From NCBI RefSeq assembly GCF_030812675.1, contig NZ_JAUSTE010000009.1, positions 1-64,000 on the forward strand: a stretch of 64,000 nucleotides of DNA. The letters run 5' to 3'. Each line of letters opens with the position of its first letter. The first letter of the stretch is position 1. The notes beneath the pieces were generated by a model, which worked only from the letters and a program-made list of their open reading frames with translations, did not search any database and was not told the DNA's origin. The DNA is from Sinomonas atrocyanea. GTDB lineage: Bacteria; Actinomycetota; Actinomycetes; Actinomycetales; Micrococcaceae. This document shows, piece after piece, positions 1 through 64,000 of the stretch. The position numbers were made by a program, and so were the translations under genes.

Positions 1-120
1 ACATTTGACAACCATAAAAAATGGCATCAACAAACTTGGCACACTATTGAGTTCTCAAACAACACGCCCCCGCAGGTACTCCGACCAGCCAACCGACCGG
101 CCACATCCCCGCGGCAACAA
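1..120 (-). promoter_or_regulatory. rRNA operon leader (upstream of 16S rRNA lying left of the window)
   Basis: Read on the minus strand, positions 60 to 1 begin GTTTGAGAACTCAATAGTGT and continue with a CCAAGTTTGTTGATGCC segment. This is the characteristic 16S rRNA leader of Micrococcales, including the short inverted repeat TTGAGTTCTCAA at 47-58 (antitermination/processing element). The 16S gene itself is not in the window; it should start a few hundred bases to the left and be transcribed leftwards. The stretch 1-477 holds no protein gene, only this leader, its promoters and the csoR promoter. The identification rests on recognition of the conserved leader, not on any rRNA sequence. Confidence 0.82.
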
Positions 121-126
121 GATTCA

Positions 127-155
127 ATCCTACCCGATCCGATTTCCTTTTCCAA
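127..155 (-). promoter_or_regulatory. rrn promoter, proximal
   Basis: On the minus strand a -35 TTGGAA (155-150) and a -10 TAGGAT (132-127) are separated by exactly 17 bases. A start near 120 would give a leader that runs through the conserved antitermination element at 47-58. Spacing and position fit a housekeeping-sigma rRNA promoter. The start point is inferred. Confidence 0.6.
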
Positions 156-306
156 ATCCCGTTTTCGGGACGGGATCGAGAAATTCGAACCAGAATTCCG
201 CCTTCGGGGAGCACGCGGACGTGCACCATTTCGGTGGAATTCCTAAGGGGTTTGGCCGCCCTGTTCGGTCTGCGATCAGTTCGCAGCCGCTCCGGCGACT
301 CAGAAA

Positions 307-335
307 ACATTACCGGCTCGGCGCGGTTCGGCCAA
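307..335 (-). promoter_or_regulatory. rrn promoter, distal candidate
   Basis: A second minus-strand promoter candidate has -35 TTGGCC (335-330) and -10 TAATGT (312-307), again with a 17-base spacer. Tandem promoters are usual for actinobacterial rrn operons. It lies back to back with the csoR promoter. Confidence 0.45.
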
Positions 336-425
336 ATCGGGAGGCTGTGCCCTTGGCCACTCGGGACTTGCCGCCGGGTGCGGGGCGGCCCGCGGACCGG
401 CTTGCGGAGCACAGTCCCTGCACCA

Positions 426-470
426 TACCCCGGTGGGGTACTTGACCTATACCCCCGATGGGTATAGGTT
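426..470 (+). promoter_or_regulatory. Copper-responsive promoter with two CsoR-type operators
   Basis: The -35 TTGACC is at 442-447 and the -10 TAGGTT at 465-470, with a 17-base spacer. One inverted repeat, TACCCC-N3-GGGGTA, lies at 426-440 just upstream of the -35. A second, TATACCC-N5-GGGTATA, lies at 448-466 and fills the whole spacer. Both match the C/G-tract palindromes that CsoR binds in its copper-free state. The -10 ends seven bases before the ATG at 478, so the transcript is probably leaderless. Confidence 0.75.
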
Positions 471-477
471 CGGGGCC

Positions 478-816
478 ATGGACGAGACCACCCACGCTCC
501 CGGACACCAGCATGCCGGGCCTCCCTATGGCTACACCGCGGACAAGGACGCCTACCTGAGGCGCCTGAGGCGCATCGAGGGCCAGGTCCGCGGGATCGCC
601 CGCATGGTGGAGGAGGACAAGTACTGCATCGACATCCTCACCCAGGTCGCGGCCGTCACCAAGGCTCTCCACGCGGTCAGCCTCGGCCTCGTCGAGGAGC
701 ACATCGGGCACTGCGTCGTCGGCGCCGCGAACGTGGCGGACCCCGACCAACGGGCCGGGGAGATCGATTCCAAGGTCAAGGAGGCCGCCGAGGCCATCGG
801 GCGGCTGCTGCGGTAG
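478..816 (+). CDS. csoR: Copper-sensing transcriptional repressor CsoR
   Basis: This is a 112-residue all-helical metal-sensing repressor of the CsoR/RcnR family. The conserved core RLRRIEGQVRGIARMVEEDKYC is followed by the copper ligand set Cys50-His75-Cys79, with the same 25- and 4-residue spacings as the known Cys-His-Cys site, so it is a copper rather than nickel or formaldehyde sensor. The N-terminal tail is His-rich (residues 6-12). By family knowledge it represses without copper and releases DNA when Cu(I) binds. Start ATG 478 sits seven bases after the -10 box and has no Shine-Dalgarno, so it is read as leaderless. The gene heads the csoR-copZ-copA set and two operators overlap its own promoter, implying autoregulation. 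Confidence 0.93.
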   Translation: MDETTHAPGHQHAGPPYGYTADKDAYLRRLRRIEGQVRGIARMVEEDKYCIDILTQVAAVTKALHAVSLGLVEEHIGHCVVGAANVADPDQRAGEIDSKVKEAAEAIGRLLR

Positions 817-894
817 CGGCTGCGGGGCCGTGCCCCACTGCCCGGCCTACGCTGGGCACCACCACACCGAGAGCACGAACCAGAGGAGAGCACC

Positions 895-1125
895 ATGAGC
901 CACTTCACCACCACCGTGCACGTCGACGGCATGACCTGCGGCCACTGCGTCAGCTCGGTCACCGAGGAGATCGAGTCGATCGACGGCGTCGAGGACGTCT
1001 CGATCGACCTCAACGCCGGCGGCGTCTCGGAAGTGACGATCCAGTCGGACCGCAGGCTCAAGCACGAGTCGATCAGCGAAGCGGTCGCCGAGGCGGGCTA
1101 CGTCGTCGTCGACAACGACGCGTAG
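895..1125 (+). CDS. copZ: Copper chaperone CopZ (heavy-metal-associated domain)
   Basis: This 76-residue single HMA domain carries the metal-binding motif GMTCGHC near residues 12-18. It should bind Cu(I) in the cytoplasm and hand it to the P-type ATPase encoded four bases downstream. The start ATG 895 is preceded by AGAGGAGAG at good spacing, unlike the leaderless csoR. It lies 78 bases after csoR and is probably in the same copper-induced operon. The size and beta-alpha-beta-beta-alpha-beta sequence pattern are typical of the family. Confidence 0.93.
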
Positions 1126-1129
1126 GTCC

Positions 1130-3391
<2,262 letters not shown>

Positions 3392-3401
3392 CTTCTCCCC
3401 C

Positions 3402-3495
3402 GTTTCGGGTACGCATCTCGACGCAGATACACCGTTCCGGGTACGCGTCCACGTACCCGGAACGATGAAAGGGCGACGAGATGCGTACCCGAAAC
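3402..3495. repeat. Nested inverted-repeat element between copA and the EamA gene
   Basis: The outer arms 3402-3420 and 3477-3495 are perfect 19-base inverted copies (GTTTCGGGTACGCATCTCG). Inside them 3433-3445 and 3452-3464 form a perfect 13-bp hairpin (CGTTCCGGGTACG) with a six-base loop. All four arms are variants of one motif, GTTYCGGGTACG. It sits between convergent genes and may act as a bidirectional terminator, but its two-tier design is not a simple terminator. Confidence 0.7.
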
Positions 3496-3509
3496 CGGAA
3501 GGGGGTGGG

Positions 3510-4517
3510 TCAGGCGGGGCGGTTGACGGCCGGCAGCGAGCCGGTCGCGAGGTCCGCCGCCGGCAGGGCCTCCGGCGCGGAGTCGGGGACCACGGCGGCG
3601 GCCGGGGCGCGGAGCTCGTCCATGCGCACCATGATCACGCCTGCCACGATGAGCGCGCCGCCCACGAACTGCACCGGGCCCGGGACGTCGCCGATCATGA
3701 TCCACGAGGCGACGACCGAGAAGAGCACCTCGGTGAGCGAGACGAAGCTCGCGACCTTCGAGCCGAGCCGCTGGGTGCCGATGATCCCGAAGGTGTAGGC
3801 GAGCACCGCGGCGACGAGCGTGATCCCCACCAACGGGACCAGCCAGCTGACCTCGCCGCCCAGGAGTTGGACGGTGCCGAACGTCGCCTCGAGCGGCAGC
3901 AGCCCGACGAGGGCCAGCACGCCGATCGTGAGGGCGCCGGAGACCATCCCGCCGGCCACGGTCACGAGGGGCGGCAGGACGCCGTCGGACTTCGCGGAGA
4001 GGACGAAGTAGACAGCGAGGCAGACCGCCGCCGCGACGCCCCACAGCACCCCGACCGGATCGACGTGCTGGGCGCTCATGAGGTCCAGGACCAGCACGAG
4101 CCCGAGCATCGCCGTCACGGTCCCGAGGATGGTCAGGGTTCCCGGGCGGTGCCGCGTGCGCAGCCAGGCCCAGCCCACGAGGATGATCGGGGCGAGGTAC
4201 TCGAGCATCAGCGCCACCGGCGGGCTCATGCGCGCGACGGCATTGAAGTAGAAGAACTGGCACAGCGCGATGGCGATCGCGCCGTAGGCCGCCATGAGGG
4301 CCACGCCGCCCCGCAGCCGCGGCCACTGCCCACGCATCATCCACACCGCGGGGACCGCCATCACGAGGGCGGCGAGCCCGACCCGGCCGCCGACCACCGC
4401 GCCGGGCGTCCACCCGGCCTCGAGCAGCGACTTCCCGAGCGGCCCCGACACGCCGAATGTGGCGGCGGACAGCAGGGCGAAGACGAGGCCGGATGCAGAA
4501 CGGTTCGCGGACAGCAC
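3510..4517 (-). CDS. EamA/DMT-family transporter
   Basis: This 335-residue integral membrane protein has about ten hydrophobic helices in two repeats of the drug/metabolite transporter fold. The first repeat begins with the family pattern LLSAATFGVSGPLGKSLLEAG, and the phrase LMLEYLAPIILVGWAWL is typical of EamA proteins of the RhtA type, which export amino acids or related metabolites. The substrate cannot be read from sequence. The C-terminal 50 residues form a polar Ala/Pro-rich tail. The start is GTG 4517 with GGGAGGTG upstream. It is divergent from a CGNR-type regulator 81 bases away that may control it; the spaced half-sites TGTCAT (4538-4543) and ATGACA (4565-4570) lie in that gap. Confidence 0.85.
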   Translation of the reverse strand: MLSANRSASGLVFALLSAATFGVSGPLGKSLLEAGWTPGAVVGGRVGLAALVMAVPAVWMMRGQWPRLRGGVALMAAYGAIAIALCQFFYFNAVARMSPPVALMLEYLAPIILVGWAWLRTRHRPGTLTILGTVTAMLGLVLVLDLMSAQHVDPVGVLWGVAAAVCLAVYFVLSAKSDGVLPPLVTVAGGMVSGALTIGVLALVGLLPLEATFGTVQLLGGEVSWLVPLVGITLVAAVLAYTFGIIGTQRLGSKVASFVSLTEVLFSVVASWIMIGDVPGPVQFVGGALIVAGVIMVRMDELRAPAAAVVPDSAPEALPAADLATGSLPAVNRPA

Positions 4518-4598
4518 GGGGCACCTCCCAGAGATCGTGTCATGAGTGAAGCAAGGGTATGGTGATGACAGTAGATCCCGATCCTGTCAGGAGTCAAC

Positions 4599-5153
4599 GT
4601 GATCTTCGCCCATGACACCGAGGTGGCGCTGCGCAGCGTCGTCAACCTCGTCAACACGCTCGACCCCCTCGACGCCGTCACCGGCGAGCATCTGGCCACC
4701 GGCGAGGACCTCGACCGCTTCCTGGTCGAGGAGCAGTTCACCGGCTCCCGCACGCATGACGCCGCGGAGTTGGCCGGCGTGCGCGCGCTCCGGACGCGGC
4801 TGCGCACCCTCTGGGACGCCGCGGAGGACGAGGCCGTGGACCTGGTCAACGCCCTGCTCAGGGAGGCCCGGGCCCTGCCCCAGCTCGTCAAGCACGACCA
4901 CTGGGACTGGCACCTGCACGCCACGACCCCGCAGGCGCCGCTCGCGGACCGGATGGGCACCGAGGCAGCGATGGCGCTCGTCGACGTGATCCGCTCGAAG
5001 GAGCTCGACCGGCTGCGCGTGTGCGCGGCCGAGGACTGCGAGGCCGTGCTCATCGACCTGACGAAGAACCGCTCGAAGCGCTACTGCGACACCGGGAACT
5101 GCGCCAACCGGTCGCACGTGCGCGCCTACCGGGAGCGCAAGGCGGCGGGCTGA
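4599..5153 (+). CDS. CGNR zinc-finger (ABATE-domain) transcriptional regulator
   Basis: This 184-residue protein has an N-terminal ABATE-like domain and a C-terminal zinc-finger domain with Cys142-x4-Cys147 and Cys163-x4-Cys168. The second pair sits in RYCDTGNCANRSHVRAYR, the CGNR signature with Ala in place of Gly. Members are putative DNA-binding regulators; no ligand is known from the sequence. The start is GTG 4599, preceded by CAGGAG. It is transcribed away from the EamA transporter gene, a common regulator-target arrangement. Confidence 0.85.
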   Translation: MIFAHDTEVALRSVVNLVNTLDPLDAVTGEHLATGEDLDRFLVEEQFTGSRTHDAAELAGVRALRTRLRTLWDAAEDEAVDLVNALLREARALPQLVKHDHWDWHLHATTPQAPLADRMGTEAAMALVDVIRSKELDRLRVCAAEDCEAVLIDLTKNRSKRYCDTGNCANRSHVRAYRERKAAG

Positions 5154-5157
5154 GGGG

Positions 5158-5547
5158 TCAGGCCTCCCGGCCGGACCCGCCGGGCGCCTCGCCGCCGCCG
5201 TCGGCCTCGCGGCCAGGCTCAGCGGCGCCTTCGGCGGTGTCCGCGGGAGCGCCCTTGGCGGGACGCTTGGCGCGCTTGAGCCGGTCCTCGGAGCGCAGGT
5301 TGACGCCGTCGCCGCGGCCGAGGTGCTCCGCGTTCTCCTTGTAGCTCATGGAGAGCATCGCGGCCACGACGAGGCACACGATGAACGCGATGCCGGCGGC
5401 GCTGAACGCGAGGTCGAAGCGGAGGCCGTGGCCCGTCCCGCCGGAGCCGAAGATGAGCACGGTCACGAAGGCCACGGCGCCGAAGAATGCCGAGAACATG
5501 AGCGGGCCCTTGATCCCGACGCGGGGGCCGCGCGGTGTATCAGACAT
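5158..5547 (-). CDS. Small membrane protein of unknown function
   Basis: This 129-residue protein has two membrane helices (roughly residues 15-33 and 47-68) followed by a long charged tail rich in Lys/Arg and then Gly/Glu/Pro. No catalytic motif is visible. The stop faces the stop of the CGNR gene five bases away. Upstream, 5581-5597 holds the inverted repeat TTCTAC-N5-GTAGAA, with another TTCTA at 5610-5614, which could be an operator. It resembles small conserved membrane proteins of Micrococcaceae, but I do not recognise a named family. Confidence 0.6.
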   Translation of the reverse strand: MSDTPRGPRVGIKGPLMFSAFFGAVAFVTVLIFGSGGTGHGLRFDLAFSAAGIAFIVCLVVAAMLSMSYKENAEHLGRGDGVNLRSEDRLKRAKRPAKGAPADTAEGAAEPGREADGGGEAPGGSGREA

Positions 5548-5611
5548 GGGCCCTCCTCAAGCGGCCGGGAACGTGGGAGCTTCTACGGACAGTAGAAAGA
5601 ACGTATCGATT

Positions 5612-6235
5612 CTAGGCCACGTCGGGCTGGGCGGCGGAATCGTGCCTCAGGCTCAGGCCGCCGATCAGGAGCAGGACGCCCGTGATGATGGCCGCGCCGC
5701 CGGCGACTCCGAGCAGCGCGTGGACGCCCAGGCCGGCAACGAAGGGCAGCAGCACGCCGGCCCCGAGGTGCACGGCGCCGGCGATGAGCTCGTCCCGCGC
5801 GAGCGGGCTTCGGGCCCGGCCGATGACCGCGGCGACGACGTCCGCGACCCCGGTGAGTGCGAAGGCCACGGCGCCGCCGACGGCGATGACGGCAGCCTCC
5901 GGTGCCGCGCCGAGACCGAGGCCGAGCGCCGCAGCCAGCCCGAAGCAGGCCGAGGAGACCAGGCGGACGGCGGCGGTGGGGCGGACCGCGGAGTCCCCGG
6001 CGCGCCCCTCCTCGCGCAGCAGCCAGGCGCGGGCCGCGGCGAGCCCCACGAAGTAGGCGGCAAGGCCCCAGGCGGCACCGGCGGCCGTCGGAGTCCCCCA
6101 GAAGACGGTGACCGCCCCGAAGACGAGCGCGACGATCGCCCGGAGGATCACCGGGCCGGCCAGGGGACGCTGTTCGGAGGGAGCGGGGGCGCCCGAAGGC
6201 ACGCCTGCGGGTTGGGTCGACGGGTTCTCGGGCAC
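5612..6235 (-). CDS. Multi-pass membrane protein of unknown function
   Basis: This 207-residue protein starts with a Pro/Ala-rich cytoplasmic segment (about 25 residues) and is followed by about six short Ala/Gly/Val-rich membrane helices. The pattern is reminiscent of HdeD-like/DUF308 proteins, but I cannot confirm membership. The gene lies 48 bases downstream of the MATE gene on the same strand and is probably co-transcribed with it. No conserved catalytic residues can be named. Confidence 0.6.
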   Translation of the reverse strand: MPENPSTQPAGVPSGAPAPSEQRPLAGPVILRAIVALVFGAVTVFWGTPTAAGAAWGLAAYFVGLAAARAWLLREEGRAGDSAVRPTAAVRLVSSACFGLAAALGLGLGAAPEAAVIAVGGAVAFALTGVADVVAAVIGRARSPLARDELIAGAVHLGAGVLLPFVAGLGVHALLGVAGGAAIITGVLLLIGGLSLRHDSAAQPDVA

Positions 6236-6283
6236 GGGCCAAGTCTAGCCAGCCGGCACGGGCCGCCCCGCCGCGGGCGCCGG

Positions 6284-7645
6284 CTAGTGCGCCCCGAGCA
6301 CCATCCACGCGTCGGCGCGCGACCGCAGGCCCAAGGTGAGTGCCCGCGCGAGCATGTAGCCGCCGGCGAACGCCGCCCAGAGCCACATGAGCCCTGCCGG
6401 GCCGCCCGCCCCGGAGAGGCCCGCCCAGACGAGCAGGGGCGCGTAGACCACGAGGTTGAGCACGCCCGCCAGCGCGAGGTAGCGGGCATCCCCGGCGCCG
6501 ATCAGCACGCCGTCGAGGACGAACACGTAGCCGCACACGGGCTGGCTTGCGGCGAGCACGAGCAGGGCCGGCAGCAGGGCCTCGTGGACCTGCCGGTCCG
6601 GGGTGAAGATCCATCCGATCCACGGCGCGCAGGCCGCGAGCAGGGCCCCGGTGATGGCGCCGTAGACGAGGGACCACCGCACCATGGTCCGGGTGAGGGC
6701 ACGCGCCCGGGACGCATTCGCGGCGCCGAGCTCCTTGCCGATGAGGGCCTGGGCGGCAATGGCCAGGGCATCGAGGGCGAAGGCGAGGACATTGAAGAGC
6801 GTCATGGCCAGCTGGTGGGCGGCGAGGTTCGCGGGCCCCTGCTGGGCCGCGACGACAACGGCCGCGAAGATCGCCGCCCGCAGCGTGAGGGTGCGCAGCA
6901 TGAGCCACGAGCCCACGTGCGCGGCGCCCAGGAGGCCCCGCCGGCTCGGTGCGAGGCCCACGCCCTCGTGCCGCATGCGCCGCAGCACGATGCCCAGGTA
7001 GGCGGCGGCCATCCCCAGCTGGGCGATGCTCGTGCCGATGGCCGAGCCCGCGATTCCCCAGCCGAGGCCGTAGACGAACAGCAGGTTCAGCAGGATGTTC
7101 CCCGTGAAACCGACGGTGGCCACGACGAGCGGGGTCCTCGTGTCCTGGAGCCCCCGCAGGGCGCCGGTCCCCGCGAAGACGAGCAGCATGCCCACGAGGC
7201 CGGGCATCGACCAGACGAGGTAGTCGACCGCATAGCCGCGCACCTCCGCCGGACCCCCGAGGAGTCCGACCACGGCCGGTGCCGTGAGCCAGCCGAGCGC
7301 CGCGAGGGCGAGGCCAAGCAGCAGGGCCAGCCAGGCGCCGTCGCGCGCGGCGGACATGGCGTGGCCCATCTTCCCCGCGCCGAGGAAGCGGGCCACGGAG
7401 GGCCCGGTGCCGTAGGCGAGGAAGACCATCAGCCCCACAGCGGTCTGCAGCACCGTGGTCGCGATCCCGAGCCCGGCCAGCTCCGCGACACCGAGGTGCC
7501 CGACGATCGCGGAGTCGGCGAGGAGGAAGAGCGGCTCCGCGATGAGGGCGAAGAAGGCGGGCACGGCGAGGCGCAGGATCTCGCGCGCCGTAGACCGTGG
7601 CGCCGCACCCTCAGGGCGCATGTGGACCCGTTGCTCCTGCTCCAT
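6284..7645 (-). CDS. MATE-family efflux transporter (DinF-like)
   Basis: This 453-residue, roughly 12-helix transporter belongs to the multidrug and toxic compound extrusion family. Diagnostic segments are the N-terminal LAVPAFFALIAEPLFLLADS and the VGHLGVAELAGLGIATTVLQ region in helix 1-2, with an equivalent pattern in the second half. MATE proteins exchange cationic drugs or metabolites for protons or sodium; here the substrate is unknown. ATG 7645 is chosen; an in-frame GTG at 7654 would add three residues. The region upstream is shared with the divergent methyltransferase gene. Confidence 0.88.
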   Translation of the reverse strand: MEQEQRVHMRPEGAAPRSTAREILRLAVPAFFALIAEPLFLLADSAIVGHLGVAELAGLGIATTVLQTAVGLMVFLAYGTGPSVARFLGAGKMGHAMSAARDGAWLALLLGLALAALGWLTAPAVVGLLGGPAEVRGYAVDYLVWSMPGLVGMLLVFAGTGALRGLQDTRTPLVVATVGFTGNILLNLLFVYGLGWGIAGSAIGTSIAQLGMAAAYLGIVLRRMRHEGVGLAPSRRGLLGAAHVGSWLMLRTLTLRAAIFAAVVVAAQQGPANLAAHQLAMTLFNVLAFALDALAIAAQALIGKELGAANASRARALTRTMVRWSLVYGAITGALLAACAPWIGWIFTPDRQVHEALLPALLVLAASQPVCGYVFVLDGVLIGAGDARYLALAGVLNLVVYAPLLVWAGLSGAGGPAGLMWLWAAFAGGYMLARALTLGLRSRADAWMVLGAH

Positions 7646-7737
7646 GCGTCCCACTGTAGGCGGCGGCGCCGACAGCCGTGGGCCGCCGGCGCGGGGCGAG
7701 AGGGCCCCGGAATCTGGCGGGCCCCGTACCGCGGTCC

Positions 7738-7750
7738 CATACTGATCGCA
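7738..7750 (+). promoter_or_regulatory. Leaderless -10 element for the methyltransferase gene
   Basis: A CATACT hexamer at 7738-7743 ends six bases before the ATG at 7750, and no Shine-Dalgarno lies between them. This is the same -10-to-start geometry seen at 478, 10329 and 52236. No clear -35 was seen. Confidence 0.4.
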
Positions 7751-8553
7751 TGTCAGGTGACTCAGCCTTCACGGGGTCCATCCCGGAGCTCTACGACACC
7801 GTCCTCGTGCCCATGGTCTTCCAGGACTTCGCGGACGATCTCGCCGCCGAAGTCGCGGCCGCCGACCCCGCGAGCGTGCTGGAAACTGCCGCCGGCACGG
7901 GGGTGGTCACGAGGACGCTCCACCGGGTCCTCCCCGGCGCCACGATCACCGCCACGGACCTCAACCCCGCCATGCTGGTCAGGGCCGACCACGTCCTCCC
8001 CGCCTCGGACTCCGTCCGGTGGCAGCAGGCCGACGCGCAGGAGCTCCCGTTCGAGGATGGGGCCTTCGACGCGGTGGTGAGCCAGTTCGGGATCATGTTC
8101 TTCCCGGACCGGGTGCGGGCCTATGCGGAGGCGCGCCGGGTGCTGCGGCCGGGGGCCCGGATCACCGCGGCCGTCTGGGGCCCGCTCGAGGGCAACGAGG
8201 TGACCCTCCTCGTCGAGCAGGCCCTCGCCGAGCTCTTCCCCGGCAGGACGCCGACGTTCTACCGCCGGGTGCCCTTCGGGTACACCGACCACGATCTCAT
8301 CCGGTCCGAGCTCGAGGAGGCCGGCTTCTCGGACGTCGACGTCCGCACCGTCGGGCACGTCAGCGCCCCGACCTCCGCGGACGCGATCGCCCTCGCCCAC
8401 TGCCAGGGCACGCCGCTCGCCAACGAGCTGCGCGAGGGCTACGGGGATCCGGTCCAGATCACGGCGGACGTGGCGCGGGTGCTCGGTGACCGGCTCGGCG
8501 GACGGCCGTTCTCGGGACCCACCACGGCGATCTTCTTCTCGGGCGTCGCCTGA
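7750..8553 (+). CDS. SAM-dependent class I methyltransferase
   Basis: This 267-residue protein has a Rossmann-like SAM-binding core. Motif I is VLETAAGTGVVTRTL (glycine-rich loop), the acidic end of strand 2 is in ITATDLNPAML, and motif III is FDAVVSQFGIMFFPD. This layout matches the UbiE/Methyltransf_11 group that modifies small molecules. The substrate is unknown. ATG 7750 is preferred over upstream in-frame codons because it matches a leaderless promoter and precedes the conserved fold by the usual distance. The C-terminal half (helical, about residues 140-267) would form the substrate lid. Confidence 0.85.
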   Translation: MSGDSAFTGSIPELYDTVLVPMVFQDFADDLAAEVAAADPASVLETAAGTGVVTRTLHRVLPGATITATDLNPAMLVRADHVLPASDSVRWQQADAQELPFEDGAFDAVVSQFGIMFFPDRVRAYAEARRVLRPGARITAAVWGPLEGNEVTLLVEQALAELFPGRTPTFYRRVPFGYTDHDLIRSELEEAGFSDVDVRTVGHVSAPTSADAIALAHCQGTPLANELREGYGDPVQITADVARVLGDRLGGRPFSGPTTAIFFSGVA

Positions 8554-8554
8554 C

Positions 8555-8606
8555 GCACGACGGCGCGGTGACGGCTCCCGCTCGAGCCGTCACCGCGCCG
8601 TCGTGC
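8555..8606. terminator. Bidirectional terminator hairpin
   Basis: Arms 8555-8576 and 8585-8606 are perfect 22-base inverted copies with an eight-base loop. It lies between two convergent genes, starting inside the methyltransferase stop region and ending 21 bases before the permease stop. There is no T-run, so it may work through stem stability alone. Confidence 0.75.
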
Positions 8607-8627
8607 GCGCCTGAGGCGAGGCGTTCC

Positions 8628-10058
8628 TCAGGCCCCGTGCCCGTGGGCCTCGGCGTCGACCTCCATGGCCTCGGCGTCCTTGGCCAGCACCAGCGGGCCA
8701 GCGGCCGCGGGGCCGCGGCGGCGGTACCGGACGACGCCGATCGCCACCACGACGGCGGCGAGTGCCACCGACAGGATGAGCTCGTCGCGGGTGTCGTCGA
8801 GGAAGAGCATGCCCACGAGGAGCGCGACGATCGCCACGATCGAGGCCCAGGTCAGGTAGGGGAAGAGCCACATGCGGATCTCGAGCTTCGTGCCTGCGGC
8901 GTCGGCCCGGCGGCGCAGGATCAGCTGGGAGGCGGCGATGACGAGCCACACGAACAGTGCGATCGCGCCCGAGGTGTTGACCAGGAACAGGAAGACCGTG
9001 TCGGGCCACAGGTAGTTCAGGCCCACGGTGACGAAGCCGACCACCGTCGAGACGAGCACCGCGCGGACCGGGACGCCCCGGGCGGAGATGCGGGACCACG
9101 ACGACGGCGCGTCGCCGCGGGTCGAGAGCGAGAAGATCATCCGGCTGGCCGTGTAGAGGCCCGAGTTGAGGCACGAGAGGACCGAGGTGAGCACGACGAT
9201 GTCCATGATGGTGCCCGCGCCGGGGACGCCGAACCGCTCGATCACGGCCACGTACGGGCTCTTGGCCACCGACGCGTCGTCCCAGGGCAGGAGGGTCACG
9301 ACGATCGCCATCGAGCCGATGTAGAACACGAGGATGCGCCAGACCGTCGAGTTGACGGCCTTGCGGACCGCGGTCGCCGGATCGGCGGACTCGCCCGCCG
9401 CGATCGTGGCGATCTCGGCGCCGAAGAAGGAGAACACGACGACGAGGATGCCCGCCAGGACCGCGCTGGCGCCGTTGGGCATGAGGCCCCCGTGACCGAG
9501 GAGATTGGTGGTGCCGGGCGCGGGGAGGCCGGGGATGAGGCCGAAGATCGCGGCGATGCCGGCGATGAGGAACAGGATGATCGCGGTGACCTTGACCGAG
9601 GCGAACCAGAACTCGAACTCGCCGTAGGACTTGACGCTCCACACATTGGTGAGCGTGAGCGCGACCATGAGCACGAGCGCCCAGACCCACTGGTCGACGC
9701 CGGGGAGCCAGCGGTGCATGATGGCCGCCCCGGCAGTGGCCTCGATGCCGAGGACGATGATCCAGAACCAGGCGTAGAGCCAGCCGATGCTGAAGCCGGC
9801 CCAGCGGCCGAGCGCCTTGTCCGCGTACGCCGAGAAGGAGCCGGTCTCGGGGTTCGCCGCGGCCATCTCGCCGAGCATGCGCATCACGAGGATGACGACG
9901 ATGCCGGCGGCCGCGTAGGCGAGGATGATCCCGGGGCCGGCCTGCTTGATCGCAGCGCCGGAGCCGACGAAGAGCCCGGCGCCGATGACACCGGCAATGG
10001 CGATCATCGACAGGTGTCGGGGCTTGAGGGTCTTGTGGAGTTCCGGTTGGGAAGCCAT
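8628..10058 (-). CDS. Amino acid permease (APC superfamily, AAT/GabP-like)
   Basis: This 476-residue, 12-helix permease of the amino acid/polyamine/organocation superfamily carries the helix-1 motif IAIAGVIGAGLFVGSG and the following KQAGPGIILAYAAAGIVVIL that define the AAT subfamily (GABA, aromatic or proline permeases). LKPRHLSMIAI just before helix 1 is typical. Substrate choice cannot be decided. ATG 10058 is used because GGAAGTGAG precedes it; longer in-frame starts exist up to 10172 but add an uncharacteristic tail. The C-terminus has a short acidic, His-containing end. The 270-base gap to the next gene holds both divergent promoters and nothing else I can name. Confidence 0.88.
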   Translation of the reverse strand: MASQPELHKTLKPRHLSMIAIAGVIGAGLFVGSGAAIKQAGPGIILAYAAAGIVVILVMRMLGEMAAANPETGSFSAYADKALGRWAGFSIGWLYAWFWIIVLGIEATAGAAIMHRWLPGVDQWVWALVLMVALTLTNVWSVKSYGEFEFWFASVKVTAIILFLIAGIAAIFGLIPGLPAPGTTNLLGHGGLMPNGASAVLAGILVVVFSFFGAEIATIAAGESADPATAVRKAVNSTVWRILVFYIGSMAIVVTLLPWDDASVAKSPYVAVIERFGVPGAGTIMDIVVLTSVLSCLNSGLYTASRMIFSLSTRGDAPSSWSRISARGVPVRAVLVSTVVGFVTVGLNYLWPDTVFLFLVNTSGAIALFVWLVIAASQLILRRRADAAGTKLEIRMWLFPYLTWASIVAIVALLVGMLFLDDTRDELILSVALAAVVVAIGVVRYRRRGPAAAGPLVLAKDAEAMEVDAEAHGHGA

Positions 10059-10315
10059 CAGGCTCACTTCCATCGTTAGGGTCAATGCCGGAATCAATGG
10101 TGGACCCATACCCAAGCGGTCTGCGCGGGCGATCGCACAGTCTTTGCCCCCGGCTGCAGGGCATACGCCCAAAAGAGTTCACCTCTGGTCACCGGATGTT
10201 CTCTTGGGAGTGCCCCGAAACATCGTCGCAACGTAGACGGCACCACCACCACGGGTGATTCGGGACACGCCAGCGGCCGGAGAAGCTGCGGACACACCCT
10301 GTCCTCTGGCCCGGG

Positions 10316-10329
10316 TAGCCTCCCGGGTA
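10316..10329 (+). promoter_or_regulatory. Leaderless -10 element for the VOC gene
   Basis: TAGCCT at 10316-10321 (TAnnnT) is followed by seven bases and then ATG 10329, with no Shine-Dalgarno. The -35 region is weak. Confidence 0.4.
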
Positions 10330-10688
10330 TGGCTATCGCACGGTTCCCCAACGTTGTCATCGACTGTCCCGAGCCCGGCGCCCTTGCAGAGTTCTACGCC
10401 GGGCTCCTGGACTGGAAGGTCGAGGAGTCATCCGCCGACTGGGCCGAGATACGCGCCGACTACGGCCAGTGCATTGCCTTCCAGGGCGTCCGGGACTACA
10501 CCGCCCCGGAGTGGCCGGGCCAGGAGGTGCCGCAGCAGATGCACCTGGACGTCGTGGTCGACGACCTCGACGCCGCCGAGCAGGCCGTCCTCGGGCTCGG
10601 CGCGACCAAGCACTCGCACCAGCCGGGGACGTCGTTCCGCGTCTTCCTCGACCCGGCCGGACACCCCTTCTGCCTCTGCCTCAGCTGA
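10329..10688 (+). CDS. VOC-family (glyoxalase/dioxygenase-like) protein
   Basis: This 119-residue protein of the vicinal-oxygen-chelate fold has the typical opening VVIDCPEPGALAEFYAGLLDWKV and the second half-motif MHLDVVVDDLDAAEQAVLGLGAT, ending FRVFLDPAGHPFCLC. The metal or substrate ligands of true glyoxalases are only partly present, so it may be a VOC enzyme of unknown reaction or a binding/resistance protein. It has no obvious operon partner and is convergent with dnaB, 85 bases away. Confidence 0.82.
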   Translation: MAIARFPNVVIDCPEPGALAEFYAGLLDWKVEESSADWAEIRADYGQCIAFQGVRDYTAPEWPGQEVPQQMHLDVVVDDLDAAEQAVLGLGATKHSHQPGTSFRVFLDPAGHPFCLCLS

Positions 10689-10773
10689 GCGTCCCGAGGG
10701 CACGGCCGCTTCGCAGGGTCGGCTCCCAACCGGCCCCGGCTCCCCACGAGGCCGGGCCCGCCGTGCCGTGCGC

Positions 10774-12162
10774 CTAGAAGCCGCCGCCCTCGCCCCCGGC
10801 GTCGGCCGCCATGTTGGCGAAGCGCGAGTAGTGGCCCTGGAAGGCGACCACGATGTCCTTGGTCGGGCCGTTGCGGTGCTTGGCGACGAGGATGTCCGCC
10901 TCGCCGGCCCGCGGCGACTCCTTGTTGTACACGTCCTCGCGGTGGAGCAGGATCACCATGTCCGCGTCCTGCTCGATCGAGCCCGACTCGCGCAGGTCTG
11001 AGACCATGGGGCGCTTGTCCGTGCGCTGCTCGGAGCCACGGTTGAGCTGGGACAGGGCGATGACGGGCACGCCGAGCTCCTTGGCCAGGAGCTTGAGGGC
11101 ACGGGAGAACTCAGAGACCTCCTGCTGGCGGCTCTCGACCTTCTTGCCGCTGGACATGAGCTGGAGGTAGTCGAGGACCACGAGCTTGAGGTCGTGCTGC
11201 TGCTTGAGGCGGCGGCACTTGGCCCGGATTTCCATGAGGGACATGTTGGGCGAGTCGTCGATGAACAGGGGCGACTCGTTGAGGGGGCCGAGCACCGAGG
11301 CGATCTTGGCCCACTGGTCGTCGCGGAGCGTGCCCCGGCGGAGGTCCTGGAGCTGGATCGAGGCCTCGGCGCTCATGAGGCGCATGGCGATCTCGTTGCG
11401 GCCCATTTCGAGCGAGAAGAAGACGGTGGCCATCTTGTGCTTGATCGCGGCGGAGCGGGCGAAGTCGAGCGCGAAGGTCGACTTTCCCACGGCGGGACGC
11501 GCCGCGATCACGATCATCTGGCCCGGGTGGAGCCCGTGGGTGAGCTCGTCGAGCTCGTAGAACCCGGTCGGGACGCCGGTCATGCCGCCGCCGCGGTGGC
11601 CGGCCGCCTCGATCTCGTCCATGGCGCCCTCCATGACCTGGGAGAGCGGGACGTAGTCCTCGGCCGTTCGGCGCTCGGCCACGGCGTAGACCTCGGCCTG
11701 GGCCTGGTTGACGAGGTCCTCGACCTCGCCGTCCTGGCCGTAGCCGAGCTGGACGATCTTCGTGCCGGCCCCGACAAGGCGGCGCAGCACTGCGCGCTCG
11801 GCGACGATCTCCGCGTAGTAGCCGGCGTTCGCAGCCGTAGGCACGGACTGGATGAGCTCGTGGAGGTACGCGGGGCCACCGACCCGGTTGATCTCGCCTC
11901 GCTTGGTCAGCTCATCCGAGACGGTCACGGCGTCCGCGGGCTCACCGCGGCCGTAGAGGTCGATGATGGCCTCGTAGATGGCCTCGTGCGCAGGGCGGTA
12001 GAAGTCGATGCCCCGCACCACCTCCACGACGTCCGCGATCGCGTCCTTCGAGAGCATCATGCCGCCCAGGACGGACTGCTCCGCCACGATGTCCTGCGGC
12101 GGAGTGCGCGCGGCGTCAGCGTCGCGGAAGGACGGTGCTGAATCGACGTGGGACGTGGACAT
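10774..12162 (-). CDS. dnaB: Replicative DNA helicase DnaB
   Basis: This 462-residue protein unwinds DNA at the replication fork as a hexamer. The N-terminal primase-interacting domain (from PPQDIVAEQSVLGGMMLS) is followed by a linker and the RecA-like C-terminal domain. The Walker A is ARPAVGKST with Lys227, Walker B is LVVLDYLQLM, and the DnaB-specific ALSQLNRGSEQR and SDLRESGSIEQDAD motifs follow. No intein interrupts it. ATG 12162 is chosen because GAGGTG stands nine bases upstream and the protein then matches usual lengths. It lies downstream of the rpsF-ssb-rpsR-rplI block in order, though separated by three genes. DnaA-box-like sites crowd its promoter region. Confidence 0.96.
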   Translation of the reverse strand: MSTSHVDSAPSFRDADAARTPPQDIVAEQSVLGGMMLSKDAIADVVEVVRGIDFYRPAHEAIYEAIIDLYGRGEPADAVTVSDELTKRGEINRVGGPAYLHELIQSVPTAANAGYYAEIVAERAVLRRLVGAGTKIVQLGYGQDGEVEDLVNQAQAEVYAVAERRTAEDYVPLSQVMEGAMDEIEAAGHRGGGMTGVPTGFYELDELTHGLHPGQMIVIAARPAVGKSTFALDFARSAAIKHKMATVFFSLEMGRNEIAMRLMSAEASIQLQDLRRGTLRDDQWAKIASVLGPLNESPLFIDDSPNMSLMEIRAKCRRLKQQHDLKLVVLDYLQLMSSGKKVESRQQEVSEFSRALKLLAKELGVPVIALSQLNRGSEQRTDKRPMVSDLRESGSIEQDADMVILLHREDVYNKESPRAGEADILVAKHRNGPTKDIVVAFQGHYSRFANMAADAGGEGGGF

Positions 12163-12284
12163 GGGCAACACCTCGGGCCGCTGGCAATCGTTCCGGAGCC
12201 GGCCGTCGAGACCACGCCTCCGGAGGAACGTGCACACCGTATCGGGGCCCACCGACAGTCGTGAAGCTGGGTTTTCACCACCCC

Positions 12285-12440
12285 TGTGGACAACCTGTGG
12301 GAAAAGGACCCACAGGTGTTCACGGACCTGTGGATATCTGTGGACAACTTCTCATCGCTGCCAAAAAGTGCTTCCTGACGTGGGAAGACTCTGTTGACAG
12401 GTTGTGGAACAAAGAAGTTTGTCCACAGGGGCAATCCACA
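12285..12440. promoter_or_regulatory. DnaA-box cluster upstream of dnaB
   Basis: Three perfect copies of the DnaA box TTGTCCACA occur: 12285-12293 and 12339-12347 on the minus strand and 12419-12427 on the plus strand. Near matches lie at 12329-12337 (ATATCCACA, minus) and 12432-12440 (CAATCCACA). The gap 12163-12630 holds no gene. It carries this cluster, the dnaB promoter and the promoter of the next plus-strand gene. Confidence 0.6.
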
Positions 12441-12497
12441 GCAGCACTCGGCGGGCGCGGTCGGCCGCATGCCCGCGCACACATGCATCAGGGTCTT

Positions 12498-12515
12498 ATG
12501 TGGCCTGGGCCACAT
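12498..12515. promoter_or_regulatory. Palindrome, candidate operator
   Basis: ATGTGGCC and GGCCACAT form an 8-bp inverted repeat with a two-base spacer, flanked on both sides by ACATGCAT. It lies 116 bases upstream of the membrane protein gene. No known regulator is matched. Confidence 0.35.
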
Positions 12516-12630
12516 GCATGGGCCCAGCGGAGCGGGTTTATCCGCCTGGGGGCATGCTCGCGCGTCCTCGCAGCCGGATGACCGCAGGCACTACGCTGGA
12601 AGTGCACACTCCGCCACCCGAGAAGCCCGC

Positions 12631-13365
12631 ATGCAAAACCTCCTGCCTCCGCTCCTGATCCTCCTCGTCGTCGCCGCCATCGTCGTCTTCGTGCTCCGTG
12701 CCGGCGCACGACGCAGCAGGGAATCCCTCGAGGGTGCCCTCTCCGGAGGTCCGGCCGCCGCGGCGGCGGCCTCCGCGCGACTGAACGAGGCGCAGCATCG
12801 GGCCGTCTACTCGCTCATCGCCCGCGGCCTCACGGTCCAGGCGATCGCTGCCTACCGCGAAGCCACGGGCTCCGGGCTCGTGGAGGCGCGCAACGCCGTC
12901 ATCCTGCTCGACCGCTACCCCCAGGCCTTCCGCACTGCCGCGCCCTCGCCAGAGGTCCATTCGGCCCCTCAGGAGATGGCCGCACCCCGGGACCAGGCGG
13001 CGCCCGAGCAGGCGGCCGCGGAGGGGCCGGCCGCGCCGGAGCAGCCACCCGCCGTCGCGCGTCGCACCGCGGCCGAGGCGTCAGGGGAACCCACGAGGAG
13101 CGCCCACGGCGCGCCGTCGGACGGGGGGACGCGCGCCCCAGATCCCGGCGAGAGCCGCCCGGAGCGATTCCCCTACCGGTACCGCGCCATCGTCAGCAAC
13201 GGGCGGCAGACCCTCGAGGTTGCCTCCAACATGCTCAATGACGAGATCTACAACGAGATCAAGTCCCTGGCACGGATCGGGGACGCCGAGGACGCCGCGC
13301 AGATGCTGCACCGCCACTCGGACATCACCATCGAGGACGCGCGCGCCTTCGTCGCGCTGCTGTGA
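12631..13365 (+). CDS. Membrane-anchored protein with an L7/L12 C-terminal-like motif
   Basis: This 244-residue protein begins with one N-terminal membrane helix (about residues 3-23) and has a cytoplasmic remainder. The segment around residues 55-90, with VQAIAAYREATGSGLVEAR, resembles the EF-binding C-terminal domain of ribosomal protein L7/L12 (typical IKxVREATGLGLKEAK). A Pro/Ala/Glu-rich linker (about 100-180) and a second helical domain (about 185-244) follow, ending AQMLHRHSDITIEDARAFVALL. Start ATG 12631 gives the membrane helix directly; longer upstream reading is rejected because it runs through the DnaA boxes. The function is unknown. Its stop is one base from the stop of the convergent dipeptidase gene. 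Confidence 0.75.
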   Translation: MQNLLPPLLILLVVAAIVVFVLRAGARRSRESLEGALSGGPAAAAAASARLNEAQHRAVYSLIARGLTVQAIAAYREATGSGLVEARNAVILLDRYPQAFRTAAPSPEVHSAPQEMAAPRDQAAPEQAAAEGPAAPEQPPAVARRTAAEASGEPTRSAHGAPSDGGTRAPDPGESRPERFPYRYRAIVSNGRQTLEVASNMLNDEIYNEIKSLARIGDAEDAAQMLHRHSDITIEDARAFVALL

Positions 13366-13366
13366 G

Positions 13367-14509
13367 CTAGTCCGCGGCCTCCTGCGCGCCCTCGAGCGCG
13401 CGCAGCGCGTTCCCCCAGCACAGCGCGTCGAGGTCCTCCTGCGGCCATCCTCGCTCGGCCAGGGCCGAGAGCACGGGGCCGTAGCCGGCCACGCCGTCCA
13501 TGCCCCGGGGCAGGTCGGTGGTGCCGTCGAAGTCGCCGCCGAGGCCCAGATGGCGCGGGCCCACCACGTCGCGGGCATGCTCGAGGTGGCGCACGACGTC
13601 GTCGACCGTCGCCTCGGGGGCCGGATGGGACTCGAGCCAGGCCGAGTACTCTGCGGCGGCCTGGGGGTCCTCCTCGGGGGCGACGTCGTGGAAGTCCACC
13701 GGCAGGCCGAGGGAGAGCCGCGTCTCCCGCACGGCGAGGGCGTGCTCCCGGCAGGGTTCGGAGACGAACTTGGGCACGAAGGTGACCATGAGGACGCCCC
13801 CGTTGGCCGGGAGGCGTTCGAGGACGTGGTCGGGCACGTTGCGGGGGTGGTCGCAGACGGCGCGGGCCGAGGAGTGGGAGAAGATCACGGGGGCGGCGGT
13901 CGCGTCCAGCGCGTCCTCCATGGTCCTCGGTGAGACATGCGAGAGGTCCACGAGCATGCCGAGCCGGTTCATCTCGGCGACGACCTCGCGCCCGAACGCG
14001 GTCAGGCCGGTGTCGTGGCCGGCGCCCATCGCCTCGCCCGTGGCCGAGCAGGCCCAGGGGACGTCGTCGTTGTGCGTGAGGGTCATGTAGCCCACTCCCA
14101 GCTGCGCGAGCATCCGCAGCACGGCAAGTGAGCCCGCGATGCTGTGGCCTCCCTCCGCCCCCATGAGGGAGGCGATGCGGCCGCGTCCGGCGGCCTCCCG
14201 CACCTGGTCGGCGGTGCGCACCAGCTCGAACACGTCCGGGTGCGCCGCGGCGATGCGGTGCACGCAGTCGATCTGCTCGAGGGTGGCGACGACCGATTCC
14301 GCCGGGCTCAGGGTCGAGGGGACGAAGACGGACCAGAACTGTGCGCCCACGCCGCCCTCGCGCAGCCGCGGGATGTCGGTGTGGAGCCGGGGCTGGCGGC
14401 CCCCGAGGGCGGCCGCGGCGACGTCGTAGCCGAAGTCCTGGCGGAGCGCCCAGGGGAGGTCGTTGTGGCCGTCGAAGACCGGCGCGTGGCCGGGGGCTGG
14501 CTGCTGCAT
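13367..14509 (-). CDS. Membrane dipeptidase (peptidase family M19)
   Basis: This 380-residue zinc dipeptidase has a TIM-barrel amidohydrolase-like fold. It opens with the metal-binding motif [12 protein letters not shown] (His and Asp ligands). The bridging Glu is in [12 protein letters not shown], and further His ligands lie in [11 protein letters not shown] and [29 protein letters not shown] is the conserved near-C-terminal motif. It should cleave dipeptides, possibly including D-residue-containing ones. No signal peptide is seen, so it is probably cytoplasmic. ATG 14509 is chosen, which places the metal motif near residue 13. Confidence 0.9.
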
Positions 14510-14524
14510 CCCGCCATCGTACGT

Positions 14525-14607
14525 CTGGGCATCACCTCCTGGAGGGCGCATCGGGTGGCCCCCAGAAGGGGACCCGCAGGAGGTGACGCCCAGAAGGTGA
14601 CGCTCAG
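14525..14607. repeat. Inverted plus direct repeat element overlapping a stop codon
   Basis: The left arm 14525-14541 (CTGGGCATCACCTCCTG) pairs, with one mismatch, to the inverted copy 14577-14593 (CAGGAGGTGACGCCCAG). A direct third copy, CAGAAGGTGACGCTCAG, follows at 14591-14607. The third copy contains the stop codon of the FMN reductase gene (14604-14606). The layout of direct and inverted copies resembles the elements at 3402 and 23205, but the unit sequence is different. Confidence 0.6.
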
Positions 14608-15278
14608 GAGGTTCGGGGGGCGGTGAGGTCCGCGAGGAGCTCCTCGAATGACCTGTCCTCGGGCCGCGTGGCCACCGCCGGGAGCGACCCGGCGCCCTCG
14701 GCGGACTTGGCGGGCCGGGATGCGGCCACCTCGCGCACGAGCTCGGTGGCGGCCCGCTCGATGCGGGCTGTCAGGCCCGCGCCCTGGGCACCATCCGCGC
14801 CGCCCTGGCCCCAGTCAGTCGGGGCAGCGAACACGCCCGTGGGCACCGTCCGGGTGCGCAGGTAGCTGAAGAGCGGGCGCATCGCGAGGTCGAGCACCAG
14901 GCTGTGGCGCGCCGTGCCCCCGGTGGCCCCCAGGAGCACCGGCTTGCCCTCGAGGGAGCGCGGCTCGAGGACATCGATGAAGGACTTGAACAGGCCGCTG
15001 TAGCTGGCCGAGAAGACGGGGGTGACGGCGATGATGGCGTCGGCGCCCTCCACCGCGGCGATCGCCTCGGCGAGATCCGGCGCAGCGTAGCCGGTCACGA
15101 AGTTGTTGGCGATGTCCACGGCGAGGTCGCGCAGCTCGAAGGTGGTGACCACGGGCTCCATCCCGGCCGCGCGGCCCAGCCTCTCCGCCGCCGCGGACAG
15201 CTGGTCTGCGAGCAGACGGCTCGAGGAGGGGACGCCGAGGCCCGCGGAGATGACGACGATGGAGGTGGTGGCTGCCAT
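14604..15278 (-). CDS. NAD(P)H-dependent FMN reductase (flavodoxin-like fold)
   Basis: This 224-residue protein has the flavodoxin-like NADPH:FMN reductase fold. Key segments are the N-terminal phosphate loop [19 protein letters not shown], the [26 protein letters not shown] region for flavin binding, and [15 protein letters not shown]. It resembles the actinobacterial CE1759-type FMN reductases, which supply reduced flavin to two-component monooxygenases. A flavin-dependent monooxygenase is encoded at 23339-24718, not in the same operon. Start ATG 15278 has AGGCAGGA upstream; an upstream GTG/ATG region to 15314 is possible. The stop lies within a repeat element. Confidence 0.85.
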
Positions 15279-15386
15279 GATCCTGCCTTGCTCTCGAAGT
15301 ACATGCGTTTGCATCTACCTCTGGTAACTGGCTGGGTCGGTCCCCTATTCCCGGGACCGCTTTCCCGTGCACCCCGCGCATGCGGA

Positions 15387-15416
15387 AGGCCCCCACCGCG
15401 CGAGCGGTGGGGGCCT
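15387..15416 (-). terminator. Terminator of the rpsF-ssb-rpsR-rplI operon
   Basis: A perfect 13-base inverted repeat (AGGCCCCCACCGC and its complement) with loop GCGA lies 42 bases downstream of the rplI stop on the minus strand. It is very GC-rich and is not followed by a clear T-run. Confidence 0.75.
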
Positions 15417-15457
15417 CCTCAACCCGTCATGCCTGACGGCATGGGCCGATGCTGCGA

Positions 15458-15910
15458 CTACTTCGCGGCGACGACCTCGAGGTTGACCACGGCGGAGACC
15501 TCGTCGTGCAGTCGCACGGAGACCTCGTACTTGCCGGTCGACTTGATGTGGCCGGGGATGACCACCTTGCGCTTGTCGATGGCGCCGAGGCCAGCAGCCT
15601 CGACAGCACCGGCCACGGCGTCCGGGCGGACGGTCCCGAACAGGCGACCTTCCTTGCCGGCCTTCACCTCGAGGCGCACCGGGGTGCCCGCGAGAGCGGC
15701 GGCCTGGGCCTGGGCGGCCTCGAGCGACTTGTGGGCACGGGCCTCGCGGGCAGCGCGGATCTGCTCGACCTGCTTCTCCCCACCCTTCGACCACGTGACC
15801 GCGAAGCCGCGCGGCAGCAGGTAGTTGCGCGCGTAGCCGTCCTTGACCTCGACGACGTCACCGGCGGAGCCGAGACCCGTCACCTCGTTCGTCAGAATGA
15901 GCTTTGCCAT
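15458..15910 (-). CDS. rplI: Ribosomal protein bL9
   Basis: This 150-residue 50S protein begins with the canonical [20 protein letters not shown] and has [15 protein letters not shown], the conserved 23S rRNA-binding N-domain. A connecting helix and a C-terminal domain follow ([12 protein letters not shown] with the L9 C-domain motif). Length and motifs are standard. It is the last gene of the rpsF-ssb-rpsR-rplI operon, 16 bases after rpsR, and is followed by a strong hairpin terminator. Confidence 0.97.
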
Positions 15911-15926
15911 GAGATTGCTTCCCTTC

Positions 15927-16166
15927 TCAGCCGCGGCCAGCGCCGGAGTAGGGGAGCAGGGCGACCTCGCGGGCGTTCTTGATCGCCTGGGCGATCTTGC
16001 GCTGCTCCTGCACAGACACGCCGGTCACCCGGCGGGCGCGGATCTTGCCGCGGTCCGAGATGAACTTGCGCAGCAGGGCGACGTCCTTGTAGTCGATGAC
16101 GGTGATGTCAGCGGCCTTCAAGGGGTTGGACTTTGGTTTCGGCTTACGGATTTCAGCCTTGGCCAT
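15927..16166 (-). CDS. rpsR: Ribosomal protein bS18, cysteine-free form
   Basis: This 79-residue 30S protein is recognised from [25 protein letters not shown] and [10 protein letters not shown]. The N-terminus ([18 protein letters not shown]) lacks the Cys-x-x-Cys zinc ligands present in the zinc-binding paralogue, so this is the zinc-independent C-minus version. It binds 16S rRNA as a pair with S6, encoded upstream in the same operon. A second, zinc-containing copy elsewhere in the genome is possible but not seen here. Confidence 0.96.
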
Positions 16167-16190
16167 CGTGGAGCTCCTTAGTCTCTGGAG

Positions 16191-16210
16191 CCCGTGGCAT
16201 CAGCCACGGG
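16191..16210 (-). other. Hairpin between ssb and rpsR
   Basis: A perfect 8-bp stem (CCCGTGGC/GCCACGGG) with a four-base loop lies in the 78-base ssb-rpsR spacer. It could be an RNA processing or partial-attenuation site, tuning ribosomal protein output against SSB. There is no T-run. Confidence 0.4.
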
Positions 16211-16244
16211 ATGGTTGTGATGTGTGATGTGGAAGGTGAGGGGA

Positions 16245-16841
16245 TCAGAACGGGGGCTCGGAGTCGTTGCCCGTGCCCCAGCCGCCAGAGCTGCTGACGC
16301 CCGGGGTTGCCCACGGGTCGTCCTGCTGCTGGCCACCGCCGCCGCCACCCCAGCTGCCGCCGGAGCCGCCACCCTGGTTCTGCGAACCCTGGTTGCCGCC
16401 CCAGTTGCCCCCGGAGGAGCCGCCGCCGAAGTTCCCGCCCTGGCCGCCGCCGAAGTTGCCGCCCTGGCCGCCGGAGCGCTGGGTGCGGTTGACCTTCGCG
16501 GAGGCGTAGCGCAGGCTCGGGCCGATTTCGTCGACCTCGAGTTCGATGACGGTGCGCTTCTCGCCTTCCTTGGTTTCGTACGAACGGCTCTTCAGGCGGC
16601 CGGAGACGATCACGCGCATGCCCTTGGTGAGGGACTCGGCGACGTTCTCGGCAGCCTCGCGCCAGATCGACGCGCGGAGGAACAGGGTCTCCCCGTCCTT
16701 CCACTCGTTGGCCTGGCGGTCGAACGTGCGCGGGGTCGAGGCCACGGTGAAATTGGCCACGGCAGAGCCCGACGGCGTGAACCGCAGCTCGGGATCATTC
16801 GTCAGATTGCCGATCACCGTAATGGTGGTCTCGCCTGCCAT
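16245..16841 (-). CDS. ssb: Single-stranded DNA-binding protein
   Basis: This 198-residue protein coats single-stranded DNA at the fork and in repair. An OB-fold domain (about residues 1-110) begins [23 protein letters not shown] long Gly/Asn/Gln-rich linker of repeated GGNFGGGQ-type units (about 118-180) follows, and the acidic partner-binding tail ends DSEPPF. The linker's repeats are also repeats in the DNA and a likely spot for length variation. It sits between rpsF and rpsR as in most bacteria. Confidence 0.97.
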
Positions 16842-16904
16842 GCTTCCTCCTGGTTCGTCCGACGCGTGCTGAAGATCGATGTACTTGAGGGAATCACGCC
16901 AAGA

Positions 16905-17210
16905 CTACTTGGCGGAAACCTTCTGGTCCTCGGGGCGGATGATCTTCGTGCGAAGGATCGTCTCGTTGAGGGAGAGCTGGCGGTCCAGCTCCTGGGCCGT
17001 GGCCGGCTCAGCGGTGAAGTTGACGACCGCGTAGATCGCCTCGTTCTTCTTCTTGATGTCGTACGCCAGACGGCGACGACCCCAGATGTCCACCTTGTCG
17101 ATGGAGCCACCGCTGGTGGTGACCACAGAGAGGAACTTATCCAGCGACTGCTGGACCGTGCGCTCGTCGACCTCGGGGTCGATGAGGACCATCAGTTCGT
17201 AAGGACGCAT
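16905..17210 (-). CDS. rpsF: Ribosomal protein bS6
   Basis: This 101-residue 30S protein starts [19 protein letters not shown], the canonical S6 opening. It has [22 protein letters not shown] in the central strand-helix region. ATG 17210 has AGGAGGTG upstream at good spacing; longer reading upstream to 17327 is not S6-like. It is the first gene of the rpsF-ssb-rpsR-rplI operon. In many bacteria the S6:S18 pair binds the leader of this mRNA to control it. The leader here has a perfect 7-bp hairpin at 17240-17258, but the specific S6:S18 motif could not be confirmed. Confidence 0.96.
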
Positions 17211-17332
17211 GTGTGAACCCACCTCCTTCGGGCTAAGCGGTTGCGGTCTTTCCGCAACAGGAGGTTCATGTGCGCGCCCGTGCCCCGTCCCCCGCAGAGG
17301 GCGGGAGGTGGCGCACAGACTGCACAAGTCTA
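17211..17332 (-). promoter_or_regulatory. rpsF operon leader and promoter
   Basis: On the minus strand a -10 TAGACT is at 17332-17327, with only a weak -35. The resulting leader of about 110 bases contains GTTGCGG-AAAGA-CCGCAAC (17258-17240), a perfect hairpin just before the Shine-Dalgarno. This is where an S6:S18 autoregulatory structure would be expected. Positions 17333-17664 hold no gene that I can support. Confidence 0.45.
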
Positions 17333-17664
17333 CCCGATGCCGGTCCGTCCCCCGAGCCGCCCGGCACCCATCCCGGGATCCACGCTAGCGCCGCCCGCCC
17401 GGCGTCGTCCGCACGGCCGCCGCCATGTGGACGACACGCCGGAAGCGGGCTTGTGGAGGGACCGGCGCTACTCATCCCAGCCGCCGGGGGCACTGAGGCC
17501 GGCCCCTCGGGTACGCGGTCCGGCCGCGGCGCGAGCGACCGACCACTCGATGTGCCGCGCACGAGGACCCGATTCCGAGGAAGCCTCTGTACCGCGGTCC
17601 CCGCGCGCGAAGACCGTGGATTCAGAGGCCGGCGTCAGGACCGGCCCGGGCCGGAGGTAGTCCG

Positions 17665-18432
17665 ATGGCAGCGAGCGCAGCAGTCAAGCTCATCCGACTC
17701 GCGGGGGCGGGCGGCCTCCTCATCGGGGTAGGGCTGTTGGGGGTGCCCGCTTCTCCCCCTCGCGGGTCTGCTCCGGCAACCGTCCAACGCGTCGACTCCT
17801 CGGCCGAGCAGCCTGCCGTGGACCTCCGTGCCACTGATCTGCCGAGTGAGGGGCGTGCGGTCACCCAGCAGGCCGGGGAGCGCGGCTCCAGCGCCGCGGG
17901 CGAGCAGGAGCGCATGACGTCGTCCAGTCCGCAGCCACCGTCCCGGCCGGCACCGGACGAGCAGCCTTCCGCGCCAGTGCAGCAGCAGAAGCCCGCCCAG
18001 TCGGCGTCCGTGCAACCCCCTGCCCCGCCCGCCCGGCCAGCGTCCAAGAAGCCTGCGGCCGCACCCGTCCAGAAGACACCGACGGCCCCGCCCGCGCCCA
18101 CCACTCCGAGCGCCTTCATCCCCGTGGTCGGGGCCGGCGGGCAGGCCGCGGTCGATGCCTGCGCCGGCCCCGTCCGCTTCACCCCGGTCACGGTGTCGGT
18201 CAGCATCGCGGAGCACGATCTCTGCGGTGGGTGGAGCAGGATGTCCTGGATCCAGCCGGGCACGGCGGTGACCGTCCAGGGCTACGGGACCTTCACCGCC
18301 TTCGCGCGCATGGTCGTCCCGCGCGGATCGAAGGAGGCCGTCCTGGGCGGATTCGCCGGCGGATCCCCGCCGATTGTCCTGCAAACGTGCATCCCCGGGA
18401 CCCTCGAGATGCTGCTCATCGCGCTCCACTGA
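17665..18432 (+). CDS. Surface protein with sortase-like C-terminal domain
   Basis: This 255-residue protein has an N-terminal hydrophobic segment (about residues 8-30) that acts as signal peptide or anchor, and a long Pro/Ala/Gln-rich extracellular stalk (about 45-150). The roughly 95-residue C-terminal domain contains VSVSIAEHDLCGGW with His184 and Cys187, and PPIVLQTCIPG with Cys242. The His-plus-LQTC layout resembles the catalytic His and TLxTC Cys of sortases, followed by a hydrophobic strand (LLIAL) as in that fold. No arginine is found at the place where the sortase Arg is expected, and Cys166/Cys187 could be disulphide-bonded. It may be a degenerate sortase-like binding domain. The start is ATG 17665 after GGAGGTAG. 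Confidence 0.7.
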   Translation: MAASAAVKLIRLAGAGGLLIGVGLLGVPASPPRGSAPATVQRVDSSAEQPAVDLRATDLPSEGRAVTQQAGERGSSAAGEQERMTSSSPQPPSRPAPDEQPSAPVQQQKPAQSASVQPPAPPARPASKKPAAAPVQKTPTAPPAPTTPSAFIPVVGAGGQAAVDACAGPVRFTPVTVSVSIAEHDLCGGWSRMSWIQPGTAVTVQGYGTFTAFARMVVPRGSKEAVLGGFAGGSPPIVLQTCIPGTLEMLLIALH

Positions 18433-18497
18433 GGCGCCGACACACCCGCTCGCGGACATCCACCCCGTTCCCAGACTCGGCTGGAAGGATCGGGCGC

Positions 18498-19154
18498 ATG
18501 AAGCCAGATGCCGAGCTCACCCATCGTGCGCGAATTGCCCGCCGCCGCGTCTGGATCATGTTCGGCGCCGGAGCGGCCGTGGCCGTCCTGACCGGCATCT
18601 TCAGCTCGTGGTGGCACGCTCCGGCCGCCGGCTGGGGCGCGGCCGCCCTCGTCTACGACGTCTGGGTGTGGGTGCGGATCGCCCCCATGAGCCCCGAGGA
18701 GACGCGCGTCCACGCGCGCCAGGAGGACCCCCGCCGCAGCGCGCGCGACTTCCTGATCCTCAGCGCCAATGTCGCGGCGATCGTCGCGGTGGTGATCGTC
18801 ATCGTCTCCGGCAACAATGCGAACGGCCCGGCGAAGGCCGCGCTGGCCTTCCTCGCCCTGACCGTCGTGGCGGCCTCGTGGCTGATGCTGCACACCATCT
18901 TCACGCTCCGGTACACCGAGCTGTACTACGCGACCCCCGAGGGCGGGATCGACTTCAACCAGGACGAGCCCCCGCAGTACACGGACATCGCCTACATGGC
19001 CTTCAGCCTCGGGATGACGTACCAGGTGTCCGACACGGCCATCAGGACCCGCGCCATCCGCACGGAGGCACTCAAGCACAGCCTCCTCGCCTACGTGTTC
19101 GCGACCCTCATCCTCGCGGCGACCATCAACCTCGTGATCGGCCTCGCAGGCTAG
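18498..19154 (+). CDS. DUF1345 family membrane protein
   Basis: This 218-residue protein has about five membrane helices. The C-terminal signature ALKHSLLAYVFATLILAATINLVIGL and the DIAYMAFSLGMTYQVSDT segment are characteristic of DUF1345, widespread inner-membrane proteins without assigned function. ATG 18498 is used. It follows the sortase-like gene by 65 bases on the same strand and converges with the aminopeptidase gene. Confidence 0.85.
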   Translation: MKPDAELTHRARIARRRVWIMFGAGAAVAVLTGIFSSWWHAPAAGWGAAALVYDVWVWVRIAPMSPEETRVHARQEDPRRSARDFLILSANVAAIVAVVIVIVSGNNANGPAKAALAFLALTVVAASWLMLHTIFTLRYTELYYATPEGGIDFNQDEPPQYTDIAYMAFSLGMTYQVSDTAIRTRAIRTEALKHSLLAYVFATLILAATINLVIGLAG

Positions 19155-19179
19155 TCCCCGCTGGCCTCCGCGGCCGGTC

Positions 19180-20478
19180 TCAGCCGGCGTGGACGAAGAA
19201 CCGCTCCGCCGCACGGGCCAGCCGCCACGGGTCCTGCACCCCGGCCAGCTCGCGGGCCGAGTGCATGGACAGCAGCGGGATGCCCACGTCCACCGTGCGG
19301 ATGCCCAGACGGGTTGCCGTGAGCGGCCCGATCGTCGACCCGCACGGCACATCATTGTTGGAGACGAACTCCTGGTACGGCACCTCGGCCTCGCCGCACA
19401 CCCTGGCCCAGAGCGCCGCGCCGGCGGCATCGGTGGCGTACCGCTGGTTCGCGTTGATCTTCAGCAGCGGCCCTCCATTCAGGAGGGGGTGGTTGGCCGG
19501 GTCGTGGCGCTCGGCATAGTTGGGGTGGACGGCGTGGCCGGCGTCGGCGGAGAGGTGCCACGAGGCGGCGAACGCACGACGCCGCTCGGTCGCCGTCGCG
19601 CCGAGGGCGTCGCCGATGCGGGCCAGGACGTCCTCGAGGAACGGGCCGGATGCGCCCGAGCGGGAGGATGACCCGACCTCCTCGTGGTCGAACGCGGCGA
19701 GGACGGCGATCGGGCCCCCCTCCCCCGGCTCGGCCGCCGAGGCCTCGGCGGCCTGCACGAGCGCCGCGAGGCCCGCGTGCACCGAGGAGAGGTTGTCCAG
19801 CCGCCCCGAGGCGAAGAACTCGCCGTGGGCGCCGAAGACCGCCGGCTCCTGCGTGTCCGCGACCACGACGTCGAAGCCGCCCACCTGGTAGGGATCGACT
19901 CCGGCGGCCTCGGCGAGCACGCCGAGCAGGTCCTCGGCGGACGGGTCGCCGAGGCCCCAGACGGGGTTCATGTGCTGCTGCTTGCCGAGGGCGAGGCCCT
20001 CGTTGACGGCCCGGTCGAGGTGGATCGCGAGCTGGGGGAAGCGCAGGAGCGGGGCGGTCGCCGCGAGGTGCTGCTCGCCGTCGAGCGTCACGAGGCGGCC
20101 GGCGAGCCGCAGTTCCCGGTCGAGCCAGGAGTTCAGGAGCGGGCCTCCGTACACCTCGACGCCGGCCTGCAGCCAGCCGAGCCGTCCCGTGGTGGGCCGG
20201 GGCTTGAGCTTGAAGGAGGGCGAGTCGGTGTGCGCGCCGAGGATGCGGAACCCGGTGGTGGGGCCGGCGCCCTCGGGCACGGTCCACGCGATGAGCGCAC
20301 CGTCCCGGATGACGGCGTACTTCCCCGGCCCGGCCGGCCACTCGTCGGCCTCGGCGAGGACCGTGAAGCCCTCCGCGGCGAGCCGCCGCGCGCCCTCGGC
20401 GGCGGCATGGAAGCTCGACGGCGAGGCCATGACGAAGCGGCCGAGGTCCAGGGCGTGCGCAAGGGCGGCAGTAGGCAT
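19180..20478 (-). CDS. M18 family aminopeptidase
   Basis: This 432-residue dinuclear zinc aminopeptidase removes N-terminal residues, preferring acidic ones in characterised relatives. Metal ligands and neighbours are recognisable: LGAHTDSPSFKLKP, SGRLDNLSS, AAFDHEEVGSSSRSGA (catalytic Glu pair), SADAGHAVHPNY and LLSMHSARELAG. The length matches the bacterial ApeB/PepC type. No signal peptide is present, so it is cytoplasmic. It is probably expressed alone or with the glutamine amidotransferase gene 50 bases upstream. Confidence 0.93.
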   Translation of the reverse strand: MPTAALAHALDLGRFVMASPSSFHAAAEGARRLAAEGFTVLAEADEWPAGPGKYAVIRDGALIAWTVPEGAGPTTGFRILGAHTDSPSFKLKPRPTTGRLGWLQAGVEVYGGPLLNSWLDRELRLAGRLVTLDGEQHLAATAPLLRFPQLAIHLDRAVNEGLALGKQQHMNPVWGLGDPSAEDLLGVLAEAAGVDPYQVGGFDVVVADTQEPAVFGAHGEFFASGRLDNLSSVHAGLAALVQAAEASAAEPGEGGPIAVLAAFDHEEVGSSSRSGASGPFLEDVLARIGDALGATATERRRAFAASWHLSADAGHAVHPNYAERHDPANHPLLNGGPLLKINANQRYATDAAGAALWARVCGEAEVPYQEFVSNNDVPCGSTIGPLTATRLGIRTVDVGIPLLSMHSARELAGVQDPWRLARAAERFFVHAG

Positions 20479-20528
20479 GGTGCGAGTCTAGCCAGCAGGG
20501 TTCCCGCGCCCGGCGGGCGCCGGCGGGG

Positions 20529-21272
20529 TCAGTCCCCCGCGGCGTAGCGGTGGACGAAGTTGGCCAGGATCTTCTGCGGCTCGCTCACCCGGGTGCCGCG
20601 GGCGCGCTCCTTGACCTGCTCCGCCTCGTGCGGCGGGAAGTAGCCCGAGTGCCGGTACGCGTCGATGCGCCGCTCGAGGCCCGGCACGTCGAGCTCGGGG
20701 TGGAACTGGGTCGCGTACAGATTGCGGCGGACGCGGAACATCTGCACCGGGCATGTGTCCGAGCCGGCGAGCAGGGCGGCGTGCGGGGGTAGCGTGCGGA
20801 CGGCCTCCTTGTGCCCCACGAAGGCATGGAAGGCCGGGTCGAGCCCGGCGCAGAGGGGATCGCGGAGGCCGACGGCGCTCAGCCTCACCTTGACGGGCCC
20901 GACGGGCTCGCCGAAGTGGCGGTCGATGACGGCGCCCATCTGGCCGCCGAGGAGCCCGACCCCGTAGCAGGCGCCGAGGAACGGGAAGTCCGCCTCGACG
21001 ATCCGGCGCAGCAGGACGCCGATCTCCTCCTCGACGCGGCGCTGGACCGGGCCCTTCTCCTCTCCCGGGTCCGAGGCGGTGAACGGGCTCCCGCCGAGGA
21101 TCACCCCCGAGTAGTCCTCGAGCCTGATCTGCGGGAGCGGGCCGGCCTCGGCGCGGACGCGGTGCAGCTGCTCGGGCTCGAGGCCCGCGTAGGCGCAGAA
21201 GGCCCGGTACTCGTCGTCCGCCACCTCGTCGTGGTCACGGGATGCCAGCAGAAGGAAGGGCCTCATGACCAT
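20529..21272 (-). CDS. Class I glutamine amidotransferase-like protein
   Basis: This 247-residue protein is related to the amidotransferase domain of GMP synthase. The nucleophile elbow is FLGACYGVGLLGG (Cys), an oxyanion region is GVILGGSPF, and the catalytic His-x-Glu is YATQFHPELD. It lacks an ATP pyrophosphatase domain, so it acts alone or with an unknown partner, possibly as a gamma-glutamyl hydrolase or amidase. ATG 21272 is chosen because GGGGAG stands seven bases upstream; ATG 21266 is an alternative. Its first 38 bases overlap the end of the upstream membrane protein gene. Confidence 0.88.
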   Translation of the reverse strand: MVMRPFLLLASRDHDEVADDEYRAFCAYAGLEPEQLHRVRAEAGPLPQIRLEDYSGVILGGSPFTASDPGEEKGPVQRRVEEEIGVLLRRIVEADFPFLGACYGVGLLGGQMGAVIDRHFGEPVGPVKVRLSAVGLRDPLCAGLDPAFHAFVGHKEAVRTLPPHAALLAGSDTCPVQMFRVRRNLYATQFHPELDVPGLERRIDAYRHSGYFPPHEAEQVKERARGTRVSEPQKILANFVHRYAAGD

Positions 21273-21741
21273 ATTGTGGGCTCCCCGGCGCCCGCAGCGA
21301 AGCGGCCAACCGTGTCGCGGCGGTGAGGGCGAGGACGGTGAGGAGCGCCGCGGCGATATGCGCGACCACGAGGAGGTGGAAATCCACGGGGGCTCCCTGG
21401 AGGGCGCCGGCAGGCGCGGCCGGGGACGTCGCTCCATGGTGCGCGTGTCCCGTTGCGGGGAAGAGGGGTCCGTTGGGCCCGGCAAGCGCGGTGAACGCAA
21501 GGTGGAGCGCCTGCTGGAGTGCCCCGCTGGCGATCGCGACCATCCACGGGGCCACCGGGGCGCGGGCAGCCACGGAGGCGAGCAGGCTGACGAGCACCAC
21601 GAGCGCAGCGACTACCACCGTGGGAGGCGCGGCCCCGCCCGAGACGAGGTGGGCCACAAGCCCGAGACCCACCGCCGCCGGTCCGCCCACCAGTGCCGCC
21701 GCCGCCGACCTGCGACGTCCACGCCGCGATTCCGTGTCCAT
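21235..21741 (-). CDS. Predicted four-helix membrane protein
   Basis: This protein of about 168 residues has an Arg-rich N-terminus followed by four hydrophobic helices, for example VVVAALVVLVSLLASVAA and LLVVAHIAAALLTVLAL. A short periplasmic-side loop contains HAHHG. The pattern of small membrane proteins next to a large gene overlap (38 bases into the amidotransferase gene) suggests an operon pair. ATG 21741 or 21750 are both possible and neither has a strong Shine-Dalgarno. No family name can be given. Confidence 0.55.
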   Translation of the reverse strand: MDTESRRGRRRSAAAALVGGPAAVGLGLVAHLVSGGAAPPTVVVAALVVLVSLLASVAARAPVAPWMVAIASGALQQALHLAFTALAGPNGPLFPATGHAHHGATSPAAPAGALQGAPVDFHLLVVAHIAAALLTVLALTAATRLAASLRAPGSPQYGHEALPSAGIP

Positions 21742-21987
21742 GCACAGCATTCGGAGCGACAAGGCCCGGCGGATGCCTCCCCGGCGCCTGCCGCGACGCG
21801 GGGGCCAGCAGGAATCACCGGTTCGGATACATAACTGAGAGTTTGCTGGCAATCCTGCGCGCACCCTTGTTGCGGCGCCCGGACGCTGCGAGTCTCGGTC
21901 CGTCGGTGTGACGGAATGTGTAAAGCGATGTGAACGCTCTCGTCCACCCGGCGTGACACCACGTTGTCCCCAACAGAAGGGCATGAC

Positions 21988-23193
21988 ATGAGGAAGCTCC
22001 TCGCCGCAGCGGCAGCAGGTCTGCTGCTCGCGGGCGTCGCCGCGGCGGCTCCGGCGTCGGCAACACCCGGGCCGAACCCGCACTCCGACCGCTCCATCCA
22101 GGTCTGCTCCACCCCGCGCGCAGGCGAGGCCGCCTGCACGGCGCGCCAGGCCGCAGACCCGAACGGCAAGCCCGTGACGAGCAATGCGGCTCCGCCGGCC
22201 ACGGCAATCACCCCCGCCCAGCTGCAGAACGCCTACAAGCTCACGGGCACCTCCTCTGGTGGGCGGACGGTCGCGATCGTGGACGCCTACGGGTACCCGA
22301 ACCTCGAGCGCGACCTCGGCGTCTACCGTTCCCAGTTCGGCCTTCCCGCCTGCACGTCCGCGAACGGCTGCCTGAGCGTGCGCAACCAGACCGGCGGCAC
22401 GAGCCTGCCGCGGTTCGACCTCGGCTGGTCCCAGGAGCAGGCGCTCGACGTCGACGCCGTGTCCGCCGCCTGCCCCGACTGCAAGATCGCCGTCTTCCAG
22501 GCCAAGTCGGCCAGCTTCGCGGACCTCGGCACGGCCGTGCAGACGGCGGCCAGGACCCCCGGCGTCGTCGCCATCTCCAACTCCTACGGCGGCTCCGACG
22601 CCTCCGACGCCACCTACGGGAAGTACTACAACTTCCCGGGGATCGCGGTCACCGCGAGCACCGGGGACAACGGCTACCAGGGCGGCTCCTACCCGGCCTC
22701 CTCGAGCTACGTGACCGCAGTGGGAGGCACGTCCCTGACGGCCGCCTCCACCGCGCGCGGCTGGTCGGAGTCCGCGTGGAGCGGCGCCGGCTCCGGCTGC
22801 TCGACCTACAACGCCGCGCTCCCCGCGGCCGCACCGTTCAACACCGGATGCGCCCACCGCGCCATGGCCGACGTCTCGGCCGCGGCCGACCCGAACAACG
22901 GCGGCCTGGCCGTCTACTACCCGACCTCGAGCAGCGCCTCGACGTGGGGCCAGTTCGGCGGCACGAGCGAGGCCTCGCCGATCATCTCCTCGGTGTACGC
23001 CCTCAGCGGCAACACGGGCTCGGCGGCGGCGGGCACCTACGCGAACTCGATCCCGTACGGCCACTCCTCGAGCCTGTTCGATGTGACGAGCGGCTCGAAC
23101 GGCACGTGCCCCACGTCGCAGTGGTGCACCGCGGGCGCCGGCTGGGACGGCCCCACGGGCCTCGGCACGCCAAACGGCGTGGGCGGCTTCTGA
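21988..23193 (+). CDS. Secreted S53 (sedolisin) family serine peptidase
   Basis: This 401-residue secreted protein has an Ala-rich signal peptide (residues 1-25, cleaved after PASA). Catalytic positions match sedolisins: Glu150 and Asp154 in WSQEQALDVD, oxyanion Asp227 in ASTGDNG, and Ser327 in GGTSEASP. The C-terminal DVTSGSNG plus GWDGPTGLGTP is the calcium-site signature. Sedolisins are acid-active endopeptidases. Only about 70 residues separate the signal peptide from the catalytic domain, so the usual large activation prodomain is missing. ATG 21988 has AGAAGGG upstream. It ends just before a repeat array. Confidence 0.88.
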   Translation: MRKLLAAAAAGLLLAGVAAAAPASATPGPNPHSDRSIQVCSTPRAGEAACTARQAADPNGKPVTSNAAPPATAITPAQLQNAYKLTGTSSGGRTVAIVDAYGYPNLERDLGVYRSQFGLPACTSANGCLSVRNQTGGTSLPRFDLGWSQEQALDVDAVSAACPDCKIAVFQAKSASFADLGTAVQTAARTPGVVAISNSYGGSDASDATYGKYYNFPGIAVTASTGDNGYQGGSYPASSSYVTAVGGTSLTAASTARGWSESAWSGAGSGCSTYNAALPAAAPFNTGCAHRAMADVSAAADPNNGGLAVYYPTSSSASTWGQFGGTSEASPIISSVYALSGNTGSAAAGTYANSIPYGHSSSLFDVTSGSNGTCPTSQWCTAGAGWDGPTGLGTPNGVGGF

Positions 23194-23204
23194 CCGCCCT
23201 GCTC

Positions 23205-23313
23205 TGAGGGGTCATGTCCCTGCGTTAAGGGGTCACCTCCCTACGTTGAGGGGTCATGTCCTTGCCGATCGCGACAGGGACATGACCCCTCACGCTTGGG
23301 ACATGACCCCTCA
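23205..23313. repeat. Array of 21-bp repeat units, three direct and two inverted
   Basis: Direct units with core TGAGGGGTCATGTCCC lie at 23205-23225, 23226-23246 (diverged) and 23247-23267. Inverted copies lie at about 23272-23292 and 23293-23313. Together they can fold into a long hairpin between two convergent genes. The first unit is identical to a unit of the in-frame array inside hrpB at 42735-42818. There are no unique spacers, so this is not a CRISPR. Confidence 0.85.
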
Positions 23314-23338
23314 ACTGTGAGGCCGGAGGGCGTCGCCG

Positions 23339-24718
23339 CTAGGCCGTCGCGGGGACGACGCCGGCCACCCGCCTCGCAGGGTGGTCGGCGGCCAGGCGGG
23401 GCCCGGCGCCGAGGACGGTCTCCCGGAACGTCGCGCCCGGGGCTGCCTCGGCCAGGAGCCCGCGGCGGCGCAGCTCGGGCGTGACGAGCCGGGCGAACTC
23501 GAGCAGGTCGGCGGGGCGGACGGCCGAGGTCAGGTTGAACCCGTCGACGCCGCCCTCGACGGCGAAGCGCTCGAGAGCGTCCGCGACGGTGGCCGGGGAG
23601 CCCACGATCACGGGCCCGCGGCCGCCGATCGAGATGAACTTCGCGACCTCCCGGAGGGTCCACGTCCGCTCCGGATCCAGCAGCGTGAACTGGGCGAGCG
23701 CGGACTGGTTGGCCTCGCTCCTGATGTAGGTCAGCGGAGCGTCCTGGTCGAGCCCGGAGAGGTCCACCCCGGTCCACCCGGCGAACAGCGCGAGCGCCGC
23801 GTCGGTGTCCACGTAGGACTCGTAGTCGGCCAGCTTCGCAGCGGCCGCCTCGTCCGTCTCGGCCACGATGACGGTCGCGAGGTTGAAGGCCCTCACCGAA
23901 TCGGGGGCGCGGCCGGCCGCGACGAGCTCCGCCCGCAGTCCCTCGGTGAACTTCTTCGCCTGCGCGGGCGTCGAGCTCGAGAAGAACACCGCCTCGGCGT
24001 GCTTCGCGGCGAACGCCTTCCCACGGGCCGAGGCCCCGGCCTGGAACAGCAGGGGGGTCCGCTGCGGGGAGGGCCCGACCAAGGCGGGGCCGGGCACCCG
24101 GTAGGCGTCGCCGTCGTGCGCGATCCCGCGCACCCCGGCGGGGTCCGCGAAGACGTTCGCGGCGGGGTCGGCGACCAGCGCGCCGTCGTCCACCGAGCCC
24201 TCCCACAGCTTGTAGGCGACATCCATGAACTCCTCGGCCCGGTCGTACCGCTCGTCGTGCGGCACCTGCGTGTCGAGGCCGAGGTTGCGCGCGGCCGACT
24301 CCTGGTACGACGTGACGATGTTCCACGCGAGCCGGCCTCCGGTGAGGTGGTCGAGCGTGCCGAACCTGCGGGCCAGCAGGTACGGGTGGTCGTAGGTGAC
24401 CGAGGCGGTGACGCCGAAGCCGAGCCGCTCGGTCGCCGCCGCCAGCGCGGACACGATCAGCAGCGGGTCGAGGGCGGGGTACTGCACCCCGCCGCGCACG
24501 GCGGCGTCGGCGCTGCCGCCGTAGACGTCATACTGCCCGAGCACGTCCGCGAAGAAGATCCCGTGGAAGCCGCCGTCCTCGAGGGCCTTGGCGAGCTGCG
24601 TCCAGTAGCCGAGCTCCGCGAAGCGGTGGGCCTGCGATTCGGGGTGCCGCCACAGGCCCGGCGACTGGTGCACCGGCACGAGCATCTCGAACGCATTCAG
24701 GAGCAGGGGCTTGGTCAT
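23339..24718 (-). CDS. FMN-dependent LLM-class monooxygenase (NtaA/SnaA/DszA type)
   Basis: This 459-residue luciferase-like flavin monooxygenase uses FMNH2 and O2. Recognisable parts are GFHGIFFADVLGQYDVYGG, FGVTASVTYDHPYLLARRF, TLDHLTGGRLAWNIVTSYQ and PLLFQAGASARGKAFAAKHAEAVF, the signature of the nitrilotriacetate/dibenzothiophene-sulfone group. The probable substrate is an organosulphur or amine compound but cannot be specified. It needs a separate flavin reductase; one is encoded at 14604-15278. ATG 24718 follows GGAAGGAA. It is 58 bases downstream of an MHS-type transporter gene and is likely co-transcribed, pairing uptake and oxidation. Confidence 0.9.
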   Translation of the reverse strand: MTKPLLLNAFEMLVPVHQSPGLWRHPESQAHRFAELGYWTQLAKALEDGGFHGIFFADVLGQYDVYGGSADAAVRGGVQYPALDPLLIVSALAAATERLGFGVTASVTYDHPYLLARRFGTLDHLTGGRLAWNIVTSYQESAARNLGLDTQVPHDERYDRAEEFMDVAYKLWEGSVDDGALVADPAANVFADPAGVRGIAHDGDAYRVPGPALVGPSPQRTPLLFQAGASARGKAFAAKHAEAVFFSSSTPAQAKKFTEGLRAELVAAGRAPDSVRAFNLATVIVAETDEAAAAKLADYESYVDTDAALALFAGWTGVDLSGLDQDAPLTYIRSEANQSALAQFTLLDPERTWTLREVAKFISIGGRGPVIVGSPATVADALERFAVEGGVDGFNLTSAVRPADLLEFARLVTPELRRRGLLAEAAPGATFRETVLGAGPRLAADHPARRVAGVVPATA

Positions 24719-24776
24719 GGGGTTCCTTCCGGGTTCGGGTGCGGCGGGGGGTCTGCGGACGACGGCGGGCGGCGCC

Positions 24777-26120
24777 TCAGGCGGCCGCCCCGCCCTCCGG
24801 AGTGGCCGGCTGGCCGGCGGCCTGGACGACCGGGTCCTTGGCGGCGAGTGCGGCCACGGTGGTGAGGACGCCGAGGACGGCGAACCAGCCGCACACGAGC
24901 CACGGCGTCCCGCCGCCGGCCTGGAGCAGGGCCGCGGCGACGAGCGGGGTGACGGCCGCGGAGAGGACCGTCCCGACCTGGTAGCCGAAGGACACCCCCG
25001 AGTAGCGCAGCTCGGTGGGGAACTGCTCGGCGAACCATGCGGCCTGCGGGCCGTAGATCGCGTCGTGCAGGATGTTCATGCCCACGAGCAGCACGAGCGG
25101 CAGGAAGGTCAGGCTGCCGTGGTCCAGGAACCAGAAGAACGGCCAGATGAGAACCACCACGCCCGCGGACGCAGCGACGGCGATGCGCCGGCGCCCGACG
25201 CGGTCCGAGAGCCAGCCCCAGAAGGGCCCCGAGAGCAGGCCGATGGCGGAGACGATGAGGATCGCGGCCAGGCCCGAGGTGGTGTCGTGGCGGCGGTCCT
25301 TGAGGTAGCCGAGGATGTACACGGTCATGAGCGTGTAGATGGCGGGCTGGACGAGTCGCATGCCGATGGTCACGAGGATCCCGCGCGGGTGCTCGCGCAG
25401 CACGCGTGCCACGGGCCGGGCCGCGATGCCCTCGGAGTCCTTGACGGCCGTGAACTCCTCCGCGTCGGTCACGCCGAGGCGGATCCAGAGGCCGATGAGG
25501 ACGAGGACGCCGGAGAGGAGGAACGGCAGCCGCCAGCCGAAGGACTGGAACTGCTCGGGCGTGAGGAATGCCTGGGTGAGCGCGTACGCGCCGGTGGCCA
25601 GGAGCATGCCGGCCGCCGAGCCGACCTGCGTGAAGGAGCCGAACAGGCCCTTGCGGCCAGCCGGGGCGTGCTCGACGGAGAGCAGCGCGGAGCCGCCCCA
25701 CTCGGCGCCGGCGGAGAGGCCCTGGATGAGGCGCAGGCCCACGAGGCCCACCACGGCGAGGATGCCGATCGAGGCATAGTTCGGCAGGACGCCGATGAGG
25801 GTGGAGGCGATGCCCATGGTCAGCAGGGAGGCCACGAGCAGGGCCTTGCGGCCGATCCGGTCGCCGAGATGGCCCGAGATCACGCCGCCGAGGGGGCGGG
25901 CGATGAACCCGACCGCATAGGTGGCGAAGGAGGCGAGGACGCCCACGAGGGGACTCGCGTCCGGGAAGAACTGCTTGTTGAACACGAGCGCCGAGGCCGT
26001 GCCGTAGAGGTAGAAGTCGTACCACTCGATGGTGGTGCCGACGAACGCGGAGGCGAGGATGCGGCGCTTGGCGCGCAGGGCGCTGCCGAGTCCCGGCTCG
26101 GTTCTCAGGAGGGTGGCCAT
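24777..26120 (-). CDS. MFS transporter, metabolite:H+ symporter (MHS) subfamily
   Basis: This 447-residue, 12-helix carrier has the MHS signature ASAFVGTTIEWYDFYLYGTAS in helix 1 and GHLGDRIGRKALL (MFS loop motif) between helices 2 and 3. RLIQGLSAGAEWGGSALLSVE lies in helix 4, and LSDRVGRRRIAV occurs in the second half. Relatives import organic acids such as shikimate, ketoglutarate, or osmolytes. ATG 26120 is chosen over an upstream in-frame codon because AGAGGACC precedes it. It is probably co-transcribed with the following LLM-class monooxygenase gene, so it may import that enzyme's substrate. Confidence 0.9.
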   Translation of the reverse strand: MATLLRTEPGLGSALRAKRRILASAFVGTTIEWYDFYLYGTASALVFNKQFFPDASPLVGVLASFATYAVGFIARPLGGVISGHLGDRIGRKALLVASLLTMGIASTLIGVLPNYASIGILAVVGLVGLRLIQGLSAGAEWGGSALLSVEHAPAGRKGLFGSFTQVGSAAGMLLATGAYALTQAFLTPEQFQSFGWRLPFLLSGVLVLIGLWIRLGVTDAEEFTAVKDSEGIAARPVARVLREHPRGILVTIGMRLVQPAIYTLMTVYILGYLKDRRHDTTSGLAAILIVSAIGLLSGPFWGWLSDRVGRRRIAVAASAGVVVLIWPFFWFLDHGSLTFLPLVLLVGMNILHDAIYGPQAAWFAEQFPTELRYSGVSFGYQVGTVLSAAVTPLVAAALLQAGGGTPWLVCGWFAVLGVLTTVAALAAKDPVVQAAGQPATPEGGAAA

Positions 26121-26368
26121 GGAGGTCCTCTTCGGGTCGCGGCGCGAGGCTCGCTCAGGCGCCATACTTACGACGCCGGGGGTCCCGCGCGCCGTCGAAT
26201 CCTCACCTGGGGCACCCCACTACAGCCGGAGGGTTGCCGTCCGGCAAGCCAGGGCTTGTTGCCGGAACTCTTGATTCTTCGCCCAGTCTGCCGGTGGCTG
26301 CCCGCGGGACGAAAACGCGCCCGTCACGGAGGTTCACACAGGCCCCACCCGCCGTCTGGGGCGGGGGT

Positions 26369-27085
26369 TCAGTAGTCGGGGTTGCTCGGGATGATGAGCC
26401 CGGTCTCGTACCCGTAGACCACGGCCTGGACCCGGTCGCGCAGGTGCAGCTTCGTGAGGATCCGGCGCACATGGCTCTTCACGGTCGCCTCCGAGAGGAA
26501 GAAGCGGTGCGCGATCTCAGCGTTGCTCAGGCCCTCGCAGATGGCCCGCAGGACCTCGAGCTCGCGCGGCGTCAGATCCTTCAGCAGGGGGTCCGGCGCG
26601 GTCCCCCCGTTGCCGCGCGCGGGCGCGCCCGCGCTGCGGACGTAGGTCTCGAGGAGGCGCTGGGTCACGCGGGGGCTCACGACGGCGTCCCCGCTCGCCA
26701 CGAGGCGCACGGCCTGGACGAGTTCGGCCGGGGCCACGTCCTTGAGGAGGAACGCCGAGGCCCCGGCCTGGAGGCCGGAGAACGCGTACTCGTCGAGGTC
26801 GAAGGTGGTGAGGATGATGACCCGGGCGGCGCTGTGGGCGGCCGCGATGCGGCGGGTTGCCTCGATGCCGTCCATCACGGGCATGCGAACGTCCATGAGC
26901 ACGACGTCGGGCCGCAGCGACTCGGTGAGCTTCACGGCCTCGGCGCCGTTGCCCGCCTCGCCGACCACCTCGAGGCCATCCTCGGACTCGAGGACGAGCC
27001 GGAAGCCCATCCGCAGGAGGGGCTGGTCGTCGACGAGCAGGAGCCGCAGGGGCCCCTCGCCGTGCTGGTGTTCCGTCTCGCTCAT
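26369..27085 (-). CDS. Two-component response regulator, NarL/LuxR family
   Basis: This 238-residue regulator has a receiver domain (from LRLLLVDDQPLLRMGFRLVL, phospho-acceptor Asp65 in VVLMDVRMP, Thr in ILTTF, Lys in FLLKDV) and a C-terminal LuxR helix-turn-helix (DLTPRELEVLRAICEGLSNAEIA). It shares an ATGA overlap with the upstream kinase gene, 27082-27085. It is the last gene of an ABC transporter-kinase-regulator operon and probably controls that transporter. A GC-rich imperfect hairpin lies downstream near 26340-26366. Confidence 0.95.
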   Translation of the reverse strand: MSETEHQHGEGPLRLLLVDDQPLLRMGFRLVLESEDGLEVVGEAGNGAEAVKLTESLRPDVVLMDVRMPVMDGIEATRRIAAAHSAARVIILTTFDLDEYAFSGLQAGASAFLLKDVAPAELVQAVRLVASGDAVVSPRVTQRLLETYVRSAGAPARGNGGTAPDPLLKDLTPRELEVLRAICEGLSNAEIAHRFFLSEATVKSHVRRILTKLHLRDRVQAVVYGYETGLIIPSNPDY

Positions 27086-28329
27086 GCGTCCCCCTCCGTC
27101 CGGTGCTGCTCGTCCCCGTGCTCGTCCCAGTGCAGCTCGGTCTCCACGGTCCATCCTCCCCCGGCCCGCGGACCGGCACGGAGGGTGCCGCCGTACAGCG
27201 CCGCGCGCTCGCGCATCCCCGCGATGCCGCCGCCCGTCCCGAGGCGAGGCTGCGCGCCGTCGGCCGCCGCGCCGTCGTTCTCGACCCGGATCCGCACGGT
27301 GCTGCCCTCCCTCGCCAGCCCGACCTCGGCGCGGGAGACACCGCGCCCGTACCGGAGCGCATTGGTCAGGGACTCCTGGACGATCCGGTAGACGGCGAGC
27401 TGGAAGGCCGGGTCCTCGGGCGGCGCGGCCCCGGTGAGGGTGAGGACGGCGGGGAGGCCGGCGGTCCGGAAGCCCGCGACGAGCGACTGGAGGCTCTCGG
27501 TCCCGGGGGCGGGGGCGAGGCTCGGGCCCGCCGCGGGCTCGCGGAGCACCCCGAGGACGCGGCGCATGTCCGCCAGCGCGGTGCGTCCCGTGCGGGACAG
27601 CTCGCCGAGCACCTCCTGGGCCCGGTCCGGGTCCTTGGCGGCGATCTTCGCCGCGCCGTCGCTGAGGGCGACCATGACGGTGAGCGAGTGCGCCACGACG
27701 TCGTGCATCTCGCGGGCGATCCGGTTGCGCTCCTGGACGGAGGCCAGCTCGGCCCTGCGCATGGCCCAGGCGCGGATCTCGGCCTGGTGCTCGCGCGTGC
27801 CGCGGACCCAGGCACCGAGACCGGTTGCGAGGACGTCCATCAGCAGCACGGAGACCGCCGCCACCAGGCCCACATACCGGGCGTTCTCCGACACGGCGGG
27901 CCCGCGGGGGCTGTAGACGAACGCGTAGTACGCCGAGGCGGGGACCGAGGCCAGCACGGAGGCGCCGAAGGCGATGAGCGCCGGGGCAGAGGCGGCCACG
28001 GCGTAGAGGGCGAAGAAGATCGCTGCGCTCATGACCGAGCTGTTCGGGGACTGGTAGAGCAGGGCGGCGTCGATCGCGACGGTCACCACCAGCACGGCCC
28101 ACGGGGACCGGCGCCGGCCCAGCAGGGCCACCTGCTGGAGGGCCAGCAGGGCGAACTGCCACCGGTTCCCGTGGAGCGCGTACTCGGCGAAGAGCGGGGC
28201 CGCGAGGAATACGGCCGCGGCGACGACGATCCAGTCCATCGCCACCGGGCGGTCCGCCAGGTACGCGCGGACGCGGCCCCGCCGTGGCGGGACCGCGAGG
28301 GCGAGCGCCTGCGCGCCGGGAGAGTGCAC
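27082..28329 (-). CDS. Sensor histidine kinase, HisKA_3 type
   Basis: This 415-residue kinase has about five membrane helices in residues 30-180. A DHp region follows with the phospho-acceptor His209 in REMHDVVAHSLTVM. The ATPase domain has the N-box QESLTNALRYG and GGGIAGMRERAALYGG. It is paired with the NarL-type regulator by a four-base overlap. It shows no extracellular sensing domain, so it probably senses within the membrane, as in drug-sensing kinases linked to ABC exporters. Confidence 0.94.
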   Translation of the reverse strand: MHSPGAQALALAVPPRRGRVRAYLADRPVAMDWIVVAAAVFLAAPLFAEYALHGNRWQFALLALQQVALLGRRRSPWAVLVVTVAIDAALLYQSPNSSVMSAAIFFALYAVAASAPALIAFGASVLASVPASAYYAFVYSPRGPAVSENARYVGLVAAVSVLLMDVLATGLGAWVRGTREHQAEIRAWAMRRAELASVQERNRIAREMHDVVAHSLTVMVALSDGAAKIAAKDPDRAQEVLGELSRTGRTALADMRRVLGVLREPAAGPSLAPAPGTESLQSLVAGFRTAGLPAVLTLTGAAPPEDPAFQLAVYRIVQESLTNALRYGRGVSRAEVGLAREGSTVRIRVENDGAAADGAQPRLGTGGGIAGMRERAALYGGTLRAGPRAGGGWTVETELHWDEHGDEQHRTEGDA

Positions 28330-28336
28330 GGTCCTC

Positions 28337-30180
<1,844 letters not shown>

Positions 30181-30326
30181 GAGATTCCCCTTCGTGTTCG
30201 CATGGTTCCACGCTAGGGGTCCGCGCGGGCCGCCGCGACGGCCGTGGGGATGAACTCCGGCCCCCTGGCAGGGCCGGCCTCGTCCTCAAGGATGACTCCC
30301 GCCGGCGGTTCCTGCGCCTGCCTCCC

Positions 30327-31862
30327 TCAGTTGGCGGCCCGCGGCGAGTACACCGTGAGCGCGCCGCGCTCCACCCGCACGCTCGCACGCTGGACGCCGG
30401 AGATCACCTCGCCGTCCACCGCAAGGACCAGCGGCCGTCCGACAGCCGCGAGCTCGACCTCCTCGGCATCCCACTCGTGCAGGGCCGGGCTCCGCTCGGC
30501 GGTCCCCGTGACCAGGGCGGTGAGGAGCCGGAGACGGGCGAAGCGGGGCCGGGCGCTGGCCGCGCGGAGGTCGAGGATGCCGTCGTCCAGGATGGGGCGC
30601 TCGAGGGGGGCGATGTCGCGGGGCCAGTAGCGGCCGCGGCCGATGTAGAGCGTCCACACCTTGCGGCGGACGCCGTCGATCTCGAGCCGGGTGGGGGTCG
30701 AGGCGCCGAACGTGCGCAGGGCGGCCAGGGTCCCGGCCGCGCGCTTGGGCAGCCAGGGCAGGCGGCGGCGCAGGTGGTCCCGCCGGCGGACGAGGTTGGG
30801 GTAGACGCCCACGCTCGCCGTGTTGAGCATGACGGCGCGTACCTCCTCCGGCGCCTCGCTGCTCCCCCGCTCGGCCCGCACGCGGCCGAGGTCGCACACG
30901 AGCGCGGTCCCGGCGGCGACCGCGTCGGCGACGTCGGCTCCCTCGAGCGCGCCGAGGTCGCGGGCGAAGTGGTTGAAGGTCCCGCCCGGCAGCACCGCGA
31001 GGGGCAGGCCGAGGTCGGCGCACACGCCGGCCACGGCGCCCACCGTGCCGTCGCCGCCCCACACGCCGAGCGCGCGCACCCCGGAGGTGGAGGCGAGGGA
31101 CCGGGCCACGTCTTCGGCGTCGTCATCCTCGCCGAGCTCCTTGACCATCGCGGCCGGGAAGAGCTCCCGCACCCTGGCCCCGGAGTCGGTCCCCGCCGGC
31201 CCGCTGGCCGGATTGAGGACGACGGCGAGCCCCTCCCCCCGCTCGAGGGCGGGGGCGGGTGCGGGGGTCGTCCGCGCGGGCGGCGCGGTCTCGAGGCGCG
31301 CCCACCAGGTGCGCGTCACGAACGCGGCGCCGACCCCGCAGGCGGAGCCGAGGACGACGTCGCTGGGCCAGTGGGCGCCCGTGTGGACCCGCGAGTAGGC
31401 CACGCCGGCGGCCAGGGGCACGAGCGCCGCTCCGAGGGGCGGGCTCAGCAGACCCACCCCCGTGGCGAACGCGAAGGCGGAGGCCGAGTGGCCGCTGGGC
31501 AGGGACGAGCTCGTGGGCTGCGGGCTGAGGAAGCGGTGCACCGGGAGCGCCTCGGGGTGCGGCCGGGTGCGAGGGAGGAGGCGCTTGGCCACGAGGTTCA
31601 CGCTTGCGGAGGCGAGCGCCACGGCCATCAGCCCGTGCGCGGCGGCGCGCCGCGGCGGCCCCTTCTTCAGGGCCAGCGCCGCAGCGATGGCGATCCACAG
31701 CTTCGAGTGCGTGGCGGCCCGGGTGAGCCAGGAGAAGGCCGGGTCCCACGGGCCGCGCGGGAGCCGGGCCACCCGGTCGACGAGGGCGGTGTCCATGCGC
31801 TGGACGGCATGGAACGGAAGGCCGGGAGGCCGGAGGTCACGGAGCCGGCGGGGTCGCCTCAT
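30327..31862 (-). CDS. PAP2 phosphatase and diacylglycerol/lipid kinase fusion protein
   Basis: This 511-residue protein joins two enzyme domains. The N-terminal half is a membrane PAP2 phosphatase with KRLLPRTRP, SLPSGHSASAF and SRVHTGAHWPSD, the three catalytic motifs. The C-terminal half is a cytoplasmic lipid kinase (DAGK catalytic domain) with AVVLNPASGPAG, the nucleotide motif GVWGGDGTVGAV and LPGGTFNHFARD. The two domains oppose each other chemically on lipid head-groups, so the fusion may shuttle phosphate on prenyl or glyceryl lipids. ATG 31862 is used; ATG 31796 would also keep both domains. The MFS gene ends ten bases upstream. Confidence 0.88.
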   Translation of the reverse strand: MRRPRRLRDLRPPGLPFHAVQRMDTALVDRVARLPRGPWDPAFSWLTRAATHSKLWIAIAAALALKKGPPRRAAAHGLMAVALASASVNLVAKRLLPRTRPHPEALPVHRFLSPQPTSSSLPSGHSASAFAFATGVGLLSPPLGAALVPLAAGVAYSRVHTGAHWPSDVVLGSACGVGAAFVTRTWWARLETAPPARTTPAPAPALERGEGLAVVLNPASGPAGTDSGARVRELFPAAMVKELGEDDDAEDVARSLASTSGVRALGVWGGDGTVGAVAGVCADLGLPLAVLPGGTFNHFARDLGALEGADVADAVAAGTALVCDLGRVRAERGSSEAPEEVRAVMLNTASVGVYPNLVRRRDHLRRRLPWLPKRAAGTLAALRTFGASTPTRLEIDGVRRKVWTLYIGRGRYWPRDIAPLERPILDDGILDLRAASARPRFARLRLLTALVTGTAERSPALHEWDAEEVELAAVGRPLVLAVDGEVISGVQRASVRVERGALTVYSPRAAN

Positions 31863-31872
31863 GCGTGCCAGC

Positions 31873-33135
31873 CTACTGCGCCGCCCCATGCCCGGACCCC
31901 TCCTTCCGGGTGACGCCGGCGAGGGCGAGGGCCACGAGGATGGGCACGAGGATCGCGAGCAGTGCGTGCCGCAGCCCGAGGTGGTCCCCGAGGAATCCGA
32001 GGAACGGCGGCCCCGCGAGGAAGGCGATGTAGCCGATCGTGGACACCACCGACACCCGCGCGGCCGCCCGGCGGGGATCGTCCGCGGCGGCGGACATGCC
32101 CATCGGGAACGCGAGCGCCGCCCCGAGTCCCCAGAACACGGCCCCGACTGCGGACAGAAGGTAGGTACTTGCCAGGGCATATGCGCTCAGGCCGATCAGG
32201 GCCGAGACCATGCTGATGCGCAGGGCGGCGACGCGGCCGATCCTGTCGATGATGCGGCCGCCGAACCAGCGGGCCACGGTCATCGCCCCGACGAAGACCG
32301 CGAAGAGCGCGGCCCCGGCGGCCTCGCTGGCGTCCAGGCCGTCCACCACGCCCTTCGAGATCCAGTCGTTCCCAGCTCCCTCGGTGAGCGTGGCGCCCAG
32401 GACCACCACCCCGATGAGGACGGTGCGGGGATGGCGCCAGGCGTCGAGCACGGTGCCCTTCGGCGCCCGTGTCTCGGCCGCGGGGATCCGCTCCGCACCG
32501 CCGTCCCCCGGCGCGGCAGCCGCGGCTCCCTCATGGGGCGACCCGCCGGCGTCGTGCGCAAGGAAGTACCGCGGCACCACGGCGATGATCGCCGCGACGA
32601 CCACCACGATCGCGAACAGGTGCAGCGAGAGGTCGATCCGGGCGGCGCTCAGGGCTGCCCCGATGAGGGCGCCGAGGACGGCGCCACCGCTGAACGCGGC
32701 GTGGAACTGGGGCATCACGGTGCGGCCGAGCCGGTGCTCGACGTCCGCACCGCCGATGTTCTGGGCGACGTCCCAGAAGGCGATCCCGCTGCCGAAGAGG
32801 ACCATGCCCGCGGTGACGACCCACACCGAGTGCGCGAGCAGGCCGATGCCGAGGACCGCGCCGGCGGTGATGGCCAGGGAGCCGCCGAAGCGGACGGTGG
32901 CCTTGAGCCCGATCCGGTCGACGATCGTCCCGGTCAGCGGCAGCGACACGAGCGAGCCGAGGGCGCCGACGAGCAGGACGGCGCCCATCTCGCCGGTGCT
33001 CAGTCCCAGCGTCTCGGTCACGGACGGGATGCGCGCTGCCCAGGAGGCGAAGATGAACCCGTTGGTGCCGAAGATGACGAAGATGGCGATGGCGGCTGCC
33101 CGGACGGTGCCGGCTGAGTCGGTGCGGGTACTCAT
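31873..33135 (-). CDS. MFS transporter
   Basis: This 420-residue, 12-helix carrier begins IFVIFGTNGFIFASWAARIP. It has the MFS loop feature TGTIVDRIGLKATVRFGG and its second-half counterpart GGRIIDRIGRVAALRIS. This subgroup (FucP/YbjJ-like, with NGF and WAARIP) is often annotated as sugar or drug transport, but the substrate is unknown. A Pro/Ala-rich cytoplasmic loop with about 35 residues lies between helices 6 and 7. ATG 33135 is chosen over an upstream ORF extension. It is followed closely by the PAP2-kinase gene. Confidence 0.85.
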   Translation of the reverse strand: MSTRTDSAGTVRAAAIAIFVIFGTNGFIFASWAARIPSVTETLGLSTGEMGAVLLVGALGSLVSLPLTGTIVDRIGLKATVRFGGSLAITAGAVLGIGLLAHSVWVVTAGMVLFGSGIAFWDVAQNIGGADVEHRLGRTVMPQFHAAFSGGAVLGALIGAALSAARIDLSLHLFAIVVVVAAIIAVVPRYFLAHDAGGSPHEGAAAAAPGDGGAERIPAAETRAPKGTVLDAWRHPRTVLIGVVVLGATLTEGAGNDWISKGVVDGLDASEAAGAALFAVFVGAMTVARWFGGRIIDRIGRVAALRISMVSALIGLSAYALASTYLLSAVGAVFWGLGAALAFPMGMSAAADDPRRAAARVSVVSTIGYIAFLAGPPFLGFLGDHLGLRHALLAILVPILVALALAGVTRKEGSGHGAAQ

Positions 33136-33242
33136 GGGGCGCCCACCGGCGTCCCCCAATCCGTCGATCGCATGGCCCTACTCAATCACCCCGGGGCGGC
33201 GGGCCGCGCGCGCCGCGTCGGAGCGGCCGGGAATCCGATGCT

Positions 33243-33809
33243 CTACGGGGTGGCCGAGGGCGAGGCTGTCCCGGTGCCGGAGGCGGCACCAGCCGTGACC
33301 ATGCTGCCGTCGGGTGCGACGAGGTACCAGACGCCCGCCACTCCCTGGCCGCTGGCCTGGCCGGCCGCGGTGTCCTTGGCGTAGTAGTAGATCGGCAGCC
33401 CGTTGAGGGTGATCTGCTTGCCGCCGTCCGCGGCAGGGATGCTGCCGACCTGCGCCGTGATGCCCTCCGCTGTCGGCTGCTGGGCGCTGGTCACCGCCGG
33501 CCACAGGGTCGCGCAGCCGCCGAGGCAGACGCTCTTCGACTCGCCGCGCTTGTCCTCGGTGTAGAAGTACACCGGCAGGCCGTCCGCGTCGACGACCACC
33601 CTCCGCCCGTCCACCGTCGCCGTCTTCAGGCCCGTGGTCGCCTTCCCGGATGCCTCAGGGCGTTCGGCTCCCGCGGCGTAGCCGCTCGGGGACGCCATCG
33701 GAGCGGTCGACTGCCCCGCTGCGGGGCCGGCGCCTCCGCAGGCGGAACAGAGGGCGCCGCAGGTGACGACGGCCGAGGCGAAGATCAGGATCCGTGACCT
33801 GTGCTGCAT
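33243..33809 (-). CDS. Secreted lipoprotein with two COG4315-type repeats
   Basis: This 188-residue lipoprotein has its lipid-modified cysteine most likely at Cys24 (SAC|GGAG), although the -3 position is Cys21 and not the usual Leu. Two copies of the Yx(FWY)xxD-type repeat follow: VYFYTEDKRGESKSVCLGGCATLWP and IYYYAKDT ending GVAGVWYLVAPDG. This repeated domain is typical of secreted actinobacterial lipoproteins of unknown, possibly metal- or redox-related, function. Cys residues in the CLGGC motif are conserved in the family. ATG 33809 is the start. It is divergent from the small DUF3072 gene. Confidence 0.85.
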   Translation of the reverse strand: MQHRSRILIFASAVVTCGALCSACGGAGPAAGQSTAPMASPSGYAAGAERPEASGKATTGLKTATVDGRRVVVDADGLPVYFYTEDKRGESKSVCLGGCATLWPAVTSAQQPTAEGITAQVGSIPAADGGKQITLNGLPIYYYAKDTAAGQASGQGVAGVWYLVAPDGSMVTAGAASGTGTASPSATP

Positions 33810-33914
33810 GGCGTGGCCTTCCGACGAATGCGTGTGCTCACTGGCCTCCTACCCCGTTCCCGTCCCTTGACCCGGCCTGTTTGGCCCGGGCCCGCCGCGG
33901 GCACAGGAATGCGT

Positions 33915-34163
33915 ATGAGCGACGACACCGCGACCCTCGGCAGCCCCGACCCCGAGCCCCAGGGAGGGCTGGACCGTGACCCGGGCGACTGGGTGACCGG
34001 AGACGAGCCGATGACGGCCGCCCAGCGCAGCTACCTCGACACGCTCGCGAGGGAGGCCGGGGAGGAGCTCCCCGCCGACATCACCAAGGCGGAGGCCTCG
34101 CGGCACATCGACAGGCTCCAGGGCAAGAGCGGACGGCTCTCGGAGGACCCCGGCCAGCAGTAG
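33915..34163 (+). CDS. DUF3072 small protein
   Basis: This 82-residue acidic soluble protein has the DUF3072 hallmark DWVTGDEPMTAAQRSYLDTL and the following KAEASRHIDRLQ. It is found in actinobacteria and proteobacteria without a known role and is predicted to be helical. ATG 33915 is used. It is convergent with the GAF-ANTAR regulator gene. Confidence 0.88.
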   Translation: MSDDTATLGSPDPEPQGGLDRDPGDWVTGDEPMTAAQRSYLDTLAREAGEELPADITKAEASRHIDRLQGKSGRLSEDPGQQ

Positions 34164-34209
34164 TCCGCGGCCCTCCCGGAGGTGAGCGAGGTCCCACTCC
34201 GGGTGGGGT

Positions 34210-34950
34210 TCACGGGCACTCGAAGCCGCTGGTAGGCGTGCCCGGATCGTGGGCGCCCACGATCTCGAGCGCGACGTCCCTGAGCTTGCGGTTCCGGTGG
34301 TTGGACGCCTGGACCAGGATCTCCATCGCCTCCCGCTGCGTGCAGTGGGACTGGCCCATGATGATGCCGAGGGCGAGGTTGATCGCCGTGCGCGAATCGA
34401 GCGCCGCCATGAGGTCGCCCGCGAGCTCGTTTCCCGCGGCGAGGCGCAGCGCGATCCTGAGCGCGCCGGCGGCCTCGGCGGCCACGGCGGAGAGTTCCTC
34501 CCGGTCCGGTGCCGTGAAGGCGTTGCGCCTGACGCCATAGCAGTTCAGCGCCGCGCTCGCCTCGCTCTGCAGCGGGATCGGCGCGGCCATGAGCGACCGC
34601 GGGCCGTAGTCCCTGATATGCGAGACGAAGCCGGCCCATCGTTGCTCGGACCACAGGTCCCCGGAGCTGACTGCCGAGCCGGTCCGAGCCGCCTCGAGGC
34701 AGGGTCCCTCGTCCGCCGCGTACTGGAGTTCATCCCACCGCGAGGCCTCCGGGTCGCTTGAGGCGATCGTGGTGCCTCGGCGGCGCCGCTGCAGGGTCAC
34801 GCTGCAGTAGTCGGCCCCACGGGGGGCGAGCCGTTCCGCGGCAGCGCCGGCCAGCTGCCCCAGGAAGGCCTCCAGGTCCTCGCTCGCGAGCAGGGCTTCC
34901 TGCAGCTGGAGCGCGGTCACCGTCCGTGTCTCGATGTTCTCGCTCGTCAC
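34210..34950 (-). CDS. GAF-ANTAR antitermination regulator
   Basis: This 246-residue protein has an N-terminal GAF sensor domain (about residues 15-165) and a C-terminal ANTAR RNA-binding domain (about 180-240), recognised from LDSRTAINLALGIIMGQSHCTQREAMEIL. ANTAR proteins bind two-hairpin RNA motifs in leaders and prevent termination. The GAF ligand is unknown. The start is GTG 34950 with AGGGAGG upstream. No two-hairpin ANTAR target was identified in the window. Confidence 0.92.
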   Translation of the reverse strand: MTSENIETRTVTALQLQEALLASEDLEAFLGQLAGAAAERLAPRGADYCSVTLQRRRRGTTIASSDPEASRWDELQYAADEGPCLEAARTGSAVSSGDLWSEQRWAGFVSHIRDYGPRSLMAAPIPLQSEASAALNCYGVRRNAFTAPDREELSAVAAEAAGALRIALRLAAGNELAGDLMAALDSRTAINLALGIIMGQSHCTQREAMEILVQASNHRNRKLRDVALEIVGAHDPGTPTSGFECP

Positions 34951-35067
34951 CTTGCCGCCTCCCTCGGCGCCCGTCGGGTGGAAACTCCCCTTCCGTTTCC
35001 TCCATCATCCGACTGGTTCTCCCCGAACGCAACGATTGCGAGCACGCACGGATTGAGCGGTTCCCGG

Positions 35068-35811
35068 TCAGTGGCGGGACACCTCGAGGGCGCGGGCGAC
35101 GGCGGCCCCGGCGCCCTGAGTCCACGGCTCACCGTGGCCGGGCAGGAGGATCGAGGCCTCCGTCGAGGCCAGGGCGTCCAGGGAGGCCAGGGCGGCCCCG
35201 CTGTCCGCGGTCGCCGCCTGGGCCACGATCTGCGGGCCGCGGCCACCCGTGTAGGGGTCGAGGGTCACGAGGGCGTCGCCGGTGATCACTGCGCCGCGCT
35301 CGGGGAACCACAGGGCGACCGAACCGGCGGTGTGGCCGGGTACCGGCAGGAGGGTGGGGGCGCCCGGCAGCGACCGCAGGGCGTCCTGATCGAGGGGGCG
35401 CACCTCGCGGATGCCCGGCACGGCGAACGCGCCGGCGGCCGCCATCCGCCCGAGGGCTGCGAGGGACTTGGGGTACCGGACCGGATAGAGCAGCGCGCTC
35501 CGCTCGTGCCGGTAGCGGTAGGGATGGGCAGCGATGTAGTGGTCGGCGGAATGCGCGTACACCGGGATCCCCAGCCTCGCCCTGAGACGGGTGGCCGACC
35601 CGATGTGGTCGAAGTGTCCGTGGGTCAGGACGAGCGCCCTGATGTCCTCCGGTCCTCTGCCGAGTGTCCGGACGGCCCGCGCGAGCAAGCGCTCGCTCGA
35701 GGGGAATCCGGCGTCCACCAGCATCAGGCTCCCGCCGTCCTCGACCACGTACAGGTTGGTGGCGGCGTGCTCGAGCCGGTGGATCCCGGGGGCCGCGTTC
35801 TTGGTGAACAT
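35068..35811 (-). CDS. MBL-fold metallo-hydrolase
   Basis: This 247-residue metallo-beta-lactamase-fold hydrolase carries the metal motif LTHGHFDHIGSA (HxHxDH), a later His in VPGHTAGSVALWF, and Asp in VITGDALV. The final His is in LLPGHGEPW. It looks like the glyoxalase II/quinone-type group of general hydrolases with unknown substrate. The upstream Shine-Dalgarno is weak. It lies 40 bases downstream of the class B PBP stop, possibly in the same transcript. Confidence 0.9.
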   Translation of the reverse strand: MFTKNAAPGIHRLEHAATNLYVVEDGGSLMLVDAGFPSSERLLARAVRTLGRGPEDIRALVLTHGHFDHIGSATRLRARLGIPVYAHSADHYIAAHPYRYRHERSALLYPVRYPKSLAALGRMAAAGAFAVPGIREVRPLDQDALRSLPGAPTLLPVPGHTAGSVALWFPERGAVITGDALVTLDPYTGGRGPQIVAQAATADSGAALASLDALASTEASILLPGHGEPWTQGAGAAVARALEVSRH

Positions 35812-35851
35812 TGCGACCGGTTACCCCGCCGGGCCGGGTCGAAACGGCGGC

Positions 35852-37885
35852 TCAGCCCGCCTTGACGAGGAAGTTCTTCAGCAGCGGCCCGGACACGGTC
35901 GCACCGAGGCCTCCTTCCTCGACGAACACCGCGACCGCGAGGTCGCCGTGGGTTCCGATGATCCAGGCGTGGGTCTTGGGCGGGCTGTCGGAGCCGAACT
36001 CCGCCGTGCCGGTCTTCGCCCCTACGGGGGCGCCGGGGACATCCGCGAGGAAGCCCGCGTGCCCGCTCGTGACCACGGCCCGCATCATGTCCTTCAGCAC
36101 CGCCGCCTCGGCCGCCGTGAGCGGTGGGCCTGGCTGGGAGGCGGGGCTCGCCGTCGTCCCCGCGGGCGACGGCGCGGGGCTGGCCGAGCCGCTCCCGGTA
36201 GCCGGGGCGGCACCCGCGGCGGTGGCGGACGCGACCGCGGACGGCGACCCGCCCGGCGTCGTGCCTGTCTGCGGGTTCAGCACGAGCTGCGCCGAGACGG
36301 GCGAGCCCTTCGCGACCGACGCGGCCATGATCGCGGCCGTGAGCGGGGAGAACAGCACCCTGCCCTGGCCGATCATCGAGGCGGCGTGCTCGGTGGAGCC
36401 GGCGTCGCCGGGGACGGATCCGAGGAAGGCCGGCGCCCCGAGCCTGGGGGCGTCGACGGCCACCCCGAGAGAGGTCGCGGCGGACTCGAGCTGAGCCTGC
36501 GAGACCTTGTCGCGCTGGGAGATGAAGGCGGTGTTGCACGAGTGTGCGTAGGCGTCGCGCAGGGTGATCTCGCCGAGCGAGGAGGCCGGGTAGCCGGTCG
36601 CGTTCTGGAAGGTCTTGCCGTCCACGGTGAGCGTGGGGGTGCACTGCACCTTCAGGTCGGCGGTGGCGCCCTGGCGGATGAGTGCGAGGGAGTCGATGGT
36701 CTTGAAGATCGACCCGGGTGCGTACTGGCCGAGCATCGCGGTGTTGTAGCCGTTGCTGCCGGGCCCGGAGGCGGCGGCGAGGACCGCGCCGTCGGAGGGG
36801 CGCAGCGCCACGATCGCCGAGGCCGGCCCGATGCCGGCGAGCTCGTCCTCCGCGAGCTGCTGGAGTCGGGGGTCGAGGGTGGTCTTCAGGGGCGTCCCCG
36901 GCACCGGCTGCTTCGTGAAGAGCGTGCGCCGCACCCCCGGCTCGGCCTTGAGCTTCTCCGCCGTGAGGTCGCCGGGCTGTGCGTAGACCGTGACGCCGTC
37001 CTGGCCGCGGAGCTGGGCGTCGTACTGGGCCTGCAGCCCGCTGGCTCCGGTCGTCTCGCCGGGCTGGATCGCCCCGCCCGAGTCCTTCACCTGCTCGGCC
37101 GTGGCCTGCCCGACGACGCCGAGGACTGGCCGGGCGAAGGTGCGGGTCGGTGCCAGCGGCATGCTGTCCTTGACGGTGATGGCGCCGGGGACGGCCGCGA
37201 TCTGGCTGTCGGTGGGTGTGCGCCCGGGCTCGTCGCGGAGCGTGATGGCCTCCACGAAGGCCTTCTCGCCGGCGGCCTTGACCTGCTTCGTGAACTCGCC
37301 GGGGTCGATCTTGACCAGGGCGGCGAGCTTCGTGGCGGAATCGGCCTGCCGGTCGGCGGCGAGCTGGGACTTGTCGATGCCCACGCGGAGCACGGGCCGC
37401 TCGGTCACGAGCTTCGCCTCTCCGGCCCCGAGGATGTCTGCGCGGGCCGGTGCGGCGGTGTCGACCGCGAGGACCTCCGCCTCGGCGAGCTGGGGGGCGA
37501 GGAGGTCGGGTTTCCACTGGGTCAGCCAGCGGTCGCCGTCCCGGGCGAGCTGCGCCGTCGTCTGGTACGTCCAGTCCTGCCCGGCGAGCTTCCAGTCGTA
37601 GGCGAGGACGACGTCGGCCTTGTCGCCGTCCACTTTCGGCTCACCGGCCGTGACGGCGGGCTTCACGTCGCCGAGGCCCTTGAAGGCGGCGGCGAGCTGC
37701 TGCTGGGCAGCCGCCGGGTCCTTGCCCTTCAGGGGCACGCCGCCGACATCGCGGGCGGCAAGCGCCGAGGCGAGCTGTCCGGCGGCCTGCTTGGCCGCCG
37801 TCTGGCGACCGTCGTCGCACGAGGTGAGCGCCGCGCCCATCAGGGCGGCGGCGAGGACGAGCAAGACCACACGGAAGTTCCCCAC
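35852..37885 (-). CDS. Class B penicillin-binding protein (lipoprotein, NTF2-like N-domain)
   Basis: This 677-residue D,D-transpeptidase cross-links peptidoglycan. A lipoprotein signal (ALTSC with Cys23) precedes an NTF2-like N-terminal domain of the MecA type, a dimerisation domain, and the penicillin-binding domain. Active-site motifs are Ser392-x-x-Lys395 (GSIFKT), Ser449-Cys-Asn451 and Lys624-Thr-Gly. A Ser/Ala/Pro/Gly-rich insertion (about residues 545-585) separates the last two. Low-affinity PBPs of this kind give moderate beta-lactam tolerance, but that is inference. The start is GTG 37885. Confidence 0.92.
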   Translation of the reverse strand: MGNFRVVLLVLAAALMGAALTSCDDGRQTAAKQAAGQLASALAARDVGGVPLKGKDPAAAQQQLAAAFKGLGDVKPAVTAGEPKVDGDKADVVLAYDWKLAGQDWTYQTTAQLARDGDRWLTQWKPDLLAPQLAEAEVLAVDTAAPARADILGAGEAKLVTERPVLRVGIDKSQLAADRQADSATKLAALVKIDPGEFTKQVKAAGEKAFVEAITLRDEPGRTPTDSQIAAVPGAITVKDSMPLAPTRTFARPVLGVVGQATAEQVKDSGGAIQPGETTGASGLQAQYDAQLRGQDGVTVYAQPGDLTAEKLKAEPGVRRTLFTKQPVPGTPLKTTLDPRLQQLAEDELAGIGPASAIVALRPSDGAVLAAASGPGSNGYNTAMLGQYAPGSIFKTIDSLALIRQGATADLKVQCTPTLTVDGKTFQNATGYPASSLGEITLRDAYAHSCNTAFISQRDKVSQAQLESAATSLGVAVDAPRLGAPAFLGSVPGDAGSTEHAASMIGQGRVLFSPLTAAIMAASVAKGSPVSAQLVLNPQTGTTPGGSPSAVASATAAGAAPATGSGSASPAPSPAGTTASPASQPGPPLTAAEAAVLKDMMRAVVTSGHAGFLADVPGAPVGAKTGTAEFGSDSPPKTHAWIIGTHGDLAVAVFVEEGGLGATVSGPLLKNFLVKAG

Positions 37886-37961
37886 GCCGACAGCTTAAGC
37901 GGTGGCTCCGACAGGACTGGGACCGCCCGGGCGACGCCGTGGATCCGGCGGGGGCGGCGGG

Positions 37962-38159
37962 TCAGCGCCTGCCGTTGCGGGCCTCGTCCGCCCGCAGCGA
38001 CCAGGCAGCCAGGAGGGCCAGGGAGAGCGGGTAGGCGAGGGTTCCGACGATGCCCCCGGCGCAGACGAGGACGAGGATCACCGCCAGTGCCGCGGCGGCC
38101 GCGACCCGTATCCGGACGCGTCGGGAAACCGGGGTCTTCTGGTGAGAGCTGACAGCCAT
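37962..38159 (-). CDS. Small membrane protein
   Basis: This 65-residue protein has a polar, Arg-rich N-terminus and one or two hydrophobic helices (about residues 18-52: AAAAALAVILVLVCAGG and LAYPLSLALLAAWSL), then a charged end. The Shine-Dalgarno GGAGGCGAGGG precedes ATG 38159, which supports it being real. The function is unknown. It lies downstream of a gap of about 200 bases that holds no gene I can support. Confidence 0.6.
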   Translation of the reverse strand: MAVSSHQKTPVSRRVRIRVAAAAALAVILVLVCAGGIVGTLAYPLSLALLAAWSLRADEARNGRR

Positions 38160-38356
38160 CGCCCTCGCCTCCTGGTCATGCTGGAAGGCACGTTCTGGCG
38201 AGGGCTGCCGAGCCCAAGGTGAAGCCTGTTCCCCCGCGACCTGCTTGTCCACGATGCCCCAGCCCCCTGGAATCAGGGTCGTCCCGCGGCGGGGATCCGG
38301 GCCAGAGTCCAACGGCCCGGGCGCCCAGCACCGGGGAGGTCGGGGTGCCCGCGGGC

Positions 38357-38632
38357 CTATCCGCTCCAGACGTCGCCGGCTTCCAGGCGGCTGATCTGGG
38401 CCAAGGCCTGTTCCATGTCGAGGCCGGCGCGACGGAGCTCCTCCAGGGTCTGCTCCCGGCGCCGGACCGCTTGGGGGTCGAGGGCAGCCGTCCCGTGGGA
38501 TGGCAGCTGCGGGCGGACCGGGTCGCGCGGCGGCCGGCCGGAGTCGGCCGGGTCGAAGGGGCCGGGCGAGTGGTTGCGTGCGGCCGCGGGGCGGTCGTGG
38601 TGGCGCGGGGGGCGAGCAGGGGCGTTCTTCAT
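38357..38632 (-). CDS. Small Pro/Arg-rich protein of unknown function
   Basis: This 91-residue protein has a disordered Pro/His/Arg-rich N-terminal half and a predicted helical C-terminal end (LDPQAVRRREQTLEELRRAG and DMEQALAQISRLEAG). ATG 38632 has GGAG five bases upstream. No family is recognised. It lies next to the receiver-domain protein gene. Coding is plausible but not certain. Confidence 0.45.
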   Translation of the reverse strand: MKNAPARPPRHHDRPAAARNHSPGPFDPADSGRPPRDPVRPQLPSHGTAALDPQAVRRREQTLEELRRAGLDMEQALAQISRLEAGDVWSG

Positions 38633-38775
38633 CGGACTCCGTTCTGCATCCTGGGACAGCTTCTTCCCAGAGTCCGAGACGGCGGCTCTCGTCTGGAGGG
38701 CCAAAAGTCCCACATCTTGGCCCTCCCGGACGCGCGCTCCCCGGGTCGGGGATGCGGGCGGCGGCTGGACGAGCG

Positions 38776-39225
38776 TCACCGCCCTCCCGCCGCGCCCTCC
38801 CGGACTGATGCCCCGTCCACAGCCGGATCCGCTGCGGCTGCCGCGTCCACGGCGGCGAGCAGTTCGGCGGTGCGGACATTCTTCAGGACGAGCGCGTAGG
38901 CCCCTGCAGCGGCGGCGCGGCGGTCGAGCTCGGGGGCCTTCCACGCGGCCAGGAGCACGCACCGGATCGAGGGGGCCGCTTCCCGGACGCGGCGGCAGAT
39001 GTCCACGCCCGCTCCGGTGAGCATCCCGACATCAAGCACACAGACGTCCGGCCGCAGGTCGAGGATCTGTGCCACCGCGGCGTCGGGGTCCCGGTGTGTG
39101 CCCACAACGTCGAATCCCTCGTCCTGCAAGAGCTCGTGAAGGCTCTCGCGGGCCAGGTCATGGCGGTCATAGATGAACAGCCGGGCCCGCGGGCGCGCGG
39201 CAGCAGAGGATGGTTGGGGGTACAT
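38776..39225 (-). CDS. Single-domain response regulator (receiver only)
   Basis: This 149-residue protein has a receiver domain. Asp65 in CVLDVGM is the likely phosphorylation site, the acidic pair lies near YDRHD, and Lys115 occurs in VLKNV. The switch Thr/Ser position reads Ala (LLAAWK), which would blunt normal activation. There is no DNA-binding output domain; the last 30 residues are low-complexity. No partner kinase gene is adjacent. Its role may be as a phosphate sink or a binding partner. ATG 39225 has GGAAGGAG upstream. Confidence 0.78.
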   Translation of the reverse strand: MYPQPSSAAARPRARLFIYDRHDLARESLHELLQDEGFDVVGTHRDPDAAVAQILDLRPDVCVLDVGMLTGAGVDICRRVREAAPSIRCVLLAAWKAPELDRRAAAAGAYALVLKNVRTAELLAAVDAAAAADPAVDGASVREGAAGGR

Positions 39226-39416
39226 GGGCTGGCTCCTTCCAGTTCGATCCAGAAGGGGACCCAGAGTGCACCGCGCACTCATTCGGTCCGGAAGGGGATC
39301 GCCCAGTCCTGCCGTTCTCCCGCTGCCGCGGCCTCTTGGATAGGGCAGGAATCCCCATGGACTTCGAAAGGATCCTCGGGGCGGGCCCTGACCAGCGGGC
39401 GCAGGGCCGGCAGGTG

Positions 39417-39944
39417 TCAGAGCCTGAGTTCGAGCAGCACCGTGTCCCGCCAGGTCCCCGCGAGCGGCCCGTGCCCCATGAGGGCGATCCGTTCGCGGCG
39501 CCCGACCTCGCGGAAGCCGAACTTCCGGTGGAGTGCCAGGCTCGGGGCGTTCTCGGGGAAGACGGTGGCCTGGACGGTCCAGATCCCGCGGTTCCGCGAT
39601 TCCTCGAGGAGGGCGTCCATGAGGAACGTCCCCACGCCGCGTCCTCCGGCCGCGGGGTCCACGTAGAGCGAGTGCTCCACCACCCCGCGGTAGACCTCGC
39701 GGGCGGACACGCGGCCCGCCCCGGCCCAGCCGAGGACCGGAGAGTGGGAGCCCGACTCGCAAGCCACGAGGACGAACTCCTTCCTCGCCACAAAGGCCTC
39801 CCAAGTGGGCGGCGGTGCCGATTCGAAGGTCGCATCGCCCGGCTCGATCCCCGCGGCGTAGATGTCCCGGATCCGCGGCCAGTCCCCGGCGGTGGCGTCG
39901 CGGGCTGTCAGGGCGTGCCGGGCCTCGGCGGGATGGGCGTCCAT
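39417..39944 (-). CDS. GNAT-family N-acetyltransferase (phosphinothricin acetyltransferase-like)
   Basis: This 175-residue acetyl-CoA-dependent transferase has RDATAGDWPRIRDIYAAGIE at the N-terminus, as in bar/pat-type acetyltransferases. HSLYVDPAAGGRGVGTFLM is the CoA-binding loop (motif A), and ENAPSLALHRKFGFREVGRRERIA is motif B. The substrate may be an amino-acid analogue such as phosphinothricin or methionine sulfone, but this is only an analogy. It is encoded 37 bases downstream of the ABC-F gene. Confidence 0.88.
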   Translation of the reverse strand: MDAHPAEARHALTARDATAGDWPRIRDIYAAGIEPGDATFESAPPPTWEAFVARKEFVLVACESGSHSPVLGWAGAGRVSAREVYRGVVEHSLYVDPAAGGRGVGTFLMDALLEESRNRGIWTVQATVFPENAPSLALHRKFGFREVGRRERIALMGHGPLAGTWRDTVLLELRL

Positions 39945-39981
39945 GGGGCGATGGTACGCGCCCGGGCCGCCGTCCCGGGGC

Positions 39982-41664
39982 CTACCTGGCTCGCTCGACG
40001 CGCCCCTCGTCCCACACCGGTTCGGCAGCCTCGCGGACGGTGCCGTCCGAGCCGAACACGAGGACCCGGTCGAAGGACTTCGCGAACCAGCGGTCGTGGG
40101 TCACGGCCAGGACGGTGCCCTCGAACGCATCGATGGCCCTCTCGAGCGCCTCGCCCGAGTGGAGGTCGAGGTTGTCGGTGGGCTCGTCGAGGAGGAGCAG
40201 CGTGGCCCCGGAGAGCTGGAGCAGGAGGACCTGGAACCGGGCCTGCTGGCCGCCCGAGAGCGACTCGTACTTCTGCTCGGACTGGCCCGCGAGCCCGTAG
40301 CCGTCGAGGGCGCCCGCTGCGGCCTCCCGCGCCAGGCCGGAGCGGTGCTCGTCGCCGCGGTGCAGGATCTCGAGCAGGGTCCGGCCCGCAAGGTCCGGCC
40401 GGGAGTGGGTCTGGGCGAAGTACCCGGGCCGGACGCGGGCGCCGAGCCTGACCGTCCCCTCGTGCGGGACGGGCGTGATGACCACCTCGGAGACCGGCAG
40501 GTGCTCGCGCGCCGGATCGGTGCCCCCGAGGGCGAGCAGGCGCAGGAAGTGGCTCTTGCCCGAGCCGTTCGATCCGAGCACTGCTACCCGGTCCCCGAAC
40601 CAGATCTCGCTGGAGAACGGCCTCATGAGTCCCGTCAGCTCGAGTTTCTCGGCCACGACCGCGCGCTTGCCGGTGCGCCCGCCGCGCAGCCTCATCCGCA
40701 CGTTCTGCTCCACGGGCAGCGCCTCGGGGGGCCCGGCGGCGAGGAATTTCTCGAGCCGGGTCTGGGCTGCGTGGTAGCGGTTGGCCATGTCGGAGCGGAA
40801 CGCGGCCTTGGTCTTGTACATGGTCACGAGCTCCTTGAGCTTCGCGTGCTCCTCGTCCCAGCGCTTGCGCAGTTCCTCGAACCGGGCGTTCCGTTCGGCC
40901 CGTGCCTCGACATAGGAGGCGAACCCGCCGCCGTGGATCCAGGCGCTCGCCCCGTTGATCCCGGGCTCGAGCGTGACGATGCGCTGGGCAGCGTTGTTGA
41001 GCAGCTCCCGGTCGTGGCTGATGAAGAACACCGTCTTGCGCGAGGCGTTGAGCTTGGCCTCGAGCCAGCGCTTGCCGGGGACGTCGAGGTAGTTGTCCGG
41101 CTCGTCGAGGAGCAGGAGGTCGTCGGGGCCGGCGAAGAGGGCCTCGAGGACGAGCCGCTTCTGCTCGCCGCCGGAGAGGGTGGCAGCCGCGCGGTGCTGG
41201 GCGCGCTCGTACGGGACGCCTAGCGCCGCCATCGTGACCTCGTCCCAGACGGTCTCCCACTCGTACCCGCCGGCGTCCCCCCACTCGGCGATCCCGTGGG
41301 CGTAGGCCATCTGGGTGGCCTCGCCGTCGTCCTCCATCATGGCCAGCTCGGCGGCGTCGAGTGCCCGGCCGGCGGCCGCGACGTCGGCGGGAGCGGCCCC
41401 CAGCAGGAGGTCACGCACCGAGGAGCCGTCGCGCACCTGGCCGATGAACTGGCGCATGACGCCCAGGGAGCCGGACCGCCCCACCACGCCCTCATCGGGT
41501 GCGAGGTCGCCTGCGATGATCTTGAACAGGGTCGTCTTGCCCGTGCCGTTCGGGCCGATGAGCGCAGTCTTCGAGCCTTCCGGGACCTTGAAGGTCACGC
41601 CGTTCAGGAGCGGGGTGCCGTCCGAGAGGACGTAGTCGATGCCGGAGAGGTCGAGGTGGGCCAC
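39982..41664 (-). CDS. ABC-F family ATPase
   Basis: This 560-residue protein has two ATP-binding cassettes and no membrane segments. The first cassette has GPNGTGKTTL, signature LSGGEQKRLVLEALF and Walker B LLLLDEPDNYLD. The second has GSNGSGKSHF, signature LSGGQQARFQVLLL and LLLLDEPTDNLDL. The interdomain linker (about residues 240-300) is charged and helical, as in translation-associated ABC-F proteins. It probably acts on the ribosome, in translation control or ribosome-protection antibiotic tolerance. The start is GTG 41664. Confidence 0.92.
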   Translation of the reverse strand: MAHLDLSGIDYVLSDGTPLLNGVTFKVPEGSKTALIGPNGTGKTTLFKIIAGDLAPDEGVVGRSGSLGVMRQFIGQVRDGSSVRDLLLGAAPADVAAAGRALDAAELAMMEDDGEATQMAYAHGIAEWGDAGGYEWETVWDEVTMAALGVPYERAQHRAAATLSGGEQKRLVLEALFAGPDDLLLLDEPDNYLDVPGKRWLEAKLNASRKTVFFISHDRELLNNAAQRIVTLEPGINGASAWIHGGGFASYVEARAERNARFEELRKRWDEEHAKLKELVTMYKTKAAFRSDMANRYHAAQTRLEKFLAAGPPEALPVEQNVRMRLRGGRTGKRAVVAEKLELTGLMRPFSSEIWFGDRVAVLGSNGSGKSHFLRLLALGGTDPAREHLPVSEVVITPVPHEGTVRLGARVRPGYFAQTHSRPDLAGRTLLEILHRGDEHRSGLAREAAAGALDGYGLAGQSEQKYESLSGGQQARFQVLLLQLSGATLLLLDEPTDNLDLHSGEALERAIDAFEGTVLAVTHDRWFAKSFDRVLVFGSDGTVREAAEPVWDEGRVERAR

Positions 41665-41708
41665 CCATCAAGCGTAGTGGCTGGCCGCTGGCACCCCGGT
41701 GCCGGCCG

Positions 41709-44408
41709 TCACTCCCCCGCGAGGCGCCGCTTGGTCTTTGCCGTCGCCACCGCGGTCCATGGGTCCTCCGGCCAGGGGTGCTTGGGGTAGCGGCCGCGCA
41801 TTTCGGCGCGCACCTGCGCGTACGGGCCCGACCAGAAGGAGGCGAGATCGGCGGTCACCGCCAGCGGGCGTCCCGCCGGGGAGAGGAGATGGAAGAGCAC
41901 GGGCACGCGCCCGTCCACGAGACGGGGCGTCTCAGCCCAGCCGAAGCACTCCTGGAGCTTGACCGCCACGATCGGGCTCGCCCCCGGCACCGCGGTGCCG
42001 TCCGGGCCGGGGACGTCCTCGACGGGCGGGTACTCGATCCGCACGCGCGACCCACTGGGCACCTCGAGCCGCTCGGGCGCCAGCTCGGGGAGCCGGGAGG
42101 CCTCGGGCCAGGGCAGGAGCCGACGCAGGGGCTCTGCGAGGTCGATCCCGCGAGCCGCGGCGCCCTGCGCGAGCGCATCGACCTCCGGGGCGAGCCAGTC
42201 GTCAAGGCGGGCGAGCAGTGCGGAGTCGGCCACGTCCGGCCACGGTGCACCGAGCTCGCGGTTCAGGAGCGCGAGCCTGCGCCGCAGCGCCTCCGCGCCC
42301 TCGGACCAGCCGATGACGCCGAGCCCGTGCGCCGCGAGTGCCCGGATGACCGCGGCGTGGCCCTCCTCGGCGGTGGGACGCACCGGGGTCGAGGCGAGCT
42401 GGATGGCACCCAGGCGCCGCTCGCGCCGCGCCACGACCCGGCCGTCCTCGAACTCGGCCTCGACGCGGTCCGTCAGCAGGTGCGCGGCGGCCGACTCGGC
42501 GAGCTCACGGCTGATCGGGGCTGCCGCGCGCACGACTGCGCCCGTCCCCGCCGCGTCCCGGCCCGCCGCCCGCGCGGCCTCGGCCACGGCGAGCCATTCG
42601 TGTCCCGACAGGGAGCTGCCGGCGGGGATGCCGGCCCGGGTGCCGGAGGCGAGCAGGTAGGCCTCCGGACCGCCGGGGACGCGGCGCGCCACCGACCCCG
42701 GGAAGGCGAGGGCAACCACGGCCCCCACCTCCGTTGAGGGGTCATGTCCCAGCGTTGAGGAGTCATGTCCCTGCGTTGAGGGGTCATGTCCCTGCGTTGA
42801 GGGGTCATGTCCCTGCGCGGACCCGGCCCCGGCGTCCCGCGCGATCCGCTCGAACCGCCGGACCTCCTCGGCCCAGGCGCGCGCCTGCGGGTCGCGGCCG
42901 GAGCGGAGTGCCGAGAGCAGGCGTCCGAGGTCGGCGCCGGGCGGGCGCAGGTCGCGGGCCGCCATCGCGACGGCTTCGGCGGCGGCCCGCGCGCCCACCA
43001 GTCGTGTCCCCTCGAGCAGGGCGCGCGCCAGCCGCGGGTCGGCCGGGATGCGCGCGAGCCGGCGCCCGAGCGCGGTCGCGTGTCCGGCGTCGTCCACGGC
43101 GCCGATCGCGGCGAGGGTGGAGACGGCGTCGGCCAGCGCTGGGCGCGGCGGCGCGTCCGGGAGCGCGAGCCCCAGGCCGCCGGGCGCACCCCAGCAGGCG
43201 AGGATGAGCGCTGCCTCCGTCAGGTCGGCGGCGGCGACCTCGGGGGTCGAGTGGGCCGGTGCCGCTGCGTAGGACCGCTCGTCGTAGCAGCGCACCACGC
43301 GGCCGGGCCCCTGGCGGGCGGCACGTCCGGCGCGCTGCTGCGCCGAGGCCCGGGAGCAGGAGACGGTCACGAGGCCGGACATCCCGCGCGAGGCGTCCCG
43401 GCGCAGTTCACGGGCCAGCCCGGAGTCGACGACGAGCCGCACTCCGGGGACCGTGAGCGAGGACTCGGCCAGCGCGGTCGAGACGACGATCCGCGGCCCG
43501 TCCCCGGGGCCGCGGCCGGACACTGCGCGGTCCTGCTCGGCGGCCGGGGCCTGCCCGTGGAGCTCGAGGACCTCGGTGCCCCGCACCCGCGCGCGCAGCC
43601 GCTCGGCCACGTGCCGGACCTCCCGGGCCCCTGGCACGAAGACGAGGGCGTCGACATCCCTGCCGGCGGCGAGCTCGGCGGCGTGCTCGCGTGCCGCGGT
43701 ATCGGCCACGTGGTCGAGGAAGGCGCGGGCCACGCCGCGCTCGTCGATCCTCGGGGCGTCCCACGGTGCCCAGGCGACCTCGAGCGGATGCAGCGCGGAC
43801 GGGCAGTCGACCACCGGCGCGGGCCCTTCCTCGTCGCCCAGCAGCGCGGCGAAGCGCGGGGCATCCACGGTGGCGGACATGGCAACGAGCCGGAGGTCGC
43901 CGCGCAGCTGGCGGACCTCGGCGAGCATGCCCACGAGCAGGTCGGTCTCGAGCCCGCGTTCGTGGACCTCGTCGAGGACCACGGCACCCACTCCCTCCAG
44001 CCCCGGATCGGCGAGCAGACGGCGCACGAGCACCCCCGGCGTGACGAACTCGACGACGGTGCCCGCACCGGCGGTGCGCTCGCCCCGCACCGTGTACCCG
44101 GTCCGGTTCGCCGCCCGGGCGCCGTCCAATGCGGCCAGCCGGTGGGCGGCGGCCCGGACTGCGACCCGACGCGGCTGGGTGACGACGACGCGCGGCGGGG
44201 CGCCGCCGTCGTGCGCCTCGGCGAGGGCAAGGTTCGCCACGAGCGGCGGGACGAGGGTGGTCTTGCCCGTTCCCGGCGGCGCCTGCACGACCGCGGCCGC
44301 TCCCGGGGCGGCAAGGGCAGCCCCGAGCTCCGCGAGCGAGCCGGCGAACGTGAGGCCGGCACCGATGCGGGCCAGGTCGAACGGCTGTGCGGGCGGGCGG
44401 GTGGTCAT
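41709..44408 (-). CDS. hrpB: ATP-dependent RNA helicase HrpB
   Basis: This 899-residue DEAH-box helicase has QAPPGTGKTTLVPP (Walker A), VVLDEVHERGLETDLLV (motif II), MSATVDA (motif III), STALAESSLTVPGV and QRAGRAARQGPGRVVRCYD (motif VI), and a C-terminal HrpB domain ending near SFWSGPYAQVRAEMRGRYPKHPWPEDP. ATG 44408 gives the standard length; the open frame continues far upstream but is not HrpB-like. Residues 531-558 hold four tandem QGHDPST-type heptads, encoded by the 21-bp repeat also found between genes at 23205. Confidence 0.93.
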   Translation of the reverse strand: MTTRPPAQPFDLARIGAGLTFAGSLAELGAALAAPGAAAVVQAPPGTGKTTLVPPLVANLALAEAHDGGAPPRVVVTQPRRVAVRAAAHRLAALDGARAANRTGYTVRGERTAGAGTVVEFVTPGVLVRRLLADPGLEGVGAVVLDEVHERGLETDLLVGMLAEVRQLRGDLRLVAMSATVDAPRFAALLGDEEGPAPVVDCPSALHPLEVAWAPWDAPRIDERGVARAFLDHVADTAAREHAAELAAGRDVDALVFVPGAREVRHVAERLRARVRGTEVLELHGQAPAAEQDRAVSGRGPGDGPRIVVSTALAESSLTVPGVRLVVDSGLARELRRDASRGMSGLVTVSCSRASAQQRAGRAARQGPGRVVRCYDERSYAAAPAHSTPEVAAADLTEAALILACWGAPGGLGLALPDAPPRPALADAVSTLAAIGAVDDAGHATALGRRLARIPADPRLARALLEGTRLVGARAAAEAVAMAARDLRPPGADLGRLLSALRSGRDPQARAWAEEVRRFERIARDAGAGSAQGHDPSTQGHDPSTQGHDSSTLGHDPSTEVGAVVALAFPGSVARRVPGGPEAYLLASGTRAGIPAGSSLSGHEWLAVAEAARAAGRDAAGTGAVVRAAAPISRELAESAAAHLLTDRVEAEFEDGRVVARRERRLGAIQLASTPVRPTAEEGHAAVIRALAAHGLGVIGWSEGAEALRRRLALLNRELGAPWPDVADSALLARLDDWLAPEVDALAQGAAARGIDLAEPLRRLLPWPEASRLPELAPERLEVPSGSRVRIEYPPVEDVPGPDGTAVPGASPIVAVKLQECFGWAETPRLVDGRVPVLFHLLSPAGRPLAVTADLASFWSGPYAQVRAEMRGRYPKHPWPEDPWTAVATAKTKRRLAGE
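42735..42818. repeat. Four tandem 21-bp repeat units inside hrpB
   Basis: Exactly four 21-base units run head to tail with no gap: 42735-42755, 42756-42776, 42777-42797 and 42798-42818. The core is TGAGGGGTCATGTCCC (one unit has GAGGAG). The unit length keeps the reading frame, so the helicase gains four heptads (QGHDPST, one QGHDSST, one LGHDPST). One unit is identical to the first unit of the array at 23205. Confidence 0.9.
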
Positions 44409-44466
44409 CGGTCCATTGTGCCGGGGGAAAGCGATCGGTGAGGGCCGCACAGCTGCGCCGGCCGAT

Positions 44467-44694
44467 GCCGGCAGCGCCCTCGTCCGCGCAGTCCACCGCG
44501 CGGTGGGGACCTTTGGCGGCGTCGTCCTCATGACGCCGGTCGCGCTGCTGATCGGGCAGTTCGTCAGCCCGGTGCCCGGGGAGGTCCTCACCCGTGACCG
44601 TGCCGTGGAGACCCTCGTCGGGGCGGCGGTCGCCTTAGGGTCGTCCTGGCCACGACCGTCAGCAGCGCGGGACCGAGCGCCTACGCCCGGATGA
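44467..44694 (+). pseudogene. Remnant of a FUSC-family membrane transporter (candidate)
   Basis: The plus-strand frame reads ALVRAVHRAVGTFGGVVLMT and then DRAVETLVGAAVALGSSW, which resembles two helix-bordering motifs of aromatic acid exporter (FUSC) proteins but with only about 25 residues between them. No start, Shine-Dalgarno or full domain is present, and the region is squeezed between hrpB and a response regulator. It is best read as a deletion remnant. It may also be chance similarity. Confidence 0.35.
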
Positions 44695-45310
44695 TGCGCC
44701 GGCGCCGCGCCTCGGCGATCGCCGCCGTCCGGTTCTCCACGCCGAGCTTGGCGTAGATGTGCACGAGGTGCGTCTTCACCGTGGCCTCGGAGATGAAGAG
44801 CGACTTCGCAAGCTGGCGGTTGCTCGCGCCGCCCGCCAGCAGGGCGAGCAGCTCGAGCTCGCGGTCCGAGAGCGCGTCCTCCAGCCGGGTGCGCTCGATC
44901 CGCGCCTCGACGCCGGGAGCCAGCACGCGCGCTCCGGCGGCGGCGTCGAGCACAGCCCGGCGGATCCGCTCCGGCGGGGCGTCCTTGAGCATGTAGCCGG
45001 AGGCGCCGGCGTCGAGGGCGGCCCGGATGTCGGCGTCGGTGTCGTAGGTGGTGAGGATGAGCACGGGCGGCGGATCCACGAGCTCGCGGAGCCGGGCCGT
45101 GGCCGTGACCCCGTCCATGCCGGCCATCTGCAGGTCCATGAGCACCACGTCGACCGTCTCCCCGAGCGCCCGGGCCCGGGTGAGCTCGGTGAGCGCCGCG
45201 GCGCCGTCGGAGGCCTCGGCCGCGACCTCCACCCCCTCGAAGCCGGCGAGCATCGCGCGGAGTCCTGCGCGGACCACCGGATGGTCGTCGACGAGCAGCA
45301 CGCGGATCAC
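44681..45310 (-). CDS. Two-component response regulator, NarL/LuxR family
   Basis: This 209-residue regulator has a receiver domain opening IRVLLVDDHPVVRAGLRAML, Asp59 in VVLMDLQM, Thr in ILTTYD and Lys in YMLKDA. The LuxR DNA-binding domain is ALSDRELELLALLAGGASNRQLA. The start is GTG 45310, whose bases overlap the kinase stop codon (GTGA). It forms a pair with the kinase and has no sure target gene; the GT87 gene upstream belongs to the same transcript. Confidence 0.94.
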   Translation of the reverse strand: MIRVLLVDDHPVVRAGLRAMLAGFEGVEVAAEASDGAAALTELTRARALGETVDVVLMDLQMAGMDGVTATARLRELVDPPPVLILTTYDTDADIRAALDAGASGYMLKDAPPERIRRAVLDAAAGARVLAPGVEARIERTRLEDALSDRELELLALLAGGASNRQLAKSLFISEATVKTHLVHIYAKLGVENRTAAIAEARRRRIIRA

Positions 45311-46719
45311 GGCCGCTCCCCATGGTCGCCCGCGGGCCCGTGCGCGCCCGCGGGCAGCCGGACGGCCACCACGGTGCCCTCGCCGGGCGCAGACTCGAGG
45401 GTGAGCGCCCCGCCGGCCTCCTCGACCCGGTGCCGCAGGCCGCGCAGCCCGTACCCGGTCCCGTCCGGGCGCGGCCCGCGGGGCAGCGTGGCGGGGTCGA
45501 ACCCCACCCCGTCGTCGAAGACGTCGAGCGTGACCTCCCCGTCGAGGTAGGCAAGGCTCACGACGGCGGCACTCGCCCGCGCGTGCGCCCAGACGTTCGC
45601 GAGGCTCGCCTGGGCGGCGCGCAGGAGGACCTCCTCCGCGCCGGTGCCGAGCGGGCGCGGCTCGCCGTCGGCCTCGAACCGGCACATGAATCCGGCGCCG
45701 CGGGCGGCGGCCTCGGCGGCCGTCTTCTCGCACAGCCTGCCGAGCGCGTCGGCGAGCGGGGAGGCGGTGCGCACCTCCCCTCCCGCAGGCTCGGCGCCGT
45801 CCCCCTCCGACCGCTCGGGGCCGAGCGCCGGCGAGCCGAGCCCGCGCACGAAGGCCCGTGCTTCGGCGAGGGACTCGGCGGCCGTGGCCTGCACGATGCC
45901 GAGCCTCTCGCGGGCAGCGGCGGAGTCGCCGTCGTCCAACGCGGCGGCGGCGGAGCGCCCCATGAGCACCACCGAGGAGAACCCCTGCGCGAGGGTGTCA
46001 TGGATCTCCCGGGCGAGCCGCTCGCGCTCGGCCAGGACGCCCGCGCGGTGCTGGCTCTCGGCGAGCTGGGCACGGGTGCGGCGCAGCTCGTCGGCGGCGG
46101 CGCGCTGGGCCTCCGCCTCCGCATAGAGGGCGCGGTAGGCGAACGCCGTGACCACGGCGAACGCGGCCCCGAAGAGCGGGCCGAGGACCATCGCCACGGA
46201 CAGGCCGCCGGCGTGCCACCCCAGCCCCAGGACCACGAGGGCGGCCGTGGCGGCGACGGCGCCCGCCCCCCACCACCGCGGCAGCAGGTGAAGCTGGAGG
46301 AAGAAGAGGGCGAACGCCACCCACGCGAACTCCCCGCTGACCGCCACGAGCACGAGCCACAGCCCGCATACCACCCCGAGCCACGGCAGCGAGTACCGGG
46401 CGGGGTCGGGTGCGGCCCCCTGGAAGTGCCGCTTCTCGAGCACGGTCCCGGCAAGGTAGACGAGTGCGAGCAGCACGGCGAGGGGAAGGACGACGCCGGC
46501 GGGCGCCTTCGCGGGGCCGCCCGCCTCGGCGGCGGTGACGGGCAGGAGCGAGCGCACAGTCCCCACCAGCAGGAGCGCGGCGAAGCCGACGTGCAGCGCC
46601 ACGCGGAGCCAGCGCAGCACCCGCTCGGTCCGGGCGGCGGGGGCAGGGGCTGCGGGGGCAGGGGCCGGCGGCGTCCGGATGGCCGGCGCCGGGGAGCCCG
46701 GCGCGGCCGACTCAGGCAT
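45307..46719 (-). CDS. Sensor histidine kinase, HisKA_3 type
   Basis: This 470-residue kinase has about five or six membrane helices in residues 35-185. A coiled segment (EAEAQRAAADELRRTRAQLAES) leads into the DHp motif REIHDTLAQGFSSVVL with His240. The ATPase domain has RAAQASLANVWAHARA and DDGVGFDP (G1 box). An insertion of about 30 residues rich in Ser/Gly/Glu lies between. ATG 46719 lies eight bases inside the end of the GT87 gene, showing an operon. Confidence 0.93.
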   Translation of the reverse strand: MPESAAPGSPAPAIRTPPAPAPAAPAPAARTERVLRWLRVALHVGFAALLLVGTVRSLLPVTAAEAGGPAKAPAGVVLPLAVLLALVYLAGTVLEKRHFQGAAPDPARYSLPWLGVVCGLWLVLVAVSGEFAWVAFALFFLQLHLLPRWWGAGAVAATAALVVLGLGWHAGGLSVAMVLGPLFGAAFAVVTAFAYRALYAEAEAQRAAADELRRTRAQLAESQHRAGVLAERERLAREIHDTLAQGFSSVVLMGRSAAAALDDGDSAAARERLGIVQATAAESLAEARAFVRGLGSPALGPERSEGDGAEPAGGEVRTASPLADALGRLCEKTAAEAAARGAGFMCRFEADGEPRPLGTGAEEVLLRAAQASLANVWAHARASAAVVSLAYLDGEVTLDVFDDGVGFDPATLPRGPRPDGTGYGLRGLRHRVEEAGGALTLESAPGEGTVVAVRLPAGAHGPAGDHGERP

Positions 46720-48172
46720 CGACGGCCTGCCTCCGAGCGGCCAGCCGGCGCGCGAGGGACCGCACGGTGAGGGCATCAGGTGCGCGGTCGAACTCTCCCC
46801 CCTGGGGGTCGTCCTGCCGACTGCGGCGCACGGGGTCGCCGCCCGGATCGTAGATGTCCATGAGCACCCGCACGCAGAGATAGGCGACCGCGCCCATGTG
46901 GGCGAGGACGGCTCCGACATAGTAGGGCGAGTCGATGTTGTTGGTGGCCGGACCGCCGCCCGTGATCGCGCCGAGGTACATCCAGACGGCCCACCAGTGG
47001 AGGGCCTCGACGGCCATCCAGATCAGGAAGTCGCGCCAGCGTGGCCGCGCGAGCGCGAGCAGGGGGATGAGCCACAGGACGTACTGCGGAGAGTAGACCT
47101 TGTTGGTGAGGATGAAGGCGGCGACCAGCAGGAACATGACCTGGGCGAGGCGAGGCCGGCGCGGGGCGTGGAGCGCCGCGAAGGCGATGAGCAGGCACGC
47201 GAGCACGAAGGAGACGACCGCGATCGCGGTGACGGCCGGCGCGTCGAGCGCGGCCCAGCGCAGGCGGCCGGCAACGAGGTTCCAGGCGTAGTACGCCGAG
47301 GAGAATCCGGCCTGCCGGTCCCGCGTGAAGTCGAAGAAGTACTGCCAGCCGCGAGGGTCCAGGATCATGAACGGCAGGTTGGCCGCGAGCCACGTGGCCG
47401 CGGCTCCGCCGAGCGCGAGCCACAGCGGCCGGTACCGCCCGGTGCGGACGGCCAGGATGAGGATGGCGCCGAGCGCGAGGACGGGGTAGAGCTTCGTGGC
47501 CGTGCCGAGGCCGATGAACACCCCGGCCCAGAGTGGCTGGCGGCGGGCGAACGCGTAGGTGCCGAGGGCCAGCAGCGCCACGGGCCACATGTCCCAGTTG
47601 ATGAACCCGGCGAGGACCGCCCCCGGGGCAACGGCGAGCATGGCGGCGTCCCAGGGGCGCCGGGTGTTCGAGCGGGCGGTCGCGACGACGGCGACGATCC
47701 ACATCACGGCGACGAGCACGGCGTTGATGTCGAAGTAGCCGAGGGCCCGCGCCGCGGTGTTCCCGGTTCCCGGGACGAGGAGGGCGGTGAGGCCGGCGAT
47801 GAGGCTCGTGAGCACCGGGTACTCGAACGGGGTGTTGGCGTTGAGGAAGGGCAGGACGCCGTCGGCGAGCCCGCGCTCCTTGAACAGCACCGGGAAGTCG
47901 GAGTAGCACGTGGCGTAGAAGTGCTGCGGGCTGGTCCAGCCGTTGACCCGGCAATAGCCCTTCAGGAGGACGCCGAGCACCGCCGCGACCACGGTCAGGA
48001 TCACGAGGACCCGTTCGGGGGTCCAGAACCCGCTGCGGATGATCCCGGGCGCTGCATGCTCGCCGAGGGGTCCGCCCACGGCCTCGGAGAGCGTGTGGAG
48101 CAGGGGGTCGTTGCGGGTCGGCGAGATGACCGCCTGCCGCGCTTCGGGCTTCTCGTCGGGGCGCACCACCAT
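46712..48172 (-). CDS. Glycosyltransferase family 87-like membrane protein
   Basis: This 486-residue protein has about ten membrane helices. Features recalling GT87/DUF2029 mannosyltransferases are FEYPVLTSLIAGLTALL, INWDMWPVALLALGTYAFARR, LGLGTATKLYPVLALG and YSPQYVLWLIPLLALARP. Related enzymes transfer mannose from polyprenyl-phosphate-mannose to periplasmic glycolipids or proteins. The acceptor here is unknown. The first 40 residues and the final 60 are cytoplasmic and polar. It is the head of an operon with the kinase and the regulator. Confidence 0.86.
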   Translation of the reverse strand: MVVRPDEKPEARQAVISPTRNDPLLHTLSEAVGGPLGEHAAPGIIRSGFWTPERVLVILTVVAAVLGVLLKGYCRVNGWTSPQHFYATCYSDFPVLFKERGLADGVLPFLNANTPFEYPVLTSLIAGLTALLVPGTGNTAARALGYFDINAVLVAVMWIVAVVATARSNTRRPWDAAMLAVAPGAVLAGFINWDMWPVALLALGTYAFARRQPLWAGVFIGLGTATKLYPVLALGAILILAVRTGRYRPLWLALGGAAATWLAANLPFMILDPRGWQYFFDFTRDRQAGFSSAYYAWNLVAGRLRWAALDAPAVTAIAVVSFVLACLLIAFAALHAPRRPRLAQVMFLLVAAFILTNKVYSPQYVLWLIPLLALARPRWRDFLIWMAVEALHWWAVWMYLGAITGGGPATNNIDSPYYVGAVLAHMGAVAYLCVRVLMDIYDPGGDPVRRSRQDDPQGGEFDRAPDALTVRSLARRLAARRQAVDA

Positions 48173-48241
48173 GGCGTCGAGCCTACCGGCTGGCAGGACG
48201 GCCCGCCCCGGCGTCGGGGCGGGCCGTCGGGGTGCGCGGGA

Positions 48242-49102
48242 TCAGGCGGCCGCGGTCACGCCGAATCCGGCGAGCCAGGTCTGGGCCGCCGCGATGTCGA
48301 CGCGCTGGTACCCGTCGATGTACCGGCAGTTGGCCGTGAGGCCGTAGCTCGTGACGCCCACGATCGCGCCCTGGTAGAGCACCGGGCCGCCGGAGTCGCC
48401 GAAGCACGTGCCGCCGGTGCCCTTGGTGTCGTTGGGGTTGCCGTTGGCCTGGAACACCTGCGGGCCGACCTTCTGCAGCGGCATGTCGACATACCGGCGC
48501 AGGAGCGGGTAGCTCATGGGTGTCGGCTTCTGCGGCCCCGAGTCCGGCTTGCGCACTTCGGTGCCGTAGCCCACCGCGGTGACGAGGGTCTTGGGCACGT
48601 CGCCGGGCCGGATCGCGTCGAGCGTGCCGGCCGTGGCGACGGGATAGATCGGCAGGCCCGCCGGCGCCGGAGCATCCAGCACCACGACTCCCACGTCGTT
48701 CCAGTTCTTCATGTCGGTGAAGTCCGAGTAGCCGGGATGCGTGTGGGCGGTGCCCGAGACCTTCCCCTCGAGGTCCGCGGGCGTGTAGCCGACGCTCGGA
48801 TCCGCGGCCGCCGGCAGGACGCCGGCCGCCGGCTGCTCGGCGACCACCGAGCGGAAGTCCACGTAGACCTTGCCGACCGTGCCGGACGTGCAGTGCGCGG
48901 CGGTCAGCAGCACGGTCGGTGAGACGAGCGACGCCGAGCAGCGGTACCGGCCGGTGCCGTCGTAGAAGGCGATCATCGCGACGCCCGGGTGCGTATCGCC
49001 GTCGGCGGTTCCGCCGGTGCTCGCCTGGGCGGGCGCCGCGATGAAGGCCGCGCTGAAGGCCGTGGTCAGGGCCGCAATGAGGGCGGCGAGTTTCCTGTGC
49101 AT
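48242..49102 (-). CDS. Secreted trypsin-like serine protease (S1)
   Basis: This 286-residue protease has a signal peptide (about residues 1-29, ending AQA). The catalytic triad is His70 (LLTAAHC), Asp136 (WNDVGVVVLD) and Ser237 (FGDSGGP). It is compact and has Cys pairs near the catalytic residues. No propeptide longer than about 8 residues is evident. The mRNA start region can fold into a 14-bp hairpin that covers part of the Shine-Dalgarno (49109-49143). ATG 49102 is used, since the frame upstream (to 49135) runs through that hairpin. Confidence 0.92.
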   Translation of the reverse strand: MHRKLAALIAALTTAFSAAFIAAPAQASTGGTADGDTHPGVAMIAFYDGTGRYRCSASLVSPTVLLTAAHCTSGTVGKVYVDFRSVVAEQPAAGVLPAAADPSVGYTPADLEGKVSGTAHTHPGYSDFTDMKNWNDVGVVVLDAPAPAGLPIYPVATAGTLDAIRPGDVPKTLVTAVGYGTEVRKPDSGPQKPTPMSYPLLRRYVDMPLQKVGPQVFQANGNPNDTKGTGGTCFGDSGGPVLYQGAIVGVTSYGLTANCRYIDGYQRVDIAAAQTWLAGFGVTAAA

Positions 49103-49108
49103 GGTTCC

Positions 49109-49143
49109 CCTTTCACGTGCGCGGGTGCAGCGCACGTGAAAGG
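49109..49143 (-). promoter_or_regulatory. Hairpin overlapping the protease ribosome-binding site
   Basis: Arms 49109-49122 (CCTTTCACGTGCGC) and 49130-49143 are perfect 14-base inverted copies with a seven-base loop. In the mRNA the 3' arm ends with GAAAGG, which joins GGAA to form the Shine-Dalgarno of the protease gene, so folding would hide it. This is a candidate translation switch; a DNA operator is the alternative. Confidence 0.5.
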
Positions 49144-49181
49144 GATTCTTCAGGATGGCCGCCGGCCTGGGAAGGGTGCGG

Positions 49182-49430
49182 TCAGAGGATCGGCCGGGAG
49201 AGGACGAGCTCGCGCTGGACGGCGTCGCGGTGCGCGTCGATGCGCTCCGCGTCGATCCGGGCCATGGTGAGGGCGCTCAGGGCGCGGCGGATGCGGTGGG
49301 CCACAGGGGTCACCTCCTCGTGGGGGATGTGGGCCGGCGGGAGCACGGGTGCGGACGACGGCGTGCGGGCCGCCGTCCGCTCGGCGGGCTGCGGTTCGGC
49401 GTCGGTCAGGGGCGGGGTGCGCGAGGGCAT
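49182..49430 (-). CDS. Small helical protein of unknown function
   Basis: This 82-residue polypeptide is Pro/Ala-rich at the start and then helical and charged (IRRALSALTMARIDAERIDAHRDAVQREL). ATG 49430 has GGAG a few bases upstream, which supports translation. No family is recognised. It sits between the protease and a short peptide gene in a region with few conserved genes, and coding is moderately likely. Confidence 0.45.
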   Translation of the reverse strand: MPSRTPPLTDAEPQPAERTAARTPSSAPVLPPAHIPHEEVTPVAHRIRRALSALTMARIDAERIDAHRDAVQRELVLSRPIL

Positions 49431-49503
49431 GGGAGCTCCAGGGCAGGGGGCAGCGCAGGAGGGCGCGGCACGGGCGGTTCATCGCGGGGCGCGATGAAAA
49501 GGC

Positions 49504-49533
49504 ATGCGTTATCGCCGAAGGGGAATAACGCAT
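49504..49533. repeat. Inverted repeat ATGCGTTAT-N12-ATAACGCAT
   Basis: A perfect 9-bp inverted repeat with a twelve-base spacer lies in a lower-GC stretch, upstream of the small gene 49182-49430. It could be an operator. No other feature was seen in 49431-49760. Confidence 0.45.
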
Positions 49534-49760
49534 CGAATTCCGCAGCCCAATTTCGCCCGCGGCAAATGCGGGGAAAGGCGAGGCACCGGAATGGCCCGCG
49601 GAATATCAGGGGTCCGCAGGACGTGCCGCCGTCGCGGGCCCACGGGGGGCATCAGGGACGGCGGGGGAAGGGAAGCGTGGCGGTTGGTCCGGACGGCCGA
49701 TCGGGCACGTCGGGAGCGCTGATCGCTCCGCGGCAGCCTCCTGTCACCACCCGCCCGGAC

Positions 49761-49781
49761 GCGCCACCCGTCAGGTGGCGC
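49761..49781 (-). terminator. Hairpin downstream of the short peptide gene
   Basis: An 8-bp perfect stem (GCGCCACC/GGTGGCGC) with a five-base loop lies 42 bases after the stop of the 31-codon gene on the minus strand. It is a plausible terminator for that gene. Confidence 0.4.
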
Positions 49782-49822
49782 TCAGAGGCGAGGTGAGGTG
49801 CAGAGGACCGCTGGCCGAAGGA

Positions 49823-49918
49823 TCAGGCGCCGAGGGCGCCAAAGACCGGCAGGAGGCCGCGGCGACGGCCCGTCGCAAACGCAGTCCAACCACGGTTGAG
49901 AACCTTGGTAATCGTCAT
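49823..49918 (-). CDS. 31-residue peptide with strong ribosome-binding site
   Basis: The reading frame starts MTITKVLNRGWTAFATGRRR and ends in a hydrophobic LLPVFGALGA-type tail. A strong AGGAGG lies eight bases upstream of ATG 49918, and a hairpin follows at 49761-49781. The composition is a cationic-then-hydrophobic short peptide, but I recognise no family. It could encode a leader peptide, toxin-like peptide or bacteriocin-like product. An in-frame longer start at 50023 would extend it but has a weaker ribosome-binding site. Confidence 0.45.
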   Translation of the reverse strand: MTITKVLNRGWTAFATGRRRGLLPVFGALGA

Positions 49919-50074
49919 CGGTCCAGCCTCCTTCTTCTCCAGTAGGTCCTTGGGCAACTGCTTCGGGAACGGCACAAAAGGCCGTGCAGAATTAAAGTAC
50001 CCGGTCGCTGCGATAAACCGCAAGCGGAAAATCAGGATTCTTTGAAAGAATTCCCAGCTGCCGGTGCGGAGGCC

Positions 50075-50674
50075 TCAGAGCCCCCAGGCCTCGATGGCCG
50101 GGGTCCTCTTGTCCCAGCCCAGCCGGCAGGCCTTGGCGGTGCCGAGCACAAAGTGACGCCCGGCGGAAGCGGGAAGCCCGAGCCACCGGGCCGCGAGGAT
50201 CCGGCAGAAGTGGCCGTGGGCCACCACGAGGGCGTTCTCGACGCCGGCGGTCCGCACGCGCTCGACGATCCTGTCGGCGCGCTCTCCGACGTGCTCGAGG
50301 GTCTCGCCGTGGGGCACGCCGTCCTTCCAGATGAGGTAGTCCGGGTTCTCGGCCCGTACGTCGGCCGACCGGACGCCCTCGTAGTCGCCGTAGTCCCATT
50401 CGACGGCGTTTGGCTCCGGCTGCGCGTCGGGGAAGCCCGCGAGCTCCGCCGTGCGGCGCGCCCGCACCAGCGGCGAGGTCAGCACGAGGCCGAAGCTGAC
50501 GCCGTCGAGCGCCCGGCGGGCCGCACGGGCCTGATCCTCGCCGATCGGCGTCAGCGGCAGGTCGGTCAGACCGGTGTACTGCCCGCTCCTGGACCATTCG
50601 GTCTCGCCGTGGCGCAGGAGCCACAGCCGCGTGAGACCGAAGTCCTCCATGCCCGGAAGGCCCATCCCGTCCAC
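50075..50674 (-). CDS. Histidine phosphatase family protein
   Basis: This 199-residue phosphoglycerate mutase-like phosphatase has RLWLLRHGETEWS (RHG nucleophile His near residue 21), the second half VENALVVAHGHFCRI with the catalytic His, and WDYGDYEG. The substrate may be a sugar phosphate or nucleotide. The start is GTG 50674, which overlaps the stop codon of the CCA enzyme gene (TAGTG) and follows AGGGAG; ATG 50665 or ATG 50650 are alternatives. It is co-transcribed with that gene. Confidence 0.87.
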   Translation of the reverse strand: MDGMGLPGMEDFGLTRLWLLRHGETEWSRSGQYTGLTDLPLTPIGEDQARAARRALDGVSFGLVLTSPLVRARRTAELAGFPDAQPEPNAVEWDYGDYEGVRSADVRAENPDYLIWKDGVPHGETLEHVGERADRIVERVRTAGVENALVVAHGHFCRILAARWLGLPASAGRHFVLGTAKACRLGWDKRTPAIEAWGL

Positions 50675-52146
50675 TAGTGCTCCCTGCTCTCGACGTTCTC
50701 TGCTGCCGCTGATGCCGACTCCGGCTGCTGCACCCACCACTCGAGCAGGCGTCCGCGCGCCTCGTCCTCGGACGCGGGGCCGTGCTCCATGCGCTCCTCG
50801 AGCAGGAACCTGTACGCCCGGCCCACCAGCGGGCCCGGACGGACGCCCAGGATGGACATGATCTGCTGCCCGTCGAGGTCGGGGCGGATCGAGGCGAGTT
50901 CCTCCTGCTCGGCCAGCTCCGAGATGCGCCGCTCGAGGTCGTCGTAGGCGAAGGCGAGACGGTCCGCCTTGCGCTGGTTGCGGGTCGTGACGTCGGAGCG
51001 GGTGAGCCGGTGCAGCCGTTCGAGGAGGGGGCCGGCGTCGGTCACGTAGCGGCGCACGGCCGAGTCGCTCCACCCGGCCTCTCCGTAGCCGTAGAAGCGC
51101 ATGTGGAGTTCGACGAGCCGCGCCACGGCCTTGATCGTGTCATTGTCGAAGCGGAGGGCCTTCATGCGCTTCTTCACGAGCTTCGACCCGACGACGTCGT
51201 GGTGGCGGAAGGTGACCCCGCCGCCGGGCTCGAAGCGCCGCGTAGCCGGCTTGCCGACGTCGTGCATCAGCGCCGCGAACCGCAGCACGAAGTCCGGGCC
51301 GGGCACGGGGCCGTCCGGGCCGGTCTCGAGGCCGGCGGCCTGCTCGAGGACCTTGAGCGAGTGGTGGTACACGTCCTTGTGGCGATGGTGCTCGTCCGCC
51401 TCGAGGCGGAGCGCCGGGACCTCCGGGATCACATGCTCGGCAAGCCCCGTCTCCACGAGCAGGTCGATCCCGGTCCCGGGCTCGGCGCCGTTGACGAGCT
51501 TCACGAGCTCGTCGCGGACCCGCTCGGCCGAGACGATGGCGATCCGCTCCGCCATGTCCGCCATCGCGGCGCGCACCTCGGGGGCCACCCCGACGCGCAG
51601 CTGGGAGGCGAAGCGGGCGGCGCGCATCATGCGCAGCGGGTCGTCCGAGAAGGACAGCTCGGGCGCGCCCGGCGTCCTGAGGATCCCGGCGCGCAGGTCC
51701 GCCAGGCCGCCGAAGGGGTCGACCAGGGCCAGCGAGGGCAGGCGCAGCGCCATCGCATTCATGCTGAAGTCGCGTCGGCCGAGGTCCGCCTCGAGGCTCG
51801 TCCCGAAGGCCACCTCGGGCTTGCGCGAGTCGGAGTCGTAGGCCTCGGCCCGATAGGTCGTGACCTCGATCTGGTGCCTGTCCTTGCGCAGCCCGATCGT
51901 GCCGAACTCACGGCCGATGTCCCAGTGGGCGTCCGCCCACCCCTTCACCACGGCGAGCGTCTCGTCCGGCGTCGCATCGGTCGTGAAGTCCAGGTCCGGG
52001 GAGGTGCGGCCCAGGAAGAGGTCGCGGACGGGGCCGCCCACGAGGGAGAGTTCGAACCCCGCCCCGGCGAACCTCCGCCCGAGCTCCAGGACCACCGGGT
52101 CCACCTCGAACTGGGGCCCCTGCGCTGCCGTGTCATCTGCTGCCAT
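50674..52146 (-). CDS. cca: CCA tRNA nucleotidyltransferase (with HD domain)
   Basis: This 490-residue class II nucleotidyltransferase adds the CCA end of tRNAs. The head has LVGGPVRDLFLGR, then PDLDFTTDATPDE (metal-binding acidic pair), RRDFSMNAMAL, and then HH...D motifs of an HD domain (RFAALMHDVGKPATR). The HD domain gives phosphohydrolase activity in related enzymes. Size and motifs match the actinobacterial CCA/poly(A) polymerase family. Start ATG 52146 follows AAGGA. Confidence 0.92.
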   Translation of the reverse strand: MAADDTAAQGPQFEVDPVVLELGRRFAGAGFELSLVGGPVRDLFLGRTSPDLDFTTDATPDETLAVVKGWADAHWDIGREFGTIGLRKDRHQIEVTTYRAEAYDSDSRKPEVAFGTSLEADLGRRDFSMNAMALRLPSLALVDPFGGLADLRAGILRTPGAPELSFSDDPLRMMRAARFASQLRVGVAPEVRAAMADMAERIAIVSAERVRDELVKLVNGAEPGTGIDLLVETGLAEHVIPEVPALRLEADEHHRHKDVYHHSLKVLEQAAGLETGPDGPVPGPDFVLRFAALMHDVGKPATRRFEPGGGVTFRHHDVVGSKLVKKRMKALRFDNDTIKAVARLVELHMRFYGYGEAGWSDSAVRRYVTDAGPLLERLHRLTRSDVTTRNQRKADRLAFAYDDLERRISELAEQEELASIRPDLDGQQIMSILGVRPGPLVGRAYRFLLEERMEHGPASEDEARGRLLEWWVQQPESASAAAENVESREH

Positions 52147-52222
52147 AGTCCTTAAAGCTTGGCAGATCCCGGCGCGTGCGCGTTCCGCGCCCCCGGTGCC
52201 CTGCGGGCCGGGGCTCGTTGGT

Positions 52223-52236
52223 TAGAGTGGACTGCA
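52223..52236 (+). promoter_or_regulatory. Leaderless -10 element for the NUDIX gene
   Basis: TAGAGT at 52223-52228 is followed by exactly seven bases and ATG 52236, with no Shine-Dalgarno. The upstream -35 is not convincing. Confidence 0.45.
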
Positions 52237-52790
52237 TGGTCATCCCGTTGCCGAGCGATCCTCAGAAGAGGAGGAGTGCGCCCCTGCCGTCGGCCGTCGG
52301 GCCGCACATCGCCCCGGCCGGGCACGCCTATCCGTCGTCGCTCCCCACGGTCGAAGAAGTCTCGGCCGGAGGTGTCGTCGTCGACACGGCGGACCCCAAC
52401 CTGCCGGTGGCGATCATCGCCCGGCTCAACCGCGGCGGCCGCCTCGAGTGGTGCCTGCCCAAGGGCCACCCCGAGGGCCGCGAGTCGAACGAGCGGGCCG
52501 CCATCCGCGAGATCAGCGAGGAGACGGGCATCTCCGGCGAGATCCTCGCCCCGCTGGGCAGCATCGACTACTGGTTCACCGTGACGGGCCACCGTGTCCA
52601 CAAGACCGTGCACCACTATCTCCTGCGGGCCGTCGGCGGGAGCCTGACCATCGAGAACGATCCCGACCACGAGGCGGTCGACGTCGCGTGGATCCCCATC
52701 TCCGAGCTCACCCGGCGCCTGTCCTTCCCGAATGAGCGCCGCATCGCGGACCTGGCCCGCGAGGTGCTTCCCGAGCACCTCCTCTCGTGA
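52236..52790 (+). CDS. NUDIX hydrolase
   Basis: This 184-residue pyrophosphohydrolase carries the NUDIX box GHPEGRESNERAAIREISEETGI with catalytic glutamates, preceded by EWCLPKGHPEG. The substrate, a nucleoside diphosphate derivative, is not determined. Placement directly before murJ, with a stop/start overlap GTGA at 52787-52790, suggests they share a transcript. ATG 52236 is chosen and appears leaderless. Confidence 0.88.
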   Translation: MVIPLPSDPQKRRSAPLPSAVGPHIAPAGHAYPSSLPTVEEVSAGGVVVDTADPNLPVAIIARLNRGGRLEWCLPKGHPEGRESNERAAIREISEETGISGEILAPLGSIDYWFTVTGHRVHKTVHHYLLRAVGGSLTIENDPDHEAVDVAWIPISELTRRLSFPNERRIADLAREVLPEHLLS

Positions 52791-54763
52791 GGCAGGCTGT
52801 GGCGTCACCCAAGTCCGCACCCGCCTCCGAGGCCCGCTCGAGCGCGATCATGGCCGCCGGCACCCTCGTCTCGAGGGCGCTCGGCTTCATCCGCTCGTGG
52901 ATGCTCATCCTGGCCCTCGGCCTGGGATCGACGGTGGCGGACACGTTCGTCAACGCGAACAACCTGCCGAACCTGATCTTCCTGCTCGTGGCCGGCGGAG
53001 TGTTCAACTCCGTCCTGGTCCCGCAGATCATCAAGGCCAGCAAGGCGGCGGACGGAGGAGCTGACTACATCAGCCGCCTCCTCACGCTCGGCGTGATCGT
53101 CATGCTGGTCCTCACCGCCGCGGTCACCGTGGCCGCTCCGTGGGTCATGCGGCTGACCACCTCGGGGTACAGCCCGCAGCAGCTGGCCCTCGCGACAGTG
53201 TTCGCCTACTGGTGCCTCCCGCAGATCTTCTTCTACGGCCTGTACGCCCTCCTGACCCAGGTGCTCAACGCGCACGGGGCCTTCGGGCCCGCGATGTGGG
53301 CGCCGATCGTGAACAACATCGTCGCGATCAGCGGCCTGGGCATGTTCGTGTGGATCTTCGGGGCCAACCGGAGCAATCCGCACAGCCTCGACAACTGGAC
53401 CGGCGCCCACACCTTCTTCATCGCAGCGGTGTCCACGATCGGCGTCGCGATCCAGACGGCCCTGCTGTTCATTCCGGTCCTCAAGCTCAGGCTCGGCCTG
53501 AGGCCCCGCTTCGGCTGGCGGGGCGTGGGCCTCGGGGCCGCAGCCAGACTGGGGACCTGGACGCTCGCGACCACCGCGGTGGGCCAGCTGACCTTCCTCT
53601 ACGTCATGCGCGTCGCCTCGCAGCCGGGTGCAGAGCGCGAGCGGCTCCAGGAGGCAGGCAACCCGCTGTGGCAGCAGGTCCCCGGCAACACCGTCCTCGA
53701 GATCGCGTCGCAGCTGTACCTGCTGCCGCACTCGATCATTGCGCTGTCCCTCGCCACGGTGCTCTTCAACCGGATGACCGAGGCGTCCCAGGCCGGCAAC
53801 CGCGCCGGCGTCCGGGAGGCGCTCTCCCACGGCCTGCGCACCATGGCCGTCGCGACGGTCTTCGCGGCCCTTGCCCTGTTCGCCCTGGCCGCCCCGCTGG
53901 GCATGTTCTTCTCCGGCGGCCGTGCGTCCGACGGCGTCATGCTCGCCCAGACCCTGAGCATCCTGGCGCTCAGCACGCCGTTCATGAGCGCGAACTTCAT
54001 GATGGCCCGCGTCTTCTACGCCAAGGAGGACGCCCGGACCCCGTTCAAGATCCAGCTGTGGCTCGCGATCCTCAACGTGGTGGGCGCCTTCGTGATCCAG
54101 TTCCTGCCGCCGCGGTACATCATCTTCTCGATCGCCGGGCTGTACACGGTGGGGAACATCCTCTCCGTCGTCCTCAGCAGCCACTACCTCCGCCGCCAGC
54201 TCGGCCACCTCGACGGGCCCACGGTGGCCCGCTCCTACGTCCGGATGGGCTACGCGGCGACGGGCTCGGCCGTAGTGGGCGCCCTCGCCGTCGGGGTGCT
54301 CGGGGGCTACAACCCGAGCGGCTTCATCTGGAGTTCCAACTGGGCGGCGCTCGCGGCGATCGTGATCATCGCGGTCCCCATGCTCGTGGTCTACTTCGTG
54401 CTGCTGCGGCTCTTCCGCGTCACCGAGGTGCAGGACCTGCTCGGCCCGATCCTCGGCCGGCTCGGCGGCCGGTTCGCGCGAGGAGGCGCCACGTCGTCGT
54501 CCGCCCCCGCGCACGACGACGGCGCTGCCGCCGGCTCCCGCGGGGGGCCCGCCGAGGCTCCCATCACCGCGGCGCTGAGCACGATCTCGGACGACACCGG
54601 CATCATCCCGCGCATCTCGGGCCAGTTCGACCCCGTCATGTACCGGGCCAGGCCGGCCACCGCGCCGGTCGAGAAGATCCCGGGCCGGCACACCTTCCAG
54701 GGCCCGCCCGGGGAGAATCCGCACTTCCCGGACGATTCCGACCACCACCGCCCCGAGGCTTGA
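52787..54763 (+). CDS. murJ: Lipid II flippase MurJ
   Basis: This 658-residue MOP-superfamily transporter flips the lipid-linked peptidoglycan precursor. It has about 14 membrane helices; GTLVSRALGFIRSWMLILALG is the conserved N-terminal helix with the charged pair needed for flipping. The C-terminal cytoplasmic tail is about 120 residues (rich in Pro/Ala/Gly). GTG 52787 overlaps the NUDIX stop codon; GTG 52799 has a better Shine-Dalgarno (GAGG). In mycobacteria the flippase is fused to a kinase-like and sugar-binding region; here the corresponding region is a separate downstream gene. Confidence 0.94.
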   Translation: MRQAVASPKSAPASEARSSAIMAAGTLVSRALGFIRSWMLILALGLGSTVADTFVNANNLPNLIFLLVAGGVFNSVLVPQIIKASKAADGGADYISRLLTLGVIVMLVLTAAVTVAAPWVMRLTTSGYSPQQLALATVFAYWCLPQIFFYGLYALLTQVLNAHGAFGPAMWAPIVNNIVAISGLGMFVWIFGANRSNPHSLDNWTGAHTFFIAAVSTIGVAIQTALLFIPVLKLRLGLRPRFGWRGVGLGAAARLGTWTLATTAVGQLTFLYVMRVASQPGAERERLQEAGNPLWQQVPGNTVLEIASQLYLLPHSIIALSLATVLFNRMTEASQAGNRAGVREALSHGLRTMAVATVFAALALFALAAPLGMFFSGGRASDGVMLAQTLSILALSTPFMSANFMMARVFYAKEDARTPFKIQLWLAILNVVGAFVIQFLPPRYIIFSIAGLYTVGNILSVVLSSHYLRRQLGHLDGPTVARSYVRMGYAATGSAVVGALAVGVLGGYNPSGFIWSSNWAALAAIVIIAVPMLVVYFVLLRLFRVTEVQDLLGPILGRLGGRFARGGATSSSAPAHDDGAAAGSRGGPAEAPITAALSTISDDTGIIPRISGQFDPVMYRARPATAPVEKIPGRHTFQGPPGENPHFPDDSDHHRPEA

Positions 54764-54840
54764 CAGCCCCTTCCGCTAGGATCACTAGCAGCACAAGCGC
54801 GGCCACCGGTCGTGCCCGCGCCAGCGACCAGGAGGTATCC

Positions 54841-56538
54841 GTGGCCCAGTCCATCGACGTCGGCACCGTACTCGGGGGGCGGTACAAAGTCACGTCTTCG
54901 ATCGTGACGTCCCACGAGAGCGACCTCGTCCTCGACGGCGTGGACCAAGTCCTGAACCGGCCCGTGAGCATTCTCGTCGCGGGCCCCTCGAATGCCGACC
55001 AGCTCGCCCAGAGCGCCCGCGAGGTGGCCATGGGCGAGCGGCACGGTTCCGTCCAGGTGCTGGACCTCGGGATCAGCCACGGGTCCACATACCTCATCAC
55101 GAACCACACGTCGCCTGCGGACCTGCTCGACCTGATCGTCCCGCAGGAGACGCCCTACGTCGAGCCGTTCTTCACCGACACCCTGGGCAGCGAGATCTTC
55201 GGCGAATCCCGGTCGCGCGAGCCGGAGACGTACGACGGCATGGTGGACCCGGGACGCCCCGACCAGTACATCCGCTATGACGACTACGGGCAGCCGGAGC
55301 ATCACGAGGGCGAGGACGCCCACGGCGGTGCTGCCGGCGCGGCAGCTGCTGGCGGGGCCGCTGGTGCCGCCGCCGCCGCGGCTGCAGCACGGCGGCAGCA
55401 CCAGCAGTACGAACAGGGCGGTTTCCCTCCCCCGCAGGCCCGGCCTGAGCAGCAGCCTCCGCGCACGGCGCAGGGGCCGGCCGCAGCCCCCGGATCCGTC
55501 CCGCCGCCCCCGCAGGCGCCCCCTCGCTCGGGCGGCGGCCCGTCGTCCTCCGCTGACGCCGCCACGCAGTCCTTCCGTTCGGCGGCCGTTCCAGGAGCCG
55601 CTGCTGCGGGTGCTGGTGCTGCGGGTGCGGGTGCCACGGGTGCGGGTGCCGAGCCCGCGTCCGAGGCCGCGTCCCCGAAGGTCAGCCCTTGGTCACCCGG
55701 GGACCGGGATGCCTCGGCTGGCACCCCGACGGCGCCCGCGCCTCAGCAGAAGCCCGCCCCGCAGCCGCAGCAGCGCCACCATGAGCCGTCGGCCGGCGCG
55801 GCGCCCTTCCTGCCTGCGGCGGTCAGGCCGTCGTCATCCGCCCCTCGCGTCGCCGACTACGAGGACGACGACGAGGCGACGCGCCCGCGCTCGATGCCCT
55901 GGCTCGTCGGCGGGGTGCTCGCCGTGGTGCTCATCGCCGCGCTCATCTTCGCCTTCACCACCCTCGGCGGACTGTTCCAGCCGCAGCAGGGAGGCACGGC
56001 CAACAGCACGAGCCAGCCCAGCCAGCAGCCAACTGCCAGCCAGGAGACCACGGCGTCTGCGTCGGCCGCGCCTACGGCACCCACGGCGCCGCCCGCCATC
56101 GATTCGGTCACCCGGCTCAACCCCGAAGACCTCTCCTTCGCGAACTCGTTCGACAGCAGGCTGCCGCTGACCTTCGACGGGAACACCGCCACGTACTGGT
56201 CCGACATGGAGTTCGCACGCGAGGACTGGGGCGGATTCACCAAGAGCGTTGCCCTCTCGGTCAAGCTCGCGAACCCCGCCCAGGTCAAGCAGGTCACGCT
56301 CATCCAGTCCGGGGGTTCGGGCGGAAACCTCAGCATCTACACCAACAGCCAGCCGAGCCTCAGCGGTGCCACCCTGGCGGGAACCACGTCCTTCACCGGG
56401 CCGCAGGTGTCGGTGCCCGTCAGCGGGACTCCCACCGCGCAGTACGTGATCATCCAGATCAACGCGCTCCCGCGGCTCTCCGCGCCCAAGACGCAGTACC
56501 CGTACGGACTCCGGCTCGCAGAGATCAAGGTCGAGTAG
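54841..56538 (+). CDS. Kinase-like N-lobe, linker, membrane helix and discoidin-like protein
   Basis: This 565-residue protein starts with a kinase N-lobe remnant (residues 8-105): LGGRYKVTSSIVTSHESDLV and RPVSILVA. The ATP-loop glycines and the VAIK lysine are replaced and there is no HRD or DFG loop, so it cannot phosphorylate. A disordered Pro/Ala/Gln linker (about 150-345) follows. One membrane helix (about 353-377) leads to an extracellular Ser/Thr/Ala-rich stretch and a discoidin-like C-terminal domain (about 425-565: DSVTRLNPEDLSFANSFDS onwards). It is the counterpart of the C-terminal half of mycobacterial MviN. The start is GTG 54841 after GGAGGT. Confidence 0.83.
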   Translation: MAQSIDVGTVLGGRYKVTSSIVTSHESDLVLDGVDQVLNRPVSILVAGPSNADQLAQSAREVAMGERHGSVQVLDLGISHGSTYLITNHTSPADLLDLIVPQETPYVEPFFTDTLGSEIFGESRSREPETYDGMVDPGRPDQYIRYDDYGQPEHHEGEDAHGGAAGAAAAGGAAGAAAAAAAARRQHQQYEQGGFPPPQARPEQQPPRTAQGPAAAPGSVPPPPQAPPRSGGGPSSSADAATQSFRSAAVPGAAAAGAGAAGAGATGAGAEPASEAASPKVSPWSPGDRDASAGTPTAPAPQQKPAPQPQQRHHEPSAGAAPFLPAAVRPSSSAPRVADYEDDDEATRPRSMPWLVGGVLAVVLIAALIFAFTTLGGLFQPQQGGTANSTSQPSQQPTASQETTASASAAPTAPTAPPAIDSVTRLNPEDLSFANSFDSRLPLTFDGNTATYWSDMEFAREDWGGFTKSVALSVKLANPAQVKQVTLIQSGGSGGNLSIYTNSQPSLSGATLAGTTSFTGPQVSVPVSGTPTAQYVIIQINALPRLSAPKTQYPYGLRLAEIKVE

Positions 56539-56563
56539 CGCCGAGTCCGCACGGCGGCAAGGC

Positions 56564-56593
56564 GAGGGCCCCGGGGTGATCCCCGGGGCCCTC
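56564..56593 (+). terminator. Terminator after the pseudokinase gene
   Basis: A perfect 13-bp stem (GAGGGCCCCGGGG and its complement) with loop TGAT lies 26 bases after the stop. An outer CACGGC/GCCGTG pair (56550-56555, 56595-56600) extends it. No T-run. Confidence 0.75.
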
Positions 56594-56746
56594 TGCCGTG
56601 TCCCAGCACGTATGACCCGCGCTTGGGATTGAGCGCGGGCCCATGGGTACCCTTGGACCAGACAGCGTCCCGGAATATCGGCCCTCATCGGCGCGTTGTG
56701 GATGCTGACGCCAACCATTGATTGCCAAGGAAGAGGTACGCACTCC

Positions 56747-57721
56747 GTGAGCACTGCAGAGACGAGCGCAGAGATCCGCGACGTCATCGTCGTCGGTTCG
56801 GGTCCCGCGGGGTACACCGCTGGCATCTATACCGCGCGAGCCAACCTGAATCCGTTGATCTTCGCGGGTTCCGTGACCGCCGGCGGTGAGCTCATGAACA
56901 CCACCGAGGTCGAGAACTTCCCCGGCTTCCCTGAGGGGATCCAGGGCCCCGAGCTCATGGACAAGTTCGAGCAGCAGGCCTCGAAGTTCGGCGCCCAGAT
57001 CGAATTCGAGGACGTTGAGTCGCTCGAGCTCGAGGGCGACATCAAGACGGTGACCCTCTCCGGTGGTGAGTCCTACAGGGCACGCACGGTGATCATCGCG
57101 ACCGGCTCCGCGTACCGCGAACTCGGCCTCCCGAATGAGAAGCGCCTGTCGGGCCACGGCGTCAGCTGGTGTGCGACCTGCGATGGATTCTTCTTCAAGG
57201 ACCAGGACATCGCCGTCATCGGCGGCGGCGACTCCGCGATGGAGGAGGCGCTCTTCCTCACCAAGTTCGCTCGCTCGGTCACCGTGGTGCACCGGCGCGA
57301 TTCGCTGCGGGCCTCCAAGATCATGGCCGACCGTGCGCTCGCCCACGAGAAGATCACCTTCGTGTGGAACTCCGAGGTCGCAGACGTGGTCGGCGGCGAC
57401 AAGGTGACGGGTCTCAAGCTCCGCAACCTCGTCGACGGGAGCGAGTCCGAGATCGCCGTGACCGGCGTCTTCGTGGCCATCGGCAACGATCCCCGGACGA
57501 GCCTCGTCAAGGACGTTCTCGAGCTCACCCCAGAAGGGACGATCGCCGTCGAGGGCCGATCCTCCAAGACGAGCATCCCGGGCGTCTTCGCCGCCGGTGA
57601 CGTCGTCGACCCCACGTACCGGCAGGCGATCACTGCAGCCGGTTCGGGTTGTGTCGCCGCCCTGGACGTCGAGCACTATCTCGCGGACGTCGAAGCTCGT
57701 TCCCTCGCCGCACAGTCCTGA
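56747..57721 (+). CDS. trxB: Thioredoxin-disulfide reductase
   Basis: This 324-residue flavoprotein uses NADPH to reduce thioredoxin. The FAD-binding motif is [20 protein letters not shown], the redox motif CATC is in VSWCATCDG, and the NADPH-binding motif is [40 protein letters not shown] is the FAD-binding C-terminus. The length is typical. GTG 56747 is preceded by AAGAGG. It is followed by trxA 27 bases downstream in the same operon. Confidence 0.96.
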
Positions 57722-57748
57722 GCCCCCCTACAGATCGGAACAGAAGAG

Positions 57749-58078
57749 ATGAGCAACGCCAAGAACGTTACCGATGCCGAGTTCACCGACAAGGTCCTCA
57801 TGTCCGAAAAGCCGGTCATTGTGGACTTTTGGGCCGAATGGTGCGGGCCGTGCCGCAAGCTCGGCCCCATCCTCGATGACATCTCCGTCGAGTACGCCGA
57901 CAAAGTTGATGTGGTGAAGGTCGATGTCGACAACAACCCGAACATCGCTGCCGAGTACGGCATCACCTCCATTCCTGCGGTTTACCTCTTTGAGAAGGGC
58001 AAGGTGACCGGAACGGTCATCGGTGCGCGGCCCAAGCAGTACTTCGAGAAGGAGTGGAACGAGGTCCTCGCGAAGTAG
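57749..58078 (+). CDS. trxA: Thioredoxin
   Basis: This 109-residue thioredoxin-fold protein reduces disulphides in target proteins with the active site WCGPCRK. It lies in a VIVDFWAEWCGPC context typical of the family and has the cis-Pro loop ITSIPAVYLF. It is encoded 27 bases after trxB and ends the operon, which is followed by a T-tract terminator. Confidence 0.97.
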   Translation: MSNAKNVTDAEFTDKVLMSEKPVIVDFWAEWCGPCRKLGPILDDISVEYADKVDVVKVDVDNNPNIAAEYGITSIPAVYLFEKGKVTGTVIGARPKQYFEKEWNEVLAK

Positions 58079-58102
58079 ATACTTCGGAGAGCCCCACGCT
58101 CC

Positions 58103-58131
58103 AGGGGAGGACGCGCGTTGCGTCCTCCCCT
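58103..58131 (+). terminator. Rho-independent terminator of trxB-trxA
   Basis: A perfect 12-bp stem (AGGGGAGGACGC and complement) with a five-base loop is followed by TTTTT, the standard intrinsic terminator form, 24 bases after the trxA stop. Confidence 0.9.
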
Positions 58132-58207
58132 TTTTCTATGCCCGGGTTCTTCGGTGCACCGGCTCACTGGGTCCAAAAGGCTCATCAAAGGTGGGCCCTT
58201 CAGCGGG

Positions 58208-58223
58208 CGTTTCACGTGAAACA
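58208..58223. other. parS site 1
   Basis: CGTTTCACGTGAAACA matches the parS consensus TGTTTCACGTGAAACA with one mismatch at the first base. It is the parS most distant from parB. Confidence 0.92.
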
Positions 58224-58626
58224 CGACGTTCCGGTTATGCGAACCGAACGGGGACGTCTCAGCGAGATGCCGCCGACCAGCAGCCCTCCCGATACCCATT
58301 TCAAGCGCATTCCTGAAGCGTCGGGATGTGTAGGGCCAGCACGCTAGGGCACCCGCCGCTTCCCACCCGGAGAAGCGCGCGCCGCGAACCGGGGGTAAGG
58401 CCGTCGCGCTGACCCAATGGGAGGGGCGCGCGGCGCTCCGCAGGGCTTGGGCGGTTCGGTGAGCTTTGGCGAGCCCAGTGGCTGCTGCAATCCCGCACTT
58501 CGTGCGAAGGCGGCTCATCTTTCATTATCGGTAACAGACCTCCTGTGCGCGGTGTCTGAAAGCGGTGCCTAAAGTGCGCGAGCTCCCGGTCACGCCATGA
58601 GATGCGTCGCGGGCGGATTCCCGTCT

Positions 58627-58642
58627 TGTTTCACGTGAAACA
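58627..58642. other. parS site 2 (perfect)
   Basis: TGTTTCACGTGAAACA is an exact 16-base consensus parS and the only perfect one in the window, so it may be the strongest nucleation site for ParB spreading. Confidence 0.96.
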
Positions 58643-59713
58643 GTGCGCTGCTTCAGGTGGCGGCATCGGACGATCCGGGGTGGTGCGATTCGTTCAGACA
58701 CGTGGCTGAGACATCGTGCCGTCCACGCAAGGTGCGGAGGGCAGCGCGCTCTTTGACAGACCCTTCGATGGATAGTGGCCTGTGCGCAGAGCTCACCTGA
58801 GGAGCCGACACGTCGCCTCATACCCGCGGACGGCCCTCAAGACCGCTCAGCGCAAACCGTTCATCCGCGACGCCCAGCCGGTCGCAACTCTCCAGATACG
58901 ATCCTCCGTACGTGCCGACACTACGCTCGCCGACCGCCATATGGAATGCGGGCGGACCCATACCCGGCTGCGGCACCAGAAGATGGCGGAGCCAGCCATT
59001 GGCACACGATCTGACAAGCGAGCCCGGGCGACTAGTGAGATCTGGTCCTCGCGCTCGTACAGATCCGTGCAACGGTGCGAGTCTGCGGAACGGCGCGCTT
59101 TCCGAGGTAAACCTCGTTGAGCCTCTCTCCACTGCGGCCGGCCCGTTCCTCGAACTTCTATCTGCGTGAACAGAGGAGCCGTCGGCTCAGTCCACCGCGA
59201 TGGTGACCGCGTCGCGGTGAGCCCATATCCTGTGAGAATCTGACGGAACGCCCAGTGCTCGAGACACCTCCTCCTGATGATCAAGCGGTCGTCGTTCCTG
59301 ACAGACGGGCCAAGCAGGGCGAGGATCATCGGGCCGTCTCTTCCTCCACGTCGCCGTCCGGGCACTACGACAGTCTGGTCCAGGTGCGGCCCGCCACTTC
59401 TCAGCTCCTTCCATCGGGGACCGGGGCGATACACGGGCTCGAGTGCAACGGCCTCCTCCTCCCCACCGTCACGCACCCGTGCCCCCTTTGTTGCGCGGCG
59501 TCATTCATGCTAGATGGTGCACGCATGGCCGATGGTGAGTCTTTACCCTCACAGTGCGGGGCAAGCGCGGTGTGAGAAGTTTTCCCCTGCTCCGTCGGCC
59601 CGCTCATCCGGGCGGGCTAAGCAGCTCACCCGCGCGTTCCCAGTCGACTGATCGCCCCGTCCTAAAAGTGGGGCGGACCCGCCGCGCTGGAATACGGCGC
59701 CCATTGGTCGAGC

Positions 59714-59729
59714 GGTTTCACGTGAAACA
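59714..59729. other. parS site 3
   Basis: GGTTTCACGTGAAACA differs from consensus at the first base only. It lies 63 bases before the first DnaA box. Confidence 0.92.
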
Positions 59730-60016
59730 TGTCGCCATGACACTGCCTAGGCGGCACTTCGACACTCGCGGGAGGCTAGGCATCCACTGGCTTATCCACA
59801 TCCGTTCTGGAACGGACCGCGGTTCTCCACAGAGTTATCCACAGTCGGTATCCACAGAGGCCTGTCAGAAGCTCGCGGATCTCACTCAGCACCTGGGGCA
59901 CGACACCGATGCTTCGCCGCGGCCCAGCCCACTTCGCCTGCCTTTCGTCCGCACTGCTGAAGGTCCTCCCGGCAGGCGTAAGCCGGCGTGTGGACCCGCC
60001 TATGGGGTTTCCGCCC

Positions 60017-60056
60017 TTGAATTCGGCCGTTTCCGGTCTACTTTCGATGCAGGAGG
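60017..60056 (+). promoter_or_regulatory. Promoter and Shine-Dalgarno of the 28-codon gene
   Basis: A -35 TTGAAT (60017-60022) and -10 TACTTT (60039-60044) stand 16 bases apart. AGGAGG follows at 60051-60056, five bases before the ATG at 60062. This is the best promoter-plus-ribosome-site combination in the gene-poor region. Confidence 0.55.
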
Positions 60057-60061
60057 CTCAC

Positions 60062-60148
60062 ATGACGAGGTCACAGGTTCGCGGGAAAACTCGTTCGCGA
60101 CGCCTCGGGCGCCGGGCAGCTGTCGCCGCGAGGCGGTGTACTGGGTAG
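60062..60148 (+). CDS. Candidate 28-residue basic peptide
   Basis: The frame starts MTRSQVRGKTRSRRLGRRAA and has ten Lys/Arg residues among 28, with one Cys near the end. It lies between the two groups of DnaA boxes and has a promoter, an AGGAGG and a five-base spacer. No family is recognised. A short cationic peptide could bind DNA or RNA, but this is inference. The rest of the region shows no comparable small gene. Confidence 0.45.
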   Translation: MTRSQVRGKTRSRRLGRRAAVAARRCTG

Positions 60149-60803
60149 GAAATGGCGGAGGAGCGGTCTTCCGAGGGCCACATAATGGATCTCGCCGCCA
60201 CTATCCCCAGCTGCTATCCACAGCGTTATCCACAGCCGGCCGTCGCGAGGCTCTCCGGTGATCACAGGGATATCCACAGCGGCAGCGCTGAGCACCTGCG
60301 GTCACAGCAGCGACGGTTCCGCCGCGGCGGGGCTGACGGCAGTGTGCGTTCTGCGCGCAGAGCCAGCCCATTCGGCCGAATGCACAGCGTCATGAGGCCG
60401 CCGACGCTGCCGTCCGCAAGGTAGAACAAGTTCAGAATGAACGGACTCCACGAGTGGCTGGTCCATGTCTATCTGCGCTGCTATCACTCATCTGTGACCG
60501 GTCTGCCCGTCGCGCCGCCCGCTGGTACAAGGGACCTACGCACGTGCATGTCCTGGTCCTTGCCACCGATTCCTCACGCTCCTGAAAAGGCGTCATTTTG
60601 GGCGCACCAGCTGGCGACCGCTGCGCAGTTGACGGAGAGATCTTGCGCCAGCTCCGGAAGAGGAGCGTCCTCTCCAAAAGACAGCTCAGAGGCTGAGTGA
60701 CGGCCCACCAGAGCGCGAGGACGGATGAGGGTCATTTCGGCGCGCCGAGCCGTCGCACGCCAGCGGCCAAACGCGTGCTTGGCAGTGCTGACACAACGTC
60801 CGC

Positions 60804-60819
60804 TGTTTCACGTGAAACG
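60804..60819. other. parS site 4
   Basis: TGTTTCACGTGAAACG differs from consensus at the last base only. Confidence 0.92.
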
Positions 60820-61116
60820 CTGCCGTGCACGCTCTCCGGCCGCCACGGTATACAGGCAATACCGCGAGTACCCACTATTCGCCGGAAACGACCGGGCAGA
60901 TGTGGGCCTGAACCACTTTGGCGTCGACAGCGGTTTTATGGCTAACGGCCATAGCGCCGGCGCCGCGGCGTCGCGAAAGCCGGCGATTCGCTGCCCCATG
61001 CGAAAACAAGTCGACTCGGCCTACTGCCGGGATTGCTGGCAGGCTTCGAACAGCGCACGTTCATCGGCGAACGGCCGCATCATCCTAACCGGTGCCACCC
61101 GGGAGCGCGGCGCGGC

Positions 61117-61132
61117 CGTTTCACGTGAAACA
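61117..61132. other. parS site 5
   Basis: CGTTTCACGTGAAACA differs from consensus at the first base only. Confidence 0.92.
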
Positions 61133-61578
61133 CCGAAGGGCTTCTCAACAGGTGAGCGGAAGGTGGGCGCAAATTGGAGCGATGCTCGTTGCTGCCCACG
61201 ACAGAACAGCGACTTTTATGGAGCGGTGAGCACGGTGGGTCCGGAAGAAGACTGAGCCTCCTGCGTGCACTCGGCGCAATTCCAGTACACCTTCTTCCTT
61301 TGATCTGTAGCGGTCGGATCAGGAGCGGAACAGAAATGATGCAACCGCCGCGACAATCGAGTGGAGCACTGTCCAGCTCCCAGCTCTCACGCCAACCGCA
61401 GTCTGATGCCTGTCGAACCCATAAGCGGTCTGGCCTGCAGATGAGATGACTCTCATCCGCACCGTCAACCCGGTACCACCCCGTTACATGCAGGCGCCCT
61501 ACCCCTCGAACGCGACAAGCACCGCCGGCAGCAACGTCATCACTCGTCACTGTGCGAAACCATAGAACGGTGACGAGA

Positions 61579-61633
61579 CGGCGCGCCGTGTGCTTTTCTG
61601 ACCGGTCGGCGCGCCGTGTGCGTTCTGACTAGT
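61579..61633 (+). repeat. Tandem direct repeat of about 28 bp
   Basis: CGGCGCGCCGTGTGC occurs at 61579-61593 and again at 61607-61621, each followed by a similar TTCTGAC-type tail. The two units are adjacent. It lies between parS site 5 and parB and may be a remnant of a duplication. Confidence 0.7.
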
Positions 61634-62018
61634 CGGCTCACCAGGGAAGTCGACCAGTCAGGCCCACTGTGCGCGGAGGGCGCGCTCCGCATCTTGGAGG
61701 GCGACCGGTACCGCAACGGTGATCCGAAAAGGTCAGCGGGGGTCGGATCCTGTCAGGAGAACGTCTTACCGGTGGCCGCAGCCAGGCGCAGGACACGACG
61801 ACAAATTCCTGGCCCACCAGAGCAGGTACAGCACCGCCGATGAGTCAATCTTCTGAGAAATATGTCTGCGCAAAACGGGGCACAATGCACAGCCCCACAA
61901 ACGGTGAAACTCACGATGAGCAGTTTTGCCGTCCAGTGCTGAGACGTGTCTCGGTAACAAGGGACGTCTTTGCGACTGCAGAGCCCCACATTGGCCGAGC
62001 CGCATCAGCCAAAAACAA

Positions 62019-62042
62019 GGCCCGTTTCACGTGAAACGGGCC
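62019..62042. other. parS site 6 within a 24-bp palindrome beyond parB
   Basis: The parS core at 62023-62038 (CGTTTCACGTGAAACG, two end mismatches) sits in a perfect 24-base palindrome, symmetrical to GGCC ends. It lies 26 bases downstream of the parB stop and could also serve as a terminator hairpin for parB. Confidence 0.85.
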
Positions 62043-62068
62043 CTGTGCGATGTCAGCGAGCAAAAACG

Positions 62069-63286
62069 CTATTCCTCTTCGGGGCTGATCAGCGTCATGA
62101 TGCGGTTGAGATCCTCCACGGAGGCAAACTCGATGCTGACCTTGCCCTTCCGTGCTCCGAGGGTGATCTTCACGTTCGTGTCGAGACGATCCGCCAGATT
62201 CGAGGCCAAGAAGTCGAGCCGCTCGTGCCGGGCGTTGTTCCGCGTCGATGCGCGCCGCGCCTCCTGAGGCTCCTGATACAGGGCCACGGCTTCCTCGGTG
62301 GCGCGCACCGACAGACCCTCGGCAACAATCTTCTGAGCGATGCGCTCCATTGCAGCGTCGTCAGGCAGGGACAGGAGTGCCCTCGCATGGCCGGCGCTGA
62401 GCACGCCTGCGGCCACCCGACGCTGGACGAGCGGCGGAAGGCGGAGCAGCCGGATGGTGTTGGAGACCTGGGGCCGTGAGCGGCCGAGGCGATCCGCGAG
62501 CTCCTCGTGCGTAGTTCCGAAGTCCTGGAGGAGCTGCTGGTAGGCAGCTGCCTCTTCAAGGGGGTTCAGCTGGCTCCGGTGGAGGTTCTCGAGGAGCGCG
62601 TCGCGGAGCAGGGCGTCGTCACCTGTCTCGCGGACGATCGCCGGGATAGCGGTCAGTCCTGCGGCCTTCGCCGCCCGCCAGCGCCGCTCGCCCATGACGA
62701 GTTCATAGCTTTCGCTACCGGGCTCGGTTGACTTCCTGACAACGATCGGCTGCAGGATCCCGATCTCACGCACTGAGTGCACGAGCTCCGCCATGTCGTC
62801 CTCATCGAAGACCGTACGGGGCTGCTTCCGGTTGGGGTGGATGTCGTCCACGCCGACTTCGGCGAACTGGGCTCCCGGAACCTCGACGAGGTCGAGCTCG
62901 TCCTCCGCCGGTGCGCGCTTTGCCCGGGAACGGCCCGCGCGTGGCTGAGGCTGCCCGGGGGCCGATGAGTCGACCGCGGGGCTGTCCTCCCCGGGATCGG
63001 CGTCTGCGTCGACAGAGGAGGGCCCGGAGGCAGGAAGATCCGCAGACGACGCAGAGGACCCCGCAGTGCCCCGACTGTCACGGTCACCGGTCGAGGCCTG
63101 CGCGTCATCCATGGTCTCGGCATCAGGAGTCTCCGCCTGCTCCTGCGACCCCTGAGCGGTCCGGCGCCCCGTGTCGGGGAAGAACAGGTCGACGGGGCGC
63201 GACGGCGTCGTCGAGCCGCTAGCCGGGGCCGTGCTCGGGATGAGGGCTCCCAAGCCCCGGCCGAGTCCTCGGCGCTTCTCGCTCAT
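62069..63286 (-). CDS. parB: Chromosome partitioning protein ParB
   Basis: This 405-residue CTPase binds parS and loads onto DNA as a sliding clamp. The N-terminus [18 protein letters not shown] is the ParA-interacting tail. A disordered Ser/Ala/Asp/Glu-rich stretch (about residues 20-110) is longer than in many ParBs. The core has the CTP motif Gly199-Glu-Arg-Arg202 ([11 protein letters not shown]), [21 protein letters not shown], a helix-turn-helix ([24 protein letters not shown]) and a C-terminal dimer domain. ATG 63286 follows GGGAGGAAA. Confidence 0.96.
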
Positions 63287-63365
63287 AGCGGTTTCCTCCC
63301 TTGAGCCCGATCGCCCGGGCACTGGCTGTTCACAGGTGGTGCGAGACGGATGACCCGCCGACGAG

Positions 63366-64000
63366 CTAGCGTTCCGCGATCTCTGCCGCGGCCTCGAGGT
63401 ACGACAATGCACCCGTCGACGTCGGATCGTAGGTCAGCACCGTCTGCTGGTAGCTGGGGGCTTCGGAAATCCGCACGGAACGCGGCACCACGGCCTCCAG
63501 GACCTGCTCGGGGAAATGCTCGCGCACCTCTGCCGCTACCTGGGCAGCGAGGTTCGTCCGACCGTCGTACATCGTCAGGAGGATCGTCGAGACGCGCAGG
63601 TCGGCGTTGAGGTGCTTCTGGATCATCTCGATGTTCTTGAGCAACTGGCTCAGTCCCTCGAGGGCGTAGTACTCGCACTGGATCGGGATCAGGACCTCGG
63701 TCGCAGCACAGAAGGCATTGACGGTGAGGAGGCCGAGGCTCGGCGGGCAGTCGATGAAGATGTAGTCGAGGCGTTCGAGGCCGGCCTTCTCACGCTCGGC
63801 GGCGTAGTTGTCGATGGCGCGGCGCAGACGCTGCTCGCGCGCCACCAGCGAGACCAGCTCGATCTCGGCACCTGCCAGGTGGATGGTCGCCGGCGCGCAG
63901 ACCAGGTTCTCCACGTCGGGGCACGGGGCGACGACGTCCTTCAGCGGGGCATCGTTGATGAGGACGTCGTAGATGCTCTCGACTTCTGAGTGGTGCTCGA
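63366..64000 (-). CDS. parA: Chromosome partitioning ATPase ParA (partial, start outside)
   Basis: The gene is cut by the right edge, so about 211 C-terminal residues are visible and the N-terminal Walker A is missing. The Walker B-like motif [29 protein letters not shown] and [16 protein letters not shown] are the signature of ParA/Soj. It forms a gradient on the nucleoid and moves ParB-parS complexes. Its stop is 79 bases before the parB start, and they form one operon. Confidence 0.95.

Follow-up and report, generated by a model that had tools for sequence, protein, structure and literature searches.

The DNA between trxA and parB of Sinomonas atrocyanea is probably a centromere shielded from transcription, in which a DnaA-binding site of the datA/DARS kind is embedded, and not the replication origin. 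The window analyzed was a 64,000-nucleotide stretch in which the two convergent genes bound a gene-free gap. A parS array, a missing coding signal, predicted terminators, a hairpin, a DnaA-box cluster and a layout conserved among relatives are established at the sequence level and support the reading of the gap as a gene-free chromosome-organization site. We infer a role in the control of DnaA and, with the least certainty, a coupling between ParB and DnaA. The features are as follows.

57749-58078, + strand: trxA, thioredoxin (Pfam PF00085), left boundary
58079-62068, no strand assigned: trxA-parB gap, 3,990 bp, gene-free, with parS and DnaA boxes and convergent flanking genes
58103-58131, + strand: intrinsic terminator of trxA, directed into the gap, 13-pair stem and T run
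58209-58222, no strand assigned: parS-1, exact 14-mer (motif scan)
58628-58641, no strand assigned: parS-2, exact 14-mer inside the full 16-mer consensus at 58627-58642 (motif scan)
59715-59728, no strand assigned: parS-3, exact 14-mer adjoining DnaA sub-cluster I (motif scan)
59792-59856, + strand: DnaA sub-cluster I, boxes at 59792, 59823, 59835 and 59848
60214-60278, + strand: DnaA sub-cluster II, boxes at 60214, 60226 and 60270
60805-60818, no strand assigned: parS-4, exact 14-mer (motif scan)
61118-61131, no strand assigned: parS-5, exact 14-mer (motif scan)
62015-62046, - strand: parB intrinsic terminator, parS-6 at its apex, 14-pair stem, loop of 4 and T-rich tail
62024-62037: parS-6, exact 14-mer that forms the apex of this hairpin (motif scan)
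62069-63286, - strand: parB (Pfam ParB_N, HTH_ParB, ParB_C), right boundary

parS array

The exact parS 14-mer, GTTTCACGTGAAAC, occurred six times in the whole assembly (4,120,037 bp in 32 contigs), each time in the gap, and the reversed 14-mer, used as a control, had no exact match in the same assembly. Places with up to two mismatches to the 12-mer numbered nine beyond the six and 11 for the reversed control, which is chance level. A sequence-only reading of this DNA had reported six core copies, correctly placed at the starts of the surrounding 16-mers. Its remark that one copy was perfect holds for the full 16-mer TGTTTCACGTGAAACA, matched at 58627-58642 only among the six sites, and not for the 14 bp, over which all six are perfect. 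Across 15 Sinomonas genomes, 85 of 91 exact parS were in the gap, and the remaining six were on the parA side, ∼2.2 kb upstream. As in a centromere, where exact palindromic parS cluster near oriC by parAB, six of six sites stood beside parB, about 8 to 12 kb from the dnaA-dnaN spacer, and the neighboring parB encodes the ParB_N and HTH_ParB domains (Pfam).

Layout in related genomes

Comparisons centered on a clade of Sinomonas and Arthrobacter-type loci made up of 35 rows that group together on the ParB tree (support 81, not starred) and of L061, which was placed by name; L005 may share its species with one of the Sinomonas genomes. All 36 loci had a gap of 3.05 to 9.15 kb carrying 4 to 11 parS, 33 of the gaps were without a coding-like ORF, and none of the 246 gap parS fell inside a called ORF. 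The sequence-only reading had suggested comparing the spacing and parS number in relatives, and had held that a similar span without parS in close relatives would speak against it; a parS-bearing gap was shared by 36 of the 36 clade loci and a parS-free span was found in none. Outside the family, relatives had genes between trxA and parB, and parS were absent there in 32 of 33 loci. Two gap genes of the outgroup loci L049 and L051 resembled, as judged by eye rather than by a family search, a D-Ala-D-Ala ligase and an aminotransferase gene.

DnaA-box cluster

Seven DnaA boxes with at most one mismatch were located on one strand between 59792 and 60278. Sub-cluster I held two exact boxes (TTATCCACA) and two with one mismatch, and sub-cluster II one exact box and two with one mismatch; each coincided with an island conserved in other gaps (59789-59855 and 60203-60279, respectively). 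Only two tandem TATCCACA pairs were present in the assembly, both in the gap. The cluster was identified in 35 of 95 loci, all from the clade, and in the 36th clade locus a transposase-like frame splits the boxes apart. Boxes in the clade clusters shared one strand in 184 of 193 cases, and none of 475 shuffled gaps reached the cluster threshold. The center of the cluster was at 0.484 ± 0.048 of the gap length in 30 loci, this arm-length test having dropped L012 and L021 (contig ends in the gap), L121 (a near copy of L120), and L027 and L114 (coding insert). Other Micrococcaceae with long parS gaps had no DnaA cluster, and the cluster is therefore not required for a centromere.

A rather unlikely alternative is that the gap is an ordinary parS cluster in leftover DNA, its ancestral genes lost, newcomers barred by ParB silencing and its boxes without a role in initiation. 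The outgroup gap genes and their missing parS fit such a history, yet a tblastn search for remnants of the L049 and L051 genes in Micrococcaceae gaps gave no matches at an E value of <0.01. Gap DNA was barely alignable, even inside Sinomonas, with blastn returning short islands (20 candidates were scored per genome in one search), and transposase-like frames were tolerated in the gaps of L007 and L114; against this, the gap persisted at a length of at least 3 kb in 36 of 36 clade loci while most other letters changed, and box number, strand and central position were conserved amid change in the remaining gap DNA. Equal arms around the cluster could also have arisen if non-coding DNA grew or shrank throughout a lineage. 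According to the passages of PMC7022226 cited here, ParB of Pseudomonas aeruginosa represses genes near parS, and such silencing, as a reverse cause, would also leave the region empty. In the cited part of a modeling paper (PMC10387095), transcription seems to leave the ParB under study largely undisturbed, and it may matter little for ParB.

The gap is probably not a replication origin. A functional or second origin with the DnaA cluster as its initiator-binding core would suit the tandem, one-strand arrangement of the boxes, and the clustering seen at an oriC is present: in 12 of 12 readable Sinomonas loci the gap carried 4 to 7 one-strand boxes against a total of 2 to 3 in the dnaA-dnaN spacer (seven and two, respectively, in the S. 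atrocyanea window). However, no AT-rich unwinding stretch lay by the gap boxes in any of these 12 loci. The minimum 50-bp G+C content was 0.44 to 0.50 in the gap and 0.30 to 0.40 in the dnaA-dnaN spacer, and the genes from parB to rnpA point away from dnaA-dnaN and hence towards an origin in the gap. Because of the missing AT-rich stretch and this gene direction, an oriC in the gap is improbable. The third-codon-position GC skew tracked gene strand and favored neither site.

Coding content

The next longest gene-free run measured 890 bp in the 64-kb window and at most 1,215 bp over 144 kb of the contig, with rnpA inside the latter run, undetected at the cutoff used. The codon score was negative for every gap ORF of at least 40 amino acids (−4.0 at best), and trxA reached +56. 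The score, for which the window and L005-L024 served as the training set, classed an average of 75% of the clade's DNA outside the gap as coding, so that it misses some genes, and it is less reliable in low-G+C relatives; the non-coding claim rests on the 36-locus clade. Rfam gave no matches at an E value of ≤1 across 57000-64000, and no sigma-70-like promoter match was found in the gap by a scan that is weak for actinobacteria. A six-frame tblastn search of the gap yielded 13 translated match rows, eight at the DnaA islands and five at the gap ends, and words enriched across 35 gaps were DnaA-box-like, inter-box or parS-like. Codon scoring, Rfam, tblastn and word enrichment thus revealed only binding sites and terminators in the gap and no conserved protein or RNA gene, bearing out what the sequence-only reading had claimed. 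Its interpretation as a whole is supported in part, namely for a gene-free organization site and, more strongly than that reading knew, for its mention of DnaA; the one-strand DnaA cluster in mid-gap and the position of parS-6 inside the parB terminator go beyond it.

Long gene-free spans of compact genomes can be RNA genes. Even allowing for promoter types other than sigma-70, which are outside the reach of the scan, an unrecognized protein gene or long structured RNA filling the gap was already disfavored and is scarcely plausible, given the Rfam, codon and promoter results, the short blastn islands and the confinement of translated matches to the DnaA islands and gap ends.

Terminators and the parS-6 hairpin

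The island around the trxA terminator (58098-58143) was conserved in genome G003. The predicted parB terminator folds as RNA with −25.1 kcal/mol (z, −5.6) and, like other intrinsic (Rho-independent) terminators, has a GC-rich stem, a 4-base loop and a T-rich tail after the gene. In contrast to ordinary ones, it has a parS as its upper stem and loop, and these bases can double as a putative ParB loading site. The hairpin arms covaried among species, the stem being kept beyond the parS core by compensatory change. At pair positions 8 to 18, pairing was Watson-Crick in 79% of 38 non-identical cases, compared with 34% with re-dealt partners (maximum, 43% of 1,000) and 30% at other gap parS, and two-sided changes were found at 11 of 11 positions.

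A parS was within 110 bp of parB in 38 of 61 Micrococcaceae loci; L061, left out of the 61-row lists and the ParB tree, has none, its first parS being 293 bp from parB. With 14 changes on the ParB tree, this state is recurrent and not universal. By the criterion applied, T-rich tails in the parB direction followed 16 of 28 long-armed hairpins (12 had none). The opposite direction gave 5 of 28, and among other gap parS 9 of 285 had such a tail; under the stricter criterion used first, the count was 9 of 39. A gap free of transcription, which the sequence-only reading had proposed for the sake of undisturbed ParB spreading or DnaA binding, would fit the two inward-facing terminators and the lack of a sigma-70-like match.

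Proposed function and comparison with known systems

In the favored reading of a shielded centromere with a DnaA-binding site, ParB would load at the six parS and then slide or bridge across the gap, from which the two inward-facing terminators would exclude RNA polymerase. DnaA would bind the central cluster, whose replication soon after initiation would lower free DnaA. Origin-proximal titration or inactivation of DnaA, as at datA/DARS, is the most likely role of the cluster. The least certain step is that ParB loaded from both sides could compete with DnaA for the central boxes and so link initiation with segregation. A tentative extension is that this composite element couples segregation to initiation: ParB clamps from the flanking parS would sweep across the one-strand DnaA array, remodeling DnaA or driving it off, partition-complex assembly on new origins would reset DnaA activity, and the parS-terminator would insulate the element and may tie parB transcript ends to ParB occupancy.

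To our knowledge, datA and DARS of Escherichia coli are located away from any centromere. As described in the cited passages of PMC4585315, they are non-coding loci outside oriC that hold 3 to 6 DnaA boxes and tune the activity of DnaA. The gap cluster is likewise a non-coding DnaA-box cluster outside oriC; the E. coli loci need IHF or Fis sites and are marked by DnaA-ATP hydrolysis or ADP release, whereas the Sinomonas boxes are inside a parS array and were recognized from sequence alone. Corynebacterium glutamicum has ten parS over 35 kb, 73 kb from oriC, nine of them intergenic (PMC7083940, in part). These resemble the gap sites in being canonical, near oriC on one side and mostly intergenic, but they stand among genes, whereas the six sites here occupy one 4-kb gene-free block adjoining parB, a block that also contains the central DnaA cluster and the parS-terminator.

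In ori2-inc/parS2 of Vibrio cholerae, a centromere adjoins initiator-titrating sites, as proposed for the gap; ParB2, spreading out from parS2, there competes with RctB, the initiator (PMC6090056, in part). That system is on a secondary chromosome, uses RctB and 39-mers and is within the origin itself; the Sinomonas gap is on the main chromosome, carries DnaA boxes and is about 8 to 12 kb from the dnaA-dnaN spacer, its candidate ParB and DnaA sites lying close together. Soj-DnaA and ParB-DnaA contacts have also been described, and in Bacillus subtilis Soj/Spo0J, as in the proposed coupling, partition proteins act on DnaA; this works by protein contact, and DnaA boxes among parS are not described in the passages cited here (PMC7022226).

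Initiation-segregation links described in these passages are contacts of partition proteins with initiators and, on a secondary chromosome, the spreading of ParB across sites of the initiator. In this soil-bacterial clade, putative initiator and centromere sites share one gene-free, fast-evolving element of the main chromosome, and because they do, a link between initiation and segregation could be tested by DNA editing alone. The shared layout despite changed letters hints at a built-in tie of chromosome copying to separation. The parB hairpin provides an example of a parS doubling as a predicted transcription terminator, and comparison within the clade could show whether selection acts on the empty DNA that surrounds parS. 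Among the literature matches listed, as judged by title and the start of the abstract, none concerned Arthrobacter or Sinomonas parS, parS within a parB terminator, or the combination of parS array and DnaA cluster, and prior description of each is possible.

A fixed parS-to-box distance held in part only: a parS was 105 to 125 bp from a DnaA box in 18 of 35 loci, compared with a mean of 4.4 and a maximum of 11 under random parS placement (1,000 runs). The pattern TGTGGATA-N94-124-TTTCACGTGAAA was matched in 64 of 395 family genomes and in none with the reversed control; by hand count, these included 59 of the 77 genomes of group g9 and only 3 of 15 Sinomonas genomes.

The trxA-parB gap and its parS array

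The convergent trxA and parB genes of Sinomonas atrocyanea enclose 3,990 bp (58079 to 62068) without genes, compared with 890 bp for the second-longest gene-free run within the window. Features of the region were located as follows.

57749-58078, + strand, trxA, left boundary of the gap
62069-63286, - strand, parB, right boundary of the gap
58209, 58628, 59715, 60805, 61118 and 62024, six exact GTTTCACGTGAAAC parS sites, all inside the gap
62046-62015, - strand, predicted parB terminator with parS at its apex, 14-pair stem and T-rich tail
contig 68276-69700, dnaA
contig 70216, start of dnaN

Pfam supported the ParB, thioredoxin, DnaA and DnaN assignments, and within the named collection ParB was closest to that of Sinomonas cellulolyticus (76%), whose TrxA was 97% identical to that of the window. 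Scanning of the 4.12-Mb assembly identified the six sites in the gap as its only exact GTTTCACGTGAAAC sites, one of which matched the full 16-mer parS consensus; with two mismatches, the parS 12-mer occurred at 9 further places versus 11 for a reversed control, which is chance level. No positive codon score was obtained among gap ORFs of ≥40 aa, and an Rfam search at E ≤1 returned no match. Inside the gap, a 26-nt sequence containing GGCGCGCCGTGTG is directly repeated in two near-identical copies 28 bp apart (61571 to 61624). The gene-poor trxA-parB region with six parS sites described in the sequence-only reading is real and conserved, and richer than first described.

Layout of the locus across relatives

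The comparison set comprised 95 parB-trxA loci: the named collection supplied 80, and the remaining 15 belong to the window's genus group, with the window itself as one of them. In the clade of Sinomonas and the Arthrobacter-type group (36 loci), gaps were 3,052 to 9,145 bp (median, 5,168 bp), every one carried 4 to 11 parS sites, and each was longer than all other called noncoding runs of the same locus (36/36). Of 272 parS sites in these loci, 246 lay inside the gap, none of them in a called ORF. No coding-like ORF was found in 33 of the 36 gaps; the others carried frames judged by eye to be transposase-like (L007 and L114) or two frames without assignment (L027). The 533-aa frame of L114, a locus from the window's genus, lies 4,986 to 6,587 bp past the parB stop, near the trxA end of an otherwise gene-free gap.

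Across the 15 genus genomes, the gap contained 85 of 91 exact 14-mers; the other 6 were on the parA side, ∼2.2 kb upstream. These extra sites, one each in L115, L116, L117, L118, L123 and L124, sit ∼2.2 to 2.3 kb upstream of the parB stop, and the window's genome has no such site. Among 26 loci from other Micrococcaceae, 16 carried two or more parS sites in a gap of ≥1.5 kb and 7 had a gap of ≤400 bp; outside the family, parS was present in the gap of 1 of 33 loci (L066).

A parS site within the predicted parB terminator

The parB terminator hairpin had a predicted RNA folding energy of −25.1 kcal/mol (z, −5.6), and a trxA terminator also points into the gap. No sigma-70-like promoter was matched in 57700 to 62300 (0.5 expected). 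A terminator scan of the same interval gave 7 candidates versus 2.7 in shuffles, so covariation carries more weight. A parS site lay ≤110 bp from the parB stop in 39 of 95 loci, and perfect arms of ≥11 were found at 28 of these 39 sites versus 13 of 285 other gap parS sites. At hairpin pair positions 8 to 18, outside the core, 79% of pairs were Watson-Crick (38 nonidentical cases), compared with 34% with reshuffled partners (maximum in 1,000 reshufflings, 43%) and 30% at other gap parS sites; two-sided changes were identified at all 11 positions. Among the 28 long-armed hairpins, a T-rich tail was present in the parB direction at 16 and in the reverse direction at 5, and of the 285 other gap parS sites 9 had one; a stricter first criterion identified tails at 9 of the 39 parB-proximal sites.

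The hairpin carried a degenerate parS in five loci (L010, L012, L020, L035 and L119), and certain other relatives have an apparently ordinary hairpin at parB. With 14 changes on the tree, the putative parS-terminator is recurrent rather than fixed. In L026, from Psychromicrobium silvestre, convergent parB and trxA are separated by 60 bp, all of which forms a single long parS-centered hairpin with perfect arms of 23, possibly a terminator shared by both genes.

Sequence conservation and the DnaA-box cluster

The layout is conserved and, judged by alignment, the gap sequence is not. When the genus was searched with the gap by BLASTN, with 20 candidates scored per genome, nonself matches were obtained in only 2 of 14 genomes (G003 and G005); these pieces of 25 to 48 bp corresponded to the trxA terminator, the parS/terminator next to parB, and the two stretches of DnaA boxes. 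In a more sensitive comparison, 11 of 37 gaps gave any match, and three islands were common to at least four gaps: the parB terminator and two stretches of DnaA boxes. The top enriched 7- to 9-mers in 35 clade gaps (181 kb) resembled DnaA boxes or parS or came from between the boxes.

DnaA binds TTATCCACA-type boxes. Seven, with ≤1 mismatch, were identified in the window's gap, all on the + strand (59792 to 60278); this cluster holds 3 of the assembly's 15 exact boxes, and the gap holds both of its tandem TATCCACA pairs. Such pairs were present in 13 of 15 genus genomes, 17 of the 21 in the gap and the remainder one each in G008, G010, G011 and G014. Using a threshold of ≥4 boxes per 600 bp, clusters were found in 35 of 95 loci, every one in the clade, with 184 of 193 boxes on one strand; none of 475 shuffled gaps reached this threshold. 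Box-to-box distances were mostly 12 to 13 bp (62 cases), with additional peaks at 24 to 25, 34 to 36 and 43 to 45 bp, and the two subclusters were 299 to 389 bp apart.

Across 30 loci, the cluster was centered at 0.484 ± 0.048 of the length of the gap. The lengths of the two arms were correlated (Spearman, 0.67; 0/2,000 permutations equally tight), and they remained so when taken as independent contrasts (r = 0.61, P = 4e−4; rank correlation, 0.47, P = 0.012; 20 of 28 agreeing in sign), a correlation that could also be obtained from lineage-wide growth or loss of noncoding DNA.

Relation to the replication origin and possible function

An ordinary oriC is expected in the dnaA-dnaN spacer, which, from the coordinates of the two genes, lies ∼8 to 12 kb from the gap. 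Both genes were readable in 12 of the 15 genus loci; there, this spacer held 2 to 3 boxes and a 50-bp stretch with a G+C content of 0.30 to 0.40; the gap cluster held 4 to 7 boxes, and no 50-bp stretch of the gap fell below 0.44 (0.44 to 0.50). The gap is therefore probably not the replication origin.

As sequence features, the array, absent coding signal, predicted inward terminators, box cluster and conserved layout are established. The gap may be insulated from transcription, its cluster may titrate or inactivate DnaA, and ParB and DnaA may compete there. In known systems, ParB loads at parS and then slides as a clamp (PMC10387095). Precedents have been described: in Vibrio cholerae, ParB2 spreading from parS2 competes with RctB (PMC6090056); DnaA is acted on by Soj, and contacts between ParB and DnaA have been reported for V. 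cholerae and Deinococcus radiodurans (PMC7022226); and Escherichia coli has noncoding DnaA-control loci (PMC4585315). Two accounts argue against a strong need for silence: in one model, transcription has largely no effect on ParB sliding (PMC10387095), and in Corynebacterium glutamicum ten parS sites, of which nine are intergenic, are scattered among genes over 35 kb (PMC7083940). As a parS cluster the gap is ordinary; it is set apart by a gene-free block of 3 to 9 kb, a one-strand DnaA cluster at its center and the putative parS-terminator, for which no earlier description was found in the literature searched, most subscription journals falling outside its coverage.

On a quick ParB tree the DnaA cluster required two changes, interpreted as a single gain followed by a single loss. 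The loss was placed in L007, where the two subclusters are separated by a 332-aa transposase-like frame (2,252 to 3,250 bp past the parB stop), flanked by boxes at 2,007 and 2,019 and at 3,858 and 3,870; there the cluster is thus interrupted, not lost, and the insertion provides a natural experiment on cluster spacing. The DnaA-box/parS spacing pattern was also matched once in each of G269 and G312, genomes from other genera of the family that fall outside the two main groups.
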